The translations under genes and the position numbers were made by a program. A DNA stretch of 59,392 bases from Lachnospiraceae bacterium (lineage in GTDB: Bacteria; Bacillota; Clostridia; Lachnospirales; Lachnospiraceae), in NCBI GenBank assembly GCA_021199235.1, contig JAJQIL010000039.1, positions 10,586 through 69,977 on the forward strand, read 5' to 3'. Position 1 is the first letter of the stretch. Each line of letters opens with the position of its first letter. The notes under the pieces were generated by a model that saw nothing but the letters and a program-made list of their open reading frames with translations, made no database searches and was not told where the DNA came from. This document shows, piece by piece, positions 1 through 59,392 of this stretch.

Positions 1-137
1 TGGAACTTGATCGCGAGAAGGCTGCAAGGCTGCAGAAAGAGCTTGATGCTATAAAAGAGGATATTAAAGCTCTTGCTGCAGAAAACAAAGCCCTTAAAAA
101 TCGTCTCAGCAGACAAAAGAAGCGAAAAAGGCATTGA
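1..137 (+). CDS. C-terminal end of an unidentified coiled-coil protein (partial)
   Basis: An open frame enters from the left edge (first full codon at base 3) and stops with TGA at 135-137, giving 44 residues. They are almost entirely charged and Ala/Leu with heptad-like spacing (ELDREKAARLQKEL and similar) and end in a basic tail, RQKKRKRH. This looks like the end of a coiled coil, perhaps nucleic-acid or membrane associated. Nothing allows a family call because the gene body lies outside the window. A GC-rich hairpin follows within 12 bases and probably terminates it. Confidence 0.55.
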   Translation, partial: ELDREKAARLQKELDAIKEDIKALAAENKALKNRLSRQKKRKRH

Positions 138-148
138 TATGTGTTCAG

Positions 149-174
149 GCCGCGCCAATTCAGGCGCGGCTTTC
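149..174. terminator. Bidirectional hairpin between the partial gene and spmA
   Basis: Perfect 8-bp arms GCCGCGCC (149-156) and GGCGCGGC (163-170) enclose a 6-base loop and are followed by TTT on the plus strand. The spmA stop codon (160-162) lies in the loop, so the same hairpin can end both convergent genes. Confidence 0.6.
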
Positions 175-885
175 CATCGCTTTGCAGAACACTACCGCCA
201 CCCCTGTGCTTACCGCGGTCGCCACGATTCCCGGCCCGACGACCGCGGTCGGGTTCACGCTGCCGTACTGGGTACGGTAAGCAATGATATTGACAGGAAT
301 GAGCTGCAGCGACGAGATGTTGAGAATCAGGAACGTGCACATCTCGCTGCTGGCGGTGCCGCGGGGTACGACTTTGCACGGTATGCGTTTTCTTTTCTGT
401 CGCTGACCGGTTTCATTTATTCCATTACTTCCTTCTGACTCCTTTACCGGTACCGCTTTATGACCGATATCTTCTTCGGAGACCTGTTCTTTCTTACTGC
501 GTTCATCCCTCCTCCGTTCCTCCTCCAGCTCCTCCAATGCTTCCATGGCTTTCAGTCCATATACAGTCGAAGCACTGCCAAGGCCGAGCACGTTTGCGGC
601 ACAATTGGCCGCGATGTGTTCCAACGCCGGGTGATCCTTTGGAATTCGCGGAAATAAGAATCGCATGACCGGACGAAGCCTTCCCGTGACCGCGCGGATC
701 AGTCCGGCTTCTTTCGCAATCTCCATCAGGCCGCTCCAGAGTGCCATCACACCGAACATTGTCACGCAAAGGCTTACGCCTTCTTTCGCGGAGGACAGCA
801 CGGCCTCCGCTACAGCATCTGCCCGGCCAGTCAGAATGCCGTATACGATTCCTGTCAGAAGCATGCCGCCCCAGATCGCGTTCAT
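160..885 (-). CDS. spmA: Spore maturation protein A (nucleoside-recognition/Gate domain membrane protein)
   Basis: Membrane protein needed for spore core dehydration in Bacillus, working with SpmB. The start at 885 (MNAIWGG) is chosen over an ATG 18 bases upstream because GGAGAGG precedes it by 9 bases. The family pattern is visible: an N-terminal helix, GVMALWSGLMEIAKEAGL, ANVLGLGSASTVYGLKAMEAL, then GTASSEMCTFLILNISSLQLIP and the Gly/Val-rich last helix. The protein is 241 residues, while SpmA is usually about 195. The excess is one hydrophilic, charged insertion of about 50 residues between the AMEAL helix and GTASSEMC, in a predicted loop. No spmB is seen next to it; it may lie beyond the left edge. 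Confidence 0.88.
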   Translation of the reverse strand: MNAIWGGMLLTGIVYGILTGRADAVAEAVLSSAKEGVSLCVTMFGVMALWSGLMEIAKEAGLIRAVTGRLRPVMRFLFPRIPKDHPALEHIAANCAANVLGLGSASTVYGLKAMEALEELEEERRRDERSKKEQVSEEDIGHKAVPVKESEGSNGINETGQRQKRKRIPCKVVPRGTASSEMCTFLILNISSLQLIPVNIIAYRTQYGSVNPTAVVGPGIVATAVSTGVAVVFCKAMESRA

Positions 886-1148
886 TTCGAATATCCTCTC
901 CATTCATTGCCCGGAATCAGCTTCTGATGCAGACCAGTACCGTTCCCGATATTTATTTCTATTAAAAACATATGTGAAGGAAAACGGGGCTATGAATATA
1001 AATGCCATGAAAATAATTACGAATTAATGATTGCACACGGCTCCGAAACATTGTAAAATTGTTATCAACTCAGGACAGTATCGAAATGAAAAGGCAATGA
1101 CTAAAATTATAATAATTTTTATAGAAACACATTCGGGGGATTCATATC

Positions 1149-1769
1149 ATGGACTGCATTATCATTGGAATCGCCGGGGGCACCGGCTCAGGGAAATCGA
1201 CGTTTACGAACCGTCTGAAGGAGGCGTTCGCGGACGACATCGCGGTCATTTATCACGACAATTATTATAAGAGGCAGGACAATGTGCCGTTTGAGGTGCG
1301 CAAGATGGTGAACTATGACCATCCGGACGCGCTGGAGACAGATCTGATGGTGAAGCATCTGGAGATGCTCCGCAACGGGCAGGCGATCGACTGTCCGGTC
1401 TATGATTACAGCCAGCACAACCGCTCGGATCAGACGATCCATATTGAGCCGCGCCGGATCATCCTCGCGGAGGGCATCCTGCTGCTGGCGGATCCGCGTC
1501 TCCGTGATCTGTTTGACATCAAGATCTATGTGGAAGCCGACGCGGATGAACGCATCCTGCGCCGGATCGTGCGCGATGTGAAGGAGCGCGGGCGCGACAT
1601 TGACAACATTGTGCAGCAGTACCTGACCACGGTCAAGCCAATGCATTATATGTTCGTCGAGCCGACCAAGGCGACCGCCGATCTGGTCATCAACAGCGGC
1701 ATGAATGATGTCGCGTTCGATATTGTGAAGACGAAGATCCAGCTGCTGCTGGAAGCAGGGAACCGATAG
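1149..1769 (+). CDS. udk: Uridine kinase
   Basis: Phosphorylates uridine and cytidine to UMP and CMP with ATP or GTP (pyrimidine salvage, cytosol). At 206 residues it has the family length. The P-loop GGTGSGKST is at residues 10-18, the YHDNYY substrate-site motif follows at about 35, and EGILLL and the Arg-rich lid RRIVRDVKERGRD come later. The ATG follows a GGGGG-type ribosome binding site. It faces thymidine kinase convergently across 65 bases with no obvious terminator. The nucleoside breakdown cluster at 24-28 kb is its metabolic counterpart. Confidence 0.95.
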   Translation: MDCIIIGIAGGTGSGKSTFTNRLKEAFADDIAVIYHDNYYKRQDNVPFEVRKMVNYDHPDALETDLMVKHLEMLRNGQAIDCPVYDYSQHNRSDQTIHIEPRRIILAEGILLLADPRLRDLFDIKIYVEADADERILRRIVRDVKERGRDIDNIVQQYLTTVKPMHYMFVEPTKATADLVINSGMNDVAFDIVKTKIQLLLEAGNR

Positions 1770-1834
1770 CAGGCAGCAGCAGCCTGAACGGAACAGCTCA
1801 CCGTGACGGTCGGAGCGGAAGCAGAAAAACAATT

Positions 1835-2416
1835 TTAACAGGCGTGGTGTTCCGGCCGCAGCATCTTCCTTCTATGATGCTTCCGGCAAAGGGCCGTGTA
1901 GCTGTCGTTCGCGCCAAGCACGACCTGGTCGCCCTCGGTGATCATCTCGCCCTGCTCGTTGAAGCGGGCGTTGCAGGTCGCGGCCTTGCCGCACCAGCAG
2001 ACGGTCTTGATCTCCTCGATCACGTCCGCCCAGGCGAGCAGCCACATGCTGCCGGGGAAAAGGTTCCGCTGGAAATCAGTGCGCAGACCGTAGCAGATCA
2101 CCGGCACGGTCAGGTCATCCACGATGTGCACGAACCATTCTACCTGCTCTTTGGTGCAGAACTGTGCCTCGTCCACGACTACACAGTCGTATTCCTGAAT
2201 CTCTTCTGCGGTCATCTGCACCAGATCCTCCACAAAACCGCAGCGCTGTTCCAGTCCGATGCGTGAAGAGATAATTCCCTCACCATCACGGTTATCCAGC
2301 TTCGGCTTCACCAGCAGCGCACGCTTTCCTCTTTCATAATAATTATACTGAACCATCAGCGCGTTTGCCGTCTTGGAGCTTCCCATTGCGCCGTAGCGAA
2401 AATACAATTTTGCCAT
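1835..2416 (-). CDS. tdk: Thymidine kinase (type II)
   Basis: ATP-dependent phosphorylation of thymidine to dTMP. The 193 residues are typical of the TK1-like bacterial enzyme. The P-loop GAMGSSKT is at 9-16, the catalytic DEAQF at about 81-85, and a zinc-binding lasso is marked by CWCGKAATC near 141-149 and a later CRKHH. The start follows AGGGAGAG. It is convergent with udk, so two salvage kinases sit side by side on opposite strands. Confidence 0.95.
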   Translation of the reverse strand: MAKLYFRYGAMGSSKTANALMVQYNYYERGKRALLVKPKLDNRDGEGIISSRIGLEQRCGFVEDLVQMTAEEIQEYDCVVVDEAQFCTKEQVEWFVHIVDDLTVPVICYGLRTDFQRNLFPGSMWLLAWADVIEEIKTVCWCGKAATCNARFNEQGEMITEGDQVVLGANDSYTALCRKHHRRKMLRPEHHAC

Positions 2417-2525
2417 ATTGTTTTATCTCTCCCTTATTCTTCCCTTATTCTTTTCTATACGCAGTCTTTCCTGTATTGTCCCATTTCCCGTTCCTGTTCG
2501 ATTACTGTAAGTGTGCGGGAGGCAG

Positions 2526-4228
2526 CTATCCGATCAGTACTTTTTTGCCCTCAAACGCGAAGCCATAGGAATGGATATGCTCTGCCGGCACGCCGCCATC
2601 TGTCAGCGTCTCGGCATACCGCATTTTTTCAATCTGCTGCAGCGCATTCTGAACCGTCTCGGAAAGTGACGCTTCTTCTTCCGGATCATGTACCTTAAAT
2701 TCCAGAATAAATGCCGGATCCTGATCCGGTTTTCCCGGTTCCAGGATGACGTCATACCGTCCGAAACCGCTCTCTCTGTTTGATAATACACGGTACTTCT
2801 CACGAAGATCCACGAGCAGCCCCAGCACAAAGCCATGATAAAAACGTTCCGGTTCGTTTTTTTCAGACGGCCTGTTGCCGGTATCAAAATAGCTGAATGT
2901 CTGCAGCGCCACCCGGTTCATATAGCGATTCATCGCTTTCGTGTCGCACGACAGGAGCGCTTTTATAAAATCATTATAATCTGTTCCGGCAGGATTGAAC
3001 CATCCGGTTACCATTCGTTCAAACATCCGTCTGGTCTCAAAATTGGTGATCGTCAATTCATAAAGCGCACCGCCTGTATTCGACTCTGCAAGCTGCCCCT
3101 CATCCTCATAATTCAGGACTTTCAGATAGCCGCTCGCGAGCAACAGGCTCCATACAGCAGATTCATTCCTCTCCAGCTGGTCGTAAACAATCTGCTCATC
3201 TATCACGCATCGCAGCGTGTCTCCCGCCAGCAGTCTTTCAAACGACTCCTTGATATCCGGGGAGCCTTCCCGCAACAGCTTGCCCACGAGAGAATTTGCG
3301 CTCATGTTTGCCCAGTACAGGCCAAATCTCCCCTTATCAAGATAATTCAAAACCGCCCACGGATTATATATATCTTTATACGTTCCAAAGTGAAACCCGT
3401 CATACCAGAATTTTGCATTTTCCTTTTCTTTTCCAAGGCCGCACTGATCCATTGCATCAAACACTTCTTTTTCTGTGAATCCAAAAGAGGTCTCATACTT
3501 GTCCGAAGTCGATGTAACCACTTCCAGATTGTTCAGATCCGAAAAAACAGACTCCTTACTAACCCTTGTAATACCAGTCATCAGCGCACGCTCAACCCAC
3601 GGATTCGTCTTAAACGTAGCATTGAACAGGCTCCGCATAAAGCTGACCATCTGATCCCAGTATCCGTTTACATACGCCTCCTGCATGGGCGTATCATATT
3701 CATCAAGCAAAATAAGAACTTTTTTCCCATAGTATCGATACAGATAATCGGAAAGCTGGTTCAGGGCATAGGTAGCATATACTTCCGGCATATCCGTAGA
3801 AATCCGGTCAAATGCCTTTCGATCCCGATCCGTCATTACATCGCTGTCCCTCACAAACTCGAACTCAATATACAGACGTTCAATAATCTGATTGATCCGA
3901 ATCCTGGCCGAGGCAAAATCGGTCTCTTTCACTGCTGCAAAGGAAAGAGCGATCACCGGCCAGGTACCCTGAAGCGAGCGGTATTTTTCATCCTTCCAGA
4001 TTGACATCGTTTCAAAAAGATCTCCGCGTCCTGCGTATTTCAAAGAAAAAACTTCTCGGTCATACTCATGTTCAATGTCTTTCCAAATTGGCGCGGGCGG
4101 GTGATCAACGTAACTCTGTCCTTACTCTCCCACCATTCCCGGATAAAATCCGTCTTATCGATATAAAAACAATTCTGTTCGACCACTGTCTGATAATCCT
4201 GTATGCCAATGGCTACAGTCTGGTTCAT
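2526..4228 (-). pseudogene. AAA-ATPase-like/PD-(D/E)XK nuclease protein, one-base frameshift
   Basis: Same family as the intact gene at 34174-35859: N-terminal AAA-ATPase-like domain (Walker A RPRQFGKT, Walker B VLILLDEYDTPM) and a C-terminal PD-(D/E)XK-like domain (GRYDVILEP, FILEFKVHD). The start is the ATG at 4228 behind GGAGGTGGGAGC. Reading stops after NMSMTEKFFL at 4040. The rest of the protein continues in the neighbouring frame (KYAGRGDLFE onward) to 2526. The break falls in a run of six T on the coding strand (six A at 4046-4051), and adding one T restores a continuous protein similar to the paralogue. A true one-base contraction, a phase-variable tract and an assembly error are all possible. 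The in-frame TTG at 4043 is an unlikely start. Confidence 0.85.
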
Positions 4229-4471
4229 GCTCCCACCTCCGTCCATTTATATTGAAATACCGGCCGTTCTATCATAATTACTCAATCCATGGAAAACCTT
4301 GTTCCCTATCTTATCATATTTCCATGCATCTGTGCAAAAAAACGAATCTTTTTTCTAACTTTTTCACTCTTGATTTCCGCAATCCGCCCCTTTATAATAC
4401 GCTTGAAATCAAGAGAACCGGCGGCCTGCGTCCGTAATCATAGATTGCGGACATTGCATAAGGAGAATTTT

Positions 4472-6388
4472 ATGTCATTAGAAGATTATAAAAAAGCATA
4501 CCGATTAGGAAAAAAGGATTATCAGGCGCGGATGATGCGCGGCGAACGGCCGACGCTTCAGGTGCTGGATGAGATTCTTCCGTCAGAAGCACTGCCGATG
4601 ACATCTCTGGGGCTGGTGCAGATTCCGATCGATCACATTGTCGGCACCCGATACGGCGGACGCGGCAACGCCTTTTCCGGCAATTATATGCCGATTCTGG
4701 AAGACAACTCGGAGTTTGCCGCGAAGTGGGCCTCTTTGAGTACCGCGCATATGGAGGAAGGGATCCGGGATCCGATCAAGGCCTGGGAATATATGAACCG
4801 TTTTTATGTTGAGGAAGGCAATAAGCGTGTCAGCGTCATGAAGTACTATGAGGCGATCTCCATCCCCGGTACGGTGACGCGTATTCTTCCGAAGCGCACG
4901 GATGACAAGGAATCGATTATTTATTATGAGTTTGTCGACTTCTACGCTCTGTCGCAGATCAATTATATTGAGTTTTCCAAAGTGGGCAGCTTCGCGAAGC
5001 TGCAGGCGGCGGTAGGGAAAGCGCCGGATGAGCTCTGGAGTGACGACGACCGGCTGGATTTCAATTCCATCTACACAAGGTTCACTGCTGCTTACGAAGC
5101 AAAAGGCGGCAGCAAGCTTTCCATCACTCCGGGCGACGCGTTCCTCTCGTTCCTGACGCTCTATGGTTATGACCGCGTCAACGGCATCACCACGGATGAG
5201 ATGAAGACGCTGATCGCGAAGGCATGGGAAGAGTTTGAACTGCTGACAGAAGAAGATAAAATTGAGCTGAAAATGGATCCGGTGCCGGAGAAAAAGCCGC
5301 TCCTGACCCGTCTTCTCCCGGTCGGCTTAAAAGGCGGACCAACCAGACTGAAGATCGCATTTGTGTACGATAAAACGCCGGGAGCCTCGGCGTGGACTTA
5401 TTCTCACGAACTGGGACGGCTGCATCTGGAGCAGGCCTTCCCGGATGAGGTAAGTACGGTTCCGTACAGCGGCATCACCGCACAGACGATCGAGTCCTGT
5501 CTTGAGGAAGCGATCGGTTCGGGCTGCAACCTGATCTTTACGACTTCTCCGGTATTTGCGGAGGCCAGTGTAAAAGCGGCGATCGAGCATCCGAATGTCC
5601 GCATTCTGAACTGCTCGCTGAACACCTCGCACCGCTACATACGCACCTACTATGCCCGCATGCACGAAGCCAAGTTCCTGATGGGAGCGATCGCGGGCGC
5701 GATGGCGGAAAACAACCGGCTTGCCTACATTGCGGATTATCCGCTGTTCGGCACCATCTCGAATATCAACGCCTTTGCGCTCGGCGCGAAAATGATCAAC
5801 CCGCGGGCGCAGGTGTACCTGGAATGGTCGACCAAAAAGGACGTGGATCTTGACGATCAGCTCCGCCGTCTGAACCCGGCCTGCATCTCCGGCAAGGACA
5901 TGGTGATCCCGGAAGAAGCATCCCGCTTCTTTGGCATTTATCATATGGTGGACGGCCACCCGCGGAACCTTGCGATGCCGCTCTGCCACTGGGGCCGCTT
6001 TTATGAGAAGCTGATCCGGACGATCATGGACGGCACCTGGAAATATGACGACGACACTGCCAAAGCCATCAACTACTGGTGGGGCATGTCCTCCGGCGTG
6101 GTGGACGTCATCTGCTCGCAGAACCTGCCGATCGGCACCAAGCGTCTGGTAGACCTGTTAAAGCACACGATCAAAGCGGGAGAATTTAACCCGTTCTCGG
6201 GGACGCTGTACTCGCAGACCGGCATCGTGAAATCGCAGGCGGAATGGGGCGACAGCCTGACGCCGGAGCAGATCGTCAAGATGGACTGGCTCGCGGAGAA
6301 CGTGATCGGCTCCATCCCCGAGGATTACGAGCTGACCGAGCAGGCAAAGCCTGTCGTCGCGCAGCAGGGAATCAAGAAGCAGGTGTAA
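4472..6388 (+). CDS. Cytosolic two-domain protein: ParB-like N-terminus and BMP (nucleoside-binding) domain
   Basis: 638 residues from the ATG at 4472, with AGGAG six bases upstream; an upstream ATG at 4289 lacks a site. Residues of about 45-170 look like a ParB/sulfiredoxin-fold region (IPIDHIVGTRYGGR, then EGNKRVSVMKYY, like the ParB GNHRLAA motif). From about residue 285 a basic membrane lipoprotein (BMP/PnrA) periplasmic-binding fold begins (LKIAFVYDKTPGASAWTYSHE). There is no signal peptide or lipobox, so unlike the transport BMP proteins this one should stay in the cytosol. No permease genes are adjacent. Binding of a nucleoside as a signal is an inference from the domain and from the nearby udk and tdk. 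Confidence 0.75.
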   Translation: MSLEDYKKAYRLGKKDYQARMMRGERPTLQVLDEILPSEALPMTSLGLVQIPIDHIVGTRYGGRGNAFSGNYMPILEDNSEFAAKWASLSTAHMEEGIRDPIKAWEYMNRFYVEEGNKRVSVMKYYEAISIPGTVTRILPKRTDDKESIIYYEFVDFYALSQINYIEFSKVGSFAKLQAAVGKAPDELWSDDDRLDFNSIYTRFTAAYEAKGGSKLSITPGDAFLSFLTLYGYDRVNGITTDEMKTLIAKAWEEFELLTEEDKIELKMDPVPEKKPLLTRLLPVGLKGGPTRLKIAFVYDKTPGASAWTYSHELGRLHLEQAFPDEVSTVPYSGITAQTIESCLEEAIGSGCNLIFTTSPVFAEASVKAAIEHPNVRILNCSLNTSHRYIRTYYARMHEAKFLMGAIAGAMAENNRLAYIADYPLFGTISNINAFALGAKMINPRAQVYLEWSTKKDVDLDDQLRRLNPACISGKDMVIPEEASRFFGIYHMVDGHPRNLAMPLCHWGRFYEKLIRTIMDGTWKYDDDTAKAINYWWGMSSGVVDVICSQNLPIGTKRLVDLLKHTIKAGEFNPFSGTLYSQTGIVKSQAEWGDSLTPEQIVKMDWLAENVIGSIPEDYELTEQAKPVVAQQGIKKQV

Positions 6389-6426
6389 AGCTGCCGGAAC
6401 ATCTTACAGAATCGTGTAGGAGGCGG

Positions 6427-6452
6427 CTTGTCGGCTCCTGCCCGCCCGCGCG
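6427..6452. repeat. Copy 1 of a GC-rich intergenic repeat (CTTGTCGGCTCCTGCCCG type)
   Basis: A 26-base sequence beginning CTTGTCGGCTCCTGCCCG recurs at 20869-20894 with one change. Both copies lie in gaps next to genes, and both are followed by further GC-rich material with partial dyad symmetry. No coding role is visible. Confidence 0.6.
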
Positions 6453-6524
6453 GTATGCCAGAAGGGTGCTGCGTCCGGCGGCGTCCAATGATAAATATGA
6501 TACAGGAAGGAAACTACCCTTGCC

Positions 6525-7166
6525 ATGCGGATACTGGCCATCGCAGATGAAGAATCCCCCTATCTGTGGGATCATTTTGAAAAAAGCAAACTGGAAGGCA
6601 TTGATCTGATCATCTCCTGCGGCGACCTGCATCCGCATTATCTGTCCTTTCTCGCTACCTTTACGTCCGCTCCCGTGATCTACGTACACGGGAACCACGA
6701 TGAGAAATACGACAAAGTCCCGCCGGAGGGCTGCACCTGCATTGACGACGACCTTGTCGTCATCGATGGTGTACGCATCCTTGGTCTCGGCGGCTCGATG
6801 CGCTACCGTCCGGGTAATTACCAGTATACGGAGCAGCAGATGCGGCGGCGCATCCGGCGGCTCCGCTGGAAACTCTTCAGACATCACGGCTTCGACATTC
6901 TGGTGACACATGCACCCGCCTACCAGCTGAATGACGGGCGTGATCTGCCCCATCAGGGTTTCAAAAGCTTTCTGACTCTGATAGACAAATACAGCCCGCG
7001 CTTTTTCCTGCACGGGCATGTTCATATGTCTTATGGGCGCCAGTACCGGCGTTACGACAGGTACCAGAATACCCATGTCATCAACGCGTACGAGCGTTTT
7101 GTATTTGATTATGAAGCGGATACGGAGGAAGCGCTTACGCCGACTTATTTTGGGATACAGGCGTAA
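6525..7166 (+). CDS. Calcineurin-like metallophosphoesterase
   Basis: 213 residues with the dinuclear-metal motifs in order: SCGDLHPHYL (GD), VHGNHDE (GNHD), LVTHAP (H) and LHGHVH (GH-H). Cytosolic, no signal peptide. The substrate is not evident; family members hydrolyse phosphodiesters or phosphomonoesters. The first Asp motif is weak (IADEES rather than SDxHG), which could alter metal site 1. Its last 32 bases overlap the 3' end of the convergent GT2 gene. Confidence 0.85.
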   Translation: MRILAIADEESPYLWDHFEKSKLEGIDLIISCGDLHPHYLSFLATFTSAPVIYVHGNHDEKYDKVPPEGCTCIDDDLVVIDGVRILGLGGSMRYRPGNYQYTEQQMRRRIRRLRWKLFRHHGFDILVTHAPAYQLNDGRDLPHQGFKSFLTLIDKYSPRFFLHGHVHMSYGRQYRRYDRYQNTHVINAYERFVFDYEADTEEALTPTYFGIQA

Positions 7167-8070
7167 TCTTCTTCGCGATCAGATACCGCGGGCGCCCTTT
7201 CACTTCTTCATAAATCTTCCCGATATAATATCCGATGATCCCGAGGCTGATCATAACAAGACTGCCGATGATCAGGAGCAGCAGGATCACGGTCGTGAAG
7301 CCTTCCACGGCGTGTCCGGTAAAATAACGAACCAGAGTCTCTATGCCGAGGAGGATCGCAACTATAAATACAGCAATCCCGGCAAATGTCACATACTGGA
7401 GCGCAGCAGTCGAAAATACAGCAATATTTCTGACCGCGTACTGCACCAGAGACCAGGTCGACCATTTCGACTCGCCCTCGGTGCGCTCCTGCACGTCAAA
7501 CTCCACCGAGGTCGTCCGGAATCCAATCCAGGAGGATAACGCCCGGAAAAATACATTCCGCTCCGGCAGCGATAAAAGCGCCTCCACCGCACGGCGATCC
7601 AGCAGTTTGAAATCAGACGCGCGCGACATATCGATCTTCACTGCTTTGGATATCATCTTATAAAAAAGTCCCGCGCTCATCCGATGCATCGCACTCTCTT
7701 TCCCGCGGGTGCGCTTTACGCCTTCGATGACCTCATATCCCTGCTCCCAGAGCCGGTACATCTCCACCAGTGTTTCCGGGGGATGCTGCAGATCGCAGTC
7801 CATCACGGCACAGCAATCGCCCCTTGCTTCGGCCAGCCCCGCCAGCATCGCCGATTCCTTGCCGAAATTCCTGGAAAACGACACCGCCGTGACATGAGGA
7901 TTCTGTCCGGCCGCTTTCTCAATCTCCTCCCAGGTATGGTCCTTTGACCCATCATTGACGAAAACAATCTCATAGTCAATCTGCTCCGCTGTAAGGATCC
8001 GGTCGATCTCAGCGGACGCCTTTTGTATCATTTTCTCCTCATTGTAAGCGGGAAGAATTACAGAAAGCAT
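7135..8070 (-). CDS. Family 2 glycosyltransferase, polyprenyl-phosphate type with two membrane helices
   Basis: 311 residues. The GT-A fold is marked by ILPAYNEEKMI at the N-terminus, VFVNDGSKD, and the DCDLQHPP metal-binding motif near residue 95. Two hydrophobic segments at about 230-255 and 270-295 anchor it, as in DPM1/GtrB/CsbB proteins that load a sugar on undecaprenyl phosphate. AGAAGGG precedes the ATG. It is the last gene of the minus-strand polymer cluster, so it probably supplies a lipid-linked sugar used to decorate the exported polymer (inference). Confidence 0.88.
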   Translation of the reverse strand: MLSVILPAYNEEKMIQKASAEIDRILTAEQIDYEIVFVNDGSKDHTWEEIEKAAGQNPHVTAVSFSRNFGKESAMLAGLAEARGDCCAVMDCDLQHPPETLVEMYRLWEQGYEVIEGVKRTRGKESAMHRMSAGLFYKMISKAVKIDMSRASDFKLLDRRAVEALLSLPERNVFFRALSSWIGFRTTSVEFDVQERTEGESKWSTWSLVQYAVRNIAVFSTAALQYVTFAGIAVFIVAILLGIETLVRYFTGHAVEGFTTVILLLLIIGSLVMISLGIIGYYIGKIYEEVKGRPRYLIAKKITPVSQNKSA

Positions 8071-8120
8071 GTTATCCCTTCTTTCTAAGCTTACGTGCCC
8101 GATTTACGGACACCACTAAA

Positions 8121-9383
8121 TTAAAAGTCGATTGCTGATGCAATCAGCTTATTGTCCTGCATCGACCCCATCAGCCGTTCAAACATCTCCGGCAGCCCCA
8201 CTTCGGCTTTCCATCCAAGCTTCCGCAGCTTTTCCGAGCAGATCAGCATCCTGGATGTCGGCGCATATCCATATTGATCCGCGTCCTCCGGAATATCAAA
8301 CACCAGCCGGGAGCCGCTCTGCGGATGATTCTGAATCAGCATTTTGGCCATCCCGCGGATGGTAGAATACGTCTCTTCATTGGAAATATTATAAGCCTGC
8401 CCGTTCTCTCCGCGTAAAAGCACCGTCAGCAGACCGAGCACCGCGTCAGTCGTATAGCAGTAACAGTGCGCCTTGCCTCCGTCCGTGTGCAGGACAATAT
8501 CCTCGCCGTTCAGGATGCTGCGCGCGAACTGCGCAAATACGCGGTTCTCGGTCTTCGGAATACCTGCCCCAAACGTCTGGGCCAGCCGTGCCATCTTCAC
8601 CGGCACCCCGTATTCATGCGCATAAGCCGCGCATAAGCCTTCTGCCATGCGCTTGCCTTCCGAATAACTGCTGCGCACCCTGAGCGGGTCAATATCGCCG
8701 TAAGTATTCTCCCGCATAATGGCCGCGGTCTGCGAGGCTCCGGCCACATTCCCGGCTGCAGGCGTCTCTCTGTCTTCTCCGTTTTCCGCATTGCCTGTCC
8801 CCGGAAGATTTTCAATCGTATCAGACAATCCGCAGTGGTTTGGCAAATGTACCGGGATTTTCTCGTAACTATGCGTATCCGGTGTCCCATAAATCTCCAT
8901 CGAAGACAGATACACCATGCTTTCTGCGTTTTTTTCACGGGCCAGCTCCAGCAGATGTTCCGTCCCTTTCAGGGTCGTCTGAATTGTCTCGACCGGCCGG
9001 TCCACAAAATCCTTTGACGCCGTCACACTCGCGCAGTGAAAAATAAAATCCACCTCTCCGTCCACCGTGACCGGCGACAGGATATCGCCCACAGCCAGTT
9101 CCAGTCCATCCTCCAGGAACGCCCCCAGAACAGCTTTCCCTTTCTCCGGATTCCGCACCAGGGCGACCACCCGGATATCAAGAGACCGTTCCACGCTTGC
9201 GCAGATCAGTCCGCGGGCGAGCAGCGAGCCGATCAGCCCCGTCGCGCCGGTCACCAGCACACGCTTCCCGCGAAGCCGCTCCCAGTCCACCAGCTCCGAG
9301 CCCGCGATCCGCTCCAGATCCGCCTGCAGAATGCTGTCCTCGCACCATATTTTCTTTGATATAGATGTTATTTTATCTTCCAT
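8121..9383 (-). CDS. NAD-dependent epimerase/dehydratase (extended SDR) of the surface polymer cluster
   Basis: 420 residues from the second of two adjacent ATGs; GAGGAG lies six bases upstream of 9383. The Rossmann motif VTGATGLIG is near residue 45, the catalytic Ser region VYLSSMEIYG follows, and the YxxxK motif is in SSYSEGKRMAE. Between IPVHLPN and YGDIDPLRVRSSY there is about 45 residues of Gly/Asn/Ala/Glu-rich sequence that this family normally lacks. Substrate unknown. Its position after a cytidylyltransferase suggests it acts on a nucleotide-linked or phosphorylated sugar or polyol. Confidence 0.82.
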   Translation of the reverse strand: MEDKITSISKKIWCEDSILQADLERIAGSELVDWERLRGKRVLVTGATGLIGSLLARGLICASVERSLDIRVVALVRNPEKGKAVLGAFLEDGLELAVGDILSPVTVDGEVDFIFHCASVTASKDFVDRPVETIQTTLKGTEHLLELAREKNAESMVYLSSMEIYGTPDTHSYEKIPVHLPNHCGLSDTIENLPGTGNAENGEDRETPAAGNVAGASQTAAIMRENTYGDIDPLRVRSSYSEGKRMAEGLCAAYAHEYGVPVKMARLAQTFGAGIPKTENRVFAQFARSILNGEDIVLHTDGGKAHCYCYTTDAVLGLLTVLLRGENGQAYNISNEETYSTIRGMAKMLIQNHPQSGSRLVFDIPEDADQYGYAPTSRMLICSEKLRKLGWKAEVGLPEMFERLMGSMQDNKLIASAIDF

Positions 9384-9521
9384 CATAATCTCCTCAGCCC
9401 TGACCTGATGTGTGTCCGAGACCGCCCACACCGGGTCATGCGTCCGTCCTGTCTTCCGAAGAGTTCAGCTTTCTCATCTTCGCCCTCAGCTATTGTCCTG
9501 CATCAGTTGGGGATGCATATT

Positions 9522-9562
9522 GTCATAAGGAATCCTCCGACTTTGTCGGCAATCCTTATGAC
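9522..9562. repeat. 41-base palindrome spanning the stop codon of the cytidylyltransferase gene
   Basis: Outer arms GTCATAAGGA (9522-9531) and TCCTTATGAC (9553-9562) match perfectly. An inner hairpin CCGAC-TTT-GTCGG lies between them. The TAA stop of the minus-strand gene above it is inside the right arm. It abuts the second palindrome at 9573-9610. Confidence 0.75.
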
Positions 9563-10350
9563 TTGGGACGCAGGCCGCGTCTTCGCATAGCGAACTTGCA
9601 TGACGCGGCTCCACTTCCCGGCTGCGCCAGCCCGAACGCCTGCTCGCTCTCCCGATACTGCAGAAACGCCCGGAACGTATAGACATCCTCCGGCGTCGTC
9701 ACCTTGATATTGCCCCGGTTCCCGGGTACGATGTGCGGCTGGCGGCCAAGTGCCCGGTAAATCGTGCAGGCATCCACCATGCCCTCATACCGGTTCTCTC
9801 TCGCCCGCATCCGCTCATGCGCCTCCAGTATATCTTTCAGATAAAAGCTCTGCGGTGCCTGCGCGGCGTAGCTTTCGCTGCGCAGCGGCACATCCTCCAC
9901 TGTGTTACCGTCCCGGCTTACCAGAATGGTCTCATAACACGGCGTCGCCGTGATCGCGCTCCCGTATTTTTGTACGCTCTCAATGTTGCCGCTGATCACA
10001 TCGTACTCCACGCAGGGGCGGACGCCATCATGAATCAGCACAATGGAATCCTCCGGATTTCCGTCGGACTGCGCCTTTTTCAAAGCATTGTAAATCGAGT
10101 CCTGCGCAGTCTCCCCGCCCGGAACGATTGCCGCCAGTTTATCGATACGGTATTCCTTCACGAGAGCTTCTGTGTATTCCATGTAATCCCTGTTCATGGC
10201 CAGATAAATCCGGTCAATCTCCTCATGTTCCTGAAACAGCTGCAGCGTATGGATCAGGATCGGCTTTCTGTTGATCTCCAGAAACTGCTTCGGAATCCCG
10301 GCTCCCATCCGGACGCCGCTGCCTCCCGCAAAGATAATCGCGATATTCAT
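9556..10350 (-). CDS. IspD/TarI-family cytidylyltransferase
   Basis: 264 residues. Transfers CMP from CTP to a polyol phosphate. The nucleotide-binding loop FAGGSGVRMGAGIPKQFLEI is at the N-terminus, with VLIHDGVRP and the VTTPEDVYTF motif near the C-terminus. Sequence alone cannot separate IspD (methylerythritol phosphate) from TarI (ribitol-5-phosphate). The neighbours, a CDP-glycerol-type polymerase and an SDR, favour a wall-polymer role. The last 25 or so residues, rich in Arg, Gly and Ser, are encoded by two palindromic repeats rather than by family sequence. Confidence 0.85.
   Translation of the reverse strand: MNIAIIFAGGSGVRMGAGIPKQFLEINRKPILIHTLQLFQEHEEIDRIYLAMNRDYMEYTEALVKEYRIDKLAAIVPGGETAQDSIYNALKKAQSDGNPEDSIVLIHDGVRPCVEYDVISGNIESVQKYGSAITATPCYETILVSRDGNTVEDVPLRSESYAAQAPQSFYLKDILEAHERMRARENRYEGMVDACTIYRALGRQPHIVPGNRGNIKVTTPEDVYTFRAFLQYRESEQAFGLAQPGSGAASCKFAMRRRGLRPKS
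9573..9610. repeat. Palindromic element inside the 3' end of the cytidylyltransferase gene
   Basis: Arms GCCGCGTC and GACGCGGC are perfect 8-bp complements about 20 bases apart. The loop itself contains TTCGC-ATA-GCGAA. Together with 9522-9562 this makes a block of about 90 bases of nested dyads that the reading frame passes through. Confidence 0.7.
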
Positions 10351-10455
10351 CTTGTCTCACCCCGTATCTGTTTCCGATGTTTCACAGCTGTCAGCAAACC
10401 TCACAGCCCGTCTGATGCCCGTGCTTCCCGTGCTTCGCAGAGACGATCCGGCTCC

Positions 10456-11697
10456 TCAGTCAAGTCCTGCCAGCTTCAGGATCCGCTCCGTCGCATGTCC
10501 GTCACAGGATCCGACATAGGTCTTGCGGAACGCGTCAATCTCTCCGGCATGCTCCGCACACCAGTTATTTGCCTGCTCCAGCGCGGCCTTCAGCTCCGCT
10601 TCCGTCTGTGCCAGCGGAAACGGCATACTCCGATAATCAATATAAAATCCGCGTTTTTCCTCATACTCTTCCAGGTCCGGCGCGAACAGGATCACCGGCC
10701 TCTGGTAAAGCAGATCATCAAACAGCACCGACGAATAATCGGTGATCAGCACATCTGCGACCGGGAACAGCTCCTCGGTAGGGATCGTGCTGTTGGAAAC
10801 CATCTCGTGCCTGTCCACATGCGGGTGCGCTTTGATGACAAAATACCAGTCGTCTTTCAGGGCATCCGCAGTCTGCCGGACTGCCTCCAGCCCCTCAAGC
10901 CGCGGTCTGGCGGCATTTCCGCGGAAAGTCGGAGCCCAGAGAGCCACTTTTTTCCCGGATGCTTCCGGGTGCAGTTTCCGAAAGTTCTCCCGGCACCGTT
11001 CATTCCATTCCGTATCAAAATAAAAATCCGTCCGGCTGATCCCGGTCGCAAAAATATGCTCCCTTGAAAGGCGCAGCGCCCGCTCATGCACCGGGACACA
11101 AATTGGGGCGCTCATCGTCAGATACGTGTAATTACCGAACATGTCGCCGCTATAGCCCTTCGGAATATCCTCCCCCGCGTCATAGGCGATCTTCTTGGTC
11201 AGCCCACAGGAATGCCAGAGCTGCACCACTTTTGTCTCCGGACGTTTCCGGCACGATGCCGCCGGCAGAAAATAATCGCAGATAAACACATACTCGGCCA
11301 CCGCGTAGCGCCTCATGAAACGCAGCAGATAGCGCGCCAGCGCGATAAAAGAGAGGGTGTCAAAGTCCGTCACAAAGTTCTCAATGTGATATCGGGTATT
11401 ATCATTCGGGACGGCCGTTCCTGCACTGCCTGCAGATGCAATACCATCTGCCGGTTCCTCGCAGTCCGGCGGCATAGTATCGCCCGACGCCCCCGCGGAA
11501 ACCGTTTCGTTCATTTCCATCTGGTGCACAGCTTCATACATCCTTTGCATGGAAAACGGCATCTTTGCATGGTGCGCATCCGCAAAAAGCACCAGTCCTT
11601 TCTCCACGGGTCTGCGGCGGTACACGCTGTACACCAGAGGAAGCAGCCGGTTCTGCAGCAGCATTTTTATTTTCTGTTTCAGCTGAAACGCTATCAT
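10456..11697 (-). CDS. CDP-glycerol:poly(glycerophosphate) glycerophosphotransferase family protein
   Basis: 413 residues from the ATG at 11697, eight bases after the stop of the upstream gene and behind AAGGAAT; an ATG at 11727 would overlap that gene and lacks a site. The TagB/TagF pattern is clear: VVQLWHSCG, ATGISRTDF, ALWAPTFRG, VIKAHPH, and LITDYSSVLFD near the C-terminus. These enzymes add glycerol- or ribitol-phosphate from a CDP donor to wall polymers. A Gly/Ala/Pro-rich stretch of about 35 residues (around 60-100) before NTRYHIENF looks like an insertion. The partner cytidylyltransferase lies just downstream. Confidence 0.88.
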   Translation of the reverse strand: MIAFQLKQKIKMLLQNRLLPLVYSVYRRRPVEKGLVLFADAHHAKMPFSMQRMYEAVHQMEMNETVSAGASGDTMPPDCEEPADGIASAGSAGTAVPNDNTRYHIENFVTDFDTLSFIALARYLLRFMRRYAVAEYVFICDYFLPAASCRKRPETKVVQLWHSCGLTKKIAYDAGEDIPKGYSGDMFGNYTYLTMSAPICVPVHERALRLSREHIFATGISRTDFYFDTEWNERCRENFRKLHPEASGKKVALWAPTFRGNAARPRLEGLEAVRQTADALKDDWYFVIKAHPHVDRHEMVSNSTIPTEELFPVADVLITDYSSVLFDDLLYQRPVILFAPDLEEYEEKRGFYIDYRSMPFPLAQTEAELKAALEQANNWCAEHAGEIDAFRKTYVGSCDGHATERILKLAGLD

Positions 11698-11704
11698 TCC
11701 TTTT

Positions 11705-13639
11705 TTATTCCTTTTTCCCGCCGTCATTCAGCCACGGCATGCGCTCCGTTTCTGCCGCCTGCAGCGCTGCCGCGATCACTTTATCCATATCGTAATACCG
11801 GTAGGAGCCCAGCCGCCCGCCGAAGATCACATTATTCTCTTTTTCCGCCAGAGCGCGGTATTTCTCATAGAGCGCGTTGTTCTTCTCGTCGTTGACCGGG
11901 TAGTACGGCTCCATCCCCGGATGCCACTCGGCCGAGTATTCTCTGGAAATGATGGAAAAATCCTTCGGATGCTCCTGCTCCGCCTCCGGCTCAAAATGTT
12001 TATGCTCGATCACACGCGTATACGGAACCTCCCGGTCCGTATAATTGATCACGGCGTTGCCCTGATAATTGGCTTCCTCCACGCGCTCCGTCTCAAAACG
12101 GACGCTGCGGTACTCCAGATGACCGTAGCAGAAATCAAAATACTCATCGATCATCCCGGTGTATACCACCTTGTCATAAGAATCCGCGTGTTCCTTCCGA
12201 TACTCAAAAAAGTCCGTGTCCGTCATCACGTCCACATCGTCCAGCAGGATCTCCACCAGATTCGTGTAACCGCCGATCGGGATTCCCTGATAGCGGTCGT
12301 TGAAATAATTGTTGTCATAGGTAAAGCGAAGCGGCAGTCTGCGGATGATAAATGCCGGCAGATCTTTGCAGTCCCTGCCCCACTGTTTTTCCGTATAGCC
12401 TTTGACCAGCTTCTCATAGACATCCCGTCCGACCAGGGAGAGTGCCTGCTCCTCCAGGTTCTTCGGCTCCGTGATGTGAAGCTCGGCTACCTGCTCCGCG
12501 ATCTTATCCTTCACCTCCTGCGGCTTTTTCAGATTCCACAGGCGGCTGAAGGTATTCATATTAAACGGCAGATTGTAAATCTCATCCTTATAAATCGCCA
12601 CCGGCGAATTGATATAATGATTGAACTCCACCAGATCCGTGACATATTTCCAGATCACCTCGTCGCTGGTGTGGAAAATATGCGCGCCGTACCGGTGCAC
12701 CTGAATTCCGTCCACATCCTCCGTATAAATATTTCCTCCGATATGGCTTCTCTTATCGATGACCAGGCACCGTTTGCCGGACTTTGTCATCTCATTTGCG
12801 AATACCGCGCCGAACAATCCGGCCCCCACGATCAGGTAATCGTATTTTTTCCCCTGCGCTTTCAGCTGCATCCGTCTCTCCTCCCTGCGCTGATGGATCA
12901 TCCTCGCCTGCTCTTCTTTGTATGCGTCGCAGACCTCTCTGGCGTCTCCAGTCATGCGCATATGCCCCTTATCCAGCCAGATGGCCTTGTCGCAGAGTGA
13001 TTTCACCGACTCGATGTTGTGCGAAACATAGAGCAGCGTCGTCCCGGTGGAAAGCATCTGCTGCATCCGCTCGTTGCATTTCCGGCGAAAACGCATATCG
13101 CCGACCTCCAGCACCTCATCCACGATCAGGATATCCGGGTTCACCACTGTGGCCACGGCAAAGCCGAGCCGCGCCTTCATGCCGGAGGAAAAATTTTTCA
13201 GCGGAGAATCCAGAAAACGATCCATATCGGCAAACGCAACGATCTCGTCAAAATGCTCCTCCATAAACGCCCTGGAATGCCCGAGCACCAGCCCGTTCAG
13301 ATAAATGTTTTCCCGCGCCGTCAGATCCGGATCAAATCCGGCCCCCAGCTCGATCAGCGGAGCCGTCGTGCCGCGCACGACCACAGAACCCTTATAGGGC
13401 TTTAAGATGCCGCTGACTGTCTTCAGCAGCGTGGATTTCCCCGCGCCGTTCACGCCGACCAGCCCCCACGCTTCGCCGGGCTGCACCTGAAAACTGATGT
13501 CCTGCAGCGGCAGGAATTCCTGAAACATCAGCTCATGCTTCACGAGCTTGATCGCGTATTCCTTAAGGTCATTGGCCTTCTCGCTCGCCATATTAAACTG
13601 TACCGTCAGATCATTGACTTCGATAATCGGTGTACTCAT
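11705..13639 (-). CDS. Fusion of a polysaccharide-export ABC ATPase (TagH/Wzt type) with UDP-galactopyranose mutase
   Basis: 644 residues in one frame. Residues 1-255 are an exporter ATPase: Walker A GVNGAGKST at 62-70, signature SSGMKAR at 151-157, Walker B ILIVDE at 170-175 and H-loop VSHN near 207. A short basic linker (RREERRMQLKAQGKK) leads into a complete Glf from about 266: FAD motif VGAGLFG, HRYGAHIFHTS, YTEKQWG, RYQGIPIGGYTNL and FGGRLGSYRYYDMD. Glf converts UDP-galactopyranose to UDP-galactofuranose. The two activities are normally separate proteins. The fusion suggests a galactofuranose-containing polymer is exported by this system. It follows the permease gene by 13 bases. Confidence 0.93.
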   Translation of the reverse strand: MSTPIIEVNDLTVQFNMASEKANDLKEYAIKLVKHELMFQEFLPLQDISFQVQPGEAWGLVGVNGAGKSTLLKTVSGILKPYKGSVVVRGTTAPLIELGAGFDPDLTARENIYLNGLVLGHSRAFMEEHFDEIVAFADMDRFLDSPLKNFSSGMKARLGFAVATVVNPDILIVDEVLEVGDMRFRRKCNERMQQMLSTGTTLLYVSHNIESVKSLCDKAIWLDKGHMRMTGDAREVCDAYKEEQARMIHQRREERRMQLKAQGKKYDYLIVGAGLFGAVFANEMTKSGKRCLVIDKRSHIGGNIYTEDVDGIQVHRYGAHIFHTSDEVIWKYVTDLVEFNHYINSPVAIYKDEIYNLPFNMNTFSRLWNLKKPQEVKDKIAEQVAELHITEPKNLEEQALSLVGRDVYEKLVKGYTEKQWGRDCKDLPAFIIRRLPLRFTYDNNYFNDRYQGIPIGGYTNLVEILLDDVDVMTDTDFFEYRKEHADSYDKVVYTGMIDEYFDFCYGHLEYRSVRFETERVEEANYQGNAVINYTDREVPYTRVIEHKHFEPEAEQEHPKDFSIISREYSAEWHPGMEPYYPVNDEKNNALYEKYRALAEKENNVIFGGRLGSYRYYDMDKVIAAALQAAETERMPWLNDGGKKE

Positions 13640-13652
13640 GTTTATCCCTTTT

Positions 13653-14441
13653 CTATATATATAAAACGAATCGGTCCTTTGACCTCTGGAAGGTCCAGGT
13701 GCCGAAGATCAGCATCAGAAACGCCATGATCCAGCCGCCCCAGAATACCCGCGGCCCCGGAATATTCCCGTAATAAACCAGATCCCGGAACTGCGCCACG
13801 TAATAGTACAGCGGATTGAACGCCTTTACGAGAAAGCGCAGCGTATCCGGCAGGCGGTTGATATCATAGAGGATCGGCGTCAGATACAGCCAGGCGGTCA
13901 TGACCGCGCCGTAAATATGCTCGACATCCCGGAAGAACACGTTGAACTGCGCCAGAAACAGACCGAGCCCGCAGCAGAACAGATAAATCTGAACTACCAC
14001 CAGCGGGATCAGCAAAATGGTCAGGTAAAATCTGGCTCCTGTAAACAGCATCACCAGAAACAGCGCCCCGAAGGAAAAAACCATCTCGATCATGCATCCC
14101 GTAATGCCCGCCACGGTAAAAATGTATTTGGGCACATAGACCTTCTGCAGAAGAGCGGAATTCTTCGTCACGGACTTCATCGCGTGTGTCGTACTCGTCT
14201 TCAGGAAGTCATACATCAGGCGTCCCGACAGCAGATAGACCGGGTAGTTTTCGATCTCTTTTCCCAGGATATTGGAAAATACGATGGTCAGCACGATCAT
14301 CAGCAGCAGCGGCTGCAGGATGGACCATGCATAGCCAAGAAAGCTGCGCCGGTATTTCAGCTTCAGGTCGCGCTTTACCAGCTCGATCATGAGATCTTTG
14401 TATTGAAAAAAGGTTTTGATACGATATTTTAAAAGCTTCAT
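13653..14441 (-). CDS. ABC-2 type permease for polysaccharide or teichoic acid export (TagG/Wzm)
   Basis: 262 residues from the ATG at 14441 (MKLLKYRIKTFFQYKDLMIELV). The family opening is followed by RDLKLKYRRSFLGYAWSILQPL and about six hydrophobic segments, ending with a stretch typical of the family (FNPLYYYVAQFRDLVYY). It pairs with the fused ATPase immediately downstream to flip lipid-linked polymer across the membrane. It is the first gene of the minus-strand cluster. Confidence 0.92.
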   Translation of the reverse strand: MKLLKYRIKTFFQYKDLMIELVKRDLKLKYRRSFLGYAWSILQPLLLMIVLTIVFSNILGKEIENYPVYLLSGRLMYDFLKTSTTHAMKSVTKNSALLQKVYVPKYIFTVAGITGCMIEMVFSFGALFLVMLFTGARFYLTILLIPLVVVQIYLFCCGLGLFLAQFNVFFRDVEHIYGAVMTAWLYLTPILYDINRLPDTLRFLVKAFNPLYYYVAQFRDLVYYGNIPGPRVFWGGWIMAFLMLIFGTWTFQRSKDRFVLYI

Positions 14442-14493
14442 TATTTTTCCCGTGCCAGTTCTTTCCTTTACTGCAGTTTTTATAACAGACCGT

Positions 14494-14522
14494 ATTTTAT
14501 CATATCCGAATTTGCATTGCAA
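14494..14522 (-). promoter_or_regulatory. Sigma-A promoter of the surface polymer cluster
   Basis: On the minus strand TTGCAA (14522-14517), a 17-base spacer and TAAAAT (14499-14494), about 50 bases before the permease start. Confidence 0.6.
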
Positions 14523-14616
14523 CCGTTCCACGTTTTTCCTTCCGCCAAAATCCCCCTGATTCTCCTCATTTTCAATAAAATTCCACATATAAGGCGCGTT
14601 TTTGTTCATCTTGGTT

Positions 14617-14645
14617 TTGACAAGGCAAAACTGGTATGATACACT
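14617..14645 (+). promoter_or_regulatory. Sigma-A promoter of the TPR/AAA gene
   Basis: TTGACA (14617-14622), 17-base spacer, TACACT (14640-14645). About 50 bases before the GTG start at 14696. It diverges from the polymer cluster promoter. Confidence 0.6.
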
Positions 14646-14695
14646 GTCTGAAATGGAAACAATACAGATAAAAAGCAGATACAAAAGACGATGAG

Positions 14696-17317
14696 GTGGC
14701 AAAGTTGGATAAGTACGAATACAATCTCAAGCTGGAAGAAATCGACAAGCTGGTAGACCAGGGCGATTATGATGCGGCGGCTAAGCTGGCGGACTCCATA
14801 GAATGGCGCCGGGTTCGGAATGTCCGCACATTGTGTCTGATCAGTGAGATTTACGAGGCTGCCGGGCAGCTTGACAAAAGTAAGGACATGCTGGTACGCG
14901 CGTACCGGAAGTCTCCGGTCGGACGCACGGTTCTCTATCGGCTGGTCGAAGTAACGACGGCCCTCGGACAGTTTGACGAAGCTCTGGAATATTATTCCGA
15001 ATATGTACAGACCGCTCCACATGACAACAACCGCTATATTCTCAAATATATGATATACAAAGGCAGAGGAAGTTCCCCGGAAGAGCTGATTCCGATCCTG
15101 GAGGAATACCTCGGACAGGAATACACTGAGCGCTGGGCCTATGAGCTTGCGACCGTTTATCAGCAGGCGGGGCAGATACAGAAATGTCTGGCCGCATGCG
15201 ACGATCTGGTTCTGTGGTTCCATTCCGGCAAATATGTGAAAAAGGCACTTGACCTGAAAAAACGCTACGCCATGCTGACTCCCAAGCAGCAGCAGATCTA
15301 TGATGTCTGCCTGCAGGAGGACGCACAGAGCGATTATTTCGAAAACGAGGACGAGGAAGGCACTACTGTTCAGAATACGGATAATGCCGGCGACGAAGTG
15401 ATCGCGGAAAACATCATTGCCCAGACCGAGAAAGAGATTGCGGAGGATGTTGCCGCGCGCAAGGCCGAGATGGAAAAGGCCGCGCAGGGCGCAAAGCCGG
15501 CCAGAGCCGCAGCTGCTCCGGCAAAGGAAGCCTTACCGGGATTGGAAGGTCTTGCCCCACTGACGGAGGAGGAAATGGATCCGGCTATATTCTCTCTTGA
15601 CGAATCGGATGATACAGAGAATCCGGAGCAGGATGATCTGCAGGTAGAGCTCGCCAGAAGTGTGCGAAAAGTAATCTCCGGCGTGGCAAGGAATCCGGAA
15701 TTAAATGAAGATGATGTCCCGGCCGCTGTGGAAGAACGGCTGAGAAATATTCAGGAACCGCCCAGACGCCGCGAAGAGCCGGAATCAAAAGCCGCAAAGC
15801 TTTCCATCGACGATATTCTTCTCTCTATGGGGGAAAAGGGCAGACAGGCAGCCGCGCAGGCCAGAGCACAAAGAGAAGCAGCTGAAGCGGCGGCAGCCTC
15901 CGCCAATACGGCAGAAGCGGCTGCTCCCGCAAACACAGCAGATCCTGTCAAAGAAGCCGCATCTGCAGACGAAGCAGGCTCTGCCCGGGAAGCTGAAAAT
16001 GCGAACGAAACAATGCCGGTAAAGGAAGCCGTTCCCGCAGAGGCGCCGGATTCCGCAGACGAAGCCGTTCCCGCAGAAGCAGCAACGGAAGAAAAAACGG
16101 CCGGCGGAAGATCCATCGCGGCCGCTGCCACAGAAGAGCTGACAGCAAAACAGCTGGAAGCAATCCGCTATTCCAACCATCCGGAAAAGCTGCTGAAGAA
16201 TCGGAGCGCTCTTCCGTCTTATTCCGAAGACACCGATCTTGGCATGACGTGGAGGATCGTCAATACCAAAGAAGAGCTTCAGGAAGCCGCACGGAAAGAA
16301 CTGCTCGCAACCAGGACTATCCGGATCCCCACAGAAGAAGTAGCAGAAATATATTCTCATCAGACCGAAGGGATACAGGAAGATGCAGGCACCGCTCCAG
16401 AAGAGCCTGCTGCGTCAGATGTTTTGGAGAATACCGCCCAGTCCGATGCATCAGGCAGCACGGAAGCTGCCGTCAAAGACAATCCTGTACAGGCAGCTGC
16501 TGCGCAGGAAGCTGAGGCCGCCGCCGTTGAGGATGAAGATGAAGGCGGGGAATACTATGATGACCCATTAACGATTGAACCTTATCTTCGAGGGCTGTTT
16601 AGGGGCTTTACGGAAATAGACGGGCTGGAGGATCAGATCGCGAATGCGATTCTTCAGGCCATGGCCAAGGGCGACGACCGCACTTCCCGCACCGGAAATC
16701 TTCTGATCTTCGGACCGCATGGTTCCGGCAAGACAACGCTTGCGACCGGTATAGCTAAAGCGATCGCACAGGAAAAAGGCCTGAAAACTGCCAAAATGGC
16801 GCGCATTTACGCGTCGGATCTGAATCGCCGGGACATCGCGGCGACGATTGCAAAGATTGCCGGCGGTACACTGATCGTCGAGGAAGCGGGCGATCTGGAC
16901 GATAATACTGTCGATCAGATGACCACAGCCATGGAGTTCCGCACAGACGGTCTGATTGTAATCCTGGAGGATGAGCAGAGATATGTGCACGAGCTTTTGA
17001 TGAAGCACCCCCGCTTCACAATGAAGTTTACCGCACAGATTTACCTTCCTGTATATACGGCAGACGAACTGTCCATGTTCGCGCAGCAGCATGCGAACGA
17101 CCTGGACTATATGATCAGTGAGGACGGCTTCGAAGTGATCCGGCAGAAAGTGGCGGCAGCAGCGCCCACTGAGACCCCGATGTCTGTAGCGGATGTCATT
17201 GCACTGGTAGATCAGGCAATCCGCCGCTCAAATAAATTCATGCGCAAGATGTCCATGGGCAAAAAGCGCTATGACGAGAACGACTACGTCCTGCTGTTTG
17301 CAAAGGATTTCAAATAG
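14696..17317 (+). CDS. TPR-repeat protein with a long Ala/Glu-rich linker and a C-terminal AAA ATPase domain
   Basis: 873 residues, GTG start (VAKLDKYEYNLKLEEI); a TTG at 14705 is an alternative. Residues 1-210 are helical TPR-like repeats. About 230-620 is low-complexity, acidic and Ala-rich, with tandem blocks of the AAAPANTADPVKEAASADEA kind, and is presumably disordered. From about 630 an AAA module of CbbX/ClpX flavour begins: FRGFTEIDGLEDQI, Walker A GPHGSGKTT, and Walker B TLIVEEAGDLDD with Glu-Glu rather than Asp-Glu. No transmembrane segment. Function unknown; the architecture suggests an ATP-driven scaffold or remodeller. A terminator follows. Confidence 0.8.
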   Translation: MAKLDKYEYNLKLEEIDKLVDQGDYDAAAKLADSIEWRRVRNVRTLCLISEIYEAAGQLDKSKDMLVRAYRKSPVGRTVLYRLVEVTTALGQFDEALEYYSEYVQTAPHDNNRYILKYMIYKGRGSSPEELIPILEEYLGQEYTERWAYELATVYQQAGQIQKCLAACDDLVLWFHSGKYVKKALDLKKRYAMLTPKQQQIYDVCLQEDAQSDYFENEDEEGTTVQNTDNAGDEVIAENIIAQTEKEIAEDVAARKAEMEKAAQGAKPARAAAAPAKEALPGLEGLAPLTEEEMDPAIFSLDESDDTENPEQDDLQVELARSVRKVISGVARNPELNEDDVPAAVEERLRNIQEPPRRREEPESKAAKLSIDDILLSMGEKGRQAAAQARAQREAAEAAAASANTAEAAAPANTADPVKEAASADEAGSAREAENANETMPVKEAVPAEAPDSADEAVPAEAATEEKTAGGRSIAAAATEELTAKQLEAIRYSNHPEKLLKNRSALPSYSEDTDLGMTWRIVNTKEELQEAARKELLATRTIRIPTEEVAEIYSHQTEGIQEDAGTAPEEPAASDVLENTAQSDASGSTEAAVKDNPVQAAAAQEAEAAAVEDEDEGGEYYDDPLTIEPYLRGLFRGFTEIDGLEDQIANAILQAMAKGDDRTSRTGNLLIFGPHGSGKTTLATGIAKAIAQEKGLKTAKMARIYASDLNRRDIAATIAKIAGGTLIVEEAGDLDDNTVDQMTTAMEFRTDGLIVILEDEQRYVHELLMKHPRFTMKFTAQIYLPVYTADELSMFAQQHANDLDYMISEDGFEVIRQKVAAAAPTETPMSVADVIALVDQAIRRSNKFMRKMSMGKKRYDENDYVLLFAKDFK

Positions 17318-17330
17318 TCTTTTCAATCAT

Positions 17331-17369
17331 AAAAACTGCCTTTTCCCGAAAGGGATTTGGTAGTTTTTT
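17331..17369 (+). terminator. Rho-independent terminator after the TPR/AAA gene
   Basis: AAAACTGCC pairs with GGTAGTTTT (one G-U), an inner TCCC-GAA-GGGA adds to the stem, and T6 follows. Confidence 0.75.
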
Positions 17370-17407
17370 CGCAATAAAATATCAAATTAATTATTTTCAG
17401 ATTTTTC

Positions 17408-17436
17408 GAGACAAATCCAAAAATTCATGTTATAAT
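17408..17436 (+). promoter_or_regulatory. Promoter of the cytidylate-kinase-like gene
   Basis: GAGACA (17408-17413), 17-base spacer, TATAAT (17431-17436). The leader to the ATG at 17531 is about 90 bases. Confidence 0.5.
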
Positions 17437-17530
17437 TGCTGTACCAATATACATGCTGTAAGGAGTACCGAGATTCCGGTAATCCAGGGAATCCTTATAA
17501 AACAAAATATAATAACGGGAGGTACTGCAT

Positions 17531-18142
17531 ATGGCAAAAAAAGTTGTGATTGCGATCGGCCGCCAGTTCGGAAGCGGCGGACATGAGATCGGAGAAAAGC
17601 TGGCAGGAAAGCTGGGCATTAAATTTTATGACAAGGAACTGATCAAGGTCATCGCAAAACAGAGTGGGCTGTGCGAGAAAGTCCTCGAAAGCTACGACGA
17701 AAAACCGACGAACAGTCTGCTGTATTCGATCGTAATGGACGTCTATCCGTCCGTTATGTACACAGGACCGACAATTGACCAGCAGATTTATCAGGCAAAT
17801 TACGACACGATCAAGCAGCTTGGCGAGACCTCCTGTGTGATCGTCGGACGCTGCGCAGATTATATCTTAAGAGACTGCCCGGAGCTGGTCAGCGTATTTA
17901 TCCACGCGGACGATGATTTCCGCGCGAAGCGCATTGCGGCAGAATATCAACTCCCGGACGCAAAGGTTCGTGATATGCTGGTAAAGACAGATAAGAAGCG
18001 CGCCAGCTACTACAATTTCCAGTCGGAGAAAAAGTGGGGCGCCGCTGTCAGCTACAATCTCTGCATCGACAGCAGTTCCATCGGTATCGAAGGAAGCGTA
18101 AAATTAATTGAGAATTACATACAGTGCCGCGGGCTGCTGTGA
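17531..18142 (+). CDS. Cytidylate kinase-like protein
   Basis: 203 residues. The opening KKVVIAIGRQFGSGGHEIGEKLA is the P-loop of the cytidylate-kinase-like family (PF13189), followed by FYDKELI. VIVGRCADYIL lies near the middle and DKKRASYYNF near the lid. The true Cmk gene is usually separate, so the substrate is uncertain. GGGAGG precedes the ATG. A single-gene unit with its own promoter. Confidence 0.85.
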   Translation: MAKKVVIAIGRQFGSGGHEIGEKLAGKLGIKFYDKELIKVIAKQSGLCEKVLESYDEKPTNSLLYSIVMDVYPSVMYTGPTIDQQIYQANYDTIKQLGETSCVIVGRCADYILRDCPELVSVFIHADDDFRAKRIAAEYQLPDAKVRDMLVKTDKKRASYYNFQSEKKWGAAVSYNLCIDSSSIGIEGSVKLIENYIQCRGLL

Positions 18143-18177
18143 TATTCGAATTACAAACGCGTGCCGCAGGCACACTG

Positions 18178-18232
18178 ATGAAAGAAGCCGCTGTCCCATT
18201 CCTCCTGCGGATTGGGCGGCGGCTTTCATCAC
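18178..18232. terminator. Long imperfect dyad after the cytidylate-kinase-like gene
   Basis: GATGAAAG-AA-GCCGC pairs with GCGGCTTTCATC, and an inner TCCCA/TGGG extends the stem. No U-tract follows on the plus strand, so its terminator strength is uncertain. Confidence 0.5.
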
Positions 18233-18260
18233 ACAGCTTCTTACAAAGGCCCGCGCATAG

Positions 18261-18295
18261 AAAAATCGGAGGACCTTTGTCCTCCGATCCTATAT
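18261..18295 (-). terminator. Strong terminator of the 18.3-19.2 kb minus-strand unit
   Basis: Perfect 10-bp arms ATCGGAGGAC (18265-18274) and GTCCTCCGAT (18279-18288) with a 4-base loop. On the minus strand the stem is followed by TTTTTCT; on the plus strand by a weaker TATATTTTTA. Confidence 0.75.
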
Positions 18296-18488
18296 TTTTA
18301 TTTAATTTTGATTTTTTATTTATCTGTACGTTCTGTACGGTATCATGGAGAGTTCTCTTCCTGTTTATTTATAAATCCAATCATTCGTTTCTTTACACGA
18401 ATCATCTTTTTTATAAATTCTGCGGCTTAATTTTTATCTTTTGAAGATTCATTCTTTTTTCTCTGAATCTGTATGCGAATGTGATTCT

Positions 18489-18530
18489 GATCTTTTTTGA
18501 TCTTTTTTGATCTTTTTGATCTTTTTTGAT
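18489..18530. repeat. Tandem repeat GATCTTTTTT, about 4 units
   Basis: Units of 10, 10, 9 and 10 bases, each with a T5-T6 run near helical phase. Lies within the orphan unit. Confidence 0.8.
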
Positions 18531-18845
18531 TTAATTTCATCTCATAACTGAAATCGTTTTATCTGACAGGTATCTTATCTTATGCGGATACCTTTTTGCA
18601 GACCTTTTTCATCTTCTGATGTTCAAATATTCCGCGTGGATTCATTTCTCGTCTGAATCTCTTTTGTGAATGAAATTCGAAATCGGTATCGAATTTTTAT
18701 AAATGACTCCTACTGAATCCTGTCAGTACAGGCCATTCCCCGATTCACATCTTTTACGCTGATGGCTTATATGCCGATGGCTTTTCTGCCAACCGATTTA
18801 TTTATGATCTGGTCTGTCTGTTTTCACATTCGGCTGTTCTGATTT

Positions 18846-18886
18846 CTATTTTGAATTCTATTTTGAATTCTTTTTTGAATTCTTTT
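18846..18886. repeat. Tandem repeat of about 12 bases (TTTTGAATTCTA), three units
   Basis: Three near-identical units carrying GAATTC, inside the orphan unit. It overlaps the end of the 57-codon ORF on the minus strand. Confidence 0.75.
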
Positions 18887-19161
18887 GTTTTTTATACGAA
18901 CCTGCGAGTCCGTATCTCTTCTTCTTAGGATAAATGTGCTCTGCCGGCTGATTCCTTATGCTCTCCATCGATCGTTCTTTTACGATATCTCTTGAATCAG
19001 ATTCGGCTGAGGTCTTCTCTACAGGAAACATCTATCCCGCCGCAATTGTTTTGAAGTAAAGAATGTGAGACTGTGTCCACTGGAATCGACCTCCTCTCTT
19101 TCCTGTCATCGTCTATAGGTTCTTGATCTATAGGAACAACATTTGTTTTGTTGATGGTTGT

Positions 19162-19190
19162 ACTATATCATAGCTTTTTCGATTTGTCAA
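19162..19190 (-). promoter_or_regulatory. Near-perfect sigma-A promoter of the orphan unit
   Basis: TTGACA (19190-19185), 17-base spacer, TATAGT (19167-19162) on the minus strand. CCTATAG occurs twice, about 15 bases apart, shortly downstream (around 19119-19140), and could be an operator. Confidence 0.7.
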
Positions 19191-19413
19191 CACTATTTTT
19201 GAAAATTTATTTAATTTATTTTATTCGAACTGTTTTTATTTTAATTGATATCTTAATTTCACGAATATTATATAAATTTCAGATAATTTGAGCAATTTAA
19301 AAAATTGCAGATTGAGTGTAAAAAACCGGGACAGGACCATTTCCATCGCCCATCCCGGAATGTTTGATTCTTATTCATTGATTTACTGTGTCTAAGCTGT
19401 CTATTCCGCGTAC

Positions 19414-20706
19414 TCAGCCTGTCCGCAGGCAGAACTTTCTCGCTTCTTTCTCGCTGCTTATTTTCTCAATTTCCGCACCAAGGCTTCGAAGCTTTTCGTC
19501 GAAACACTCGTAACCGCGCTGGATATACGCGATATCGTCGATGGTCGTGATGCCTTCCGCGGCAAGACCTGCAATGACAAGCGCTGCGCCAGCCCGCAGA
19601 TCCGGCGCGCTTAAGCGTGCTCCGGTCAGCTTCTCCACACCCGTGATGATCGCCGTGTTGCCCTCTACGCGGACATCCGCTCCCATACGGGTCAGCTCGT
19701 CCATATATTTAAACCGGTTTTCGAAAATGCTCTCCGTCACAATACTCGTCCCGCGTGCCAGCGCCAGCGTCACGCCGATCTGCGGCTGCATATCCGTCGG
19801 ATAACCGGGATACGGAAGAGTCTTGACATTCGTGCTGCTTAAGCGTTTTGACGCCACAACACGCACCGCATTATCAAATTCCTCGACCTCACAGTCAATC
19901 TCCAGCAGCTTCGCCGTGGTCGCCTCCAGATGCTTCGGGATCACATTTTTCACCATCACATCACCCTTGGTCGCAGCCGCCGCGAACATAAATGTACCCG
20001 CCTCGATCTGATCCGGAATAATGGAATACTCAGTCCTGTGAAGCTTCGACACACCGCGGATACGAATCACGTCGGTACCTGCGCCGCGGATGTTGGCGCC
20101 CATGCTGTTCAGGAAATTCGCCACATCTACAACATGCGGTTCACGTGCGCAGTTCTCAATGATGGTGTAACCTTCTGCCATCGAAGCAGCCATCATGATA
20201 TTGATGGTCGCGCCGACAGATACCGTATCCAGAAAAATATGACTGCCATGCAGATGATCTGCATTTGCAATGATAAAGCCGTTGCGAATCGATACCTTTG
20301 CCCCCAGCGCCTTGAACCCCTTGATATGAAGATCAATAGGCCTGCTGCCTATGTTGCAGCCGCCGGGAAGCGGTACTTCAGCCTTTTTGTATTTGCCAAG
20401 AAGGGCTCCGATCAGATAATAGGAAGCCCTGATTTTCTTAATATATTCGTAATCAACACTGACATCTCCGATATCCTTACTGTTCAGCATGACCGCATGG
20501 CGTGTGATCCGCTCCACGCGGACGCCGATGCTCTCCATCGCTTCCAGAAGGACATTGATATCCCTGACATCCGGCAGATTGTCGATCAGCACGGTATCAT
20601 CGGTCATAATAGCCGCCGCAAGAATACCGAGAGCCGCATTTTTTGCCCCGGAGATCTCCACCTCGCCTGCCAGCGGGATGCCTCCTCTGATGATATACTG
20701 TTCCAT
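19414..20706 (-). CDS. murA: UDP-N-acetylglucosamine 1-carboxyvinyltransferase
   Basis: First committed step of peptidoglycan synthesis, adding enolpyruvate from PEP to UDP-GlcNAc (cytosol). 430 residues. SGAKNAAL at about 19-26 carries the conserved Lys-Asn. LPGGCNIGSRPIDLHI carries the catalytic, fosfomycin-sensitive Cys. PTDMQPQ and RAGAALVIAGLAA close the family pattern. AGAGGTAACTT precedes the ATG. Clostridia often have two MurA paralogues; which one this is cannot be told here. Confidence 0.97.
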   Translation of the reverse strand: MEQYIIRGGIPLAGEVEISGAKNAALGILAAAIMTDDTVLIDNLPDVRDINVLLEAMESIGVRVERITRHAVMLNSKDIGDVSVDYEYIKKIRASYYLIGALLGKYKKAEVPLPGGCNIGSRPIDLHIKGFKALGAKVSIRNGFIIANADHLHGSHIFLDTVSVGATINIMMAASMAEGYTIIENCAREPHVVDVANFLNSMGANIRGAGTDVIRIRGVSKLHRTEYSIIPDQIEAGTFMFAAAATKGDVMVKNVIPKHLEATTAKLLEIDCEVEEFDNAVRVVASKRLSSTNVKTLPYPGYPTDMQPQIGVTLALARGTSIVTESIFENRFKYMDELTRMGADVRVEGNTAIITGVEKLTGARLSAPDLRAGAALVIAGLAAEGITTIDDIAYIQRGYECFDEKLRSLGAEIEKISSEKEARKFCLRTG

Positions 20707-20771
20707 AAGTTACCTCTGCTATTTTTTATCCATACTCCCAACGTCTGGCTGTCCCTGTCGTTTTGTCCACT

Positions 20772-20799
20772 CGTAACTGTTCAGTACCTTCTCAGTTAC
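20772..20799. repeat. GTAACTGT-type palindromic repeat, copy 1
   Basis: GTAACTG and CAGTTAC arms about 13 bases apart, with TTCAGTACCTTC between them. One of at least five copies in the window (also 23957, 24040, 32433 and 41156), all intergenic. Confidence 0.75.
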
Positions 20800-20868
20800 A
20801 TCCATTCAGGTCCCGGAGATTCCGATTCTCCCCTTCCGAAGATCTCCCTGCAACCGGACAGAAAACGA

Positions 20869-21023
20869 CTTGTCGGCTCCTGCCCGTCCGCGCGCATAAT
20901 TATAGTAAACGACGTAAGTCGTTTTACTTTGCGCCAGACGCGAGGCTGCGAAGCTGCCATTCCATGCGCGTCTGTGTGCATATATAGTGAATGACAAAAG
21001 AATTTTGTTATTCACTATATACC
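20869..21023. repeat. Mosaic of four nested palindromes in the gap upstream of murA
   Basis: In order: the CTTGTCGGCTCCTGCCCG repeat (20869-20894); GTAAACGAC paired with GTCGTTTTAC around 20904-20926; CAGACGCG with CGCGTCTG around 20936-20975; and an 18-of-19-bp stem built on TATATAGTGAATGACAAAA ending near 21023. The rest of the 634-base gap holds only the GTAACTGT repeat, and no gene. The structure resembles BIME-type mosaics. Confidence 0.7.
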
Positions 21024-21340
21024 CGACAGGGAAATTCAGGAACCTTCCTGGGGGATAAAAATGCACGGCCGCAAAACGAAATTAGTATCAGTATACCACA
21101 TTTCATTAAATTGTAAACAAAAATTCACAGTTAATCATTTTTTCGTCATAATGAACCAAACGTATATTCGGGTGTGACATTCCGGTTTTTTCTGCAATTC
21201 CGGTGCAAATATAACTGTTTCGTAACTTCTCAGGTGTATGTGAAGAATGCTCGTCTGAAGTCAAAAAGAATGCGATCGGCCTGTTTCAGGCAGGGAAAGC
21301 GTCTGACGCCCGATAATGCCAAAAAAAAGCAAAAAACATT

Positions 21341-21997
21341 TCAGCGTTTTTTTCGCACAGAAGCCCGGGGTTCCTGCTTCTTCCGCACGCTGAACCCGAA
21401 GCTTCCCAGTGTTTTCCCCAACTCATAGTAGGTGCCGTGGGAATACACCATCAGCTCCGCGTCGTTCAGCCGCAGCTTTCCTTTGTCGTCCAGATAGCGG
21501 TCGTCCACATCGACGCCGAGCACTTCAGCTACAAACATATGATGGGAGCCGAGCTCCAGCACATCCCTGACACGGCACTCGATGTTGACCGGGCTTTCCG
21601 CGATCAGCGGCGCGCCGACGTGCACAGCCGGTATGGCGGTCAGATGCGCTTCTTTGAATTTATCCACGTCACGGCCGGAGCGGACACCGCAGTAATCGGC
21701 AGCCCGCGCCAGTTTTTTCGTCGTCAGATTGATCACAAACTCGCCAGTCTCACGGATGATCGAATATGAATAACGCTCCGGCCGGATGGAGATGGAGACC
21801 ATGGCCGGATTCGTACATACCGTCCCCGCCCAGGCGACGGTAATGATATTGGGGCGTTCTTCAGCAGCACAATGCAAAGCATTCTTTGGATCGCGGCTGC
21901 GTTCTGCCGCCGAAGCTATGCAAGGCCGCGCGCAGCTCACCATCACGGCCGGCAGCGGATAAAGCATGTTGCCGGGCTTCCAGTTCTGTCTGCTCAT
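21341..21997 (-). CDS. Flavin reductase family protein (FMN-binding split barrel) with an in-frame palindromic repeat
   Basis: 218 residues. The opening KPGNMLYPLPAVMVSC and NIITVAWAGTVCTNPAMVSISIRPERYSY are typical of flavoredoxin/FlaRed proteins that bind FMN. Between VSC and RPNIITVAWAG sits about 24 extra residues (RPCIASAAERSRDPKNALH and following) encoded by the repeat at 21862-21936. The ATG lies three bases after the pyrophosphatase stop, so translation is probably coupled. Substrate unknown; oxygen or thiol redox roles are usual in anaerobes. Confidence 0.88.
   Translation of the reverse strand: MSRQNWKPGNMLYPLPAVMVSCARPCIASAAERSRDPKNALHCAAEERPNIITVAWAGTVCTNPAMVSISIRPERYSYSIIRETGEFVINLTTKKLARAADYCGVRSGRDVDKFKEAHLTAIPAVHVGAPLIAESPVNIECRVRDVLELGSHHMFVAEVLGVDVDDRYLDDKGKLRLNDAELMVYSHGTYYELGKTLGSFGFSVRKKQEPRASVRKKR
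21862..21936. repeat. Coding palindromic repeat family A, copy in the flavin reductase gene
   Basis: Shares TCGGCGGCAGAA and CAGCCGCGAT with the cdd copy and keeps the same reading frame, giving SAAERSRDPKNALHCA against SAAECSRDAKNAARCA. GCAGC/GCTGC and GCGGC/GCCGC arms are present. Confidence 0.8.
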
Positions 21998-22000
21998 TTC

Positions 22001-23809
22001 TCACGCCCCCGTGATCTGGCTGATGCCGGTCATCAGAGACGGGATCAGCTGCTTTTTGCGGGAAACCACGCCCTTTAAATAAGCGCTCCCGTTTTCCAGC
22101 TTTTCATGGAAGGATGCGTCAATAATATCCTCAGCGTCTTTTCCAAAACAGATCAGATCCGTCCCTTCCTCTATGATATTCGTCATCATAAAGCAGACCA
22201 TATCCAGCTCTTTTGAGTCGACCAGATTTTTAAGGAATGGTACGATCCGATCCCGGATGCCCTGCAGCTCCTCCGTGCTCATAAACGTGATCTGGCCGAC
22301 GCCGATATTCCGGTCACCCACTTCAAATTTCTTGAAATCCTGATAGCAGATCTCCTCCGCCGTCTTTGTGGAAAGATCGCTGCCCGCGGCAAACATTTTC
22401 TTTGCGAAATCTTCACACTCGATCCCGGCAATCTTTGCCAGCGCATTGGCAGCCGCAACATCCATCGGCGTGCAGGTCGGCGAGCGGAAGATCAGCGTGT
22501 CAGAAAGGATTGCGCTGCACATCAGCCCGGCAATGTCCTCCGGTATCTCAATGCCATTCTCAAAAAACATCTGATAGATGATCGTACAGGTGCAGCCGAC
22601 CGGCTGATTGCGGAAATAGACCGGATTGATCGTCTCCAGCGAACCGAGCCGATGGTGATCGATAATCTCCATGATCTCAGCGTCAAGCACATTATCTACC
22701 GCCTGAGAGACCTCATTGTGATCCACCAGGATCAGATTGCGTTTGCGCACTCCCAGGAGGTTCCGCCTGGAGATCATTCCCACATAGCTTCCGTTCCGGT
22801 CCAGGATCGGGAAATCACGGTAACGCTTTTTGGACATCGTATCGCGGATTTCCTCCGTATAATCGTCGAGACGGAAGGTCAGGAGTTTTTCTTCTTCCCG
22901 CATAAAAAAGCTCACCGGCATGCTCTGGTTGATCAGGCGCGCCACCGCGTAGGTATCCAGCGGCGTCACAATGATCGTGCAGCCCCGCTCTCTGGCCATG
23001 CTCTGGATCGTGCGGGAAACAGGCGCACCAAGGCAGACGACAATGCAGCCCGCCTGCATTTCGATCGCGCAGAGCTGTCCCTCGTACCGGTTGCCAAGGA
23101 TGACCATATCGTGCTCATCTATATAATTCTCCATCACATCCGGGTTGGCCGCGGCGATCACGACCTTACCGTTTTCAAATACACCGTCCGGGTCGCCGAC
23201 GATCATTTCCGCTTCCAGCGTCTCCAGAATGTTCCGATACGGCGTCTTCGCGGTAGAAACGATCGAGCTGGAATACTCCTCCATGTAGGATTTTGCGATG
23301 TCGTTGATCGTGATCAGGCCTTTCAGCTTGTTTTTGGAATTTGTGATCGGAAGGGTAAAGATATTCTGCTCCTGCATCAGCGTCCATGCGCGTTTCAGGG
23401 AAATATTGCTGCGCACGCCCTCGACCTTACGGATTTCCATGTCCTTGACACGCGTTCCTATGTTTTCCAGTAAAATCGGTGCTTTCGCATGAAAACGCTC
23501 CAGCACATACTGGGTCTCCGCGCTGATCCGTCCGGCGCGGGCCGCCACATAATTATAAGACGGCGGCAGGTCGCCCTGCCCCTTAGAAAATTCTTCACCC
23601 TGCCCATCAGAAGGCACTCTGCATTGCCCATCAGAAGAATCTTCACATTGATTCTTCAGGTAAGCGTACGCGATCGCGGAACAGATGGAATCTGTATCCG
23701 GATTTTTATGTCCCACTACGCAGACCGTTCGCTTCCGCTGCTTCTGGCTGCCAGATCCGGCCTGATCTTTTTTTGTCTCTGTCGATGTCATCTTTTCTTC
23801 TTTTGCCAT
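22001..23809 (-). CDS. CBS-type family II (manganese) inorganic pyrophosphatase
   Basis: 602 residues. Hydrolyses pyrophosphate in the cytosol, with nucleotide control through CBS domains. The DHH motifs are VVGHKNPDTDSICSAIAYAY at about 31-50, then IDHH (MEIIDHHRLGS) and the C-terminal DHHA2 region (SRKKQLIP). Two CBS modules flank a DRTGG-like segment at about 110-360. After LKNQ at 54 there are three 8-residue tandem units (CEDSSDGQ, CRVPSDGQ, GEEFSKGQ) that the family lacks. Translationally coupled to the flavin reductase. Pyrophosphate removal suits the nearby nucleotide metabolism genes. Confidence 0.92.
   Translation of the reverse strand: MAKEEKMTSTETKKDQAGSGSQKQRKRTVCVVGHKNPDTDSICSAIAYAYLKNQCEDSSDGQCRVPSDGQGEEFSKGQGDLPPSYNYVAARAGRISAETQYVLERFHAKAPILLENIGTRVKDMEIRKVEGVRSNISLKRAWTLMQEQNIFTLPITNSKNKLKGLITINDIAKSYMEEYSSSIVSTAKTPYRNILETLEAEMIVGDPDGVFENGKVVIAAANPDVMENYIDEHDMVILGNRYEGQLCAIEMQAGCIVVCLGAPVSRTIQSMARERGCTIIVTPLDTYAVARLINQSMPVSFFMREEEKLLTFRLDDYTEEIRDTMSKKRYRDFPILDRNGSYVGMISRRNLLGVRKRNLILVDHNEVSQAVDNVLDAEIMEIIDHHRLGSLETINPVYFRNQPVGCTCTIIYQMFFENGIEIPEDIAGLMCSAILSDTLIFRSPTCTPMDVAAANALAKIAGIECEDFAKKMFAAGSDLSTKTAEEICYQDFKKFEVGDRNIGVGQITFMSTEELQGIRDRIVPFLKNLVDSKELDMVCFMMTNIIEEGTDLICFGKDAEDIIDASFHEKLENGSAYLKGVVSRKKQLIPSLMTGISQITGA
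23576..23647. repeat. 24-base tandem repeat, three units, inside the pyrophosphatase gene
   Basis: Encodes three 8-residue units ending in SDGQ/SKGQ. CTGCCCATCAGAAG (plus strand) recurs in adjacent units. It keeps frame, so copy-number change would only lengthen a loop. Confidence 0.75.
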
Positions 23810-23864
23810 GAAAATTATTCCTCATTCCATACGAACTGTTCGCAAAACGTAATTATTCAGGACA

Positions 23865-23983
23865 GTACCTCGCACTTGCTGCGAGGTACGTATGAAAGTA
23901 TATAACATGTGGGGAAAAGCCCCATCGCGAAGCGATTTTAAATGGGCTTTTCCCTCGTAACTGTGAAGGTACTGAACAGTTAC
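23865..23983. repeat. Composite palindrome block between pdp and the pyrophosphatase, with GTAACTGT copy 2
   Basis: Perfect 10-bp arms GTACCTCGCA/TGCGAGGTAC (23865-23889); AAAAGCCCCAT against ATGGGCTTTT with an inner TCGC-GAA-GCGA (23914-23951); then GTAACTGT/ACAGTTAC (23957-23983). The second and third parts recur together at 32401-32475, so they form one mobile-looking unit. Confidence 0.7.
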
Positions 23984-24039
23984 CGCAAAACATTCAACCC
24001 ATACACAGTTCTTCTTCATCCGATTTTTGTCATCGTTTC

Positions 24040-24082
24040 GTAACTGCTCAGTGCCATAACTGTTCAGCGCCATCACCGTTAC
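24040..24082. repeat. GTAACTG-type palindromic repeat, copy 3 (degenerate)
   Basis: GTAACTGCTCAGTGCC followed by ATAACTGTTCAG and closed by CACCGTTAC, a duplicated and diverged copy about 25 bases from the 3' end of pdp. Confidence 0.55.
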
Positions 24083-24105
24083 GTCCTTTTCAGTCAATCG
24101 GGCGT

Positions 24106-25422
24106 TCACTCCGCCCCCTGCTCGGTCACCCGGGCAAAGATCAGCGGCTTCTTTTCCGGCGCTGTCCTGCCGACTGACACAGCTTCCAGAAAACGCGCTT
24201 TCGCGGCGTCCACCTTTGCCGGATCGGAGGTAAACAGTGTAGCGATCGGTTCGCCTTTTTTCACAGAATCCCCGGTCTTTTTCTTCAGAATAATACCCGC
24301 GAGCGGATCGATCTCGCTCTCCTTCGTCTCGCGTCCTGCTCCGAGAAGCATCGCGGCAATCCCGATTCCCGCGGAATCCATCTTTGTGATATAGCCGCTT
24401 TTTTCTGCCGTCACATCCACTTCTACGGAAGCGCGTCCGAGCTTTTCCGGATGACGGACACATTCCGCGTCGCCGCCCTGTGCCTCGATCATGGCAGCAA
24501 GCTTTTCCAGCGCCGCCCCGGAATTCAGCGCATCCTGCGCCATTTTCCGGCAATGATCCAAATCTCCGTCCCCGGCGAGGTACAGAAGCTGAGAGGCAAG
24601 CGCGAGGCTCACTTCGGTCAAGTCCTTCGGCCCCTGTCCGCGCAGAGTGCGGACCGCTTCCTCTACCTCAAGGGAATTCCCGATCTGGTACCCCAGCGGG
24701 ATATCCATATTCGTGATCAGCGCGGCGATCCGTTTCCCGTTATGTACACCGATCGCCACCATCTTTTCTGCAAGAAGGACAGAGTCCTCGACCGTCTTCA
24801 TGAACGCGCCGCTGCCCGTCTTGACGTCGAGCACGATGCAGTCGCTCCCGGCCGCCAGCTTTTTGCTCATAATGGAAGCCGCGATCAGCGGGATGCTGTC
24901 CACCGTGGCGGTCACATCGCGGAGCGCATACAGTTTTTTGTCCGCAGGCGCCAGGTTCGGCGACTGTCCCGTCACCGCAATTCCTGTGTGCCGCACCACA
25001 TCAAGAAATTCTTCCTTTGAAAGCGAGGTGCGCGTCCCGGGGATGGATTCCAGCTTGTCAACTGTGCCGCCGGTATGCCCCAGCCCGCGGCCGGACATCT
25101 TGGCCACGGTACACCCGCAGGCCGCCACGACCGGTGCGACGATCAGGGTCGTCTTGTCCCCGACGCCGCCGGTGGAATGCTTATCCACCTTCACGCCCGG
25201 CAGATCGGACAGATCCAGCTGCTCGCCGGATTTCGCCATTGCGTCCGTCAGAAGCGCCGTCTCCTCATCCGTCATTCCTTTAAAATACACGGCCATCAGA
25301 AACGCCGACATCTGATAGTCCGGGATGTCGCCCTTCGTGTAGCCTGTGATCATCCATCGGATCTCCTCCTCCGACAGGGCAAGGCCGCTGCGTTTCTTCA
25401 TAATAATATCATACATTCTCAT
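24106..25422 (-). CDS. pdp: Pyrimidine-nucleoside phosphorylase
   Basis: Phosphorolysis of uridine, thymidine and deoxyuridine to base plus (deoxy)ribose-1-phosphate. 438 residues from the ATG at 25422 (GGAGGAAG seven bases before). KVDKHSTGGVGDKTTL is the phosphate-binding signature of nucleoside phosphorylase family II, and SGRGLGHTGGTVDKLESIPG follows. The C-terminal biotinyl-like lobe (KKTGDSVKKGEPIATLF) is present. Last gene of the salvage cluster after deoD, deoB and cdd; its pentose phosphate product feeds DeoB. Confidence 0.95.
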   Translation of the reverse strand: MRMYDIIMKKRSGLALSEEEIRWMITGYTKGDIPDYQMSAFLMAVYFKGMTDEETALLTDAMAKSGEQLDLSDLPGVKVDKHSTGGVGDKTTLIVAPVVAACGCTVAKMSGRGLGHTGGTVDKLESIPGTRTSLSKEEFLDVVRHTGIAVTGQSPNLAPADKKLYALRDVTATVDSIPLIAASIMSKKLAAGSDCIVLDVKTGSGAFMKTVEDSVLLAEKMVAIGVHNGKRIAALITNMDIPLGYQIGNSLEVEEAVRTLRGQGPKDLTEVSLALASQLLYLAGDGDLDHCRKMAQDALNSGAALEKLAAMIEAQGGDAECVRHPEKLGRASVEVDVTAEKSGYITKMDSAGIGIAAMLLGAGRETKESEIDPLAGIILKKKTGDSVKKGEPIATLFTSDPAKVDAAKARFLEAVSVGRTAPEKKPLIFARVTEQGAE

Positions 25423-25462
25423 CAAAAATCTTCCTCCACTAATTGTTACTATTCACGGCCAT

Positions 25463-25954
25463 TTACAGATCTTTCGGTCCGAAATTCAGCGGCAGCAGCT
25501 CTTTCAGCGCATAGCTCTGATAGTCCTGCAGGCTGCGCGCCAGAATGATCCGGAAACTCTCCGGATCGCAGAACTCCGCCATCACCTGCCGACAGACGCC
25601 GCACGGCGGCGCAAAGCTGTCCAGCTCCATCTCCACCTCAGCCTCCGCGCAACGCGCAGCGTTTTTTGCATCGCGGCTGCATTCTGCCGCCGAAGCTTTC
25701 CCCTTCTCATTTTTAGAGTATCCTCCGACGATCGCAATCTGCCGGAAGCTCCGATACCCTTCTGAGACCGCCTTGAAAAAGGCGGTGCGCTCGGCACAGA
25801 CGGTCGGTGTGTAGCTTGCGTTCTCAATGTTGCATCCGAGGAAAATCTGCCCGTCCTCCGTCTCCAGCGCCGCTCCCACAGAAAAATGGGAATATGGCAC
25901 ATAGGCACGCTGCCGCGCCTCGAATGCCATTTTTATCAATTCCTGATCCTGCAT
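25463..25954 (-). CDS. cdd: Cytidine deaminase with an in-frame palindromic repeat insertion
   Basis: Zn-dependent deamination of (deoxy)cytidine to (deoxy)uridine. 163 residues against the usual 130-140. NIENASYTPTVCAERTAFF carries the Cys and catalytic Glu, and PPCGVCRQVM the other two zinc Cys. The excess is about 22 residues between IVGGYSKNEKG and LDSFAPPCG (ASAAECSRDAKNAARCAEAE), encoded by a repeat shared with other genes. The insertion precedes the PCGVC zinc helix, in a surface loop by homology, so activity is likely kept. GGAGATG precedes the ATG. Confidence 0.95.
   Translation of the reverse strand: MQDQELIKMAFEARQRAYVPYSHFSVGAALETEDGQIFLGCNIENASYTPTVCAERTAFFKAVSEGYRSFRQIAIVGGYSKNEKGKASAAECSRDAKNAARCAEAEVEMELDSFAPPCGVCRQVMAEFCDPESFRIILARSLQDYQSYALKELLPLNFGPKDL
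25646..25696. repeat. Coding palindromic repeat family A, copy in cdd
   Basis: Plus strand: CGCGCAACGCGC (nested CGCG-CAA-CGCG), AGCG and a T run, then GCGGCTGCATTCTGCCGC (arms GCGGC/GCCGC). Its core matches the deoB copy over about 25 bases. Confidence 0.85.
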
Positions 25955-26045
25955 CTTACTTCATCTCCTGTTCTGCCAGCGCGAATCATCCCTTTCTGCT
26001 CCGCCTGACATAAATCTCTCCTAAAGCAGAGGGAAATCTGTGCTC

Positions 26046-27248
26046 TCAGCGCTTTACTTCTTTCCAGAAGCTCTTGCCGTCCAGGCTCTCCGGAATGCCG
26101 AACATTTCCAGCACAGTCGCGGCGATATCCGCAAAGCTGCTCCTGGTGCCGATGGAAACGCCCGGCCGCACGCTCTTGCCGTACAGGAGCATCGGCACGT
26201 ATTCGCGTGAGTGATCCGTACCCGGAAATCCGGGATCGCAGCCATGGTCGGCAGTGATCAGCACGACGTCGTCGTCATTTAATTTCTCCATCATCTGCCC
26301 CAGCTGCTGGTCAAAAAGCGTCGCGGCGGCCGCGTAGCCGTCGATGTCGTTGCGATGTCCGTAAAGCATGTCAAAGTCCACCAGATTCACGAAGCAGAGC
26401 CCCGTGAAGTCCTCATCCATCAGGGCCAGCGTCTTGTTCATGCCGTCCTCATTGTCCGAGATCGGCGTCGTGTGCGCGATGCCCTGCCCTGCAAAAATAT
26501 CATTGATCTTCCCGACCCCGTACGTGTCGAAACCGTGCTCCGTCAGGCTCACAAGCATCGTACGCTTCGGAGGGATGAGTGAAAAATCATGACGGTTCCG
26601 GGTTCTCGTAAAATCGGAAGCATTCGTTCCCACAAAGGGCCGCGCGATCACGCGCCCTACGCCGTGCTTTCCCTGCAGGATCGCACGCGCCTTCCGGCAG
26701 TCCTCATACAGCTCTTCGAGCGGTACAACCTCCTCGTGCGCCGCGATCTGAAACACGCTGTCCGCCGAGGTGTACACGATCAGATCGCCTGTTCTCATAT
26801 GCTCTTCGCCGTAATCGCGGATCACATCCGTGCCGGAATACGGCTGATTGCAGAGCACGCCGCGCCCGGTCTGTTCCCGGAACGGTGCGAGCACTTCTTC
26901 CGGAAAGCCCTCCGGATACACCGGCATCGGCTCCGGTGAGATCATACCTGCGATCTCCCAGTGTCCGATCGTCGTGTCCTTGCCCATCGAACTCTCCTGC
27001 AGCCGTCCGTAAGCGGCGATTGGAGATTCCATAGCAGCCGCGCAACGCGCAGCGTTTTTCGAATCGCGGCAGGTCACACCGTCAATATTAAACATCCCGA
27101 ACCGCTCCAGGTTCGGCGTGTCGTAGCGGTCTGATTTTACGATTGAAGCCAGCGTATTGGCTCCGACATCCCCAAACAGATCCGCATCCGGCTCGTAACC
27201 GATGCCGAAGCTGTCGAGGACAATGAGAAATACCCGTTTGATATCCAT
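26046..27248 (-). CDS. deoB: Phosphopentomutase with a short in-frame repeat insertion
   Basis: Converts (deoxy)ribose-1-phosphate to the 5-phosphate. 400 residues, alkaline-phosphatase-fold metalloenzyme: VFLIVLDSFGIGYEPDA with the metal Asp, SMGKDTTIGHWEIAG with the phosphorylated Thr, ITADHGCDPGFPGTDHSREY with metal ligands. After FNIDGV about 15 extra residues (TCRDSKNAARCAAAM) precede ESPIAAYGRLQ, encoded by the same repeat as in cdd. Middle of the salvage cluster. Confidence 0.96.
   Translation of the reverse strand: MDIKRVFLIVLDSFGIGYEPDADLFGDVGANTLASIVKSDRYDTPNLERFGMFNIDGVTCRDSKNAARCAAAMESPIAAYGRLQESSMGKDTTIGHWEIAGMISPEPMPVYPEGFPEEVLAPFREQTGRGVLCNQPYSGTDVIRDYGEEHMRTGDLIVYTSADSVFQIAAHEEVVPLEELYEDCRKARAILQGKHGVGRVIARPFVGTNASDFTRTRNRHDFSLIPPKRTMLVSLTEHGFDTYGVGKINDIFAGQGIAHTTPISDNEDGMNKTLALMDEDFTGLCFVNLVDFDMLYGHRNDIDGYAAAATLFDQQLGQMMEKLNDDDVVLITADHGCDPGFPGTDHSREYVPMLLYGKSVRPGVSIGTRSSFADIAATVLEMFGIPESLDGKSFWKEVKR
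27036..27070. repeat. Coding palindromic repeat family A, copy in deoB
   Basis: GCCGCG and CGCGGC arms enclose CAACGCGCAGCG and a T run. Translated as CRDSKNAARCAA, the same frame as in cdd. It lacks the GCATTCTGCCGCCG half seen in the cdd copy, so it is a shorter form. Confidence 0.85.
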
Positions 27249-27263
27249 GCGACATCCTTCCTC

Positions 27264-27314
27264 TCTGAACCCTTATATTTTCTGAACCCTTATATTTTCT
27301 GAACCCTTATATTT
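27264..27314. repeat. 17-base tandem repeat (TCTGAACCCTTATATTT), three units
   Basis: Three exact units and at least two decayed ones to about 27350, in the deoD-deoB gap just upstream of the deoB start. Confidence 0.85.
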
Positions 27315-27461
27315 TTTTGAATACTTATGTTTTTCTAAACCTTTATATCCGCTTAACCAAAAAAGCCGCAGGCAGTTCATTTTTCGCTGCTGTCCCTCCG
27401 CAGCATTAGGAAGACCAGACCATTTCTCCTGACCGAACCATTTCATCCCCCGGCACTCGTT

Positions 27462-28169
27462 TTATGCGATCTCCATCGCGACCTTCACCATATCGTTGAA
27501 GCTGGTCTGGCGCTCCTCGGAGGTCGTCACCTCGCCGGTCACCATGCTGTCCGAGATCGTGCAGATCGCCAGCGCATTTTTCCCGGCGCGGGCTGCGTTC
27601 ATATAGAGCGCCGCCGCCTCCATCTCAACTGCAAGCGCGCCCATCTTCTGCCATTTCTCTGTCGTCGGACGGTCATTGTAAAAAACATCCGCTGAGACCA
27701 GATTGCCGACGCGGTAATTCACGCCCATTGCCTCGGCTGCTGCCGCTGCATTTTTGAGCAGCTCATAGGAAGCGATCGGGGCAAATGTACCAGGCAGCTC
27801 GAACTGCGCCGCATAGTTGGAATCCGTGCACGCTCCCATGCCAAGTACCAGGTCGCGGATCTTCAGATCCGGCTGCAGCGCCCCGGCCGTGCCGATGCGG
27901 ATAATATTTTCTACATTATAAAAGTGAAACAGTTCATAGGAATAAATGCCGATTGACGGCATTCCCATACCGCTTGCCATCACGGATACCCTTTTCCCCT
28001 GATACAGGCCGGTGTAGCCATTGACGCCGCGGACGTTGTTTACCAGTACCGCATCCTCCAGAAACGTCTCCGCAATGTGCTTCGCACGCAGCGGATCTCC
28101 CGGCATCAGGACTGTCCTTGCAAAATCTCCCGGTAATGCCGCAATGTGTGGGGTAGGTGTCTGACTCAT
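27462..28169 (-). CDS. deoD: Purine-nucleoside phosphorylase (hexameric, DeoD type)
   Basis: Phosphorolysis of purine (deoxy)nucleosides. 235 residues. LMPGDPLRAKHIAETFL has the phosphate-site Gly and Arg, RIGTAGALQ the central motif, VEMEAAALY the nucleoside-site Glu, and TISDSMVTGE the catalytic Asp. AAGGAGG precedes the ATG. First gene of the salvage cluster (deoD, deoB, cdd, pdp). Confidence 0.96.
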   Translation of the reverse strand: MSQTPTPHIAALPGDFARTVLMPGDPLRAKHIAETFLEDAVLVNNVRGVNGYTGLYQGKRVSVMASGMGMPSIGIYSYELFHFYNVENIIRIGTAGALQPDLKIRDLVLGMGACTDSNYAAQFELPGTFAPIASYELLKNAAAAAEAMGVNYRVGNLVSADVFYNDRPTTEKWQKMGALAVEMEAAALYMNAARAGKNALAICTISDSMVTGEVTTSEERQTSFNDMVKVAMEIA

Positions 28170-28489
28170 AATAAAATTCCTCCTTATTATTATATTAGGT
28201 ATTAGTATTTTTTTACATATCTGTTTCCAACACAGTTTATCACCATATGTGCATAACAGACAACTGTTTTTTTAATTTTGAACAATTTTATGTCATTTTA
28301 ACTATGTTTTTACTTTTTGTTCATATTTTATTCATATTTCATTGTTATGATGCTATCAGATTCAAACAGGAAGCACCACAAAACATCAGATGGAATGCTT
28401 CCCCGAAAATCGACAGACAGATAAATTTTTTCATAATAGCCCTCGGTATGCCAGATGCCGGGGGCACTCCTCATGTTACAGGGTATTTT
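28170..28489. other. 320-base AT-rich gap between deoD and the TPR lipoprotein gene
   Basis: Holds the deoD ribosome binding site and presumably its promoter; no clean -35/-10 pair is visible. A hairpin GCCCTCGG/CCGGGGGC near 28440-28466 lies just after the lipoprotein stop but has no U-tract. No gene is seen. Confidence 0.4.
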
Positions 28490-29578
28490 TCAGCTCCGCG
28501 TCTGCAGAAAAGCCCATTCTTTCTGCCCCGCCTCATCGCTCGGATAATTCTGCACATAAACTTCCGCTTTTGCCGCTGCTGTCGCATAATCCAGCTTTTT
28601 CTCATATGCGACGATCTCATTGAAGTACAGTTCCTGCTTTCCGTCCGTCCCGTCCAAAGCAAGTCCCAGACTGATATAGGAAAGCGCCGTGTCATAGTCG
28701 CCCTTCTGAATCGCGCACATGGCAAGGCCATTATAGCATTCCGCGCTCTCTCCGAATTCGTCCTGAATCTGCTGATAAATGGCAAGTGCGTGCGTGTAAT
28801 CCTCCTGCGCCAGATACACTTTGCCGATCAGGTACATGGCCGGTTCATAGTTCTCCTCCACCGGTCCGATCAGCATCTGCTGCGCCTCGTCATAATTACC
28901 AAGGTAATAATAAATTCGTCCCTGATTATAATAATATTCGGTGTCGTCGCCTTTCAGACTCTGCGCCGCCTGTAAATACGTCACGCCGACCGCGGAAAGA
29001 TTCGCATTATAATAACTCTCATAAATATTCAGGTACAGATCATAGTTGCCGGAATCCAGCGCCACAGCCGCATCAAAATCCGCAGCGGCTTCTTCCGTCT
29101 GCCCTTCGGTCAGATAACTCGCGCCTCTTAAAAAATACGCGTCCGCATTCCCATCCTCAGAATCCTCCAGAAGAGCCGTACAGGTATCGATCACATCCTC
29201 ATAATTCTCCAGACGGTACTGGGCCGTAGCCAGATACAGGCGGATATCCTCCGTATTGGATGGCATGCGGCTGTCCGTGTTCGCCAGTGCCTCCGTAAAC
29301 GCCTCCTCCGCGCTCTCATACTCCCCGAGTCCCATATAGGCCAGACCAAGCCCGCGATATGCCAGCACCAGCTGCTCTCCCGCATCAATGGCCTCCTCAA
29401 AAAGCTCCTGCGCTTCGCTGTAGCTGCCTTCCTCCAGTGCAGCCAGCCCTGCCACCGTATTCTCTCCTGTCGCGCCGCCCATCGCGCAGCCGCCTGCAAA
29501 TACGGCAAGCAGCATCACCGCCGCGCAGGCTGATGCGCGGAATTTTATCCTGTTCGTTGATCTTGTCGTCCAATGCAT
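28490..29578 (-). CDS. Tetratricopeptide-repeat lipoprotein
   Basis: 362 residues from the ATG at 29578 (GAGGGG seven bases upstream; the ATG at 29593 is a fair alternative). A signal sequence with lipobox FAGGC ends near residue 31, so the mature protein is lipid-anchored outside the membrane. The remainder is about eight TPR units (AYRGLGLAYMGLGEYESAEEAF, YYNQGRIYYYLGNYDEAQQML). Probably a protein-protein scaffold; partner unknown. It diverges from the L,D-transpeptidase. Confidence 0.85.
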   Translation of the reverse strand: MHWTTRSTNRIKFRASACAAVMLLAVFAGGCAMGGATGENTVAGLAALEEGSYSEAQELFEEAIDAGEQLVLAYRGLGLAYMGLGEYESAEEAFTEALANTDSRMPSNTEDIRLYLATAQYRLENYEDVIDTCTALLEDSEDGNADAYFLRGASYLTEGQTEEAAADFDAAVALDSGNYDLYLNIYESYYNANLSAVGVTYLQAAQSLKGDDTEYYYNQGRIYYYLGNYDEAQQMLIGPVEENYEPAMYLIGKVYLAQEDYTHALAIYQQIQDEFGESAECYNGLAMCAIQKGDYDTALSYISLGLALDGTDGKQELYFNEIVAYEKKLDYATAAAKAEVYVQNYPSDEAGQKEWAFLQTRS

Positions 29579-29691
29579 GTTGTTTCCCCTCATCAATATT
29601 TCCCCTGATTTGTTGCTGTTTGGATCAGCCTTTAGCAGATAAATCTGCACATCAGTCTTTTCATTTTGTTGCTGTTCAGGACTTTTAATAC

Positions 29692-29720
29692 ATCTTAGCA
29701 CAGCTGAAAAAATTAGTAAA
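29692..29720 (-). promoter_or_regulatory. Promoter of the TPR lipoprotein gene
   Basis: TTTACT (29720-29715), 17-base spacer, TAAGAT (29697-29692) on the minus strand; leader of about 110 bases. Confidence 0.45.
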
Positions 29721-29729
29721 GTTTAAAGG

Positions 29730-29757
29730 TTGCAATGCACCTGTTTTCTGCTATAAT
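29730..29757 (+). promoter_or_regulatory. Promoter of the L,D-transpeptidase gene
   Basis: TTGCAA (29730-29735), 16-base spacer, TATAAT (29752-29757). Predicted start of transcription is at about the first ATG (29764). Confidence 0.6.
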
Positions 29758-29763
29758 CCTTTC

Positions 29764-30768
29764 ATGATAAAAATGAAAGATAACATGATTCCGAAAAACA
29801 ATATTCCTGTTTTGATCAGGCAGACCTGCCTTCTGATCCTCCTTTTCTGCTTTGCCCTGCCCGTCTGCTCAAGTGCAGCTCCGCTATCATCCGGACTCTG
29901 CAGAATTGCAGATATTGTCAGCGACGAGAAACTGTATATCGAATATGCCCGCCAGAGCTGGCGTTTTTCGAAGCTATTGGCATACAATACAGACAACACG
30001 GATTCAACTCTTTCAAATCCTTATGAAAAAGGCGGAAGCTGCGAGGATTTCGTGTTGTACATTCAGACGGACAGGGTATACAGTAAGCTGGCTGCTGAAA
30101 CCATCGCGGAGTGGATATCCGTCTCCGATGACAATGAGCTGGTTTATGATGAAGATGCGCTGAACGAATGGGTGCAGGATCTGGCCGATCAGTACAACAC
30201 GCTGGAAAACGGGCGGGAGTTTACGACAAGCCCTGGCGAGACTATCTCGATCACTAAGGGAAATTACGGCTGGAGCATGGATGCGAACGCTACAGCGGAG
30301 CTGATCCTGGATCTGATCAGGGAAGGCGGCAGCGGCAGGGTCATGACGGAGGCCGTGTGGACACAGACAGGCGCAGTTTTTACTCTGGAGGGCGACATCG
30401 GCGACAGCTACATTGAGGCCGATCTCACCAACCAAAAAGTATGGTTTTACAAGAACGGCGAGCTTCTGGGCGAATCTGACTGTGTCAGCGGCGATTATGA
30501 AAACAGCCGGACACCGGAAGGGATTTATACGATTTATTATATGAAATCGCCCGCTACCTTACGGGGCGCGGATTACGTGTCTGAAGTGGATTATTTTATG
30601 GCTTATTTCGGCAACTACGGTCTGCACGACGCCTCCTGGCGCTCCGAATTCGGCGGCGACATTTACCTGACCGACGGTTCCCACGGCTGCATCAATCTGC
30701 CGGATGAGATGGCGAAGCTGCTCTATGAAAACATAGATTACGGGTATGTAGTGGTGACGTATTATTAA
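29764..30768 (+). CDS. L,D-transpeptidase (YkuD domain), exported
   Basis: Cross-links or modifies peptidoglycan outside the membrane. 334 residues from the first ATG, but the promoter places the RNA start there, so the ATG at 29785 (MIPKNN) may be the real start. The signal segment CLLILLFCFALPVCSSAA is at about 22-40. A peptidoglycan-binding-4-like domain follows (to about 205), then YkuD with VWFYKNGELL, SRTPEGIYTIYYM and the catalytic DGSHGCINLP near 310. It sits beside the TPR lipoprotein on the opposite strand. Confidence 0.9.
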   Translation: MIKMKDNMIPKNNIPVLIRQTCLLILLFCFALPVCSSAAPLSSGLCRIADIVSDEKLYIEYARQSWRFSKLLAYNTDNTDSTLSNPYEKGGSCEDFVLYIQTDRVYSKLAAETIAEWISVSDDNELVYDEDALNEWVQDLADQYNTLENGREFTTSPGETISITKGNYGWSMDANATAELILDLIREGGSGRVMTEAVWTQTGAVFTLEGDIGDSYIEADLTNQKVWFYKNGELLGESDCVSGDYENSRTPEGIYTIYYMKSPATLRGADYVSEVDYFMAYFGNYGLHDASWRSEFGGDIYLTDGSHGCINLPDEMAKLLYENIDYGYVVVTYY

Positions 30769-30816
30769 TAGAGAAAAAAGGCAGAAAAATATATCAAAAC
30801 AGCAGGAGAAAATAAT

Positions 30817-31254
30817 ATGTACAGTCTCGTAGATCAGCTTCTAAACAAATCAAAAGAAGCGTTTACTATGTCAATAGAATTATATAACAAACCAACCATT
30901 CGCTACCGGGTGGAAGGATTTAGTATGTTCATATGTAATGCATGGGAACTTATGTTAAAAGCTCATTTAATAAAAATTTCAGGTGAAAGCAGCATATATT
31001 TCCCAAATCATCCTGAACGTACGCTTGCTTTATCTGATTGTATAAAAAAGATTTTTACAAATGACAAAGATCCCTTGCGTATTAACCTGGAAAAAATAAT
31101 TGAATTAAGAAATACAAGTACACATTTCATAACAGAAGAATATGAAATGGTTTACGTGCCACTTTTTCAGGCCTGTGTCCTAAATTATAATGATAAGATG
31201 CTGGAATTTCATAATATTGATACAGGCATTAGAATTTATTGTCGAACAACTTAA
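30817..31254 (+). CDS. DUF3644-family HEPN-like protein, C-terminally shortened
   Basis: 145 residues, far more AT-rich than its neighbours. The family opening is visible (LLNKSKEAFTMSIELYNKPT, RYRVEGFSMFICNAWELMLKAHLI). ELRNTSTHF carries R98-x4-H103, the RX4-6H signature of HEPN ribonucleases. DUF3644 proteins are usually much longer. After HNID the frame gives GIRIYCRTT and stops; the next frame over reads a plausible end (LQALEFIVEQLKKDPDHI...) to a stop at about 31295, so a deletion or frameshift is likely. Function is not established; HEPN proteins often act as RNA-cleaving toxins. A structured RNA candidate on the minus strand follows directly. Confidence 0.7.
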   Translation: MYSLVDQLLNKSKEAFTMSIELYNKPTIRYRVEGFSMFICNAWELMLKAHLIKISGESSIYFPNHPERTLALSDCIKKIFTNDKDPLRINLEKIIELRNTSTHFITEEYEMVYVPLFQACVLNYNDKMLEFHNIDTGIRIYCRTT

Positions 31255-31283
31255 AAAAGATCCTGATCATATATTAGACAACA

Positions 31284-31381
31284 TAAAAAAATAAGCTAAC
31301 CCCAAGGGCAAAGGAATTCTAAGTCCTGCGACCTACTCCCATTCGGGAACCCAGCCTTATCCTTCACGAGTTAACTTATTT
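31284..31381 (-). ncRNA. Candidate small structured RNA convergent with the HEPN gene
   Basis: On the minus strand AAATAAGTTAAC pairs with GTTAGCTTATTT over 12 bp if one G-U is allowed; on the plus strand that pair becomes a C-A mismatch, which argues for minus-strand transcription. The 3' arm runs into a U-tract. Inside are UCCC-GAAU-GGGA and AGGA/UCCU hairpins. A consensus promoter begins three bases upstream. No ORF. Not a family I recognise; size about 95 nt. Confidence 0.55.
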
Positions 31382-31383
31382 GT

Positions 31384-31412
31384 ATTATATATTATTCATC
31401 TAAAAAAGTCAA
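31384..31412 (-). promoter_or_regulatory. Consensus promoter of the small RNA
   Basis: TTGACT (31412-31407), 17-base spacer, TATAAT (31389-31384) on the minus strand. Start predicted within or next to the first stem arm. Confidence 0.7.
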
Positions 31413-31455
31413 TTATGTATTGACTTGCAAACATTCTATTAAGGAGTCGATTTTC

Positions 31456-32301
31456 ATGTTTACAAACTGGTTTTACAGCCTGCAGGACTACATCAGCAGC
31501 TCCGTGCCGCTCGTTGTGGCATTTTTGCTGAAAGTGCTGCTGTGCATTATCGTTTATCTGATTGGCAGAAGGGTGATCGCCTGGGCGGTAAATGCGTTCC
31601 GGAAGATGCTTACCCGCACGAAAATGCAGGCCGGTGCGGTCACGTTCTCCTGCTCCATGTGCAAAATCCTGCTGTACTGCGTCCTGGTGCTCTGGATCGG
31701 CATGCAGTTTGGTGTAACGGAAGCCTCTGTTGCAGCCCTCGTGGCATCCGCCGGCGTCGCGATTGGCCTGGCATTTCAAGGCGGCCTGTCCAATCTGGCC
31801 GGCGGGTTTATGATCCTCGTCTTTCAGCCGTTCCACGTCGGCGATTATATCATCACGCAGGGGATGGAAGGCACGGTGCAGAAGATCGAGATCATGTACA
31901 CCACGCTTTTGACGACCGATACCCGGCGCGTCATCGTTCCCAACGGCACGCTCGCAGATAATGTCATGGTCAATGTCACTGCCGCCGACCGGCGCAAGCT
32001 TGAGGTCAAAGCTTCCATTTCCTATGAGGATAGTCTGGAGACGGCCAAAAAAGTGCTGGAGGAACTGATTGAAGAAAATCCGGACGTCCTGCACGAAGAA
32101 GAGCATCTCGTCTTTGTCTCGGAGCTGGGGGACAACGGCGTTGTGCTGGGACTGCGCTGCTGGGTACCTACGGATCAATATTATCCGGTGCTCTGGTGGA
32201 TGAACGAGCGCATTAAGCTCCGCTTTGATGAAGTGGGTCTGCACATTCCCTATCCGCAGATGGATGTGCATGTGTGTGAAAGCAAAAATCAGGAAATGTA
32301 G
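31456..32301 (+). CDS. Small-conductance mechanosensitive channel (MscS family)
   Basis: 281 residues from the ATG at 31456 (AAGGAG nine bases upstream). Three N-terminal membrane helices; the pore helix is VAALVASAGVAIGLAFQGGLSNLAGG at about 95-120, followed by FHVGDYI, the beta domain motif VPNGTLADNVMVNVT, and the alpha/beta cytosolic vestibule. Releases solutes on hypo-osmotic shock. Monocistronic as far as seen. Confidence 0.93.
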   Translation: MFTNWFYSLQDYISSSVPLVVAFLLKVLLCIIVYLIGRRVIAWAVNAFRKMLTRTKMQAGAVTFSCSMCKILLYCVLVLWIGMQFGVTEASVAALVASAGVAIGLAFQGGLSNLAGGFMILVFQPFHVGDYIITQGMEGTVQKIEIMYTTLLTTDTRRVIVPNGTLADNVMVNVTAADRRKLEVKASISYEDSLETAKKVLEELIEENPDVLHEEEHLVFVSELGDNGVVLGLRCWVPTDQYYPVLWWMNERIKLRFDEVGLHIPYPQMDVHVCESKNQEM

Positions 32302-32400
32302 TGCATATCATCCGTCAGGGAAGTCACCCCGGTCTTCGCCGCAGCCACATTGATGTTTGTGGATGCCTAAGGCCGCGTAATGTCTTAACTCCAGTATCAG

Positions 32401-32475
32401 GAAAAGGCTAATTGTAAATCGGCTTTTTTCTCGTAACAGTGAAGGTACTAAACAGTTAAGGTACTAAACAGTTAA
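32401..32475. repeat. Composite terminator-like plus GTAACTGT-type repeat, copy 4
   Basis: AAAAGGCT...GGCTTTTTT, followed by CTCGTAACAGTGAAGGTACT and AACAGTTAAG, with AGGTACTAAACAGTTA duplicated. Same order of parts as at 23914-23983. It lies just upstream of the cobalamin adenosyltransferase ribosome binding site. Confidence 0.65.
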
Positions 32476-32502
32476 GAACGATTCAGAAAGGAGATTTCAC
32501 AT

Positions 32503-33054
32503 ATGAAAAACCAGACACCCCAACACAAAGAAACCGGCCTCATCCACATTTACTGCGGCGACGGCAAGGGAAAGACCACGACCGGTATGGGCTTATGCGC
32601 CCGCGCAGCCGGATACGGTCTGCGTGTTCTGATCTATCAGTTCATGAAAAACAATTCCACCAGTGAACGAAATGTTCTGAAGCTCTCTGAGAATATCACC
32701 ATCGTGGACGGACTGGCGCAGGAAAAATTCAGTTTTCAGATGACACCCCAAGAAAAGACGGAGAGAAAATCGTATTATGAAAACCAGCTGCGGGCAGTCA
32801 CGCAGAAGGCTGTTGATGAGAATTATGACGTGCTTTTTCTTGACGAAGTCATCTATACCATCCGCGCCGGGCTGCTCGATGAAGCACTGCTTCTTGAATT
32901 TCTGAAAAAAAAGCCCGCACTGCTCGAAGTGATCCTGACCGGCCAGGGGCCGAGCGAGGCACTGATCGAGTGCGCGGACTATGTCTCTGAGATTCGAAAG
33001 GTTAAGCATCCGTTTGACAAAGGGCTGCGGGCGCGGAAGGGGATTGAGAGTTAA
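32503..33054 (+). CDS. BtuR/CobO-type corrinoid adenosyltransferase
   Basis: Transfers adenosyl from ATP to cob(I)alamin (cytosol). 183 residues. The P-loop is HIYCGDGKGKTTTGMGLCARAAG at about 15-37. LFLDEVIYTIRAGLLD is the Walker-B-like segment. TGQGPSEALIECADYVSEI and the end KHPFDKGLRARKGIE follow the family. AAAGGAG lies eight bases before the ATG. No cobalamin riboswitch was recognised in the 200-base gap upstream. Confidence 0.92.
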   Translation: MKNQTPQHKETGLIHIYCGDGKGKTTTGMGLCARAAGYGLRVLIYQFMKNNSTSERNVLKLSENITIVDGLAQEKFSFQMTPQEKTERKSYYENQLRAVTQKAVDENYDVLFLDEVIYTIRAGLLDEALLLEFLKKKPALLEVILTGQGPSEALIECADYVSEIRKVKHPFDKGLRARKGIES

Positions 33055-33115
33055 ATTGCACCCGCTGCCAGCAGCAGCGCTCTTACGCGGATTTTGCTGG
33101 CAACCAGTTCAATCC

Positions 33116-34117
33116 TTATAAACCATTCACAACATTCGCGGGCCGCTCTCCGCGGCTGACCCGTTCGAATGCAGTCCAGATGTTGCGGTGTCCTTTTCGG
33201 AATACTCCCGTCGTTACCCCGCCGATGTGCGGGGAAAACAAAAGGCGGCTTTCCGCTTCCGCGGACAGTCCCAGCAGAGGGTGGTCAGCTGCGACCGGCT
33301 CCGGCGCCACGGTGTCCAGTCCCGCTCCGGCAATCCAGCCTTCGTTAAGCGCCCGCCCCAATGCTTCATTGTCGACCATCTCCCCGCGCGCCGTGTTGAT
33401 CAGCAGCGCGTTCGGGCGCATCGCCCGCAGAAAAGCTTCATCAACCATCCCGACTGTGTCCGGCGTCACCGGGACATGGATGCTGATGATATCGCAGGCA
33501 GCGATCATTTCCTGCCGCTCCATCCAGTTCACATGATATTTCTCCTCATCCTCCACCGATTTTCGGTGGGCGGCATTATAGAACACTTCGCAGCCAAACG
33601 GTTCCAGTCTTTTTGCCACCGCTTTCGCGATGTCGCCAAAACCGATCAGGCCAACCCGGCACTCGCCAAGCTCTGTGATCCCGTTTACCATCATCGATTC
33701 TTTCCGCTGAATCTGCTCTCCTGCACGGACAGCCCGGTCTCCTGCCGTCACGTTTCGCAGCAGGCCCAGCATCAGCAGGATCGTCTGCTCCGCCACCGCA
33801 TCTGCATTTACGCCCCGGTTGTTGCAGACATAGATACCTCTTTTCGCAGCAGCCTCACAGTCAATGCCATTGTAAGCCACGCCTTCTGAATGAATGATCC
33901 GCAAATCCGGCAGCTGCGCGATCAGACTCTCCGGCACTTTCGCGATCGCATCCGCCGCCAGGAACAAAGCATCCTGTATTTTCTCGCCGGGCAGCCCCGT
34001 CAAAGCCTGATTTACTTCCTCCATCGTAAAATAAATCTTTTCTACAGAATTCGCGAATTCTGTGTTTGGATAGAATTTCTCAAAACGTTCCCGGTTTCCT
34101 ATTAATATTGCTTTCAT
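33116..34117 (-). CDS. D-isomer-specific 2-hydroxyacid dehydrogenase
   Basis: 333 residues from the ATG at 34117 (GAGGGG nine bases upstream). NAD-binding VGLIGFGDIAKAVAKRL near 150; the catalytic Arg in LINTARGEMVDNEAL, the Glu in the following segment and the His in FSPHIGGVT are all present. Closest in style to phosphoglycerate/glyoxylate-reductase-like members. Substrate unknown. Its gene overlaps nothing but lies 56 bases after the AAA/PD-(D/E)XK gene on the same strand. Confidence 0.88.
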   Translation of the reverse strand: MKAILIGNRERFEKFYPNTEFANSVEKIYFTMEEVNQALTGLPGEKIQDALFLAADAIAKVPESLIAQLPDLRIIHSEGVAYNGIDCEAAAKRGIYVCNNRGVNADAVAEQTILLMLGLLRNVTAGDRAVRAGEQIQRKESMMVNGITELGECRVGLIGFGDIAKAVAKRLEPFGCEVFYNAAHRKSVEDEEKYHVNWMERQEMIAACDIISIHVPVTPDTVGMVDEAFLRAMRPNALLINTARGEMVDNEALGRALNEGWIAGAGLDTVAPEPVAADHPLLGLSAEAESRLLFSPHIGGVTTGVFRKGHRNIWTAFERVSRGERPANVVNGL

Positions 34118-34173
34118 AAAACCATGCCCCCTCACATCTTCGGAGATTTTCATCTCCGTTATTTCCGCCGCGA

Positions 34174-35859
34174 TCAATGGCCGGCGCTCCCGATCAGCAC
34201 TTCTTTTCCTTTGAAAGCAAACCCGTACTTCCGGACTTTTTTGACGCCTCTTGCTTTCAGATCCGCCTCATATTTTTTGTCCTCGATCTGGTCAAGGGCG
34301 CGCCTGATCGTATCCTCCAGTGTCTCCTCTTTCTGAGGATCAAACACTTTAAATTCGATGACTATACCATCCTTCGATTTATCCTTTGGCTCAATACAGA
34401 CATCATATCGCCCGAACCCGCTCTCTCTGTTTGACGTCAGAATGTGCGTGTGGTACAGGTCCGCAATGATTCCCAGTGTGAAGCCGTGATAAAACTGTTC
34501 TGCCTTTTCACCCTCAGTAGAATGGCTTCCCACATCAAAATAGCTGAACGTATACAACGTTACCTTTTGCAGATAACGCTGCATTCCCTCCAGATTCCCG
34601 CAAAGCAGCATACGGATGAACTCCGTATATTCATCATAAGATTCAGAAAACCATTTTTTTACCAGCTTGTACAACGCTTCCCGTACTTCATAATTTGTCA
34701 GGGAAATTTCATACCCTTCCTCTGTTCGCTTTACCGTCTTTACATATCCTGTCGTCAAAAACCAGCTCCAGATGGTTTTCGAATCACCGCGAAGCTCCGC
34801 ATAAGTAATAGACTCATCAATCTCGGTCTTTATGGTTCCACCTGCAAGAAGTGTCTCGAATTCATCCTTTACCTTGACAGAGCCTTCCCTCACCAGTTTT
34901 CCAACCAGTGCATTCCCGCTGGTATTCATCCAGAAAGGCTTCAGGCATTTTTCACTTAAGAAGTTCAGAATAGACCACGGATTGTATATCTCACTCTGGC
35001 TGCCAAACTGAAATCCATCATACCAGTATTTCACTTCCCCTTTTTTATCCGCCAGATCATACGTCTCCAGTGCAGCAAATACCTCACCCTCCGTAAAACC
35101 AAAGCATGTCTGGTACATATCTACCGTTGTCGTCACAACGCGTGGGTTATTGAGGTCAGAAAAAATGGATTCCTGTGTAATTCTTGTAATACCTGTCATA
35201 AGGCCGCGGTCCAGATAAGGATTATCCTTAAAAGCGGCATGGAACATCCGCCGCGTGTATTCGATCGCCTCTTCCCAATAGCCCGCGGTGTATGCCTCCA
35301 GCATGGGAGTGTCATACTCGTCGATCAGGATCATGACCTTTTCGCCAAAATGCTCATACATGCACTTTGAGAGGAAACGGAATGCATGCATACACTCTTC
35401 ATCCCCGGCCTTTTTTTGCACGACAGATAAAAAATCCTCTTTATCCGCCGCCGAGAGTTTCTCCGATTCCAGTAAATAGGAGTGCCTGTCGAACAATTCA
35501 GCCAGCAGCATCCGAATGACCGTTTTCATGCTTTCATAGCTCTTCTGTTTCACATTTGCCAGACTGAAATTGATGACCGGATATCTGCCCTGCAGTTTAC
35601 GAAGATTTTCATCCTCCCACACAGCCAGTCCCTGAAAGAGGCCGGAGCAGTCTGCATAGCGGTTTGAGAAAAAGGTCTCCACCATACTCAGAGTCAGGGT
35701 TTTCCCAAATCTCCGCGGTCTCGTGATCAGCGTCACCTGATCCGCGCTCTCATACCAGTCTCTGATAAAATAAGTCTTATCAACATAAAATACATTCCTG
35801 TTTATCATATCTGAAAAATCCGTGATTCCAAGAGCAACCTTTTTCTTCGAGGATTCCAT
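34174..35859 (-). CDS. AAA-ATPase-like protein with a C-terminal PD-(D/E)XK nuclease-like domain (intact paralogue)
   Basis: 561 residues from the ATG at 35859 (AAGGAGG seven bases upstream). Opening GITDFSDMINRNVFYVDKTYFI, Walker A RPRRFGKT at 48-55, Walker B VMILIDEYDTPML near 190, arginine-rich GLMTGITRITQESIFSDLNN, and a C-terminal PD-(D/E)XK core with FGRYDVCIEP and IVIEFKVFD. This architecture (AAA-ATPase_like plus PDDEXK_9) is very common in gut anaerobes in many copies; function unknown, proposed to be mobile- or defence-related. It is the intact homologue of the broken copy at 2526-4228. Confidence 0.9.
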   Translation of the reverse strand: MESSKKKVALGITDFSDMINRNVFYVDKTYFIRDWYESADQVTLITRPRRFGKTLTLSMVETFFSNRYADCSGLFQGLAVWEDENLRKLQGRYPVINFSLANVKQKSYESMKTVIRMLLAELFDRHSYLLESEKLSAADKEDFLSVVQKKAGDEECMHAFRFLSKCMYEHFGEKVMILIDEYDTPMLEAYTAGYWEEAIEYTRRMFHAAFKDNPYLDRGLMTGITRITQESIFSDLNNPRVVTTTVDMYQTCFGFTEGEVFAALETYDLADKKGEVKYWYDGFQFGSQSEIYNPWSILNFLSEKCLKPFWMNTSGNALVGKLVREGSVKVKDEFETLLAGGTIKTEIDESITYAELRGDSKTIWSWFLTTGYVKTVKRTEEGYEISLTNYEVREALYKLVKKWFSESYDEYTEFIRMLLCGNLEGMQRYLQKVTLYTFSYFDVGSHSTEGEKAEQFYHGFTLGIIADLYHTHILTSNRESGFGRYDVCIEPKDKSKDGIVIEFKVFDPQKEETLEDTIRRALDQIEDKKYEADLKARGVKKVRKYGFAFKGKEVLIGSAGH

Positions 35860-35952
35860 AGAACAGCCTCCTTCCCCCAACACACGTCCCTGCTGTCATG
35901 TATGTTATGATTATACACAGCCCCAAAGCAAAAAACAACCGCTGTTTTCAGT

Positions 35953-36915
35953 CTATAAAATCCTGTACAATCGTTGCGCCGCGATCAGCGAATTGCGCAC
36001 CATATCCTCCATGGCCTGATCCGTAAAGTAGGCTGCGTGCGGCAGCATCAGCACATTCGGCATCGCGTTTAGAATCGCCATCTCGTGATGGTTCACCATC
36101 TGGTTTTTGTGGTCTCTGTAATAAATGCTGCGGTCGCCGTCAAAGACATCCAGTCCTGCTCCGGCCAGATGGCCGCTCTCCAATGCTTCGATCAGGGCTT
36201 CCGAATCAACCAGCGGCCCGCGCGCCGTATTGATCAGCACCGCGCCTTCTTTCATGGCCTGCAGCCGCTCCCGGTTCATAAAGTGGTAAGTCTCCTCATT
36301 TGAAGCAAGGTGCAAAGAAAGAATGTCACTCTTTTGCAGCAGCTCCTCCAGCGGGCAGTATTCCGCAAACAGCTCCATCTCCGGCTTTTCATGCCGGTTC
36401 CAGTAAAGCACCTTACATCCAAATCCCGCAAGATGCTGCGCTGTCGTAATGCCAATCCTGCCCGCACCCAGGATCCCCACCGTCATGTTCGGCAGCTCCC
36501 GTCCCCGAAGACCCGGCATGGTGTAATCCTGCCCGGCATAACGAAGCAGCATCGGCTTCACATGGCGAAGCAGCATCAGCATCATCATGATCGCATAATC
36601 CGCCACACTCGCCGGCGAATAGGAAATATTACTGACCGCAATCCCCAGCTTTTTCGCGTACGGCACATTCATATGTTCCATGCCGATGGTACGCGTCACG
36701 GCAATCCGGACGCCGTTGGCATAATACTGATTCCACAGCTCGGGCGTCAGCACCGTGTCTGAAAGGACATTGATGCAGTCCATTCCTTTCGCCAGGTACA
36801 TGTTGTCAAAGCCCGGCTTTTCTTCTGTCATCGTCAGCTCGATGTCATATTGATCATGATATTTTTCAAAAATCGGAATTTCCTCTTTGTCAACTGCAAA
36901 GGCAAGCATTTTCAT
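35953..36915 (-). CDS. D-lactate dehydrogenase-like 2-hydroxyacid dehydrogenase
   Basis: 320 residues. NAD motif VGILGAGRIGITTAQHL near 145; ILSLHLASNEETYHFMN, LINTARGPLVDSEAL (catalytic Arg), AGAGLDVFDGDRSIYY (Glu) and MLPHAAYFT (His) follow the LdhA/VanH group. Reduces a 2-oxoacid such as pyruvate to the D-hydroxyacid. It is separated by about 240 bases from the amidohydrolase and transporter genes on the same strand. Confidence 0.9.
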   Translation of the reverse strand: MKMLAFAVDKEEIPIFEKYHDQYDIELTMTEEKPGFDNMYLAKGMDCINVLSDTVLTPELWNQYYANGVRIAVTRTIGMEHMNVPYAKKLGIAVSNISYSPASVADYAIMMMLMLLRHVKPMLLRYAGQDYTMPGLRGRELPNMTVGILGAGRIGITTAQHLAGFGCKVLYWNRHEKPEMELFAEYCPLEELLQKSDILSLHLASNEETYHFMNRERLQAMKEGAVLINTARGPLVDSEALIEALESGHLAGAGLDVFDGDRSIYYRDHKNQMVNHHEMAILNAMPNVLMLPHAAYFTDQAMEDMVRNSLIAAQRLYRIL

Positions 36916-37153
36916 ATCGGTTCTCCATACACAGTCCGCAATTTTTCCGCCAGAGAAAAGGCATTTTCGCCTCTTTTAAACGGATGTTCCTGCGGACGTA
37001 TTTTCTGATGCTTAGTCTAACACACCATTAAGTCTAAACGCAACTGCTTCAATAAAAACTGCCTGACCCTTATCCTGCCCGGCATATTACTGATTCCCGT
37101 GTCGGCATCAGGCCGCAGCATTCTCCACAGCGCCAGTATGCCAATCTTCTCCT

Positions 37154-38407
37154 TTATCCCAGAGATGCAAGCAGTGCTTCCATGCTTTCATACGCAGGCT
37201 GAAAATCACCCGTATCCGGCGGATTATCCAGAAAATTAAGGGTATATCCGGCCATGGCTACCACCCCGTAAAGCAATCCCTTTTCATCCAGATCAAATTC
37301 GGGGGTGTGATGGTTGGCTCCCGACCCCAGTGCTTCATTTTGAATACCGACAAAGGTCTCCACTCCTGGATACATATTGCAAAGGTAACTGAATGTCTCT
37401 GAAGCCATCCAGGGTTTGCACTCGTACACCGCATCGCGACCAAGATACTGTTCCACCGCCTGCAGAAAAAGACTGCGGCAGCCCGGATGATTGACGGTCG
37501 GAAGCAGTCGCTCCACAACCTCAAGGTCAAATGTACAGTAGTTCAAAGGGCATACTGCCTGCGCAATTCTTTTAAATTCTTCAAAAAACTCCGCGCCGCA
37601 TACACGATCGGTCATACGGATGCTTCCCTCACATGTCAGTACATCTGGAATCAGATTGAAACGGGAACCCGCATGCAGTGAGCCGACAGACCAGGTCAGA
37701 CTGGTATCTGGGCGCACATAACGCAGCCGCAGGGTTTCCAGATCTGAATAAATCTCATGGAAACAGTCAATCGTGCTGTGCGCCAGGTCCGGTCGGGAGC
37801 CATGCCCTCCCTGACCTTTAATCCTCAGCAGGAAATGATAATGCCCCGCCATAGCCGTTCCCGGACAGCAGGACAATTTCCCCGTGGGGATATCCCAGCG
37901 CACATGCGATGCGTAACAGGTATCTATTTTTGTCTGTTCCTTTGCAAACCAGGCACATATTTTTTCCACATTACGATGTCCCTCCTCGCCTTCCTCAAAC
38001 ATCAGGATCACCGATCCCTGAAGCTCCCGCTCCAGAGATTTCAGCAGTCGGGCCGCTGTCAGCAGCATTGCAGTATGCCCGTCATGCCCGCATGCGTGCA
38101 TGACTCCCGGAATTTTCGAGATACAGATCCTTGGACCTTTCAGATTGTGTTCCGCCTCCAAAATGGGCAGCGCGTCCATATCCGCTCTCAGAAGGACAGT
38201 CCTGCCTTCCTTTGCCCCTTTCAGATATCCAAGGATTCCTCCGCCCGGTACAACCGTGTAAGGAACCTTCATACTCTCCAGCTGCCGGGCAATCTCAGCC
38301 ATCGTCTCCACCTGTTCCGCCGGGCCGCTCTCCGGGTATTCATGAAAATGCCGCCGCATCGAAACGGTGTAATCAAATTCTTTTTTCGCCATATCAAAAA
38401 TATCCAT
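37154..38407 (-). CDS. M20-family amidohydrolase
   Basis: 417 residues, ATG at 38407 with AAGGA nine bases upstream (a GTG six bases earlier is too close to it). Metal ligands are seen in LLRADMDALPI, VMHACGHDGH, MFEEGEEGHR and GSGANHHTPEF. Family members deacylate N-acyl amino acids, hippurate or IAA conjugates. It follows the amino-acid ABC genes by about 65 bases, so it probably acts on the imported compound (inference). Confidence 0.92.
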   Translation of the reverse strand: MDIFDMAKKEFDYTVSMRRHFHEYPESGPAEQVETMAEIARQLESMKVPYTVVPGGGILGYLKGAKEGRTVLLRADMDALPILEAEHNLKGPRICISKIPGVMHACGHDGHTAMLLTAARLLKSLERELQGSVILMFEEGEEGHRNVEKICAWFAKEQTKIDTCYASHVRWDIPTGKLSCCPGTAMAGHYHFLLRIKGQGGHGSRPDLAHSTIDCFHEIYSDLETLRLRYVRPDTSLTWSVGSLHAGSRFNLIPDVLTCEGSIRMTDRVCGAEFFEEFKRIAQAVCPLNYCTFDLEVVERLLPTVNHPGCRSLFLQAVEQYLGRDAVYECKPWMASETFSYLCNMYPGVETFVGIQNEALGSGANHHTPEFDLDEKGLLYGVVAMAGYTLNFLDNPPDTGDFQPAYESMEALLASLG

Positions 38408-38471
38408 AACCACTCATCCTTCTCCCACGTTTTACCGCATTTCATCCTTTTCCAGTAAAGCTGCTGCATCT

Positions 38472-39212
38472 TCACTCTTTTTTCGCCACTGCACGCAGAA
38501 ACTGCTGTGTCCTGGGATTCTGCGAATGGTCAAATACATCAGACGGTTTACCCTGCTCTACCACAACACCGCCGTCCATAAATACAACCCGGTCTGCCAC
38601 TTCCCGCGCAAAATCCATTTCATGTGTCACAACCGCCATAGTGATTCCCGTCCTGGTGACATCCTTCATGACAGAAAGCACCTCGCCTACCAGTTCCGGA
38701 TCCAGCGCTGCCGTCGGCTCATCAAACAGAATTGCGTGCGGCTTTAGCGCCAGTCCCCTTGCAATCCCAACTCGCTGCTGCTGACCGCCTGAGAGCTGCG
38801 ACGGATAATAATTCATACGTTCTCCCATCCCCACAATATTCAGATAATGTTCCGCAATCTCCTTTGCCTCATTTTTCTGCTTTTTCTGCACAATCGTAAG
38901 ACCGGCCATGACATTTTCCAGAGCCGTTTTATTGCGAAACAGATTATAATTCTGAAATACCATCGTGCTGTTTTTTCGAAGCGCCTGCACTTCCGTTTTA
39001 GTACAGGATGCAGAATCCACTTTTACATCCCCTACCTGAACGGCCCCCTTTGTAGGCCGTTCCAGATAGTTTGTGCAGCGCAGCAGTGTTGTTTTTCCGG
39101 AACCGGATGGGCCTAAGATACACACCACTTCTCCTGTCGCGATTTCAAAATTCACACCTTTTAATACTTCCAGATCCCCAAATATTTTATGGATGTTTTC
39201 ATATCTGATCAT
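38472..39212 (-). CDS. Polar amino acid ABC transporter ATP-binding protein
   Basis: 246 residues from the ATG at 39212 (GGAGG seven bases upstream). Walker A GPSGSGKTT, Q-loop VFQNYNLF, signature LSGGQQQRVGIARGLA, Walker B ILFDEPTAALDPELV, H-loop VTHEMDFA. GlnQ/HisP group. Partner of the permease and binding protein upstream. Confidence 0.95.
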   Translation of the reverse strand: MIRYENIHKIFGDLEVLKGVNFEIATGEVVCILGPSGSGKTTLLRCTNYLERPTKGAVQVGDVKVDSASCTKTEVQALRKNSTMVFQNYNLFRNKTALENVMAGLTIVQKKQKNEAKEIAEHYLNIVGMGERMNYYPSQLSGGQQQRVGIARGLALKPHAILFDEPTAALDPELVGEVLSVMKDVTRTGITMAVVTHEMDFAREVADRVVFMDGGVVVEQGKPSDVFDHSQNPRTQQFLRAVAKKE

Positions 39213-39245
39213 CTGCTTTCCTCCCGCCATCCGGCCATTTCCCTG

Positions 39246-39914
39246 TCAATAGATTGCATTGGCTTTATGCTCGATCATCTTCTGCACTGCCACAAAGATC
39301 ATGTTCAGCGCCCAATACAGAATCAACACGCAAAGATAGACTTCTATAAACCGATAGGTCTTATTCGCGAGCATTTTCGCGCGAAGCATCATGTCCACTA
39401 CGCCAACCATCGAGCAAAGCGACGACCCCTTAAAGCATTCGATAAAATTGTTCATCAGTGACGGCACCGCCAGACGAAACGCCTGCGGAAGCACCACATG
39501 GATATATCCCTGTATCGAGGTCATGCCGCAGGTAATGCAAGCTTCCATCTGACCCTTGTCCACGGAAAGAATCGCGCCGCGGATCGTCTCCGACATATAG
39601 GCGGAATAAGAAAGCGCCAGACACAGCACAGCCTGCGTGGTAAGTGACAGCTGATTGATTCCCGGCATATAGGGAAAAATCCCGTAACAGAATAAAAACA
39701 GCTGCGCCAGAAGCGGAGTCCCGCGGAAAAGAGACAGCCACACTTTTAATACAGCCTGTATGACCCGGTTCTTCGTCATCGCAATGACCGCCAGCAGAAT
39801 CGCCAGTACAAACGCGGAAGCAAAAGAAGCAAATGTAACAAAGAGCGTCACCCTCATACATTCTATTATTGGAAGGAACGCATCTGCAAAGTAGCTCATC
39901 GAAAAATGATACAT
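39246..39914 (-). CDS. Polar amino acid ABC transporter permease
   Basis: 222 residues, GAGGAGG before the ATG. HisM/GlnP family: opening helix with MRVTLFVTFASFASAFVLAILLAVI, FRGTPLLAQLFLFCYGI, then the EAA loop ACITCGMTSIQGYIHVVLPQAFR. Five hydrophobic segments. Confidence 0.93.
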   Translation of the reverse strand: MYHFSMSYFADAFLPIIECMRVTLFVTFASFASAFVLAILLAVIAMTKNRVIQAVLKVWLSLFRGTPLLAQLFLFCYGIFPYMPGINQLSLTTQAVLCLALSYSAYMSETIRGAILSVDKGQMEACITCGMTSIQGYIHVVLPQAFRLAVPSLMNNFIECFKGSSLCSMVGVVDMMLRAKMLANKTYRFIEVYLCVLILYWALNMIFVAVQKMIEHKANAIY

Positions 39915-40037
39915 AAGTCAACCTCCTCCCCTTGTTCAGAAGTTTTTCGTCAACGGAAAAATCAGGATGCGTCCGTCAGATTTCGCCGGGCGCATCCTGC
40001 CAGGGCAGATTTTTATTCGTCTATCCTGAATAGACAA

Positions 40038-41006
40038 CTACTCTTCTTCATAGCTCTGCCATGCGTCATCGCCGGTCGTGGTGACATAATTCACCTCCCC
40101 TTCCGGAAGGGCTGTCACATCCATGTCAAACCATTTCATGGAAAAAGTTTCCAGCGTTCCGTCCTCATGCATCAACTCAATCAGATCATTAAACGCATTA
40201 ATGTATTCTTTGTTGGATTCCACACGTGCCCAGCCATAAACGATCGGCATGTTTTTCCACTGCACATCCTGAATATGGAGGATGTCGCCGTTTCCGGACT
40301 GCGCCACCGCGTAAGCGCAGGTCGACGTACACTGGAACTCCGCGTCTGCCTGCTTCTGGACTACCGCCGGAATCAATACTGCCGCTGAGTCGAGCACCAG
40401 CTTGTTGATAATAATCCCGTTTTCTGCCTGCTGTTCGATCACTTCTTCCAATACCAGAGTCGCGTTAGAACCAGCCTCACCGGCAATCGTCTTGCCGTCC
40501 CAGAAGGTCATGTCGCCATCCTCCGGAATCCCATCCTCTGTCCTGGAAACGATGGAATAAGACTCCCATGCGTAGGTGTTGGTAAACCAGTAAAGACCCA
40601 GACGATCATCATTGACAGTCGTCAGATTGGCAATTGTGTCAATGACACCGTTCTGCAGCATTCCCCACAGGGACGCATATTCCGACACTGTCCATTCAAT
40701 CGTAATGCCATAGTAATCACAGATGTAATTCATAACATCGATGTCCATACCCTCCGGATTTCCCGTGCCGTCATCCATGGTCCATCCGGCCTGTGCGCAT
40801 CCGGTACCAATCTTCAATGTCGTTCCGGCTAAAGACGCGTATTTTTCCTTTAAATCCTCCCCTTCAGCAACTGTCAGAGTCTCTTCCGTCCCGCTTTCTT
40901 CTTCAGCTGCGGCCAGAATACCTGTTGACCCGCAGAACACCAGGGATGTCGCCATGCTTACAGCTGCCAGACTGCTTAAAAGCTTTCTTCCAAATCTTTT
41001 TTTCAT
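40038..41006 (-). CDS. Amino acid ABC transporter substrate-binding protein
   Basis: 322 residues with a long signal sequence (MKKRFGRKLLSSLAAVSMATSLVFCGSTG); the Cys in FCG could be lipid-modified though the box is not ideal. Type-2 periplasmic-binding fold (SBP_bac_3): GTTLKIGTGCAQAGW, GMDIDVMNYICDYYGITIEW, VIDTIANLTTVNDDRLGLYWFTN. The ligand pocket is not readable; the neighbours suggest an amino acid or acylated amino acid. First gene of the three-gene importer. Confidence 0.92.
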   Translation of the reverse strand: MKKRFGRKLLSSLAAVSMATSLVFCGSTGILAAAEEESGTEETLTVAEGEDLKEKYASLAGTTLKIGTGCAQAGWTMDDGTGNPEGMDIDVMNYICDYYGITIEWTVSEYASLWGMLQNGVIDTIANLTTVNDDRLGLYWFTNTYAWESYSIVSRTEDGIPEDGDMTFWDGKTIAGEAGSNATLVLEEVIEQQAENGIIINKLVLDSAAVLIPAVVQKQADAEFQCTSTCAYAVAQSGNGDILHIQDVQWKNMPIVYGWARVESNKEYINAFNDLIELMHEDGTLETFSMKWFDMDVTALPEGEVNYVTTTGDDAWQSYEEE

Positions 41007-41062
41007 GATAATTCCTCCTCTTGAAACTGAAAAATGAATGGTTACGTGTATTTATATATAAA

Positions 41063-41132
41063 AAAGGTGCCTTCTGCAGTTATGATATTTCATGGTCTTC
41101 ATGAAACGCTCTTTGCTGTCAAAAGCACCTTT
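41063..41132 (-). terminator. Branched hairpin with U-tract between the aminotransferase and the binding protein
   Basis: AAAGGTGC and GCACCTTT arms about 54 bases apart. An inner TTTCATG-GTCTT-CATGAAA hairpin. On the minus strand the outer stem ends in T6. It could be a plain terminator or an attenuator for the transporter. Confidence 0.6.
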
Positions 41133-41155
41133 GCTCACACTATAACATTTCCCAG

Positions 41156-41182
41156 ATAACTGTTCAGTATCTTCACATTAAC
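41156..41182. repeat. GTAACTGT-type palindromic repeat, copy 5 (diverged)
   Basis: GATAACTGTTCAGTATCTTC followed by ACATTAAC, matching the consensus at most positions; in the gap after the aminotransferase. Confidence 0.55.
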
Positions 41183-41215
41183 TCACTGAAAATCCGGGGG
41201 AAGCGCATTTTATTT

Positions 41216-42391
41216 TCATCGCCCGTCATCGGCAATATTCCTGCAAAATTCCGCAATTCTGCGCACACCCTCTATGATATCATCCATGCTGGCCGCATAA
41301 GAAATCCGAATATATTTACTCCCGTCTCTGGCGCCAAAATGATCTCCGGGAACAACAGCCACATGCTCTTCCTCCAAAAGGCGGTCGGAAAATTCAATTG
41401 CCGTAAGCCCTGTGCCGCTGATGTTTACAAATATATAAAACGCGCCCTTCGGTCTGATACAGCTAAGCCCCAGAATCCGGTTGATCCCGGTGTAAATATA
41501 ATCCCGTCGCTTTTCATATTCCCGGCACATTTCAGAACAATGATCCAGTCCGCTTCGAAAAGCCTCTATGGCACCTCTCTGGCTGAATGTCACTCCTGCG
41601 GAGTAAACACCTTCAGTCAGCTTTGTCATAAGGGCAATCAGATGCTCCGGCCCCGCGCCGAACCCCACACGAAATCCGGTCATCGCAAAGGTCTTGGAAC
41701 AGCTGTCCACGATCAGGGTTCTCTGTGCCATCCCTTCCAGCGACGCTATACTATGATATTTCTCCCCGTCAAAAAGGATATGGCTATACACCTCATCGCT
41801 GATAATGTTCAGATCGTACTCCAAAGCCAGCTTTGCAATTTCACTAAGAGCCTCCTGGGAAATCACTCCTCCTGTCGGGTTACACGGCGAATTCAGGATC
41901 AGTGCTTTGGTCTTCGGAGTAATCGCTTCACGTAAAGACTCCGGTGTCATTACAAAGTCGTCTTTTTCGTAAACCTCCACCGGAACGGTGGTACCATGAC
42001 ACATTGCAATCATCTGGCTGTAATTGCTGAAATAGGGAGCGCTTACAAGCACTTCATCTCCCGGATCCACCATACAGAGCAGTCCCAGAAACAACGATGC
42101 CATACCGCCCGCCGTGACAATGACGTTCTCCGTTTCATAATGAACACCGGTAGTTTCGGTCAGATACTCTGCGTAAATGCCGCGCAGTTCAGTAATCCCC
42201 GCGCCCGGCGCATATCTGGTATCACGCTGATCCAGCGCTGTTTTTGCCGCCTCGATCACAGAATCAGGCGGATCAAAATCCGGTTCCCCGACCGCAAAAG
42301 AAATGACCTCCTCCATCCTGGAAACACGGACCATCATATCCCGAATCGGCGATGCCGGTATATTTTCCGCAACCCTGGCATATTTCATCAT
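41216..42391 (-). CDS. PLP-dependent aminotransferase (class I/II)
   Basis: 391 residues. AspC-like fold type I: ISFAVGEPDFDPP, YAPGAGITELR, LNSPCNPTGGV, ISDEVYSHILFDG, and the PLP lysine in DSCSKTFAMTGFRVG, with the carboxylate-binding Arg in SKYIRISYA. AAAGGAG precedes two ATGs. Substrate not readable; lies between the amino-acid importer and a TauE exporter on the same strand. Confidence 0.93.
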   Translation of the reverse strand: MMKYARVAENIPASPIRDMMVRVSRMEEVISFAVGEPDFDPPDSVIEAAKTALDQRDTRYAPGAGITELRGIYAEYLTETTGVHYETENVIVTAGGMASLFLGLLCMVDPGDEVLVSAPYFSNYSQMIAMCHGTTVPVEVYEKDDFVMTPESLREAITPKTKALILNSPCNPTGGVISQEALSEIAKLALEYDLNIISDEVYSHILFDGEKYHSIASLEGMAQRTLIVDSCSKTFAMTGFRVGFGAGPEHLIALMTKLTEGVYSAGVTFSQRGAIEAFRSGLDHCSEMCREYEKRRDYIYTGINRILGLSCIRPKGAFYIFVNISGTGLTAIEFSDRLLEEEHVAVVPGDHFGARDGSKYIRISYAASMDDIIEGVRRIAEFCRNIADDGR

Positions 42392-42450
42392 AACTTTTCA
42401 CTCCTTTACATATTACAGCAGGCCAGCCCGAACCCCAAAGCGAACTTGCC

Positions 42451-43218
42451 TTACAGAATCATATCGCAGATGATACGTACAAACAGCAGGATCAATACCA
42501 GAATAAACATGGGACGTATCACTTTTGCCCCTTTTTTCAGCGCCAGACCCGCCCCCAGATAATTGCCGGCCACGTTAAAAACTGAAGCACAGACAACCGC
42601 GTTCCACACCACCATTCCTGAAAGCGCATAGGTCAGCGAAGCCGTGAAAGTAGCGGCCGTACCGCATACTTTGGCATTTCCGGACGCGCCGACCAGATCC
42701 AGTTTCAGAAATACTGCAAAGCTCAGCAGTACGAAGGTTCCACCTCCGGCACCATAGAACCCGATATACGCTCCTAAGAACAATCCGATCAGTACTGACC
42801 GTATGATCATCTGCTTTTTTGACAGAGTATCAATGCGGTTCTCTTTCCCAAAATCTTTGTTCACAAGAATCAGCACCGCCACAACCGGCAGCATAAGCAG
42901 CATGATGTATCGAAGATACTCCTCCGGAATCAGAAGATTTAATCTTGCCCCGAGCAACGAACCGATCACAGCGTTTACGGCAGAAAGAATGGCCGTAAAC
43001 CAGTAGATCTTCCCTCCCCTCATATAGCGAATCAGCGCAGTGACAGCTCCCAGAAGGCAGGCACACTGGTTCGTTCCCGCTACAAGATGAACAGGAAAGC
43101 CAATCAGCAGAAATGTCGGCAGGGTTAAAAGACCGCCTCCGCCGGAAACCGCATCAATGATTCCCGCAAAAAAGAATACTGCGCATACGATCGCCAGTGA
43201 TGAAATTCCCAGCTCCAC
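42451..43218 (-). CDS. TauE/SafE-family sulfite or organosulfonate exporter
   Basis: 255 residues from a GTG at 43218 (AGGGAG eight bases upstream). The upstream open frame to 43395 has no site and lies in the leader. Two copies of the TauE motif: GIIDAVSGGGGLLTLPTFLLIGFPVHLVAGTNQ and GAYIGFYGAGGGTFVLLSFAVFLKLDLVGASGNAKVCG. About eight membrane segments. Family members move sulfite, sulfoacetate or similar anions outward; substrate unproven here. Confidence 0.88.
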   Translation of the reverse strand: MELGISSLAIVCAVFFFAGIIDAVSGGGGLLTLPTFLLIGFPVHLVAGTNQCACLLGAVTALIRYMRGGKIYWFTAILSAVNAVIGSLLGARLNLLIPEEYLRYIMLLMLPVVAVLILVNKDFGKENRIDTLSKKQMIIRSVLIGLFLGAYIGFYGAGGGTFVLLSFAVFLKLDLVGASGNAKVCGTAATFTASLTYALSGMVVWNAVVCASVFNVAGNYLGAGLALKKGAKVIRPMFILVLILLFVRIICDMIL

Positions 43219-43313
43219 ATCATTCACTCCCTTGCCGTTCCCTGTCTGTCTGGCGTATCCCCGCGAATCGTTTTGCTTTATGGAAATTATGAAAACAGGG
43301 TTTCCTATAAAGC

Positions 43314-43343
43314 AAAAAAAGCCGATACCCATCGGATACCAGC
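43314..43343 (-). terminator. Terminator-like hairpin inside the TauE leader
   Basis: On the minus strand GCTGGTATCC pairs with GGGTATCGGC (10 bp, three G-U) around GAT and is followed by T7. It lies between the promoter (43367-43395) and the start at 43218, so it could act as an attenuator. Confidence 0.6.
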
Positions 43344-43366
43344 TTCTTCGCCAAACAACTGTCTGG

Positions 43367-43395
43367 ATTATCTTCTCTTTTACGGAAATTGTCAA
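43367..43395 (-). promoter_or_regulatory. Promoter of the minus-strand TauE gene
   Basis: TTGACA (43395-43390), 17-base spacer, GATAAT (43372-43367). Confidence 0.65.
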
Positions 43396-43575
43396 GCAAA
43401 AAACGCCTCTTTTTTTTAACTTCGGAAAAACAAGCGTTTTTCATTCAATTTTCCAAAAATATTATGTACTTTTTGAACAGAGACGCAAAAACTTTTTCTG
43501 TCTCAAAACAGGGAATATTCCGCTTTATTTCCATCTCCGGTCGGAGATTTTATAATGTTTGGACTTCTTTCATGG

Positions 43576-43604
43576 TTGAAAAGTCCGCTCCTAATGCCTA
43601 TAAT
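43576..43604 (+). promoter_or_regulatory. Promoter of the TauE/polyprenol-kinase fusion gene
   Basis: TTGAAA (43576-43581), 17-base spacer, TATAAT (43599-43604). The leader to the ATG at 43749 is about 140 bases and shows nothing recognised. Confidence 0.65.
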
Positions 43605-43748
43605 AGTGAAGGCGATTATGTAAAATTGGGATAAATTCCACGTAAGATATCTGTAAACTACAGGCAATACCGTTTCGGCAGAAAATCCGTCGCGGAAATC
43701 CATTCAGAAAATCAGCAAATGAAATAACAAAAAGAACAGGTGATGATC

Positions 43749-45275
43749 ATGGAATACTTCTGGTATATTATTGCGGCTATCGGCGCCGGAGTCGGCACCG
43801 GTCTGGCCGGGTTGTCGGCGGCCACTGTCATGGTGCCTATCCTCATTGTACTCTGCCCGTCCTTTGGCGGAGAATACGGCGCGTATCAGGCGACCGCCAT
43901 CGCGCTGGCGTCAGACATCCTGGGTTCCGCCGTCACCTCGTCCGTTTACGCCAAAAACAAACACATCGACCTGAAACACGGCTGGGTGATGATGGCCTGC
44001 ATCGTGGCCTTAAGCACAGTCGGCAGCTATGCCGCCTACGTCGTGGGCAACGTGGTGCTGGGCGGGTTCACCCTCTTTCTGACGTTCTTCATCGGCATCC
44101 GTTTTCTGGTAAAGCCCGACACTTCAAAATCCGGCGCGGACAGTGCAAATGTGCGGCTGGGTGCAAAAGAAATTGCCATCTCTTTGTTCTTTGGTCTGAC
44201 GATCGGCTTCGGAACCGGCTTTGTCGGCACGGGCGGCGGCATGATGATGCTGGTCGTCTTTACCGCGTTTCTGGGATATGACTTAAAGACCGCCGTGGGC
44301 ACAAGCACCTTTATCATGACCTTCACAGCTCTGATCGGCTTCATCAGCCATTCTCTGATCCATCCGGCCATTATACTGGAGCGTTGGAACGTGCTGATCA
44401 TCTGCATTGTCACCGCAACGGCGGCGTCCCTGATCTCCGCACAGTTCGCGAACCGTGTAAACAATAAAACCGTGGGGCGCGTCACCGGCGTGATTCTGGT
44501 CATTCTGGGCGCAGCCATGATCTATCTCAATTATTTCAGTGATACGATCGGACTCTCCGCCGCAGCGCTTTCGGCTCTTGTGCCGGAGCTGCTCCATACT
44601 CTGGGAGTACTGATTCTGTTTCTGGTGATCGCCGTATGCATCGCCCTGCTCGCCTTCCGCTTTCTTCACGTGGACGGCGAAGCGCGCCGCAAGGTGCTGC
44701 ACACGATTGCCTTTCTTCTGATTGTCGTCCTCATGCTGGCTTCTGAACACTGGTATGTACCGGCGTTTCTTTCCCTGCTTTTTGCGGTCGTCGTCTACCC
44801 GATCCTCCGCCTGCTGGAGAAACAGCCGTTTTACACTTCCCTGTTTCAGGAGCGCTCTTCCGGAGAGGTTCGCAAAAGTCTGCTGCTCCTTTTCGGGATG
44901 GCAGCCGTACTCATCACCGTATTCTGGGGCCTTCTGAACTCCCAGATCACCGTCCTCTCGGCCATCCTTGCCTGGGGGCTCGGCGACGAGGCCGCGGCGC
45001 TCATCGGCAAACGCTTCGGCCGTCACAAGCTGACATTCGGCCTCGCGGACCACAAAAAATCACGGGAAGGCAGCACCGCCATGCTCTGCACAGCGTTCCT
45101 CGCCATTTTCATTACCCTGACGGTGAACAATATCCTGCTGATTCCTGCGCTTGCCGCTGCGATCCTGGGCGCCATTGTTGGCGCGTTTGCGGAAGCGGTC
45201 ACGAAAAACGGATACGATACCGTATCCGTTCCCTGTGCCGCTGCTTTGGTTATCTGGGTGGTGCTGGCGGTGTGA
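43749..45275 (+). CDS. Fusion of a TauE/SafE permease with a polyprenol (phytol/dolichol) kinase-like domain
   Basis: 508 residues from the ATG at 43749 (AGG eight bases upstream; GTG at 43740 and ATG at 43743 are alternatives). Residues of about 1-265 are TauE-like: GVGTGLAGLSAATVMVPIL and GFGTGFVGTGGGMMMLVVFTAFL. The remainder has about seven more membrane segments with RRKVLHTIAFLLIV, ILAWGLGDEAAALIGKRFGRHKL and KKSREGSTAMLCTAFLA, the hallmarks of the SEC59/VTE5/phosphatidate-cytidylyltransferase-like group. These CTP-dependent enzymes phosphorylate isoprenoid alcohols. The combination in one chain is unusual and its job is unknown. Confidence 0.82.
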   Translation: MEYFWYIIAAIGAGVGTGLAGLSAATVMVPILIVLCPSFGGEYGAYQATAIALASDILGSAVTSSVYAKNKHIDLKHGWVMMACIVALSTVGSYAAYVVGNVVLGGFTLFLTFFIGIRFLVKPDTSKSGADSANVRLGAKEIAISLFFGLTIGFGTGFVGTGGGMMMLVVFTAFLGYDLKTAVGTSTFIMTFTALIGFISHSLIHPAIILERWNVLIICIVTATAASLISAQFANRVNNKTVGRVTGVILVILGAAMIYLNYFSDTIGLSAAALSALVPELLHTLGVLILFLVIAVCIALLAFRFLHVDGEARRKVLHTIAFLLIVVLMLASEHWYVPAFLSLLFAVVVYPILRLLEKQPFYTSLFQERSSGEVRKSLLLLFGMAAVLITVFWGLLNSQITVLSAILAWGLGDEAAALIGKRFGRHKLTFGLADHKKSREGSTAMLCTAFLAIFITLTVNNILLIPALAAAILGAIVGAFAEAVTKNGYDTVSVPCAAALVIWVVLAV

Positions 45276-45363
45276 AATACGTTTCTATCTTTCCTATTTC
45301 AATCGTCTGCTTGACATTGTTTAAACATTGTAATAAAACAAACAAAAAGGAAAGAAGAACTGG

Positions 45364-46539
45364 ATGAACTTGCCAATGAATAAATATGCGCAGGCGGCGC
45401 GCCTGATCCTGAGTCTGCTGCAGGAAAAAGCGATTGCTTCGGATTCAGATCATGCGGCCGCATTTGATCTTTCTTTGTGGAAAACATCTGTCTTGTCGCT
45501 GCACAAAGATCTGAATGCTGCTTCAACGTCCTGCGAAAGCAAAGACGCTCTCTGGGCGGAAGATAACAACCTTTTCTATGACCCGGAAATGCTCGCCGCT
45601 TCCTTTCTGGAAAATCCCAGAACTCTGGAAGAACAGTTTTCCTCGCTTTGTCTGGATAATTTTTTTCGAAAATATGGAACCTGCAGTCATAAAGCAGGCT
45701 CGTTTTTTTCCGGAGGAGGACATGGCGGAAATCATGGCGACGGATCAGGAAAGGAAACTGCTGCGCATCAGGAGGCCGCCGCTCTTTCCCGCCGGGAGGG
45801 AATTGATTACCATACTCTTTTGCGCCGTTTCTGTGTGCCCAGAGAGGAAGCAGTCCCGGATCTGGATTCGTTTGATTATGTTCCTTATCTGTACGGACAA
45901 TCATACTCCCAGGAGTGCTCTTCTGCTCTGACAGAACCGCCCTTTCAGTCCAATCAAAGCGTTGCCGGATTGAAAGAACCACCTGCGATTCGACAAAGCA
46001 ATGAAAAATCTCCGAATGCACCGGCAGCGTCCGCAAATATGCGGCTCTGCCTGATCGAGCCGCTGGAATACAGCGAGGTCAACCGTCTGGATGAGCTGGC
46101 GATTGCGATCGATACTTCCGGCTCCTGCTCGGAAGAGCTTGTGCAGCGTTTTCTGGAAGAAACATGGAGCATCCTGCGGCAGAAGGAAAATTTCTTTTCG
46201 CGCATGCGCCTCCATCTCATCCAGTGCGATTCCATGATACAGGAGTATCGGATCTTCACCAGCGCAGAAGAATGGGAAGAGACGCTCGGCGACCTGAAAA
46301 TTCAGGGCTACGGAAACACAGATTTCCGTCCGGTCTTTGAGTTACTCGACGACCAGATTGCGAAAAAAGAAATCCGCACCCTGCGGGCGCTTTTGTATTT
46401 TACTGACGGAGACGGGATTTATCCGCGCGAGGCACCGCCTTATGAGACCGCCTTTGTCTTTATAAATCGGGATTCGATAAAGGGCAGGGTGCCGGACTGG
46501 GCGCACTGTATTGTGCTAGAAACGGCAGCACAGACCTGA
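45364..46539 (+). CDS. VWA-like metallopeptidase-domain protein, partner of the MoxR ATPase
   Basis: 391 residues. The C-terminal half holds a von Willebrand A-like domain with the MIDAS motif DTSGSCS near 255 and LLYFTDGDGIYP later (DUF2201 type). The N-terminal half is helical, with a Gly/His-rich segment (FFSGGGHGGNHGDGSG) around 115-130 that could bind metal. Cytosolic. Followed after 79 bases by a MoxR ATPase, the classic chaperone-like pair (compare ViaA-RavA and CoxE-CoxD) that inserts metals or remodels partner complexes. Target unknown. Confidence 0.82.
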   Translation: MNLPMNKYAQAARLILSLLQEKAIASDSDHAAAFDLSLWKTSVLSLHKDLNAASTSCESKDALWAEDNNLFYDPEMLAASFLENPRTLEEQFSSLCLDNFFRKYGTCSHKAGSFFSGGGHGGNHGDGSGKETAAHQEAAALSRREGIDYHTLLRRFCVPREEAVPDLDSFDYVPYLYGQSYSQECSSALTEPPFQSNQSVAGLKEPPAIRQSNEKSPNAPAASANMRLCLIEPLEYSEVNRLDELAIAIDTSGSCSEELVQRFLEETWSILRQKENFFSRMRLHLIQCDSMIQEYRIFTSAEEWEETLGDLKIQGYGNTDFRPVFELLDDQIAKKEIRTLRALLYFTDGDGIYPREAPPYETAFVFINRDSIKGRVPDWAHCIVLETAAQT

Positions 46540-46618
46540 AAATGAATTCTTCAGCTGTAGATCCTGCAGCAAAAGTAAAGTATTATATTATCCTGAAAAT
46601 CACGGAGACAACACGATC

Positions 46619-48340
46619 ATGAATATACAGGAAGCACGAGAAGAAATCATCCGCACGATCCGTGCCTACACCGCACAAAAGGAGGACGGAACCTGTGTCA
46701 TTCCCTCCCTGCGGCAGCGGCCGCTGCTTTTGATCGGCCCGCCGGGCATCGGCAAGACAGCGATCATGGAACAGGCCGCCAGAGAATGCCGGGTGGGCTT
46801 TGTTTCGTATACGATGACGCACCATACCCGGCAGAGTGCGCTCGGCCTGCCTTATATTGAGCGGCGCAGCTTCGGCGGAGAGGAATACGCGGTTACGGAA
46901 TATACGATGAGCGAGATTATTGCAAGCGTTTACCGCTGTATGGAGGAAACCGGCGTATCAGCAGGGCTTCTGTTCCTCGATGAGATCAACTGCGTTTCGG
47001 AGACACTCGCTCCCGCGATTCTGCAGTTTTTGCAGAACAAAACATTCGGAAGCCACCGGCTCCCTGACGGCTGGGTGCTGGCCGCTGCCGGAAATCCGCC
47101 GGAATACAATAAATCCGTGCATGAATTTGACATTGCAACGCTCGACCGCCTGAAATATATTCCGGTCGAGACGGATTACGATGCCTGGCGCGCTTACGCG
47201 CTCGGGGAAGCGGTTCATGGCGCGATCCTCGCTTATCTGGATACGCATCCCGATCAGTTCTATATCCTGAAGCAGACTTATGCCAGCCGCACCTTCGCGA
47301 CCGCACGCGGATGGGAAGACCTCTCCTGTATATTGAAGGAATACGAAGCGCTGGATTTTCCGGTCGACGCGAAGCTCGTATGCCAGTATCTGCAGGATCA
47401 GGAGCTTGCGGAGGATTTTTCTTATTTTTATCAGCTGTACCATACAAAGGAACAGCACCTGCCGATAGCGCAGATGCTCGCCGGAGAGGAACCTGCTGTC
47501 GCTGCCTGCCAGGCTTTGTTTTCTGAAAGTTCTTTTGATGAGCAGATTTATCTGGTGCATCTGATGCTCTCATGCATCAATGAGAAGCTGGATAGCTGGC
47601 GTGCGGCCAATCGTCAGAAAATGAGATTCGAGGACACAACTGACCGGCTGATAAGGTTTCAGAAGCAGCAGGCCAAAAAGGAGCCGTCTCCAATGACACA
47701 ACATACTGCTGTACAAAAGACTGCGCAGGAACCAAAAACGGAAATTCTGCAGAAAGGACAAGCGCCATACTCCATACGGGAAATCATCGACGCCTTCCTT
47801 GAAAAAGAACAGGAAATTCTCAAAATACGCCGCGAGCATGGCCTGTCTCCTGATTCCGAGCTGGAAGAAATGCGGCAGGCACTCACCACTTTGCAACGCA
47901 TGGGATATCGGCTGCGCGGAGAAAAAGATGGTTTGATAATGGATTCGCAAAAAGATAAGCACACAGAACAAGCTGAAGAGCTTCTGCGTCAGAGCTGCGC
48001 GGATGAAATCAAACAAATAAAAAACCGCTGCGAGACCATCGCAACGGAAATCCTGGATATGCTAAAATATGGTATTCAGGCAATTACTTCCGGGAATCCG
48101 GACAACTCAGGTGGCTCAGGCAACCCGGATAATCATGGCAATCCTGACGATCAGGGCAATTCGGGAAATCCGGCCAGTTCAGATAATGCAGCGCTGGTTC
48201 TTTTCCTGAGTTCTCTGCGGCAGAATCCGGTCACCGAACCATTTTTTAAACAATATCCGAACAATCCCTGTGAACCTTACTGGAATCGGCTGGATTTTTC
48301 GGCGCGGGAAAATGCGATCAGGGAGATGCTCACGCAATGA
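46619..48340 (+). CDS. MoxR-type AAA ATPase
   Basis: 573 residues. Walker A LIGPPGIGKTAIMEQ near 39-52, Walker B GLLFLDEINCVSE near 120, sensor region VLAAAGNPPEYNKS, Arg finger region FDIATLDRLKYI. After about residue 330 the protein is a helical linker rich in Glu/Gln/Lys. A degenerate Gly-Asn-Pro-Asp repeat (GNPDNSGGSGNPDNHGNPDD) at about 495-525 precedes a conserved-looking C-terminus. Works with the VWA gene just upstream. Confidence 0.87.
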   Translation: MNIQEAREEIIRTIRAYTAQKEDGTCVIPSLRQRPLLLIGPPGIGKTAIMEQAARECRVGFVSYTMTHHTRQSALGLPYIERRSFGGEEYAVTEYTMSEIIASVYRCMEETGVSAGLLFLDEINCVSETLAPAILQFLQNKTFGSHRLPDGWVLAAAGNPPEYNKSVHEFDIATLDRLKYIPVETDYDAWRAYALGEAVHGAILAYLDTHPDQFYILKQTYASRTFATARGWEDLSCILKEYEALDFPVDAKLVCQYLQDQELAEDFSYFYQLYHTKEQHLPIAQMLAGEEPAVAACQALFSESSFDEQIYLVHLMLSCINEKLDSWRAANRQKMRFEDTTDRLIRFQKQQAKKEPSPMTQHTAVQKTAQEPKTEILQKGQAPYSIREIIDAFLEKEQEILKIRREHGLSPDSELEEMRQALTTLQRMGYRLRGEKDGLIMDSQKDKHTEQAEELLRQSCADEIKQIKNRCETIATEILDMLKYGIQAITSGNPDNSGGSGNPDNHGNPDDQGNSGNPASSDNAALVLFLSSLRQNPVTEPFFKQYPNNPCEPYWNRLDFSARENAIREMLTQ

Positions 48341-48427
48341 CCATATCTGTCTCTACTTCAGTCGGCTTAAAACGGACATCCGCCGAAGCCCAGAGTCTTC
48401 CGATTAGTCACAATATTCTGAGTGACT

Positions 48428-49726
48428 CTACAGCACAGACACCGGCACAAGCCAGGTGTTTCTGTTGTAGGGAAGGATCTCATCGCACATACAGAGCACA
48501 ATCCCCGGCTGCACATCCAGATGGAATTTATCCAGAACACCAAAGTTTTTATCCGGATGAGCCGGGGTTTTATTCTTTTTAATCTCGATGGGATAGAGCT
48601 TATCTCCTTCCACAATCAATAGATCCAGTTCTTTTTTGTCTGTATCCCTGTAATAATACAAATCCGGGCGTTTTCCCGCGTTGTAATAGCTTTTTACAAT
48701 TTCCGAAACCACCCAGGTCTCAAAAAAGGCGCCGTCCATGGCCCCGTGCTCCAGCGTTTCCGCATTTGGCCATCTGCAAAGATAAGCAGCCAGTCCGGTA
48801 TCCATAAAATAAATCTTCGGTGTCTTCACCAGACGGCTGGTCACATTCGAGTAATAAGGCCGCAAAATATAGACCACACCGGAGCGCTCCAGAATAGAAA
48901 CCCAGGATTTGGCAGTCGGAGCGGACACACCGATCGCATTTGCAATCTCATCATAACGCAGCTCACCGGAAGTCCGCGCCGCAATAAATACGAGGAAATC
49001 ATAAAATGTACTGAGACTTCCTACCTGTGCAAGATCTTTTATATCACGCTCCAGGTAAGTATTCACATAATCCATATAGTAGCGCTCACGATCCATGTCC
49101 GTCGCTATCAGCTTTGGCATTCCGCCGCGGAAAATCAATCCAAAAATCTGATGGACATTTTTTAATTTGCTGTCTTTCATGCGCTCGCGCAGCGAATCCA
49201 ATGAAGGATGAAACAACTGCGCAGGACGCTCCTCCACTTCTGCCACTGAAAGGCTCGACAGATCAAATACCGCTACCCGGCCTGCCAGCGATTCTGATAT
49301 AGATCCGCCCATCGCGCAGCGATTCTGCATGGGCGGATCGATCTGCCGCCGAGCTTCGCGAGGGGGCGCTTCCATCCGCATCATAGAAAATTTCTGTGAA
49401 CCGGTCAGCCAGTATCTGCCGTTCGCATCTTCTCCATCTAAAGCCGCCTGATCCACGATCCGCTTCATTTCCAGCAGCAGAGAAGGTACACGCTGAAATT
49501 CATCTATCAAAAGCGGTGAACCGTATGTCTCAAAAAACAGCCCCAGGTCCTGCTCCGCCAGTCGACGCGCATTCATATCATCCAATGTGACATATCTTCG
49601 TCCGCTTTCACGCAGCTGATTCAGCATCGTTGATTTTCCTGCCTGGCGCTGTCCACACACCATGACAACCGGATAGTACCTGGAAGCTTCCAGAATCTGT
49701 GCTTCTAAATGTCTTTTTATATACAT
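48428..49726 (-). CDS. ATP-binding protein of the AAA_14/DUF4143 family with a repeat-derived segment
   Basis: 432 residues from the ATG at 49726 (MYIKRHLEAQILEAS); the frame extends to 49828 without a better site. Walker A VCGQRQAGKSTMLNQL, Walker B PLLIDEFQRVPSLL, and a C-terminal DUF4143 part ending with a PD-(D/E)XK-like stretch (KELDLLIVEGDKLYPIEIKK). About 25 residues near 120-145 (PPREARRQIDPPMQNRCAMG) come from a palindromic repeat. Function of the family is unknown; it is widespread in multiple copies and suspected to be toxin- or defence-related. Confidence 0.85.
   Translation of the reverse strand: MYIKRHLEAQILEASRYYPVVMVCGQRQAGKSTMLNQLRESGRRYVTLDDMNARRLAEQDLGLFFETYGSPLLIDEFQRVPSLLLEMKRIVDQAALDGEDANGRYWLTGSQKFSMMRMEAPPREARRQIDPPMQNRCAMGGSISESLAGRVAVFDLSSLSVAEVEERPAQLFHPSLDSLRERMKDSKLKNVHQIFGLIFRGGMPKLIATDMDRERYYMDYVNTYLERDIKDLAQVGSLSTFYDFLVFIAARTSGELRYDEIANAIGVSAPTAKSWVSILERSGVVYILRPYYSNVTSRLVKTPKIYFMDTGLAAYLCRWPNAETLEHGAMDGAFFETWVVSEIVKSYYNAGKRPDLYYYRDTDKKELDLLIVEGDKLYPIEIKKNKTPAHPDKNFGVLDKFHLDVQPGIVLCMCDEILPYNRNTWLVPVSVL
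49302..49356. repeat. Family A-related palindromic repeat inside the DUF4143 ATPase gene
   Basis: Perfect 10-bp arms ATCCGCCCAT (49303-49312) and ATGGGCGGAT (49329-49338), then CGATCTGCCGCCGAGC. Aligns with the cdd copy (CGCAGCG, TGCAT, CTGCCGCCGA in the same order) but is translated in a different frame. Confidence 0.7.
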
Positions 49727-50008
49727 ATCTGAATTTTCCTCCAGCATCCATTTTTCTGCTTTTTCATTTATCATCCATTTCTGTGTTTCGGTAATTCTAA
49801 AATTTAATTTTATTTTATTCGCTTCCAACTATGCTGTCAAGATACAAGAACAATAATTGTTTGAATTTCCTGCACTTCTGTCGATTACCATCCAATGGTT
49901 TTTTCATGCACAATGTCTTAATTTGCTTGCCCCCCCGCTGTTCTATGATATAAAGATAGCATGAGTTCGGGCAGAAACGATATTTTTGATTGGAAGGAGA
50001 AAAAGAAA

Positions 50009-50428
50009 ATGAAGAGTAAAAAGTTATGGGGATTCATGCTTGCAGGAGCAATGGCACTGTCGATTCTTTGTACTGGATTGACAGCTTTTTCTGAAGAAGC
50101 AGTAACAGGGACGGAAACCGAAGCAACAACCGAATCAGAGGCTTCTGAGGAAACAATTACCACTGGCGATTTTCAATGGCTTCCATCCATGATAGTAACA
50201 TTTACCGATGGAAACAATCCGGAAGTTTCTTACGAAATATATTGTGACGACACTGAAAATATAATGTTGCGCAAGGTTATTGACGGTGAAGCCAATTCCG
50301 TTGAAATAAATCTTTGTACACAAGGGATACCAGACTCTTTTGATGAACAAGCGCTTAATTTTTTTAGCAGTATTGAATATTATTTCAGTACAATCCCTCA
50401 GATGATGGAAATTCAGGGAATATGGTAA
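50009..50428 (+). CDS. Small secreted protein of unknown function
   Basis: 139 residues from the ATG at 50009 (AAGGAG nine bases upstream). A signal peptide is clear (KKLWGFMLAGAMALSILCTGLTAFS), followed by a Thr/Glu-rich stretch (VTGTETEATTESEASEET) and a compact domain of about 85 residues with two Cys (YCDD, NLCTQG) that could form a disulfide. No family recognised. A terminator follows 40 bases downstream. AT-richer than its neighbours. Confidence 0.7.
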   Translation: MKSKKLWGFMLAGAMALSILCTGLTAFSEEAVTGTETEATTESEASEETITTGDFQWLPSMIVTFTDGNNPEVSYEIYCDDTENIMLRKVIDGEANSVEINLCTQGIPDSFDEQALNFFSSIEYYFSTIPQMMEIQGIW

Positions 50429-50467
50429 TATTAACGCGCTGTTAGAGATTTCTTATCGTTTCTGTCC

Positions 50468-50499
50468 AAAAGGCGGTTGAATTTATCGCCGCTTTTTTC
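50468..50499 (+). terminator. Terminator of the small secreted protein gene
   Basis: AAAAGGCGG pairs with CCGCTTTT (one bulge) around a 10-base loop; T6 follows. Confidence 0.65.
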
Positions 50500-50575
50500 T
50501 CTATTCGCAGAAAATTTCCAGATTAATTTGTTTCGATAAAGTAAGCATTTGTAACTGAAATCATGCTTGTAAATA

Positions 50576-50617
50576 CGCGAAAAATCAATCGTAAATTTTT
50601 ACGATTGATTTTTCGCG
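50576..50617. terminator. 42-base perfect palindrome after the ABC ATPase gene
   Basis: Two 20-base perfect complementary arms (CGCGAAAAATCAATCGTAAA and its complement) with a 2-base centre. It lies 20 bases past the ATPase stop on the minus strand and probably terminates that operon, but is far longer than needed. Confidence 0.7.
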
Positions 50618-50637
50618 TGCAAATTCCTGATTATCTA

Positions 50638-51444
50638 TTATTCCACTTTCGAAAACAGAATCCGGTCGTTGTCGAGTTCCTTGCCCGCGCCGGTACGGAA
50701 TTTCTCCAGAAGGCCATCGACGGTCAGTCCGGCGCGCTCCTCGCCGCTGATGTCGAGGACGATATGACCGTCATCCATCATCAGGGTGCGGTTGCCCAGC
50801 TCCAGAGCAGAGTGCATGTTGTGCGTGATCATCAGGCAGGCCAGATGATTTTCTTCCACAACGCGCTTTGTGAGCGCGATGACCTTGTCGGCCGTGGCCG
50901 GATCAAGCGCCGCCGTGTGCTCATCGAGCAGCAGGATCTTCGGCGGAACGAGTGTCGCCATCAGCAGAGTAAGTGCCTGCCGCTGTCCGCCGGAAAGCAG
51001 GCCGACCGGCTGCTTCATGCGGTCCTCGAGACCCATATCCAGAAGCGCCAGCCGTTCGCGGAACATTTTGCGCTCGGCAGAGCTGATTCTGGAAAACACG
51101 GCTTTCTTTTTTGCCACGCGCAGATAAGCGAGCGCCAGATTCTCCTCGATGGTCATGTGCGGCGCGGTGCCCTTCATCGGGTCCTGAAACAGGCGGCCGA
51201 TCTCTACCGCACGCTTGTATTCCGGCACATAAGTGATGTCGCGGTCGTCCAGATACACATGCCCTTCGTCCGGGAAGAAACTCCCGCCAATGCAATTGAA
51301 CAGGGTCGATTTCCCGGCGCCGTTGCTGCCGATGATGGTGGCGAAATCGCCGTCATTCACGGTCAGGCTCACGCCCGCAAGGGCGACCTTTTCGTTGACC
51401 GTGCCGGGGTTGAAAACTTTTTTTACATTTGTGATTCTAAGCAT
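50638..51444 (-). CDS. ABC transporter ATP-binding protein (ABC_sub_bind/TrpX-type system)
   Basis: 268 residues from the ATG at 51444 (AAGGAG six bases upstream). Walker A IIGSNGAGKSTLFNCIGG, signature LLSGGQRQALTLLMAT, Walker B ILLLDEHTAALDP with His in place of Pro as in COG1101 ATPases, H-loop MITHNM. Last gene of a three-gene importer. Confidence 0.9.
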   Translation of the reverse strand: MLRITNVKKVFNPGTVNEKVALAGVSLTVNDGDFATIIGSNGAGKSTLFNCIGGSFFPDEGHVYLDDRDITYVPEYKRAVEIGRLFQDPMKGTAPHMTIEENLALAYLRVAKKKAVFSRISSAERKMFRERLALLDMGLEDRMKQPVGLLSGGQRQALTLLMATLVPPKILLLDEHTAALDPATADKVIALTKRVVEENHLACLMITHNMHSALELGNRTLMMDDGHIVLDISGEERAGLTVDGLLEKFRTGAGKELDNDRILFSKVE

Positions 51445-51528
51445 ATTCTGCTCCTTATATTTGCTATAACAGTTCAGAACAGCATCAAAAAAAGCGGTCT
51501 GTGGCCTGCTGTTCTGAGCAGTCACATT

Positions 51529-52443
51529 TCAAGCCGCATTCGCGGCCTTCTGTCTCTGCAGCGCCACACGTGATTTCAGATACGGCGCAGCAATAGCGAT
51601 GGCTACGATCACCGCGGACACCAGTTTCATCGCTTCCGCCGGTACATGCAGGCGCAGGGCGATGGCGATGACAAAACGATACACACAGCTGCCGACGATG
51701 ACGCCGACGATGCGCCGCGGAATCGAGCGTTTGCCGAGCAGCGTCTCACCGATGATCAGGCTGGCAAGCGCGATGGTCACCATGCCGGTGCCCATGTTGA
51801 TGTCGCAGGATTTCTGGTACTGTCCGATCAGGCAGCCGGAAAGTGCTGTCAGCGAACCGGAGATGCAAAGCCCCACCGTAATGGTAAAGCCCGGGTTGAT
51901 GCTTGAAGCACGCACCATGTCCTCGTTATCGCCGGTCGCGCGGATGGACAGCCCGAGCCTGGTCCCCAGAAACCACGCAAGAAGCACACAGACGATGAGA
52001 ACAATGATCGCCGACAGGATCAGCTTATACCAGGTGGCACCAAAGAAATCCTTGCACAGGCTGTAAATCGTATCTTTCTTGAAAATCGAAAGATTCGCGG
52101 AGAAACCCATCACCGCCAGATTGACCGTGTAAAGCCCGGTATTTACAATGATTCCGGAAAGGATCGGCTCCACGCCAAGCCGGGTCTGCAATGACGCCAT
52201 GATAAATCCGGAGCAGACGCCTGCTGCCATCGCAGCGAAGATGGCCAGGATCGGATGCCCCATGATCGCCACCTGTGCGCCGACCGCACAGCCAAGCGTA
52301 AAGCACCCGTCTGTCGAAAGGTCCGCAATATTTAAAATCGAATAACTCAAAAACAGAGCCAGTGCGATCAGACCGTAGATAATGCCCAGCTCCAGGGCAT
52401 TTGTCACGACCGAGAGGGAGATGAGTGAGGTGAGAAAACTCAT
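51529..52443 (-). CDS. ABC transporter permease (ABC_sub_bind/TrpY-type)
   Basis: 304 residues from the ATG at 52443 (AAAGGAG ten bases upstream). About eight membrane segments; LGIIYGLIALALFLSYSILNIADLSTDGCFTLGCAVGA is the conserved BPD_transp_2 opening, and IRATGDNEDMVRASSI the cytosolic coupling loop. Partner of the ATPase and binding protein. Confidence 0.9.
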   Translation of the reverse strand: MSFLTSLISLSVVTNALELGIIYGLIALALFLSYSILNIADLSTDGCFTLGCAVGAQVAIMGHPILAIFAAMAAGVCSGFIMASLQTRLGVEPILSGIIVNTGLYTVNLAVMGFSANLSIFKKDTIYSLCKDFFGATWYKLILSAIIVLIVCVLLAWFLGTRLGLSIRATGDNEDMVRASSINPGFTITVGLCISGSLTALSGCLIGQYQKSCDINMGTGMVTIALASLIIGETLLGKRSIPRRIVGVIVGSCVYRFVIAIALRLHVPAEAMKLVSAVIVAIAIAAPYLKSRVALQRQKAANAA

Positions 52444-52563
52444 GTAGTTTCTGCTCCTTTCTGTTAGCAAATCGTTATATGTAATACGATATATCTCTTT
52501 CGCTCTGTATGTACAGACGCTTAAGTATTTTCATGTTTTTCTGTCGTTATGTCTTTTATCGAT

Positions 52564-52635
52564 ATGTTTTTTATGTTTTTTATGTTTTTTATGTTTTTTA
52601 TGTTTTTTATGTCTTTTATGTTTTTTATGTCTTTC
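52564..52635. repeat. 9-base tandem repeat ATGTTTTTT, about 8 units
   Basis: Units of exactly 9 bases, two of them with C in the T run, in the 419-base gap between the permease and the binding protein. On the RNA-like strand it reads AAAAAACAT. No gene is seen in the gap. Confidence 0.9.
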
Positions 52636-52862
52636 ATTTGAAATGCGAAAGCTGCTTTCGCAGTACAAATCAAAGGCACATCCATCTGACAGCCGGGCAG
52701 AAAATATCCTGCCCGACCGTTTTCTCTTTCATTTCAGACTGTCTGGCTTTTACCATAGCTTTTAAACCCATAGTTTCCATAGTTAAGTAATTCCAGACAG
52801 TCCGGTTCAGGATCAATCAGCTTTTACATGTAGTGGTGCAGCGATAACCGCTGCATGGTAAT

Positions 52863-53876
52863 TTACTCCATATCCTCAGAAGTTACAACCTCTACGATCT
52901 GTGTCGCTACCTCTTCGAATCCGCTGTAGTCGATGCCAAGCGCTTCTGCGGTCTCCGTGTTGACGGTGACAATACCATTGTCAAAGGTCACGATCGGAGT
53001 CGTCGCCGGATCCGCGCCCTGCAGAATCTCAACCGCAAGATCAGCCGTCTCTTTGCCGAGCAGCTCATAGTCTACGCCGAAACCTACGAACGCGCCGTTC
53101 GCCGCGAAGGAGTCCGCACCGGTGTAATGCGCGATGCCGTTCTCGATCAGAGTCTCATAGATGGAAAGCTCTGCTGCCATAACCGTGTTGTCGGTCGGGG
53201 TGAAGATGGCCTGTACGCCGTCCGCTGCCAGAGACTCCACTGCCTGCTGGATCTCGGAGGTGCTGGTACCGGTTGCTTCTACGTACTCGATGCCTTTCTC
53301 ATCCAGATAAGCCTTCGCGTCCGCGATCGGCTGTGTGGAGGAATCCTCAGACAGGCTGTACAGCAGACCTACCTTGTCGAGATCCGGATTCGCGATAAAC
53401 ATCAGATCCAGAATTGCCTCGGTATTCAGCGCATCGCTCGTACCTGTGATGATACCGCCCGGCTCTTCCATTGACTCCACCAGTTCAGAGCCGACCGGAT
53501 CGGAAACTGCCGCAAATACGATCGGGATGTCCTTGCCGGAATCCTCGATCTCTTCCTGCAGAATACTTACCGGCATCGTCGCGATCGGGATCACGATGTC
53601 TACTTCATCGTCATTGACCAGCTGAGACGCCTGCTGCATCATCGTTGAAGAATCCGCGTTGCCGCTGTACACATAGCCCTCATAGACATAGGTATCCTCT
53701 CCCTCCTCGGAGAGTGCGTCCAGCTCTGCCAGGATCGCGTTCTCGATCTGATCCAGGGAAGCGTGATCCATGAGTTTTAAGATACCTACCTTGTACTCCT
53801 CTGCCATCGCCGTGCCTGATACAGACATCGCTGCCATTGCTGCCGCAATTGCGCATACTGCAAATTTCTTTTTCAT
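52863..53876 (-). CDS. ABC transporter substrate-binding protein (ABC_sub_bind, TrpX-like)
   Basis: 337 residues from the ATG at 53876 (AAAGGAG). Signal peptide KKKFAVCAIAAAMAAMSVSGTAMA. Then EYKVGILKLMDHASLDQIENAILAEL, the usual PF04392 opening, with IPIATMPVSILQ, VFAAVSDPVGSELV, ITGTSDALNTEAILDL and AIFTPTDNTVMAA. Homologues are linked to tryptophan or other aromatic ligands, but no T-box or other leader is visible here, so the ligand is open. Confidence 0.9.
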   Translation of the reverse strand: MKKKFAVCAIAAAMAAMSVSGTAMAEEYKVGILKLMDHASLDQIENAILAELDALSEEGEDTYVYEGYVYSGNADSSTMMQQASQLVNDDEVDIVIPIATMPVSILQEEIEDSGKDIPIVFAAVSDPVGSELVESMEEPGGIITGTSDALNTEAILDLMFIANPDLDKVGLLYSLSEDSSTQPIADAKAYLDEKGIEYVEATGTSTSEIQQAVESLAADGVQAIFTPTDNTVMAAELSIYETLIENGIAHYTGADSFAANGAFVGFGVDYELLGKETADLAVEILQGADPATTPIVTFDNGIVTVNTETAEALGIDYSGFEEVATQIVEVVTSEDME

Positions 53877-54013
53877 TTTGGTTTCTCCTTTCATTTTAAA
53901 CATTATTTCTAATTCAGCCCCTTGCGCCTGCCGCAAAACACTGAACAGTTACCTGTTGCTATTTCCGCATCCTTTCCAGCCAAAAAACTGTCGGAAACGG
54001 GAAATATCGTTCA

Positions 54014-55285
54014 TCAGACCGGCACGACGCTCCCTGCATAAGGAAGTACATACACCTTTTTCCCGGAAAAATCAATCTTTTTTACCAGTGCTGCCAGATC
54101 AGAGGATGCCTCCATCCCCATCGGACGAACCATTTCCGGATCGAGTTCGGTCAATGTGTAGACATGACCGGCTTTGTTCAGCTGCTCCACAGTCAGGTAA
54201 AATATGTAGCCGCCGATGGTAAAATCCGCCCGCAAAGACGCATCCAGATGTCCCTCCTTAAGCGGTTTCAGCCAGCTAAAATAATCGGGTGCCCCGCCGC
54301 CCTCCGGGCATTTGCAGGTCCAGAGCATGGTGCCGCCCGGCTTTAACGCCCGCATGGCGTTCAGCATACCCTTACAGCCCTGATAGAGGTTCATATCCTT
54401 CGGCGCGCCGCCACTGGAACAGAGCACGATGTCCGCCGGCTCTTTCACCTCGATCTCGTAGCATTTCCTCTGGAAGTCGCAGCTTGCCTCCCAGGCAGCG
54501 TCCATTTCGCCGGAAAAAATACCGCTGTGTATGCCGCTCGCGGCCACCACGAGATTGATGCCGAAATCCGCGTGAACCAGATGCGCCGCCTCCATCATAT
54601 CCTCATGGATCGGGTTGTCCGTCAGCTTGCAGCAGCCGACGCGGGCGTCCGTCATCGCTTTTTCCGGGTCAAGCGCACGCCGGTGATTCTGCCGGATCGA
54701 ATCGCGCCCCGACACGCCCGGCAGCAGATTTTTCCGTCCTCCGCCGAATCCGGCCATCATATGATGGACTGTGCCGCCCATAACGATAACCCTGCGCCCC
54801 ACCACCAGCGGGTTCACACGCACCTCGGTTCCCCGGGACGTCGTCCCGACATAGACAAGGTCCGGCGCGTCGCAGTTGTGATCGACCACACGCACCCGGT
54901 CAACGACCTTCTGTGAACAGATCTTCACAAGCTCCTGCGGTGTCGAATGCCGGTGTGTCCCCACAGCGATCAGAACGACCATCTTCTCATACGCCACACC
55001 AATCTTATCATGGAGGTAATCGACCAGCAGCGGCATCACCTGATCCTGATGCATCCAGCTTCTCGTGACATCGCTGACCACGATCGTCACTTCATCCCCG
55101 CTCCCGATCGTTTCGACCAGCGGCTTTCCGCCGATCACACCATCCTCGATGGAATGTACAAACGCCGCCTTCAGATCGGTGATCTCCTCCATCGGATTCG
55201 GGAGGATCGTCTCGACGGAAGCCGCTCCGCTGATCTCAAATTCTACCTGTTCCTCGCCATAGCCGAGGGTAATTTTTGCGTCCAT
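54014..55285 (-). CDS. larA: LarA-family nickel-pincer racemase (lactate racemase-like)
   Basis: 423 residues, ATG at 55285 (AAGGAA about 11 bases upstream). DUF2088/LarA pattern: VVSDVTRSW, AVGTHRHST, VVDHNCDAPDLVYVGTTSRGTEV, MMAGFGGGRKNLLPGVSGRDSI with the lysine that covalently holds the pincer cofactor in LarA, and CSSGGAPKDMNLYQGCKGMLNA. Racemises or epimerises 2-hydroxyacids. The cofactor genes larB, larC and larE are not in the window. The substrate may not be lactate, since the family is broad. Confidence 0.88.
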   Translation of the reverse strand: MDAKITLGYGEEQVEFEISGAASVETILPNPMEEITDLKAAFVHSIEDGVIGGKPLVETIGSGDEVTIVVSDVTRSWMHQDQVMPLLVDYLHDKIGVAYEKMVVLIAVGTHRHSTPQELVKICSQKVVDRVRVVDHNCDAPDLVYVGTTSRGTEVRVNPLVVGRRVIVMGGTVHHMMAGFGGGRKNLLPGVSGRDSIRQNHRRALDPEKAMTDARVGCCKLTDNPIHEDMMEAAHLVHADFGINLVVAASGIHSGIFSGEMDAAWEASCDFQRKCYEIEVKEPADIVLCSSGGAPKDMNLYQGCKGMLNAMRALKPGGTMLWTCKCPEGGGAPDYFSWLKPLKEGHLDASLRADFTIGGYIFYLTVEQLNKAGHVYTLTELDPEMVRPMGMEASSDLAALVKKIDFSGKKVYVLPYAGSVVPV

Positions 55286-55378
55286 ACGCCGCCCGCTTCC
55301 TTTCTGTAAAGTCCACCTGCTATATGATACACGGATTGCTGCATGCTTCGGTCTCCGCTGCCGCTCCGGTTCGCGAAT

Positions 55379-55439
55379 ATCCCGCATTTTATGCGGGATG
55401 CCACCCGGCGAGAGCTAAACGGACATCCACTGGATGTCC
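55379..55439. repeat. Two perfect hairpins in the larA leader
   Basis: ATCCCGCAT-TTT-ATGCGGGAT (55379-55399) and GGACATCCA-C-TGGATGTCC (55421-55439). No U-tract follows either. Confidence 0.75.
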
Positions 55440-55448
55440 AGCGCCCTA

Positions 55449-56219
55449 TCATATCAATATCATACTCGCCACCGACACAGCCAGCACCGCCGCCAGAAAC
55501 AGCAGGCAGACCGCGTCGCATATGTGGAACGGATACTCATGATAGCCGCTCTGCGTCGTCCGCAGATTAAATCCGCGCAGCTGCGCGCTCATTGCTCCCG
55601 CGTCCACCTTTTTCATGCTGGAGATGAGAAGCGGCACAAACAGCGGCACGATCAGCTTCAGCCTCCGGAAAATGTTTCCGGTATCATATTCCACGCCACG
55701 TGCTTTCTGCGCGTCCTCAATGTCATGAAATTCCGTCGTAAAAAGCGGCACAAAGCGAAACGCCGTCGTGACGATAAACGCATAGCGGTACGGCACATGC
55801 AGCCGTTTCACCAGCGCTCCGCACAGGTCGTTCATTCGCGTGATCGCAAAGAGCAGCATCAGCGGAAGCATGGTCGCTACGATGCGAAAGCTTAAAAGCA
55901 ATGCGCTCATCAGACCGCCAACGGTAAATACGCAGAACCCGCCGATCACAAGCAGCGGTTCGCCGGTCCGCACAAACAGCAGCTGCAATATAAACATGAT
56001 CAGACCCAGAACCAGCAGGTTCTTCGTCAGACGCAGCGCCCGTTTCTGCAGACCCGCAAACGAAGAGATCAGGATCATCAGCACGATAAATGCCAATTCC
56101 ATGATCACATTGTTGCAGATAATGCAGGCAATCCCATACAGGAACGCCGCCAGCAGCTTCATCACCGGATTCAGCTTATGCAGAAAGGAGTCTCCGGGTA
56201 CATAATCGAGTAAATTCAT
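55449..56219 (-). CDS. ecfT: ECF transporter transmembrane component EcfT
   Basis: 256 residues, about six hydrophobic segments, with the paired cytosolic motifs ALVKRLHVPYRYAFIVTTAFRFVP and ARGVEYDTGNIFRRLK that couple to the two ATPases. YVPGDSFLHKLNPVMKLL is the usual opening. The start overlaps the stop of the upstream ATPase (ATGA). Confidence 0.93.
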   Translation of the reverse strand: MNLLDYVPGDSFLHKLNPVMKLLAAFLYGIACIICNNVIMELAFIVLMILISSFAGLQKRALRLTKNLLVLGLIMFILQLLFVRTGEPLLVIGGFCVFTVGGLMSALLLSFRIVATMLPLMLLFAITRMNDLCGALVKRLHVPYRYAFIVTTAFRFVPLFTTEFHDIEDAQKARGVEYDTGNIFRRLKLIVPLFVPLLISSMKKVDAGAMSAQLRGFNLRTTQSGYHEYPFHICDAVCLLFLAAVLAVSVASMILI

Positions 56220-57166
56220 GACCGCGCTCCTTTCTCATCGGGTTCGTTCCCGCTTTTTTTGCCTGTCCCGGTCTCATTCGTGTCGGCTGCCTTTCTTCCC
56301 CGGCCCTGTATGCCCTCTGTCGAAACCGCATCCGATTTGTTATTCTCCATTGCGATGACTTTGGCGGTTTTCTCGCGGTGAATCGCCTCCGCCATCTCCT
56401 CCACCGTATAGACATCGGAGAATTTATCCCCGAACCGCAGCGCCAGCATCGGGATCTGTGCGGGCAGCACATGCGCCTGCCCCAGTACTGACATATCCTT
56501 CATGATCCGTCCTGTCGGGCCTTCATCCACGAGGCGGCCGTCCGTCAGTACCAGCACACGCTGGGCATATTCCTGCACCAGCTCCATATCGTGGCTGACC
56601 ATCAGCACCGTCAGCCCTTTTTCAAAGCTCAACCCGGTAATATAATCCATGATGCGGATGCATTCCCGGTAATCCAGTCCGGTCGTCGGCTCATCCAGAA
56701 TGACCAGCTCGGGATTGCAGGCCAGCACACTCGCGAGCGCGATCCTCTGACGCTCACCCCTTGACCTTGTAAACGGGAACCAGTCTCCGTCCAGTTCAAA
56801 GGTCTGGAGCATCTCTTCCGTGCGCCTTTCAATCTCGTCCTGCGCAACGCCCTGTACCTGCGGCCCGAACGCGATCTCCTCGCGCACGGTATTCTGGCAG
56901 ATCTGCCGGTCCGGATTCTGAAACAGAAATCCGACCTTTTTCGCAATCTCGCTGGTGCGAACTTTCCCGGTGTCCTCCCCGTCCACATACACATGGCCGG
57001 AGTCCGGACGCAGCAGCCCGTTCGCCAGACGGCTCACGGTGGATTTGCCCGCGCCGTTGCTGCCGATCATGGCTACGACCTCACCCGCATGTACCTCAAA
57101 CGAGAGGTCTTTTACCGTCTGCTTCATGCCCGGATAAGAGAACGATACATGGTCAAATTTCAGCAT
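56216..57166 (-). CDS. ecfA: ECF transporter ATP-binding protein EcfA (second)
   Basis: 316 residues, GGAGGTGC before the ATG. Walker A IGSNGAGKSTVSRL, Q-loop FLFQNPDRQICQ, Walker B LVILDEPTTGLD, H-loop MVSHDMEL. The signature is FTRSRGERQRIALA rather than LSGGQ, a notable departure. About 45 C-terminal residues are hydrophilic Asn/Gly/Lys/Glu-rich and look like an added tail. Confidence 0.92.
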   Translation of the reverse strand: MLKFDHVSFSYPGMKQTVKDLSFEVHAGEVVAMIGSNGAGKSTVSRLANGLLRPDSGHVYVDGEDTGKVRTSEIAKKVGFLFQNPDRQICQNTVREEIAFGPQVQGVAQDEIERRTEEMLQTFELDGDWFPFTRSRGERQRIALASVLACNPELVILDEPTTGLDYRECIRIMDYITGLSFEKGLTVLMVSHDMELVQEYAQRVLVLTDGRLVDEGPTGRIMKDMSVLGQAHVLPAQIPMLALRFGDKFSDVYTVEEMAEAIHREKTAKVIAMENNKSDAVSTEGIQGRGRKAADTNETGTGKKSGNEPDEKGARS

Positions 57167-57233
57167 CCCGGCACCTCCCTCATCTTCGTCAGTGACCCCG
57201 CAGCCGGGCTGCAGGGAAGTACGTGCTCTGCTT

Positions 57234-58076
57234 TCAGCATCCCAGCACCTCCCTCACCATCACCTCGGCCTGATCGACGTCCGTGGGAACCGGCCCGCTA
57301 TAAAGCCCTTCAGCCTTCAGTCGGTTTCCCAGGCGGACGACCCGCGGCACACTGATGCCCAGCGAATCAAATAATTCCTGCTGATCAACAATCTCATTGC
57401 TTTTTCCGTCAAAGACCAGTTTCCCCTCATCCAGCACGGCAATCCGTTTCGCGTACTGACTTAAAACCATGATTTTCTGCTCCACGACGATGATCGTCTT
57501 GCCAAACTCCTCGTTCAGCTGTTTCAATATTTCATAGATCATGATCGTACTCTGCGGATCCAGCTCGCCGGTCGGTTCATCCAGCACGATGATCTCCGGC
57601 TGCATCGCCAGGATCGAGGCGATCGCCACCTTCTGCTTCTGTCCGCCGGAGAGCGAACTGATCTGACGGTGCCGCAGGTCGCTGATCTTCAGCATCGAGA
57701 GTACCTCATCCACTCTCTGTCCGATCTGATCATGAGGCAGCCCGAAATTCTCCAGACCGAACAGGATCTCATCCTCCACCTCAGAGGACACCATCTGGCT
57801 GTCGATGTCCTGAAAGACTTCCCCGACAAACCGCGCCAGCTCCTCCGTCTGCACGTCCACGGTATCCTTGCCGTTCACCTTCACCGAACCGTAAAAATCC
57901 CCCGGAAAATGGTGCGGCACAATGCCGGAAAACGCATAGGTCAGCGTGGATTTCCCCGCGCCGGAATTGCCCGTGATGCCGAGAAAATCCCCGTCCTCGA
58001 TCACAAGATTGATATTAGTCAGGGCATTCTGTTCCTGCCCTTTATAGCAAAAGCTGAAATCCTTACATTCGATCAT
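57234..58076 (-). CDS. ecfA: ECF transporter ATP-binding protein EcfA (first)
   Basis: 280 residues. Walker A ITGNSGAGKSTLTYA, Q-loop VFQDIDSQMV, signature SSLSGGQKQKVAIASILA, Walker B IIVLDEPTGELDP. Its 3' end (GAGGGAGGTGC and ATGCTGA) copies the ribosome binding site and start of the next gene 75 bases on. Confidence 0.93.
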   Translation of the reverse strand: MIECKDFSFCYKGQEQNALTNINLVIEDGDFLGITGNSGAGKSTLTYAFSGIVPHHFPGDFYGSVKVNGKDTVDVQTEELARFVGEVFQDIDSQMVSSEVEDEILFGLENFGLPHDQIGQRVDEVLSMLKISDLRHRQISSLSGGQKQKVAIASILAMQPEIIVLDEPTGELDPQSTIMIYEILKQLNEEFGKTIIVVEQKIMVLSQYAKRIAVLDEGKLVFDGKSNEIVDQQELFDSLGISVPRVVRLGNRLKAEGLYSGPVPTDVDQAEVMVREVLGC

Positions 58077-58096
58077 ATCTGACTCTGCCTTTTATT

Positions 58097-58642
58097 TCAC
58101 TCTTTATTAATAATCTTATCCACCGGAATACTAAGAACTGTAACGATCACGCAGTTCAGCGCCGCGGTTACCACCGTGACAAGCGCCATATTGAGGAACT
58201 GTGCCATCGGCATCGGGTTCGCGTAGGTCAGCGCTGCCAGTCCGATAAACGCAAAGCCGGAACACAGTGTTGTAATAAACGTATACACAAGCGCTTTTCC
58301 TGCCTTCGGAAGCGGATTCGGAATGGTCACCAGCAGGCACATCACAATCGCGCCCAGCGTCTCACTGCCCAGTCCCAGCCATGCCATGGAAGTACCGATC
58401 TGGCTGATGCAGCCGGAGATAAAGCCGATGATCGCCGCTTCCCTTATATTCGGGCGGACCACCAGAATAGAGAGGCAGTACGTCGCGATCAGGAAATTCG
58501 GGTGCATATTTCCCAGCACCAGAAAGCCCGCGCACAGACGCAGCACTACGCCCACTGCCATCATGATTCCCACCAGAATCAGATTGTTGATGTTCTTTAA
58601 GCCGGTTTGGTTGTCATTCGTGACCTGTCTTTTCTCTGCCAT
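58097..58642 (-). CDS. ECF transporter S component (TrpP-like), T-box controlled
   Basis: 181 residues from the ATG at 58642 (GGAAAGGG). About five hydrophobic segments; NINNLILVGIMMAVGVVLRLCAGFLVLGNMHPNF resembles the small TrpP/YhaG-type amino-acid transporters. It sits first in the operon with two EcfA and EcfT. The ligand is probably an amino acid or a precursor, judging from the T-box leader 240 bases upstream (inference). Confidence 0.8.
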   Translation of the reverse strand: MAEKRQVTNDNQTGLKNINNLILVGIMMAVGVVLRLCAGFLVLGNMHPNFLIATYCLSILVVRPNIREAAIIGFISGCISQIGTSMAWLGLGSETLGAIVMCLLVTIPNPLPKAGKALVYTFITTLCSGFAFIGLAALTYANPMPMAQFLNMALVTVVTAALNCVIVTVLSIPVDKIINKE

Positions 58643-58835
58643 GATTTTTCCCTTTCCGTGCCTGTAATAAACCCATCCCCCCGCCGCACTCGCGGGGGAA
58701 GGAAAATGTGACATTTCTCACAGATACCGGACTGATCAAAACGATTACTGTTTTCAATCACTGCCGCTATTCTGCTTTTACAGGAGCAGGAAAATACCCT
58801 GGCACAGCCATTCATTAAGAATGCAACCTTGTGAA

Positions 58836-58875
58836 GCGATTTTACTTTAGTAGCGATTTTACTTTAATCATGAGA
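58836..58875. repeat. Direct repeat TAGCGATTTTACTTTA, two units
   Basis: Two adjacent copies between the T-box terminator and the S component gene; they match short GTAAAGTAAAA sequence in the terminator tail. Confidence 0.7.
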
Positions 58876-58889
58876 AAATATCTGTAAAG

Positions 58890-59275
58890 TAAAAAATCTG
58901 CCCCTGTATAAGGACAGATCATTCTTCTGCGGTACCACCTTACTTGCCATCCTGTGCTTCATCGAAACAGCCGGAACCGGTCAACCCTGAACCGCGCTCC
59001 TTCCTTTTCCAAAAGAAACACAAGACAACCTCTCTGCGAAATGCGAACACATTTCCGGCCTTTAACGCAGGCATACGTCTCGGCTACTGACCGCAATCTC
59101 TGGCCGCTGCAATATGAAAACATTGCTCTATCCGGCATCAGGCTCCACACGCGGTGTTCACCTCACCCTCCGTGACCCATTTGCAGGCTGCTTACTGCGG
59201 GTATCCCAGCACCACCCGCTCTCTGTGAGCGCATCTCCTGTTTGACCTTCACATCATCGGTTTTTCTAAAATTTA
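58890..59275 (-). promoter_or_regulatory. T-box riboswitch leader of the ECF transporter operon
   Basis: On the minus strand: a Stem I region with CAGAGAG (AG bulge) and GGTGGTG distal loop, then about 150 bases of Stem II/III, then the T-box AAGGTGGTACCGCAG (58929-58944), and a terminator ATCTGTCC/GGGCAGAT with T6 (58891-58919). The likely specifier zone is GTGAACACCGCG. The TGGT anti-acceptor predicts a tRNA with A73. Confidence 0.9.
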
Positions 59276-59283
59276 TTTAAACT

Positions 59284-59312
59284 ATTTTGGCATATGCGGG
59301 CGGATTTGTCAA
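59284..59312 (-). promoter_or_regulatory. Promoter of the T-box leader
   Basis: TTGACA (59312-59307), 17-base spacer, CAAAAT (59289-59284) on the minus strand. The 80 bases to the window edge hold nothing recognised. Confidence 0.55.
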
Positions 59313-59392
59313 CCCGTTTTTGCCTGCAACTTCCCTGTTTTATGGGCCATTTATGATAATGTCCTTATATACCACAAGAGAAAATGTCCCAA

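Follow-up and report, generated by a model that had tools for sequence, protein, structure and literature searches.

A palindromic repeat that recurs in unrelated protein genes of a Lachnospiraceae genome is very probably a small non-autonomous mobile element, a reading to which we assign a probability of roughly 0.8. It was noticed in the window, by which we mean the whole 59,392-nt stretch of DNA analysed here, and its intact unit measures 78 nt (26 codons) and contains two hairpins. Such an element would insert at many places, including within genes. As its length is divisible by three and most copies are stop-free in most frames, insertion into a gene would add a loop of 26 residues. The peptide is presumably translated and harmless. 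Movement may proceed via a strand folded into the hairpins and handled by an enzyme supplied in trans, either from elsewhere or since lost.

Copies in the window and across the genome

In aligned copies the unit runs GGAAAYGCCCCCTC..., GGCGGCAG, arm, tip, complementary arm. The first hairpin (GCCCCCTC..CGGCGGC) is conserved, and the second combines a fixed tip, AACGC..GCGTT, with variable 10-nt arms. A sequence-only reading had proposed that one such repeat lies in the flavin reductase-like, cdd and deoB genes of the window, and it is found where that reading placed it: in a repeat comparison within the window, reductase positions 21867-21917 match cdd 25647-25697 at 84% over 51 nt and deoB 27033-27070 match cdd 25640-25677 at 89% over 38 nt, and all three are recovered by R1, a covariance model built from 18 good, hand-picked copies (Table 1). 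The shared repeat therefore stands, but the three inserts are truncated and diverged copies of a longer unit (net +16 codons in cdd, +20 in the reductase and +9 in deoB). R1 also finds a fourth copy in the window, an 80-nt variant read through in frame.

Table 1. Copies of the element and their host genes, in window coordinates
Feature	Position	Strand	Remarks
Flavin reductase-like domain protein, host gene	21341..21997	-	PF01613
Element copy in flavin reductase-like gene	21858..21933	-	Truncated; net +20 codons; R1 45.1 bits
Cytidine deaminase cdd, host gene	25463..25954	-	PF00383
Element copy in cdd	25635..25703	-	Truncated; net +16 codons against G014; R1 52.4 bits
Phosphopentomutase deoB, host gene	26046..27248	-	PF01676; best PDB match 3m8w
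Element copy in deoB	27035..27072	-	Part of second hairpin only; net +9 codons; R1 28.0 bits
AAA_14/DUF4143 protein, host gene of fourth copy	48431..49774	-	Domain models
Fourth element copy, 80-nt variant, within AAA_14/DUF4143 ATPase gene	49296..49375	-	R1 70.9 bits; in-frame read-through
RF02987 GA-cis RNA match opposite fourth copy	49298..49377	+	45.5 bits; gathering score 34.7

Alignment of orthologues, the check that the same reading had called for, shows that the reductase and deoB inserts are absent from most of them. The 20-codon reductase insert occurs in the window and in one other sequence (L186), and the other 25 of 27 aligned sequences lack it, a set that includes L244 at just 27% identity. 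Among the 30 deoB loci listed, from 46 genomes with a match, the same insert is present in four (the source genome and its relatives G008, G014 and G013) and absent from 23; the remaining three (G042, G027 and G039) hold a longer, diverged insert at the identical spot. The nearest named matches of the window deoB are metagenome-assembled genomes of Lachnospiraceae or Clostridiales. The cdd repeat is present in two of 29 sequences (the source genome and G013), at a site that in many other orthologues is a loop of varying length and sequence, and comparison with G014 and G008 gives no clean pair of empty and occupied sites. The cytidine deaminase chain 1mq0 is without this loop, its alignment passing directly from query residue 77 to residue 112.

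Searched with the cdd copy, the source genome (3.47 Mb in 161 contigs) yields 37 matches at E<=1. With R1 there are 116 matches at E<=10, and 93 have E<0.01, a copy number that is a lower bound since 150 of 1974 first-look candidates were scored; the expectation of many genomic copies is thus borne out beyond chance. Applied to 65 stretches of the source genome together with the window, R1 returns 107 matches at E<=1, of which the window contributes four. We analysed 96 of these, excluding ten with E>0.02 and one on the minus strand of L064 (2637-2715, E 0.0028) that overlaps an opposite-strand match. Over 80 named loci R1 gives 11 matches at E<=0.1, one of which, in L265 (22.8 bits), is a doubtful match from outside the close group. 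At E<=1e-4 the model, which is fitted to the variant found in the source genus, matches 21 of 116 relatives, the source genome included, all from its own genus (47 genomes), and none in the 64 other genera sampled.

The alternative that these inserts are ancestral variable loops with a chance likeness draws on insert positions, such as that in cdd, that vary in length between species. Similar DNA nevertheless stands at dozens of unrelated places, antisense and outside genes as well, and relatives have empty sites, and we give this alternative almost no credence.

Several longer variants in the source genome (L067, L073, L098, L094 and L125) are extended by a segment lying between the element's two halves; in the first three this segment reads as DIPPEGRGCHPARAER or similar. 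Such variants suggest a mosaic build from hairpin modules. Another locus (L114, about 2500-2785) contains a tandem array of units in one ORF, broken by a run of N.

Insertion sites and candidate mobilisers

Twelve sites with intact copies were compared with three relatives (G008, G013 and G014), and ten were comparable, having an alignable relative that lacks the full element. At eight of the ten (sites 0, 4, 6, 9, 10, 12, 13 and 22) the occupied allele exceeds that of one or more empty relatives by exactly 78 nt; for site 6, two relatives out of three deviate from 78 nt. The other two comparable sites, 3 and 19, are complex, and of the remainder site 20 has no aligned relative and site 27 only an occupied one. 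Occupancy differs from site to site: G008 is occupied at site 10 with G014 and G013 empty, G014 at site 12 with G008 and G013 empty, and G013 at site 4 with G008 and G014 empty. In genome G033, two copies on the same contig, separated by about 4 kb (L129 and L149), are identical at 74 of 74 element positions and agree at 8 of 34 flanking ones. At sites 4, 10, 12 and 22 the flanks are 92-99% identical in relatives that share the insertion against 87-91% in empty ones, the occupancy of G008 at site 22 being taken from coordinates only. Because relatives sharing an insertion have the closer flanks, exchange of occupied alleles between species may account for part of the spread.

Insertion against empty sites in relatives, of exactly 78 nt at eight of ten sites, is shared with miniature elements (MITEs) such as ERIC, NEMIS and RUP, which are likewise described as short, non-autonomous, hairpin-forming and dispersed. 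Some MITEs are reported to carry ORFs fused to genes (PMC2229807). The present repeat appears to differ in that the inspected copy sequences reveal no terminal inverted repeats at the ends of the 78-nt unit, and that the analysis turned up no parent insertion sequence.

Direct duplication across the junction was scored in 51 of 68 copies, after orthologous, compound and tandem ones were dropped (55 with tandem copies kept). At an offset of 78, which was known beforehand, there are 293 identities against 261 expected, a value reached in 0 of 3000 permutations, and six other offsets show no comparable excess. These duplications are short, weak and mostly imperfect, the longest measuring 10, 9, 8, 7, 6 and 6 nt. 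The 3′ flank favours TGnnGA, and in two loci (L133 and L140) a further unit follows directly after the copy with the same period.

Two small hairpins would suit a REP/IS200-type element moved as single-stranded hairpins by a Y1 (RAYT) transposase, and 25 of the 47 genus genomes have a match to the Y1 family PF01797, the one in the source genome being fragmentary and near a contig end. Against a RAYT or IS200 enzyme as the general mobiliser, five copy-rich genomes (G013, G031, G036, G039 and G042, with 34-39 element matches each) have no PF01797 match, and three others (G022, G025 and G044) have a good Y1 match and no element at E<=1e-4. Already weakened on these grounds, this origin seems to us improbable. 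A reverse transcriptase was rejected as mobiliser too, PF00078 being present in 34 of 47 genus genomes and not in G013. That genome, listed as 100% complete and holding 35 element matches, has no match to either family, although a gene lost or missed in assembly is possible; no mobilising enzyme was found. Carriage by phage was likewise set aside, as no viral contig contains either of two exact first-hairpin patterns, the only patterns used.

Reading frame and host genes

Coding flanks were called with a coding-potential score trained on the long ORFs of these stretches, at a cut-off of 8 per 240-nt flank. On this score 47 of the 96 copies have coding flanks on one strand; 43 of these are in frame, three show apparent frameshifts and one contains a stop, which agrees with the claimed in-frame location in unrelated genes. 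The other 49 of 96 fall outside this class (30 with one clearly coding flank, 16 noncoding and three unscored). Counted by ORFs of at least 110 aa, among which short ones may be spurious in a GC-rich genome, 81 of 96 copies are intragenic, 61 sense and 20 antisense. Hosts identified by family models include phosphoribosylformylglycinamidine synthase (PurL), PriA, porphobilinogen synthase (HemB), ArgJ, an OppD-like ATPase, a PBP1A-like protein, an M32 carboxypeptidase and glycosidases of the GH31 and GH2 types, with alanine racemase and a HemD fusion as antisense hosts. Some of these genes are usually essential.

Assigned at the tip of the second hairpin, the frame is the same in 30 of the 43 in-frame copies. 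Among the 37 in-frame sense copies this favoured frame occurs 30 times against 15.3 expected from open frames (p ~1e-6), and the other two frames together seven times; it is open in 63 of 68 copies, the other two sense frames in 47 and 42. The preference holds in 83-nt matches (17 of 22 in-frame copies) but is not seen in variants of 78-82 nt (one of eight), several of which shift frame at an internal indel. Some shorter variants begin in the favoured frame and leave it at such an indel. The consensus peptide of the favoured frame, VETPPRCASAAGRAGHAENASRLAGA, has many small residues and almost no charge (net charge +1), and those of the other two sense frames have net charges of +6 and +9. Selection, rather than targeting, would explain the favoured frame.

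Openness itself comes mainly from base composition, with a mean of 4.32 of six frames open against 4.06 in shuffles. Outside the arms, third codon positions are not more variable (0.61 bits, compared with 0.66 and 0.74), which suggests that it is the DNA rather than the peptide that is conserved; peptide-level conservation was rejected for want of an excess of variation there.

Alternatively, the insert might be removed after transcription or skipped in translation, by splicing or ribosome bypassing, leaving the protein unaltered. This would suit the hairpins, the precise unit length and the location of copies inside usually essential enzymes. Removal or skipping would work without an open frame, yet among the 47 copies with coding flanks on one strand 43 are open and in frame, and the truncated copies in the window persist with net gains of 9, 16 and 20 codons; we consider this alternative very unlikely.

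As a probable mobile element that would add peptide, the repeat appears to work like the Rickettsia palindromic elements, which are described as small palindromic repeats lying in frame inside unrelated, often conserved genes and also between genes (PMC2229807, PMC10969869, PMC3767692). One of these three papers reports that a guanylate kinase with a Rickettsia insert is translated and active, with a changed substrate affinity. The sequence-only reading had drawn this parallel, and it extends to behaviour, in that a palindromic repeat lies in frame in unrelated protein genes, but not to length and architecture. The Rickettsia elements are described as 105-146 bp long and as having terminal inverted repeats and a long stem-loop (PMC2229807), whereas the present unit has 78 nt, two separate hairpins, variable arms and ends that are not inverted repeats, and resides in Lachnospiraceae. 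In PARCEL repeats, palindromic DNA also encodes repeats within proteins, there described as tandem domains, mainly of membrane proteins and lipoproteins (PMC2996958), whereas here most insertions are single and in unrelated enzymes. In-frame palindromic insertions are known from Rickettsia and Wolbachia and, more loosely, from some MITEs (PMC3767692, PMC2229807). Dozens in a Firmicute, with empty sites in close relatives, would show that the addition of peptide loops to enzymes is independent of intracellular life, and this addition could be tested in ordinary laboratory hosts.

Paired arms and the opposite strand

The second-hairpin arms vary among copies yet remain Watson-Crick complementary. 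Over 15 pairs in 18 copies, 93.3% of cells pair, against 76.6% when shuffled and at most 46.7% when slid, which confirms the palindromic structure first read from the window. Of the ten arm pairs in these copies, eight change on both sides, giving 45 double changes and zero one-sided changes to another standard pair; of 14 unpaired cells, seven fall in the innermost arm pair. The number of further pair types in the 18 copies is not above that of shuffles (287 of 500 as high). For the first nine arm pairs, a set of 68 copies, biased to well-kept ones (40 from the source genome with an 83-nt match and 28 from relatives found by a near-consensus pattern), gives 612 cells, of which 562 are Watson-Crick, 6 are G-T and 44 are mismatched in other ways. 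Between non-orthologous copies whose cores differ at no more than five positions, both sides of an arm pair differ in 210 cases, 198 of them between two Watson-Crick states, and a single side differs in 29, in comparisons that are non-independent. The PurL copy and a copy in G008 (L128), for example, differ at 2 of 54 core positions and have largely different arms, each perfectly paired.

Settled copies seem to mutate normally: eight orthologous pairs differ at 1-2 of 83 bases, and two of them show a single one-sided arm change. From these normal changes in resident copies we infer that the paired changes arise at copying. The copying step might write both arms of the hairpin from one template, an arm sometimes being replaced as a unit and part of it possibly taken from the target. 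Arm and core differences increase together (a mean of 2.3 arm differences at 0-2 core differences), and some near-identical cores carry identical arms; because of this correlation we hold the proposal of paired rewriting tentatively, at odds well short of even. Arms taken wholly from the target were rejected, as the excess of words shared between the right arm and the 5′ flank is small (p 0.003), owes most to two tandem copies and to the offset-78 duplication, and gives no general rule. The paired arm change is a clear, testable puzzle. If true, paired rewriting together with a stop-poor, tolerated 26-codon unit would amount to a new mobility route and would continually supply Lachnospiraceae with new protein loops.

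The opposite strand of the element belongs to the same sequence family as GA-cis (RF02987), which Rfam files as an RNA (type Gene; sRNA). In the window only the fourth copy passes the gathering score, the other three falling below it. A scan of 20 of the 65 loci of the source genome gives 26 GA-cis hits above the gathering score, each opposite a copy of the repeat (42 R1 matches in these loci). The sequence-only reading had supposed elements of the Rickettsia kind to be undescribed in Lachnospiraceae. The sequence of this one was already in Rfam, as the opposite strand, and the supposition holds for its behaviour: in open-licence literature, by titles and the starts of abstracts, we found no description of in-frame palindromic insertion in this family, and GA-cis itself appears there only as a table row in the Rfam 15 paper. 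Elsewhere in the source genome, a different Rfam family, the skipping-rope RNA (RF02924), matches L087:6440-6519 at 60.2 bits.

Across the family, GA-cis matches at E<=0.001 occur in 31 of 397 genomes, the source genome included (29 over the cut-off), and in 28 of 334 genera, some in tandem; at most ten candidates were scored per genome, so copy numbers are lower bounds. None was found in 14 control genomes. The best hits in ten genomes of other genera lie mostly between genes: nine of the ten have no spanning ORF of at least 250 aa, and at all ten the GA-cis strand is co-directional with the next ORF (>=100 aa). The next genes are unrelated (cysteinyl-tRNA synthetase, ribosomal protein L2, transporters, a racemase and two without a Pfam family).

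These ten loci, and the position of all 26 hits opposite copies of the repeat, would also fit a cis-regulatory or small RNA, in which the opposite strand folds into a pair of hairpins and acts in mRNA leaders and the intragenic copies are decayed or accidental. For 61 of the 81 intragenic copies of the source genome, however, the GA-cis strand is antisense to the ORF and would hence be absent from the host mRNA. The unrelated next genes, and arm pairs that are Watson-Crick with few G-T, also argue against an RNA function, and we judge it an improbable account of the repeat. The distribution fits a dispersed Lachnospiraceae element of which the source genus has a short, stop-poor variant in genes; in contrast to the RNA that Rfam files, the repeat lies here mainly inside ORFs, as an open 26-codon unit. 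On this view, the covariation of at least one Rfam family may have its source in mobile DNA, with consequences for the inference of structured RNAs.

Two further repeats accompany the element. A second dispersed repeat of the source genome (L067:7120-7212, L325-L336), GGCGCTAAAC..GTCCACTGGAC..AGCGCC, gives 48 matches at E<=0.01 and is read as SAPLRSALNDRPLDDQRP in some ORFs. Its arms vary but appear complementary by eye, and three loci (L067, L104 and L117) have this repeat fused to the 78-nt element at the 5′ end of the latter. A short repeat, GTAACTGTTCAGTACC, and its variants lie in the window at 20773-20788, 23968-23983, 24040-24055, 32444-32475 and 41156-41171, the first three positions being intergenic. 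It has six matches with at most two mismatches, in both orientations, against 0.01 expected.
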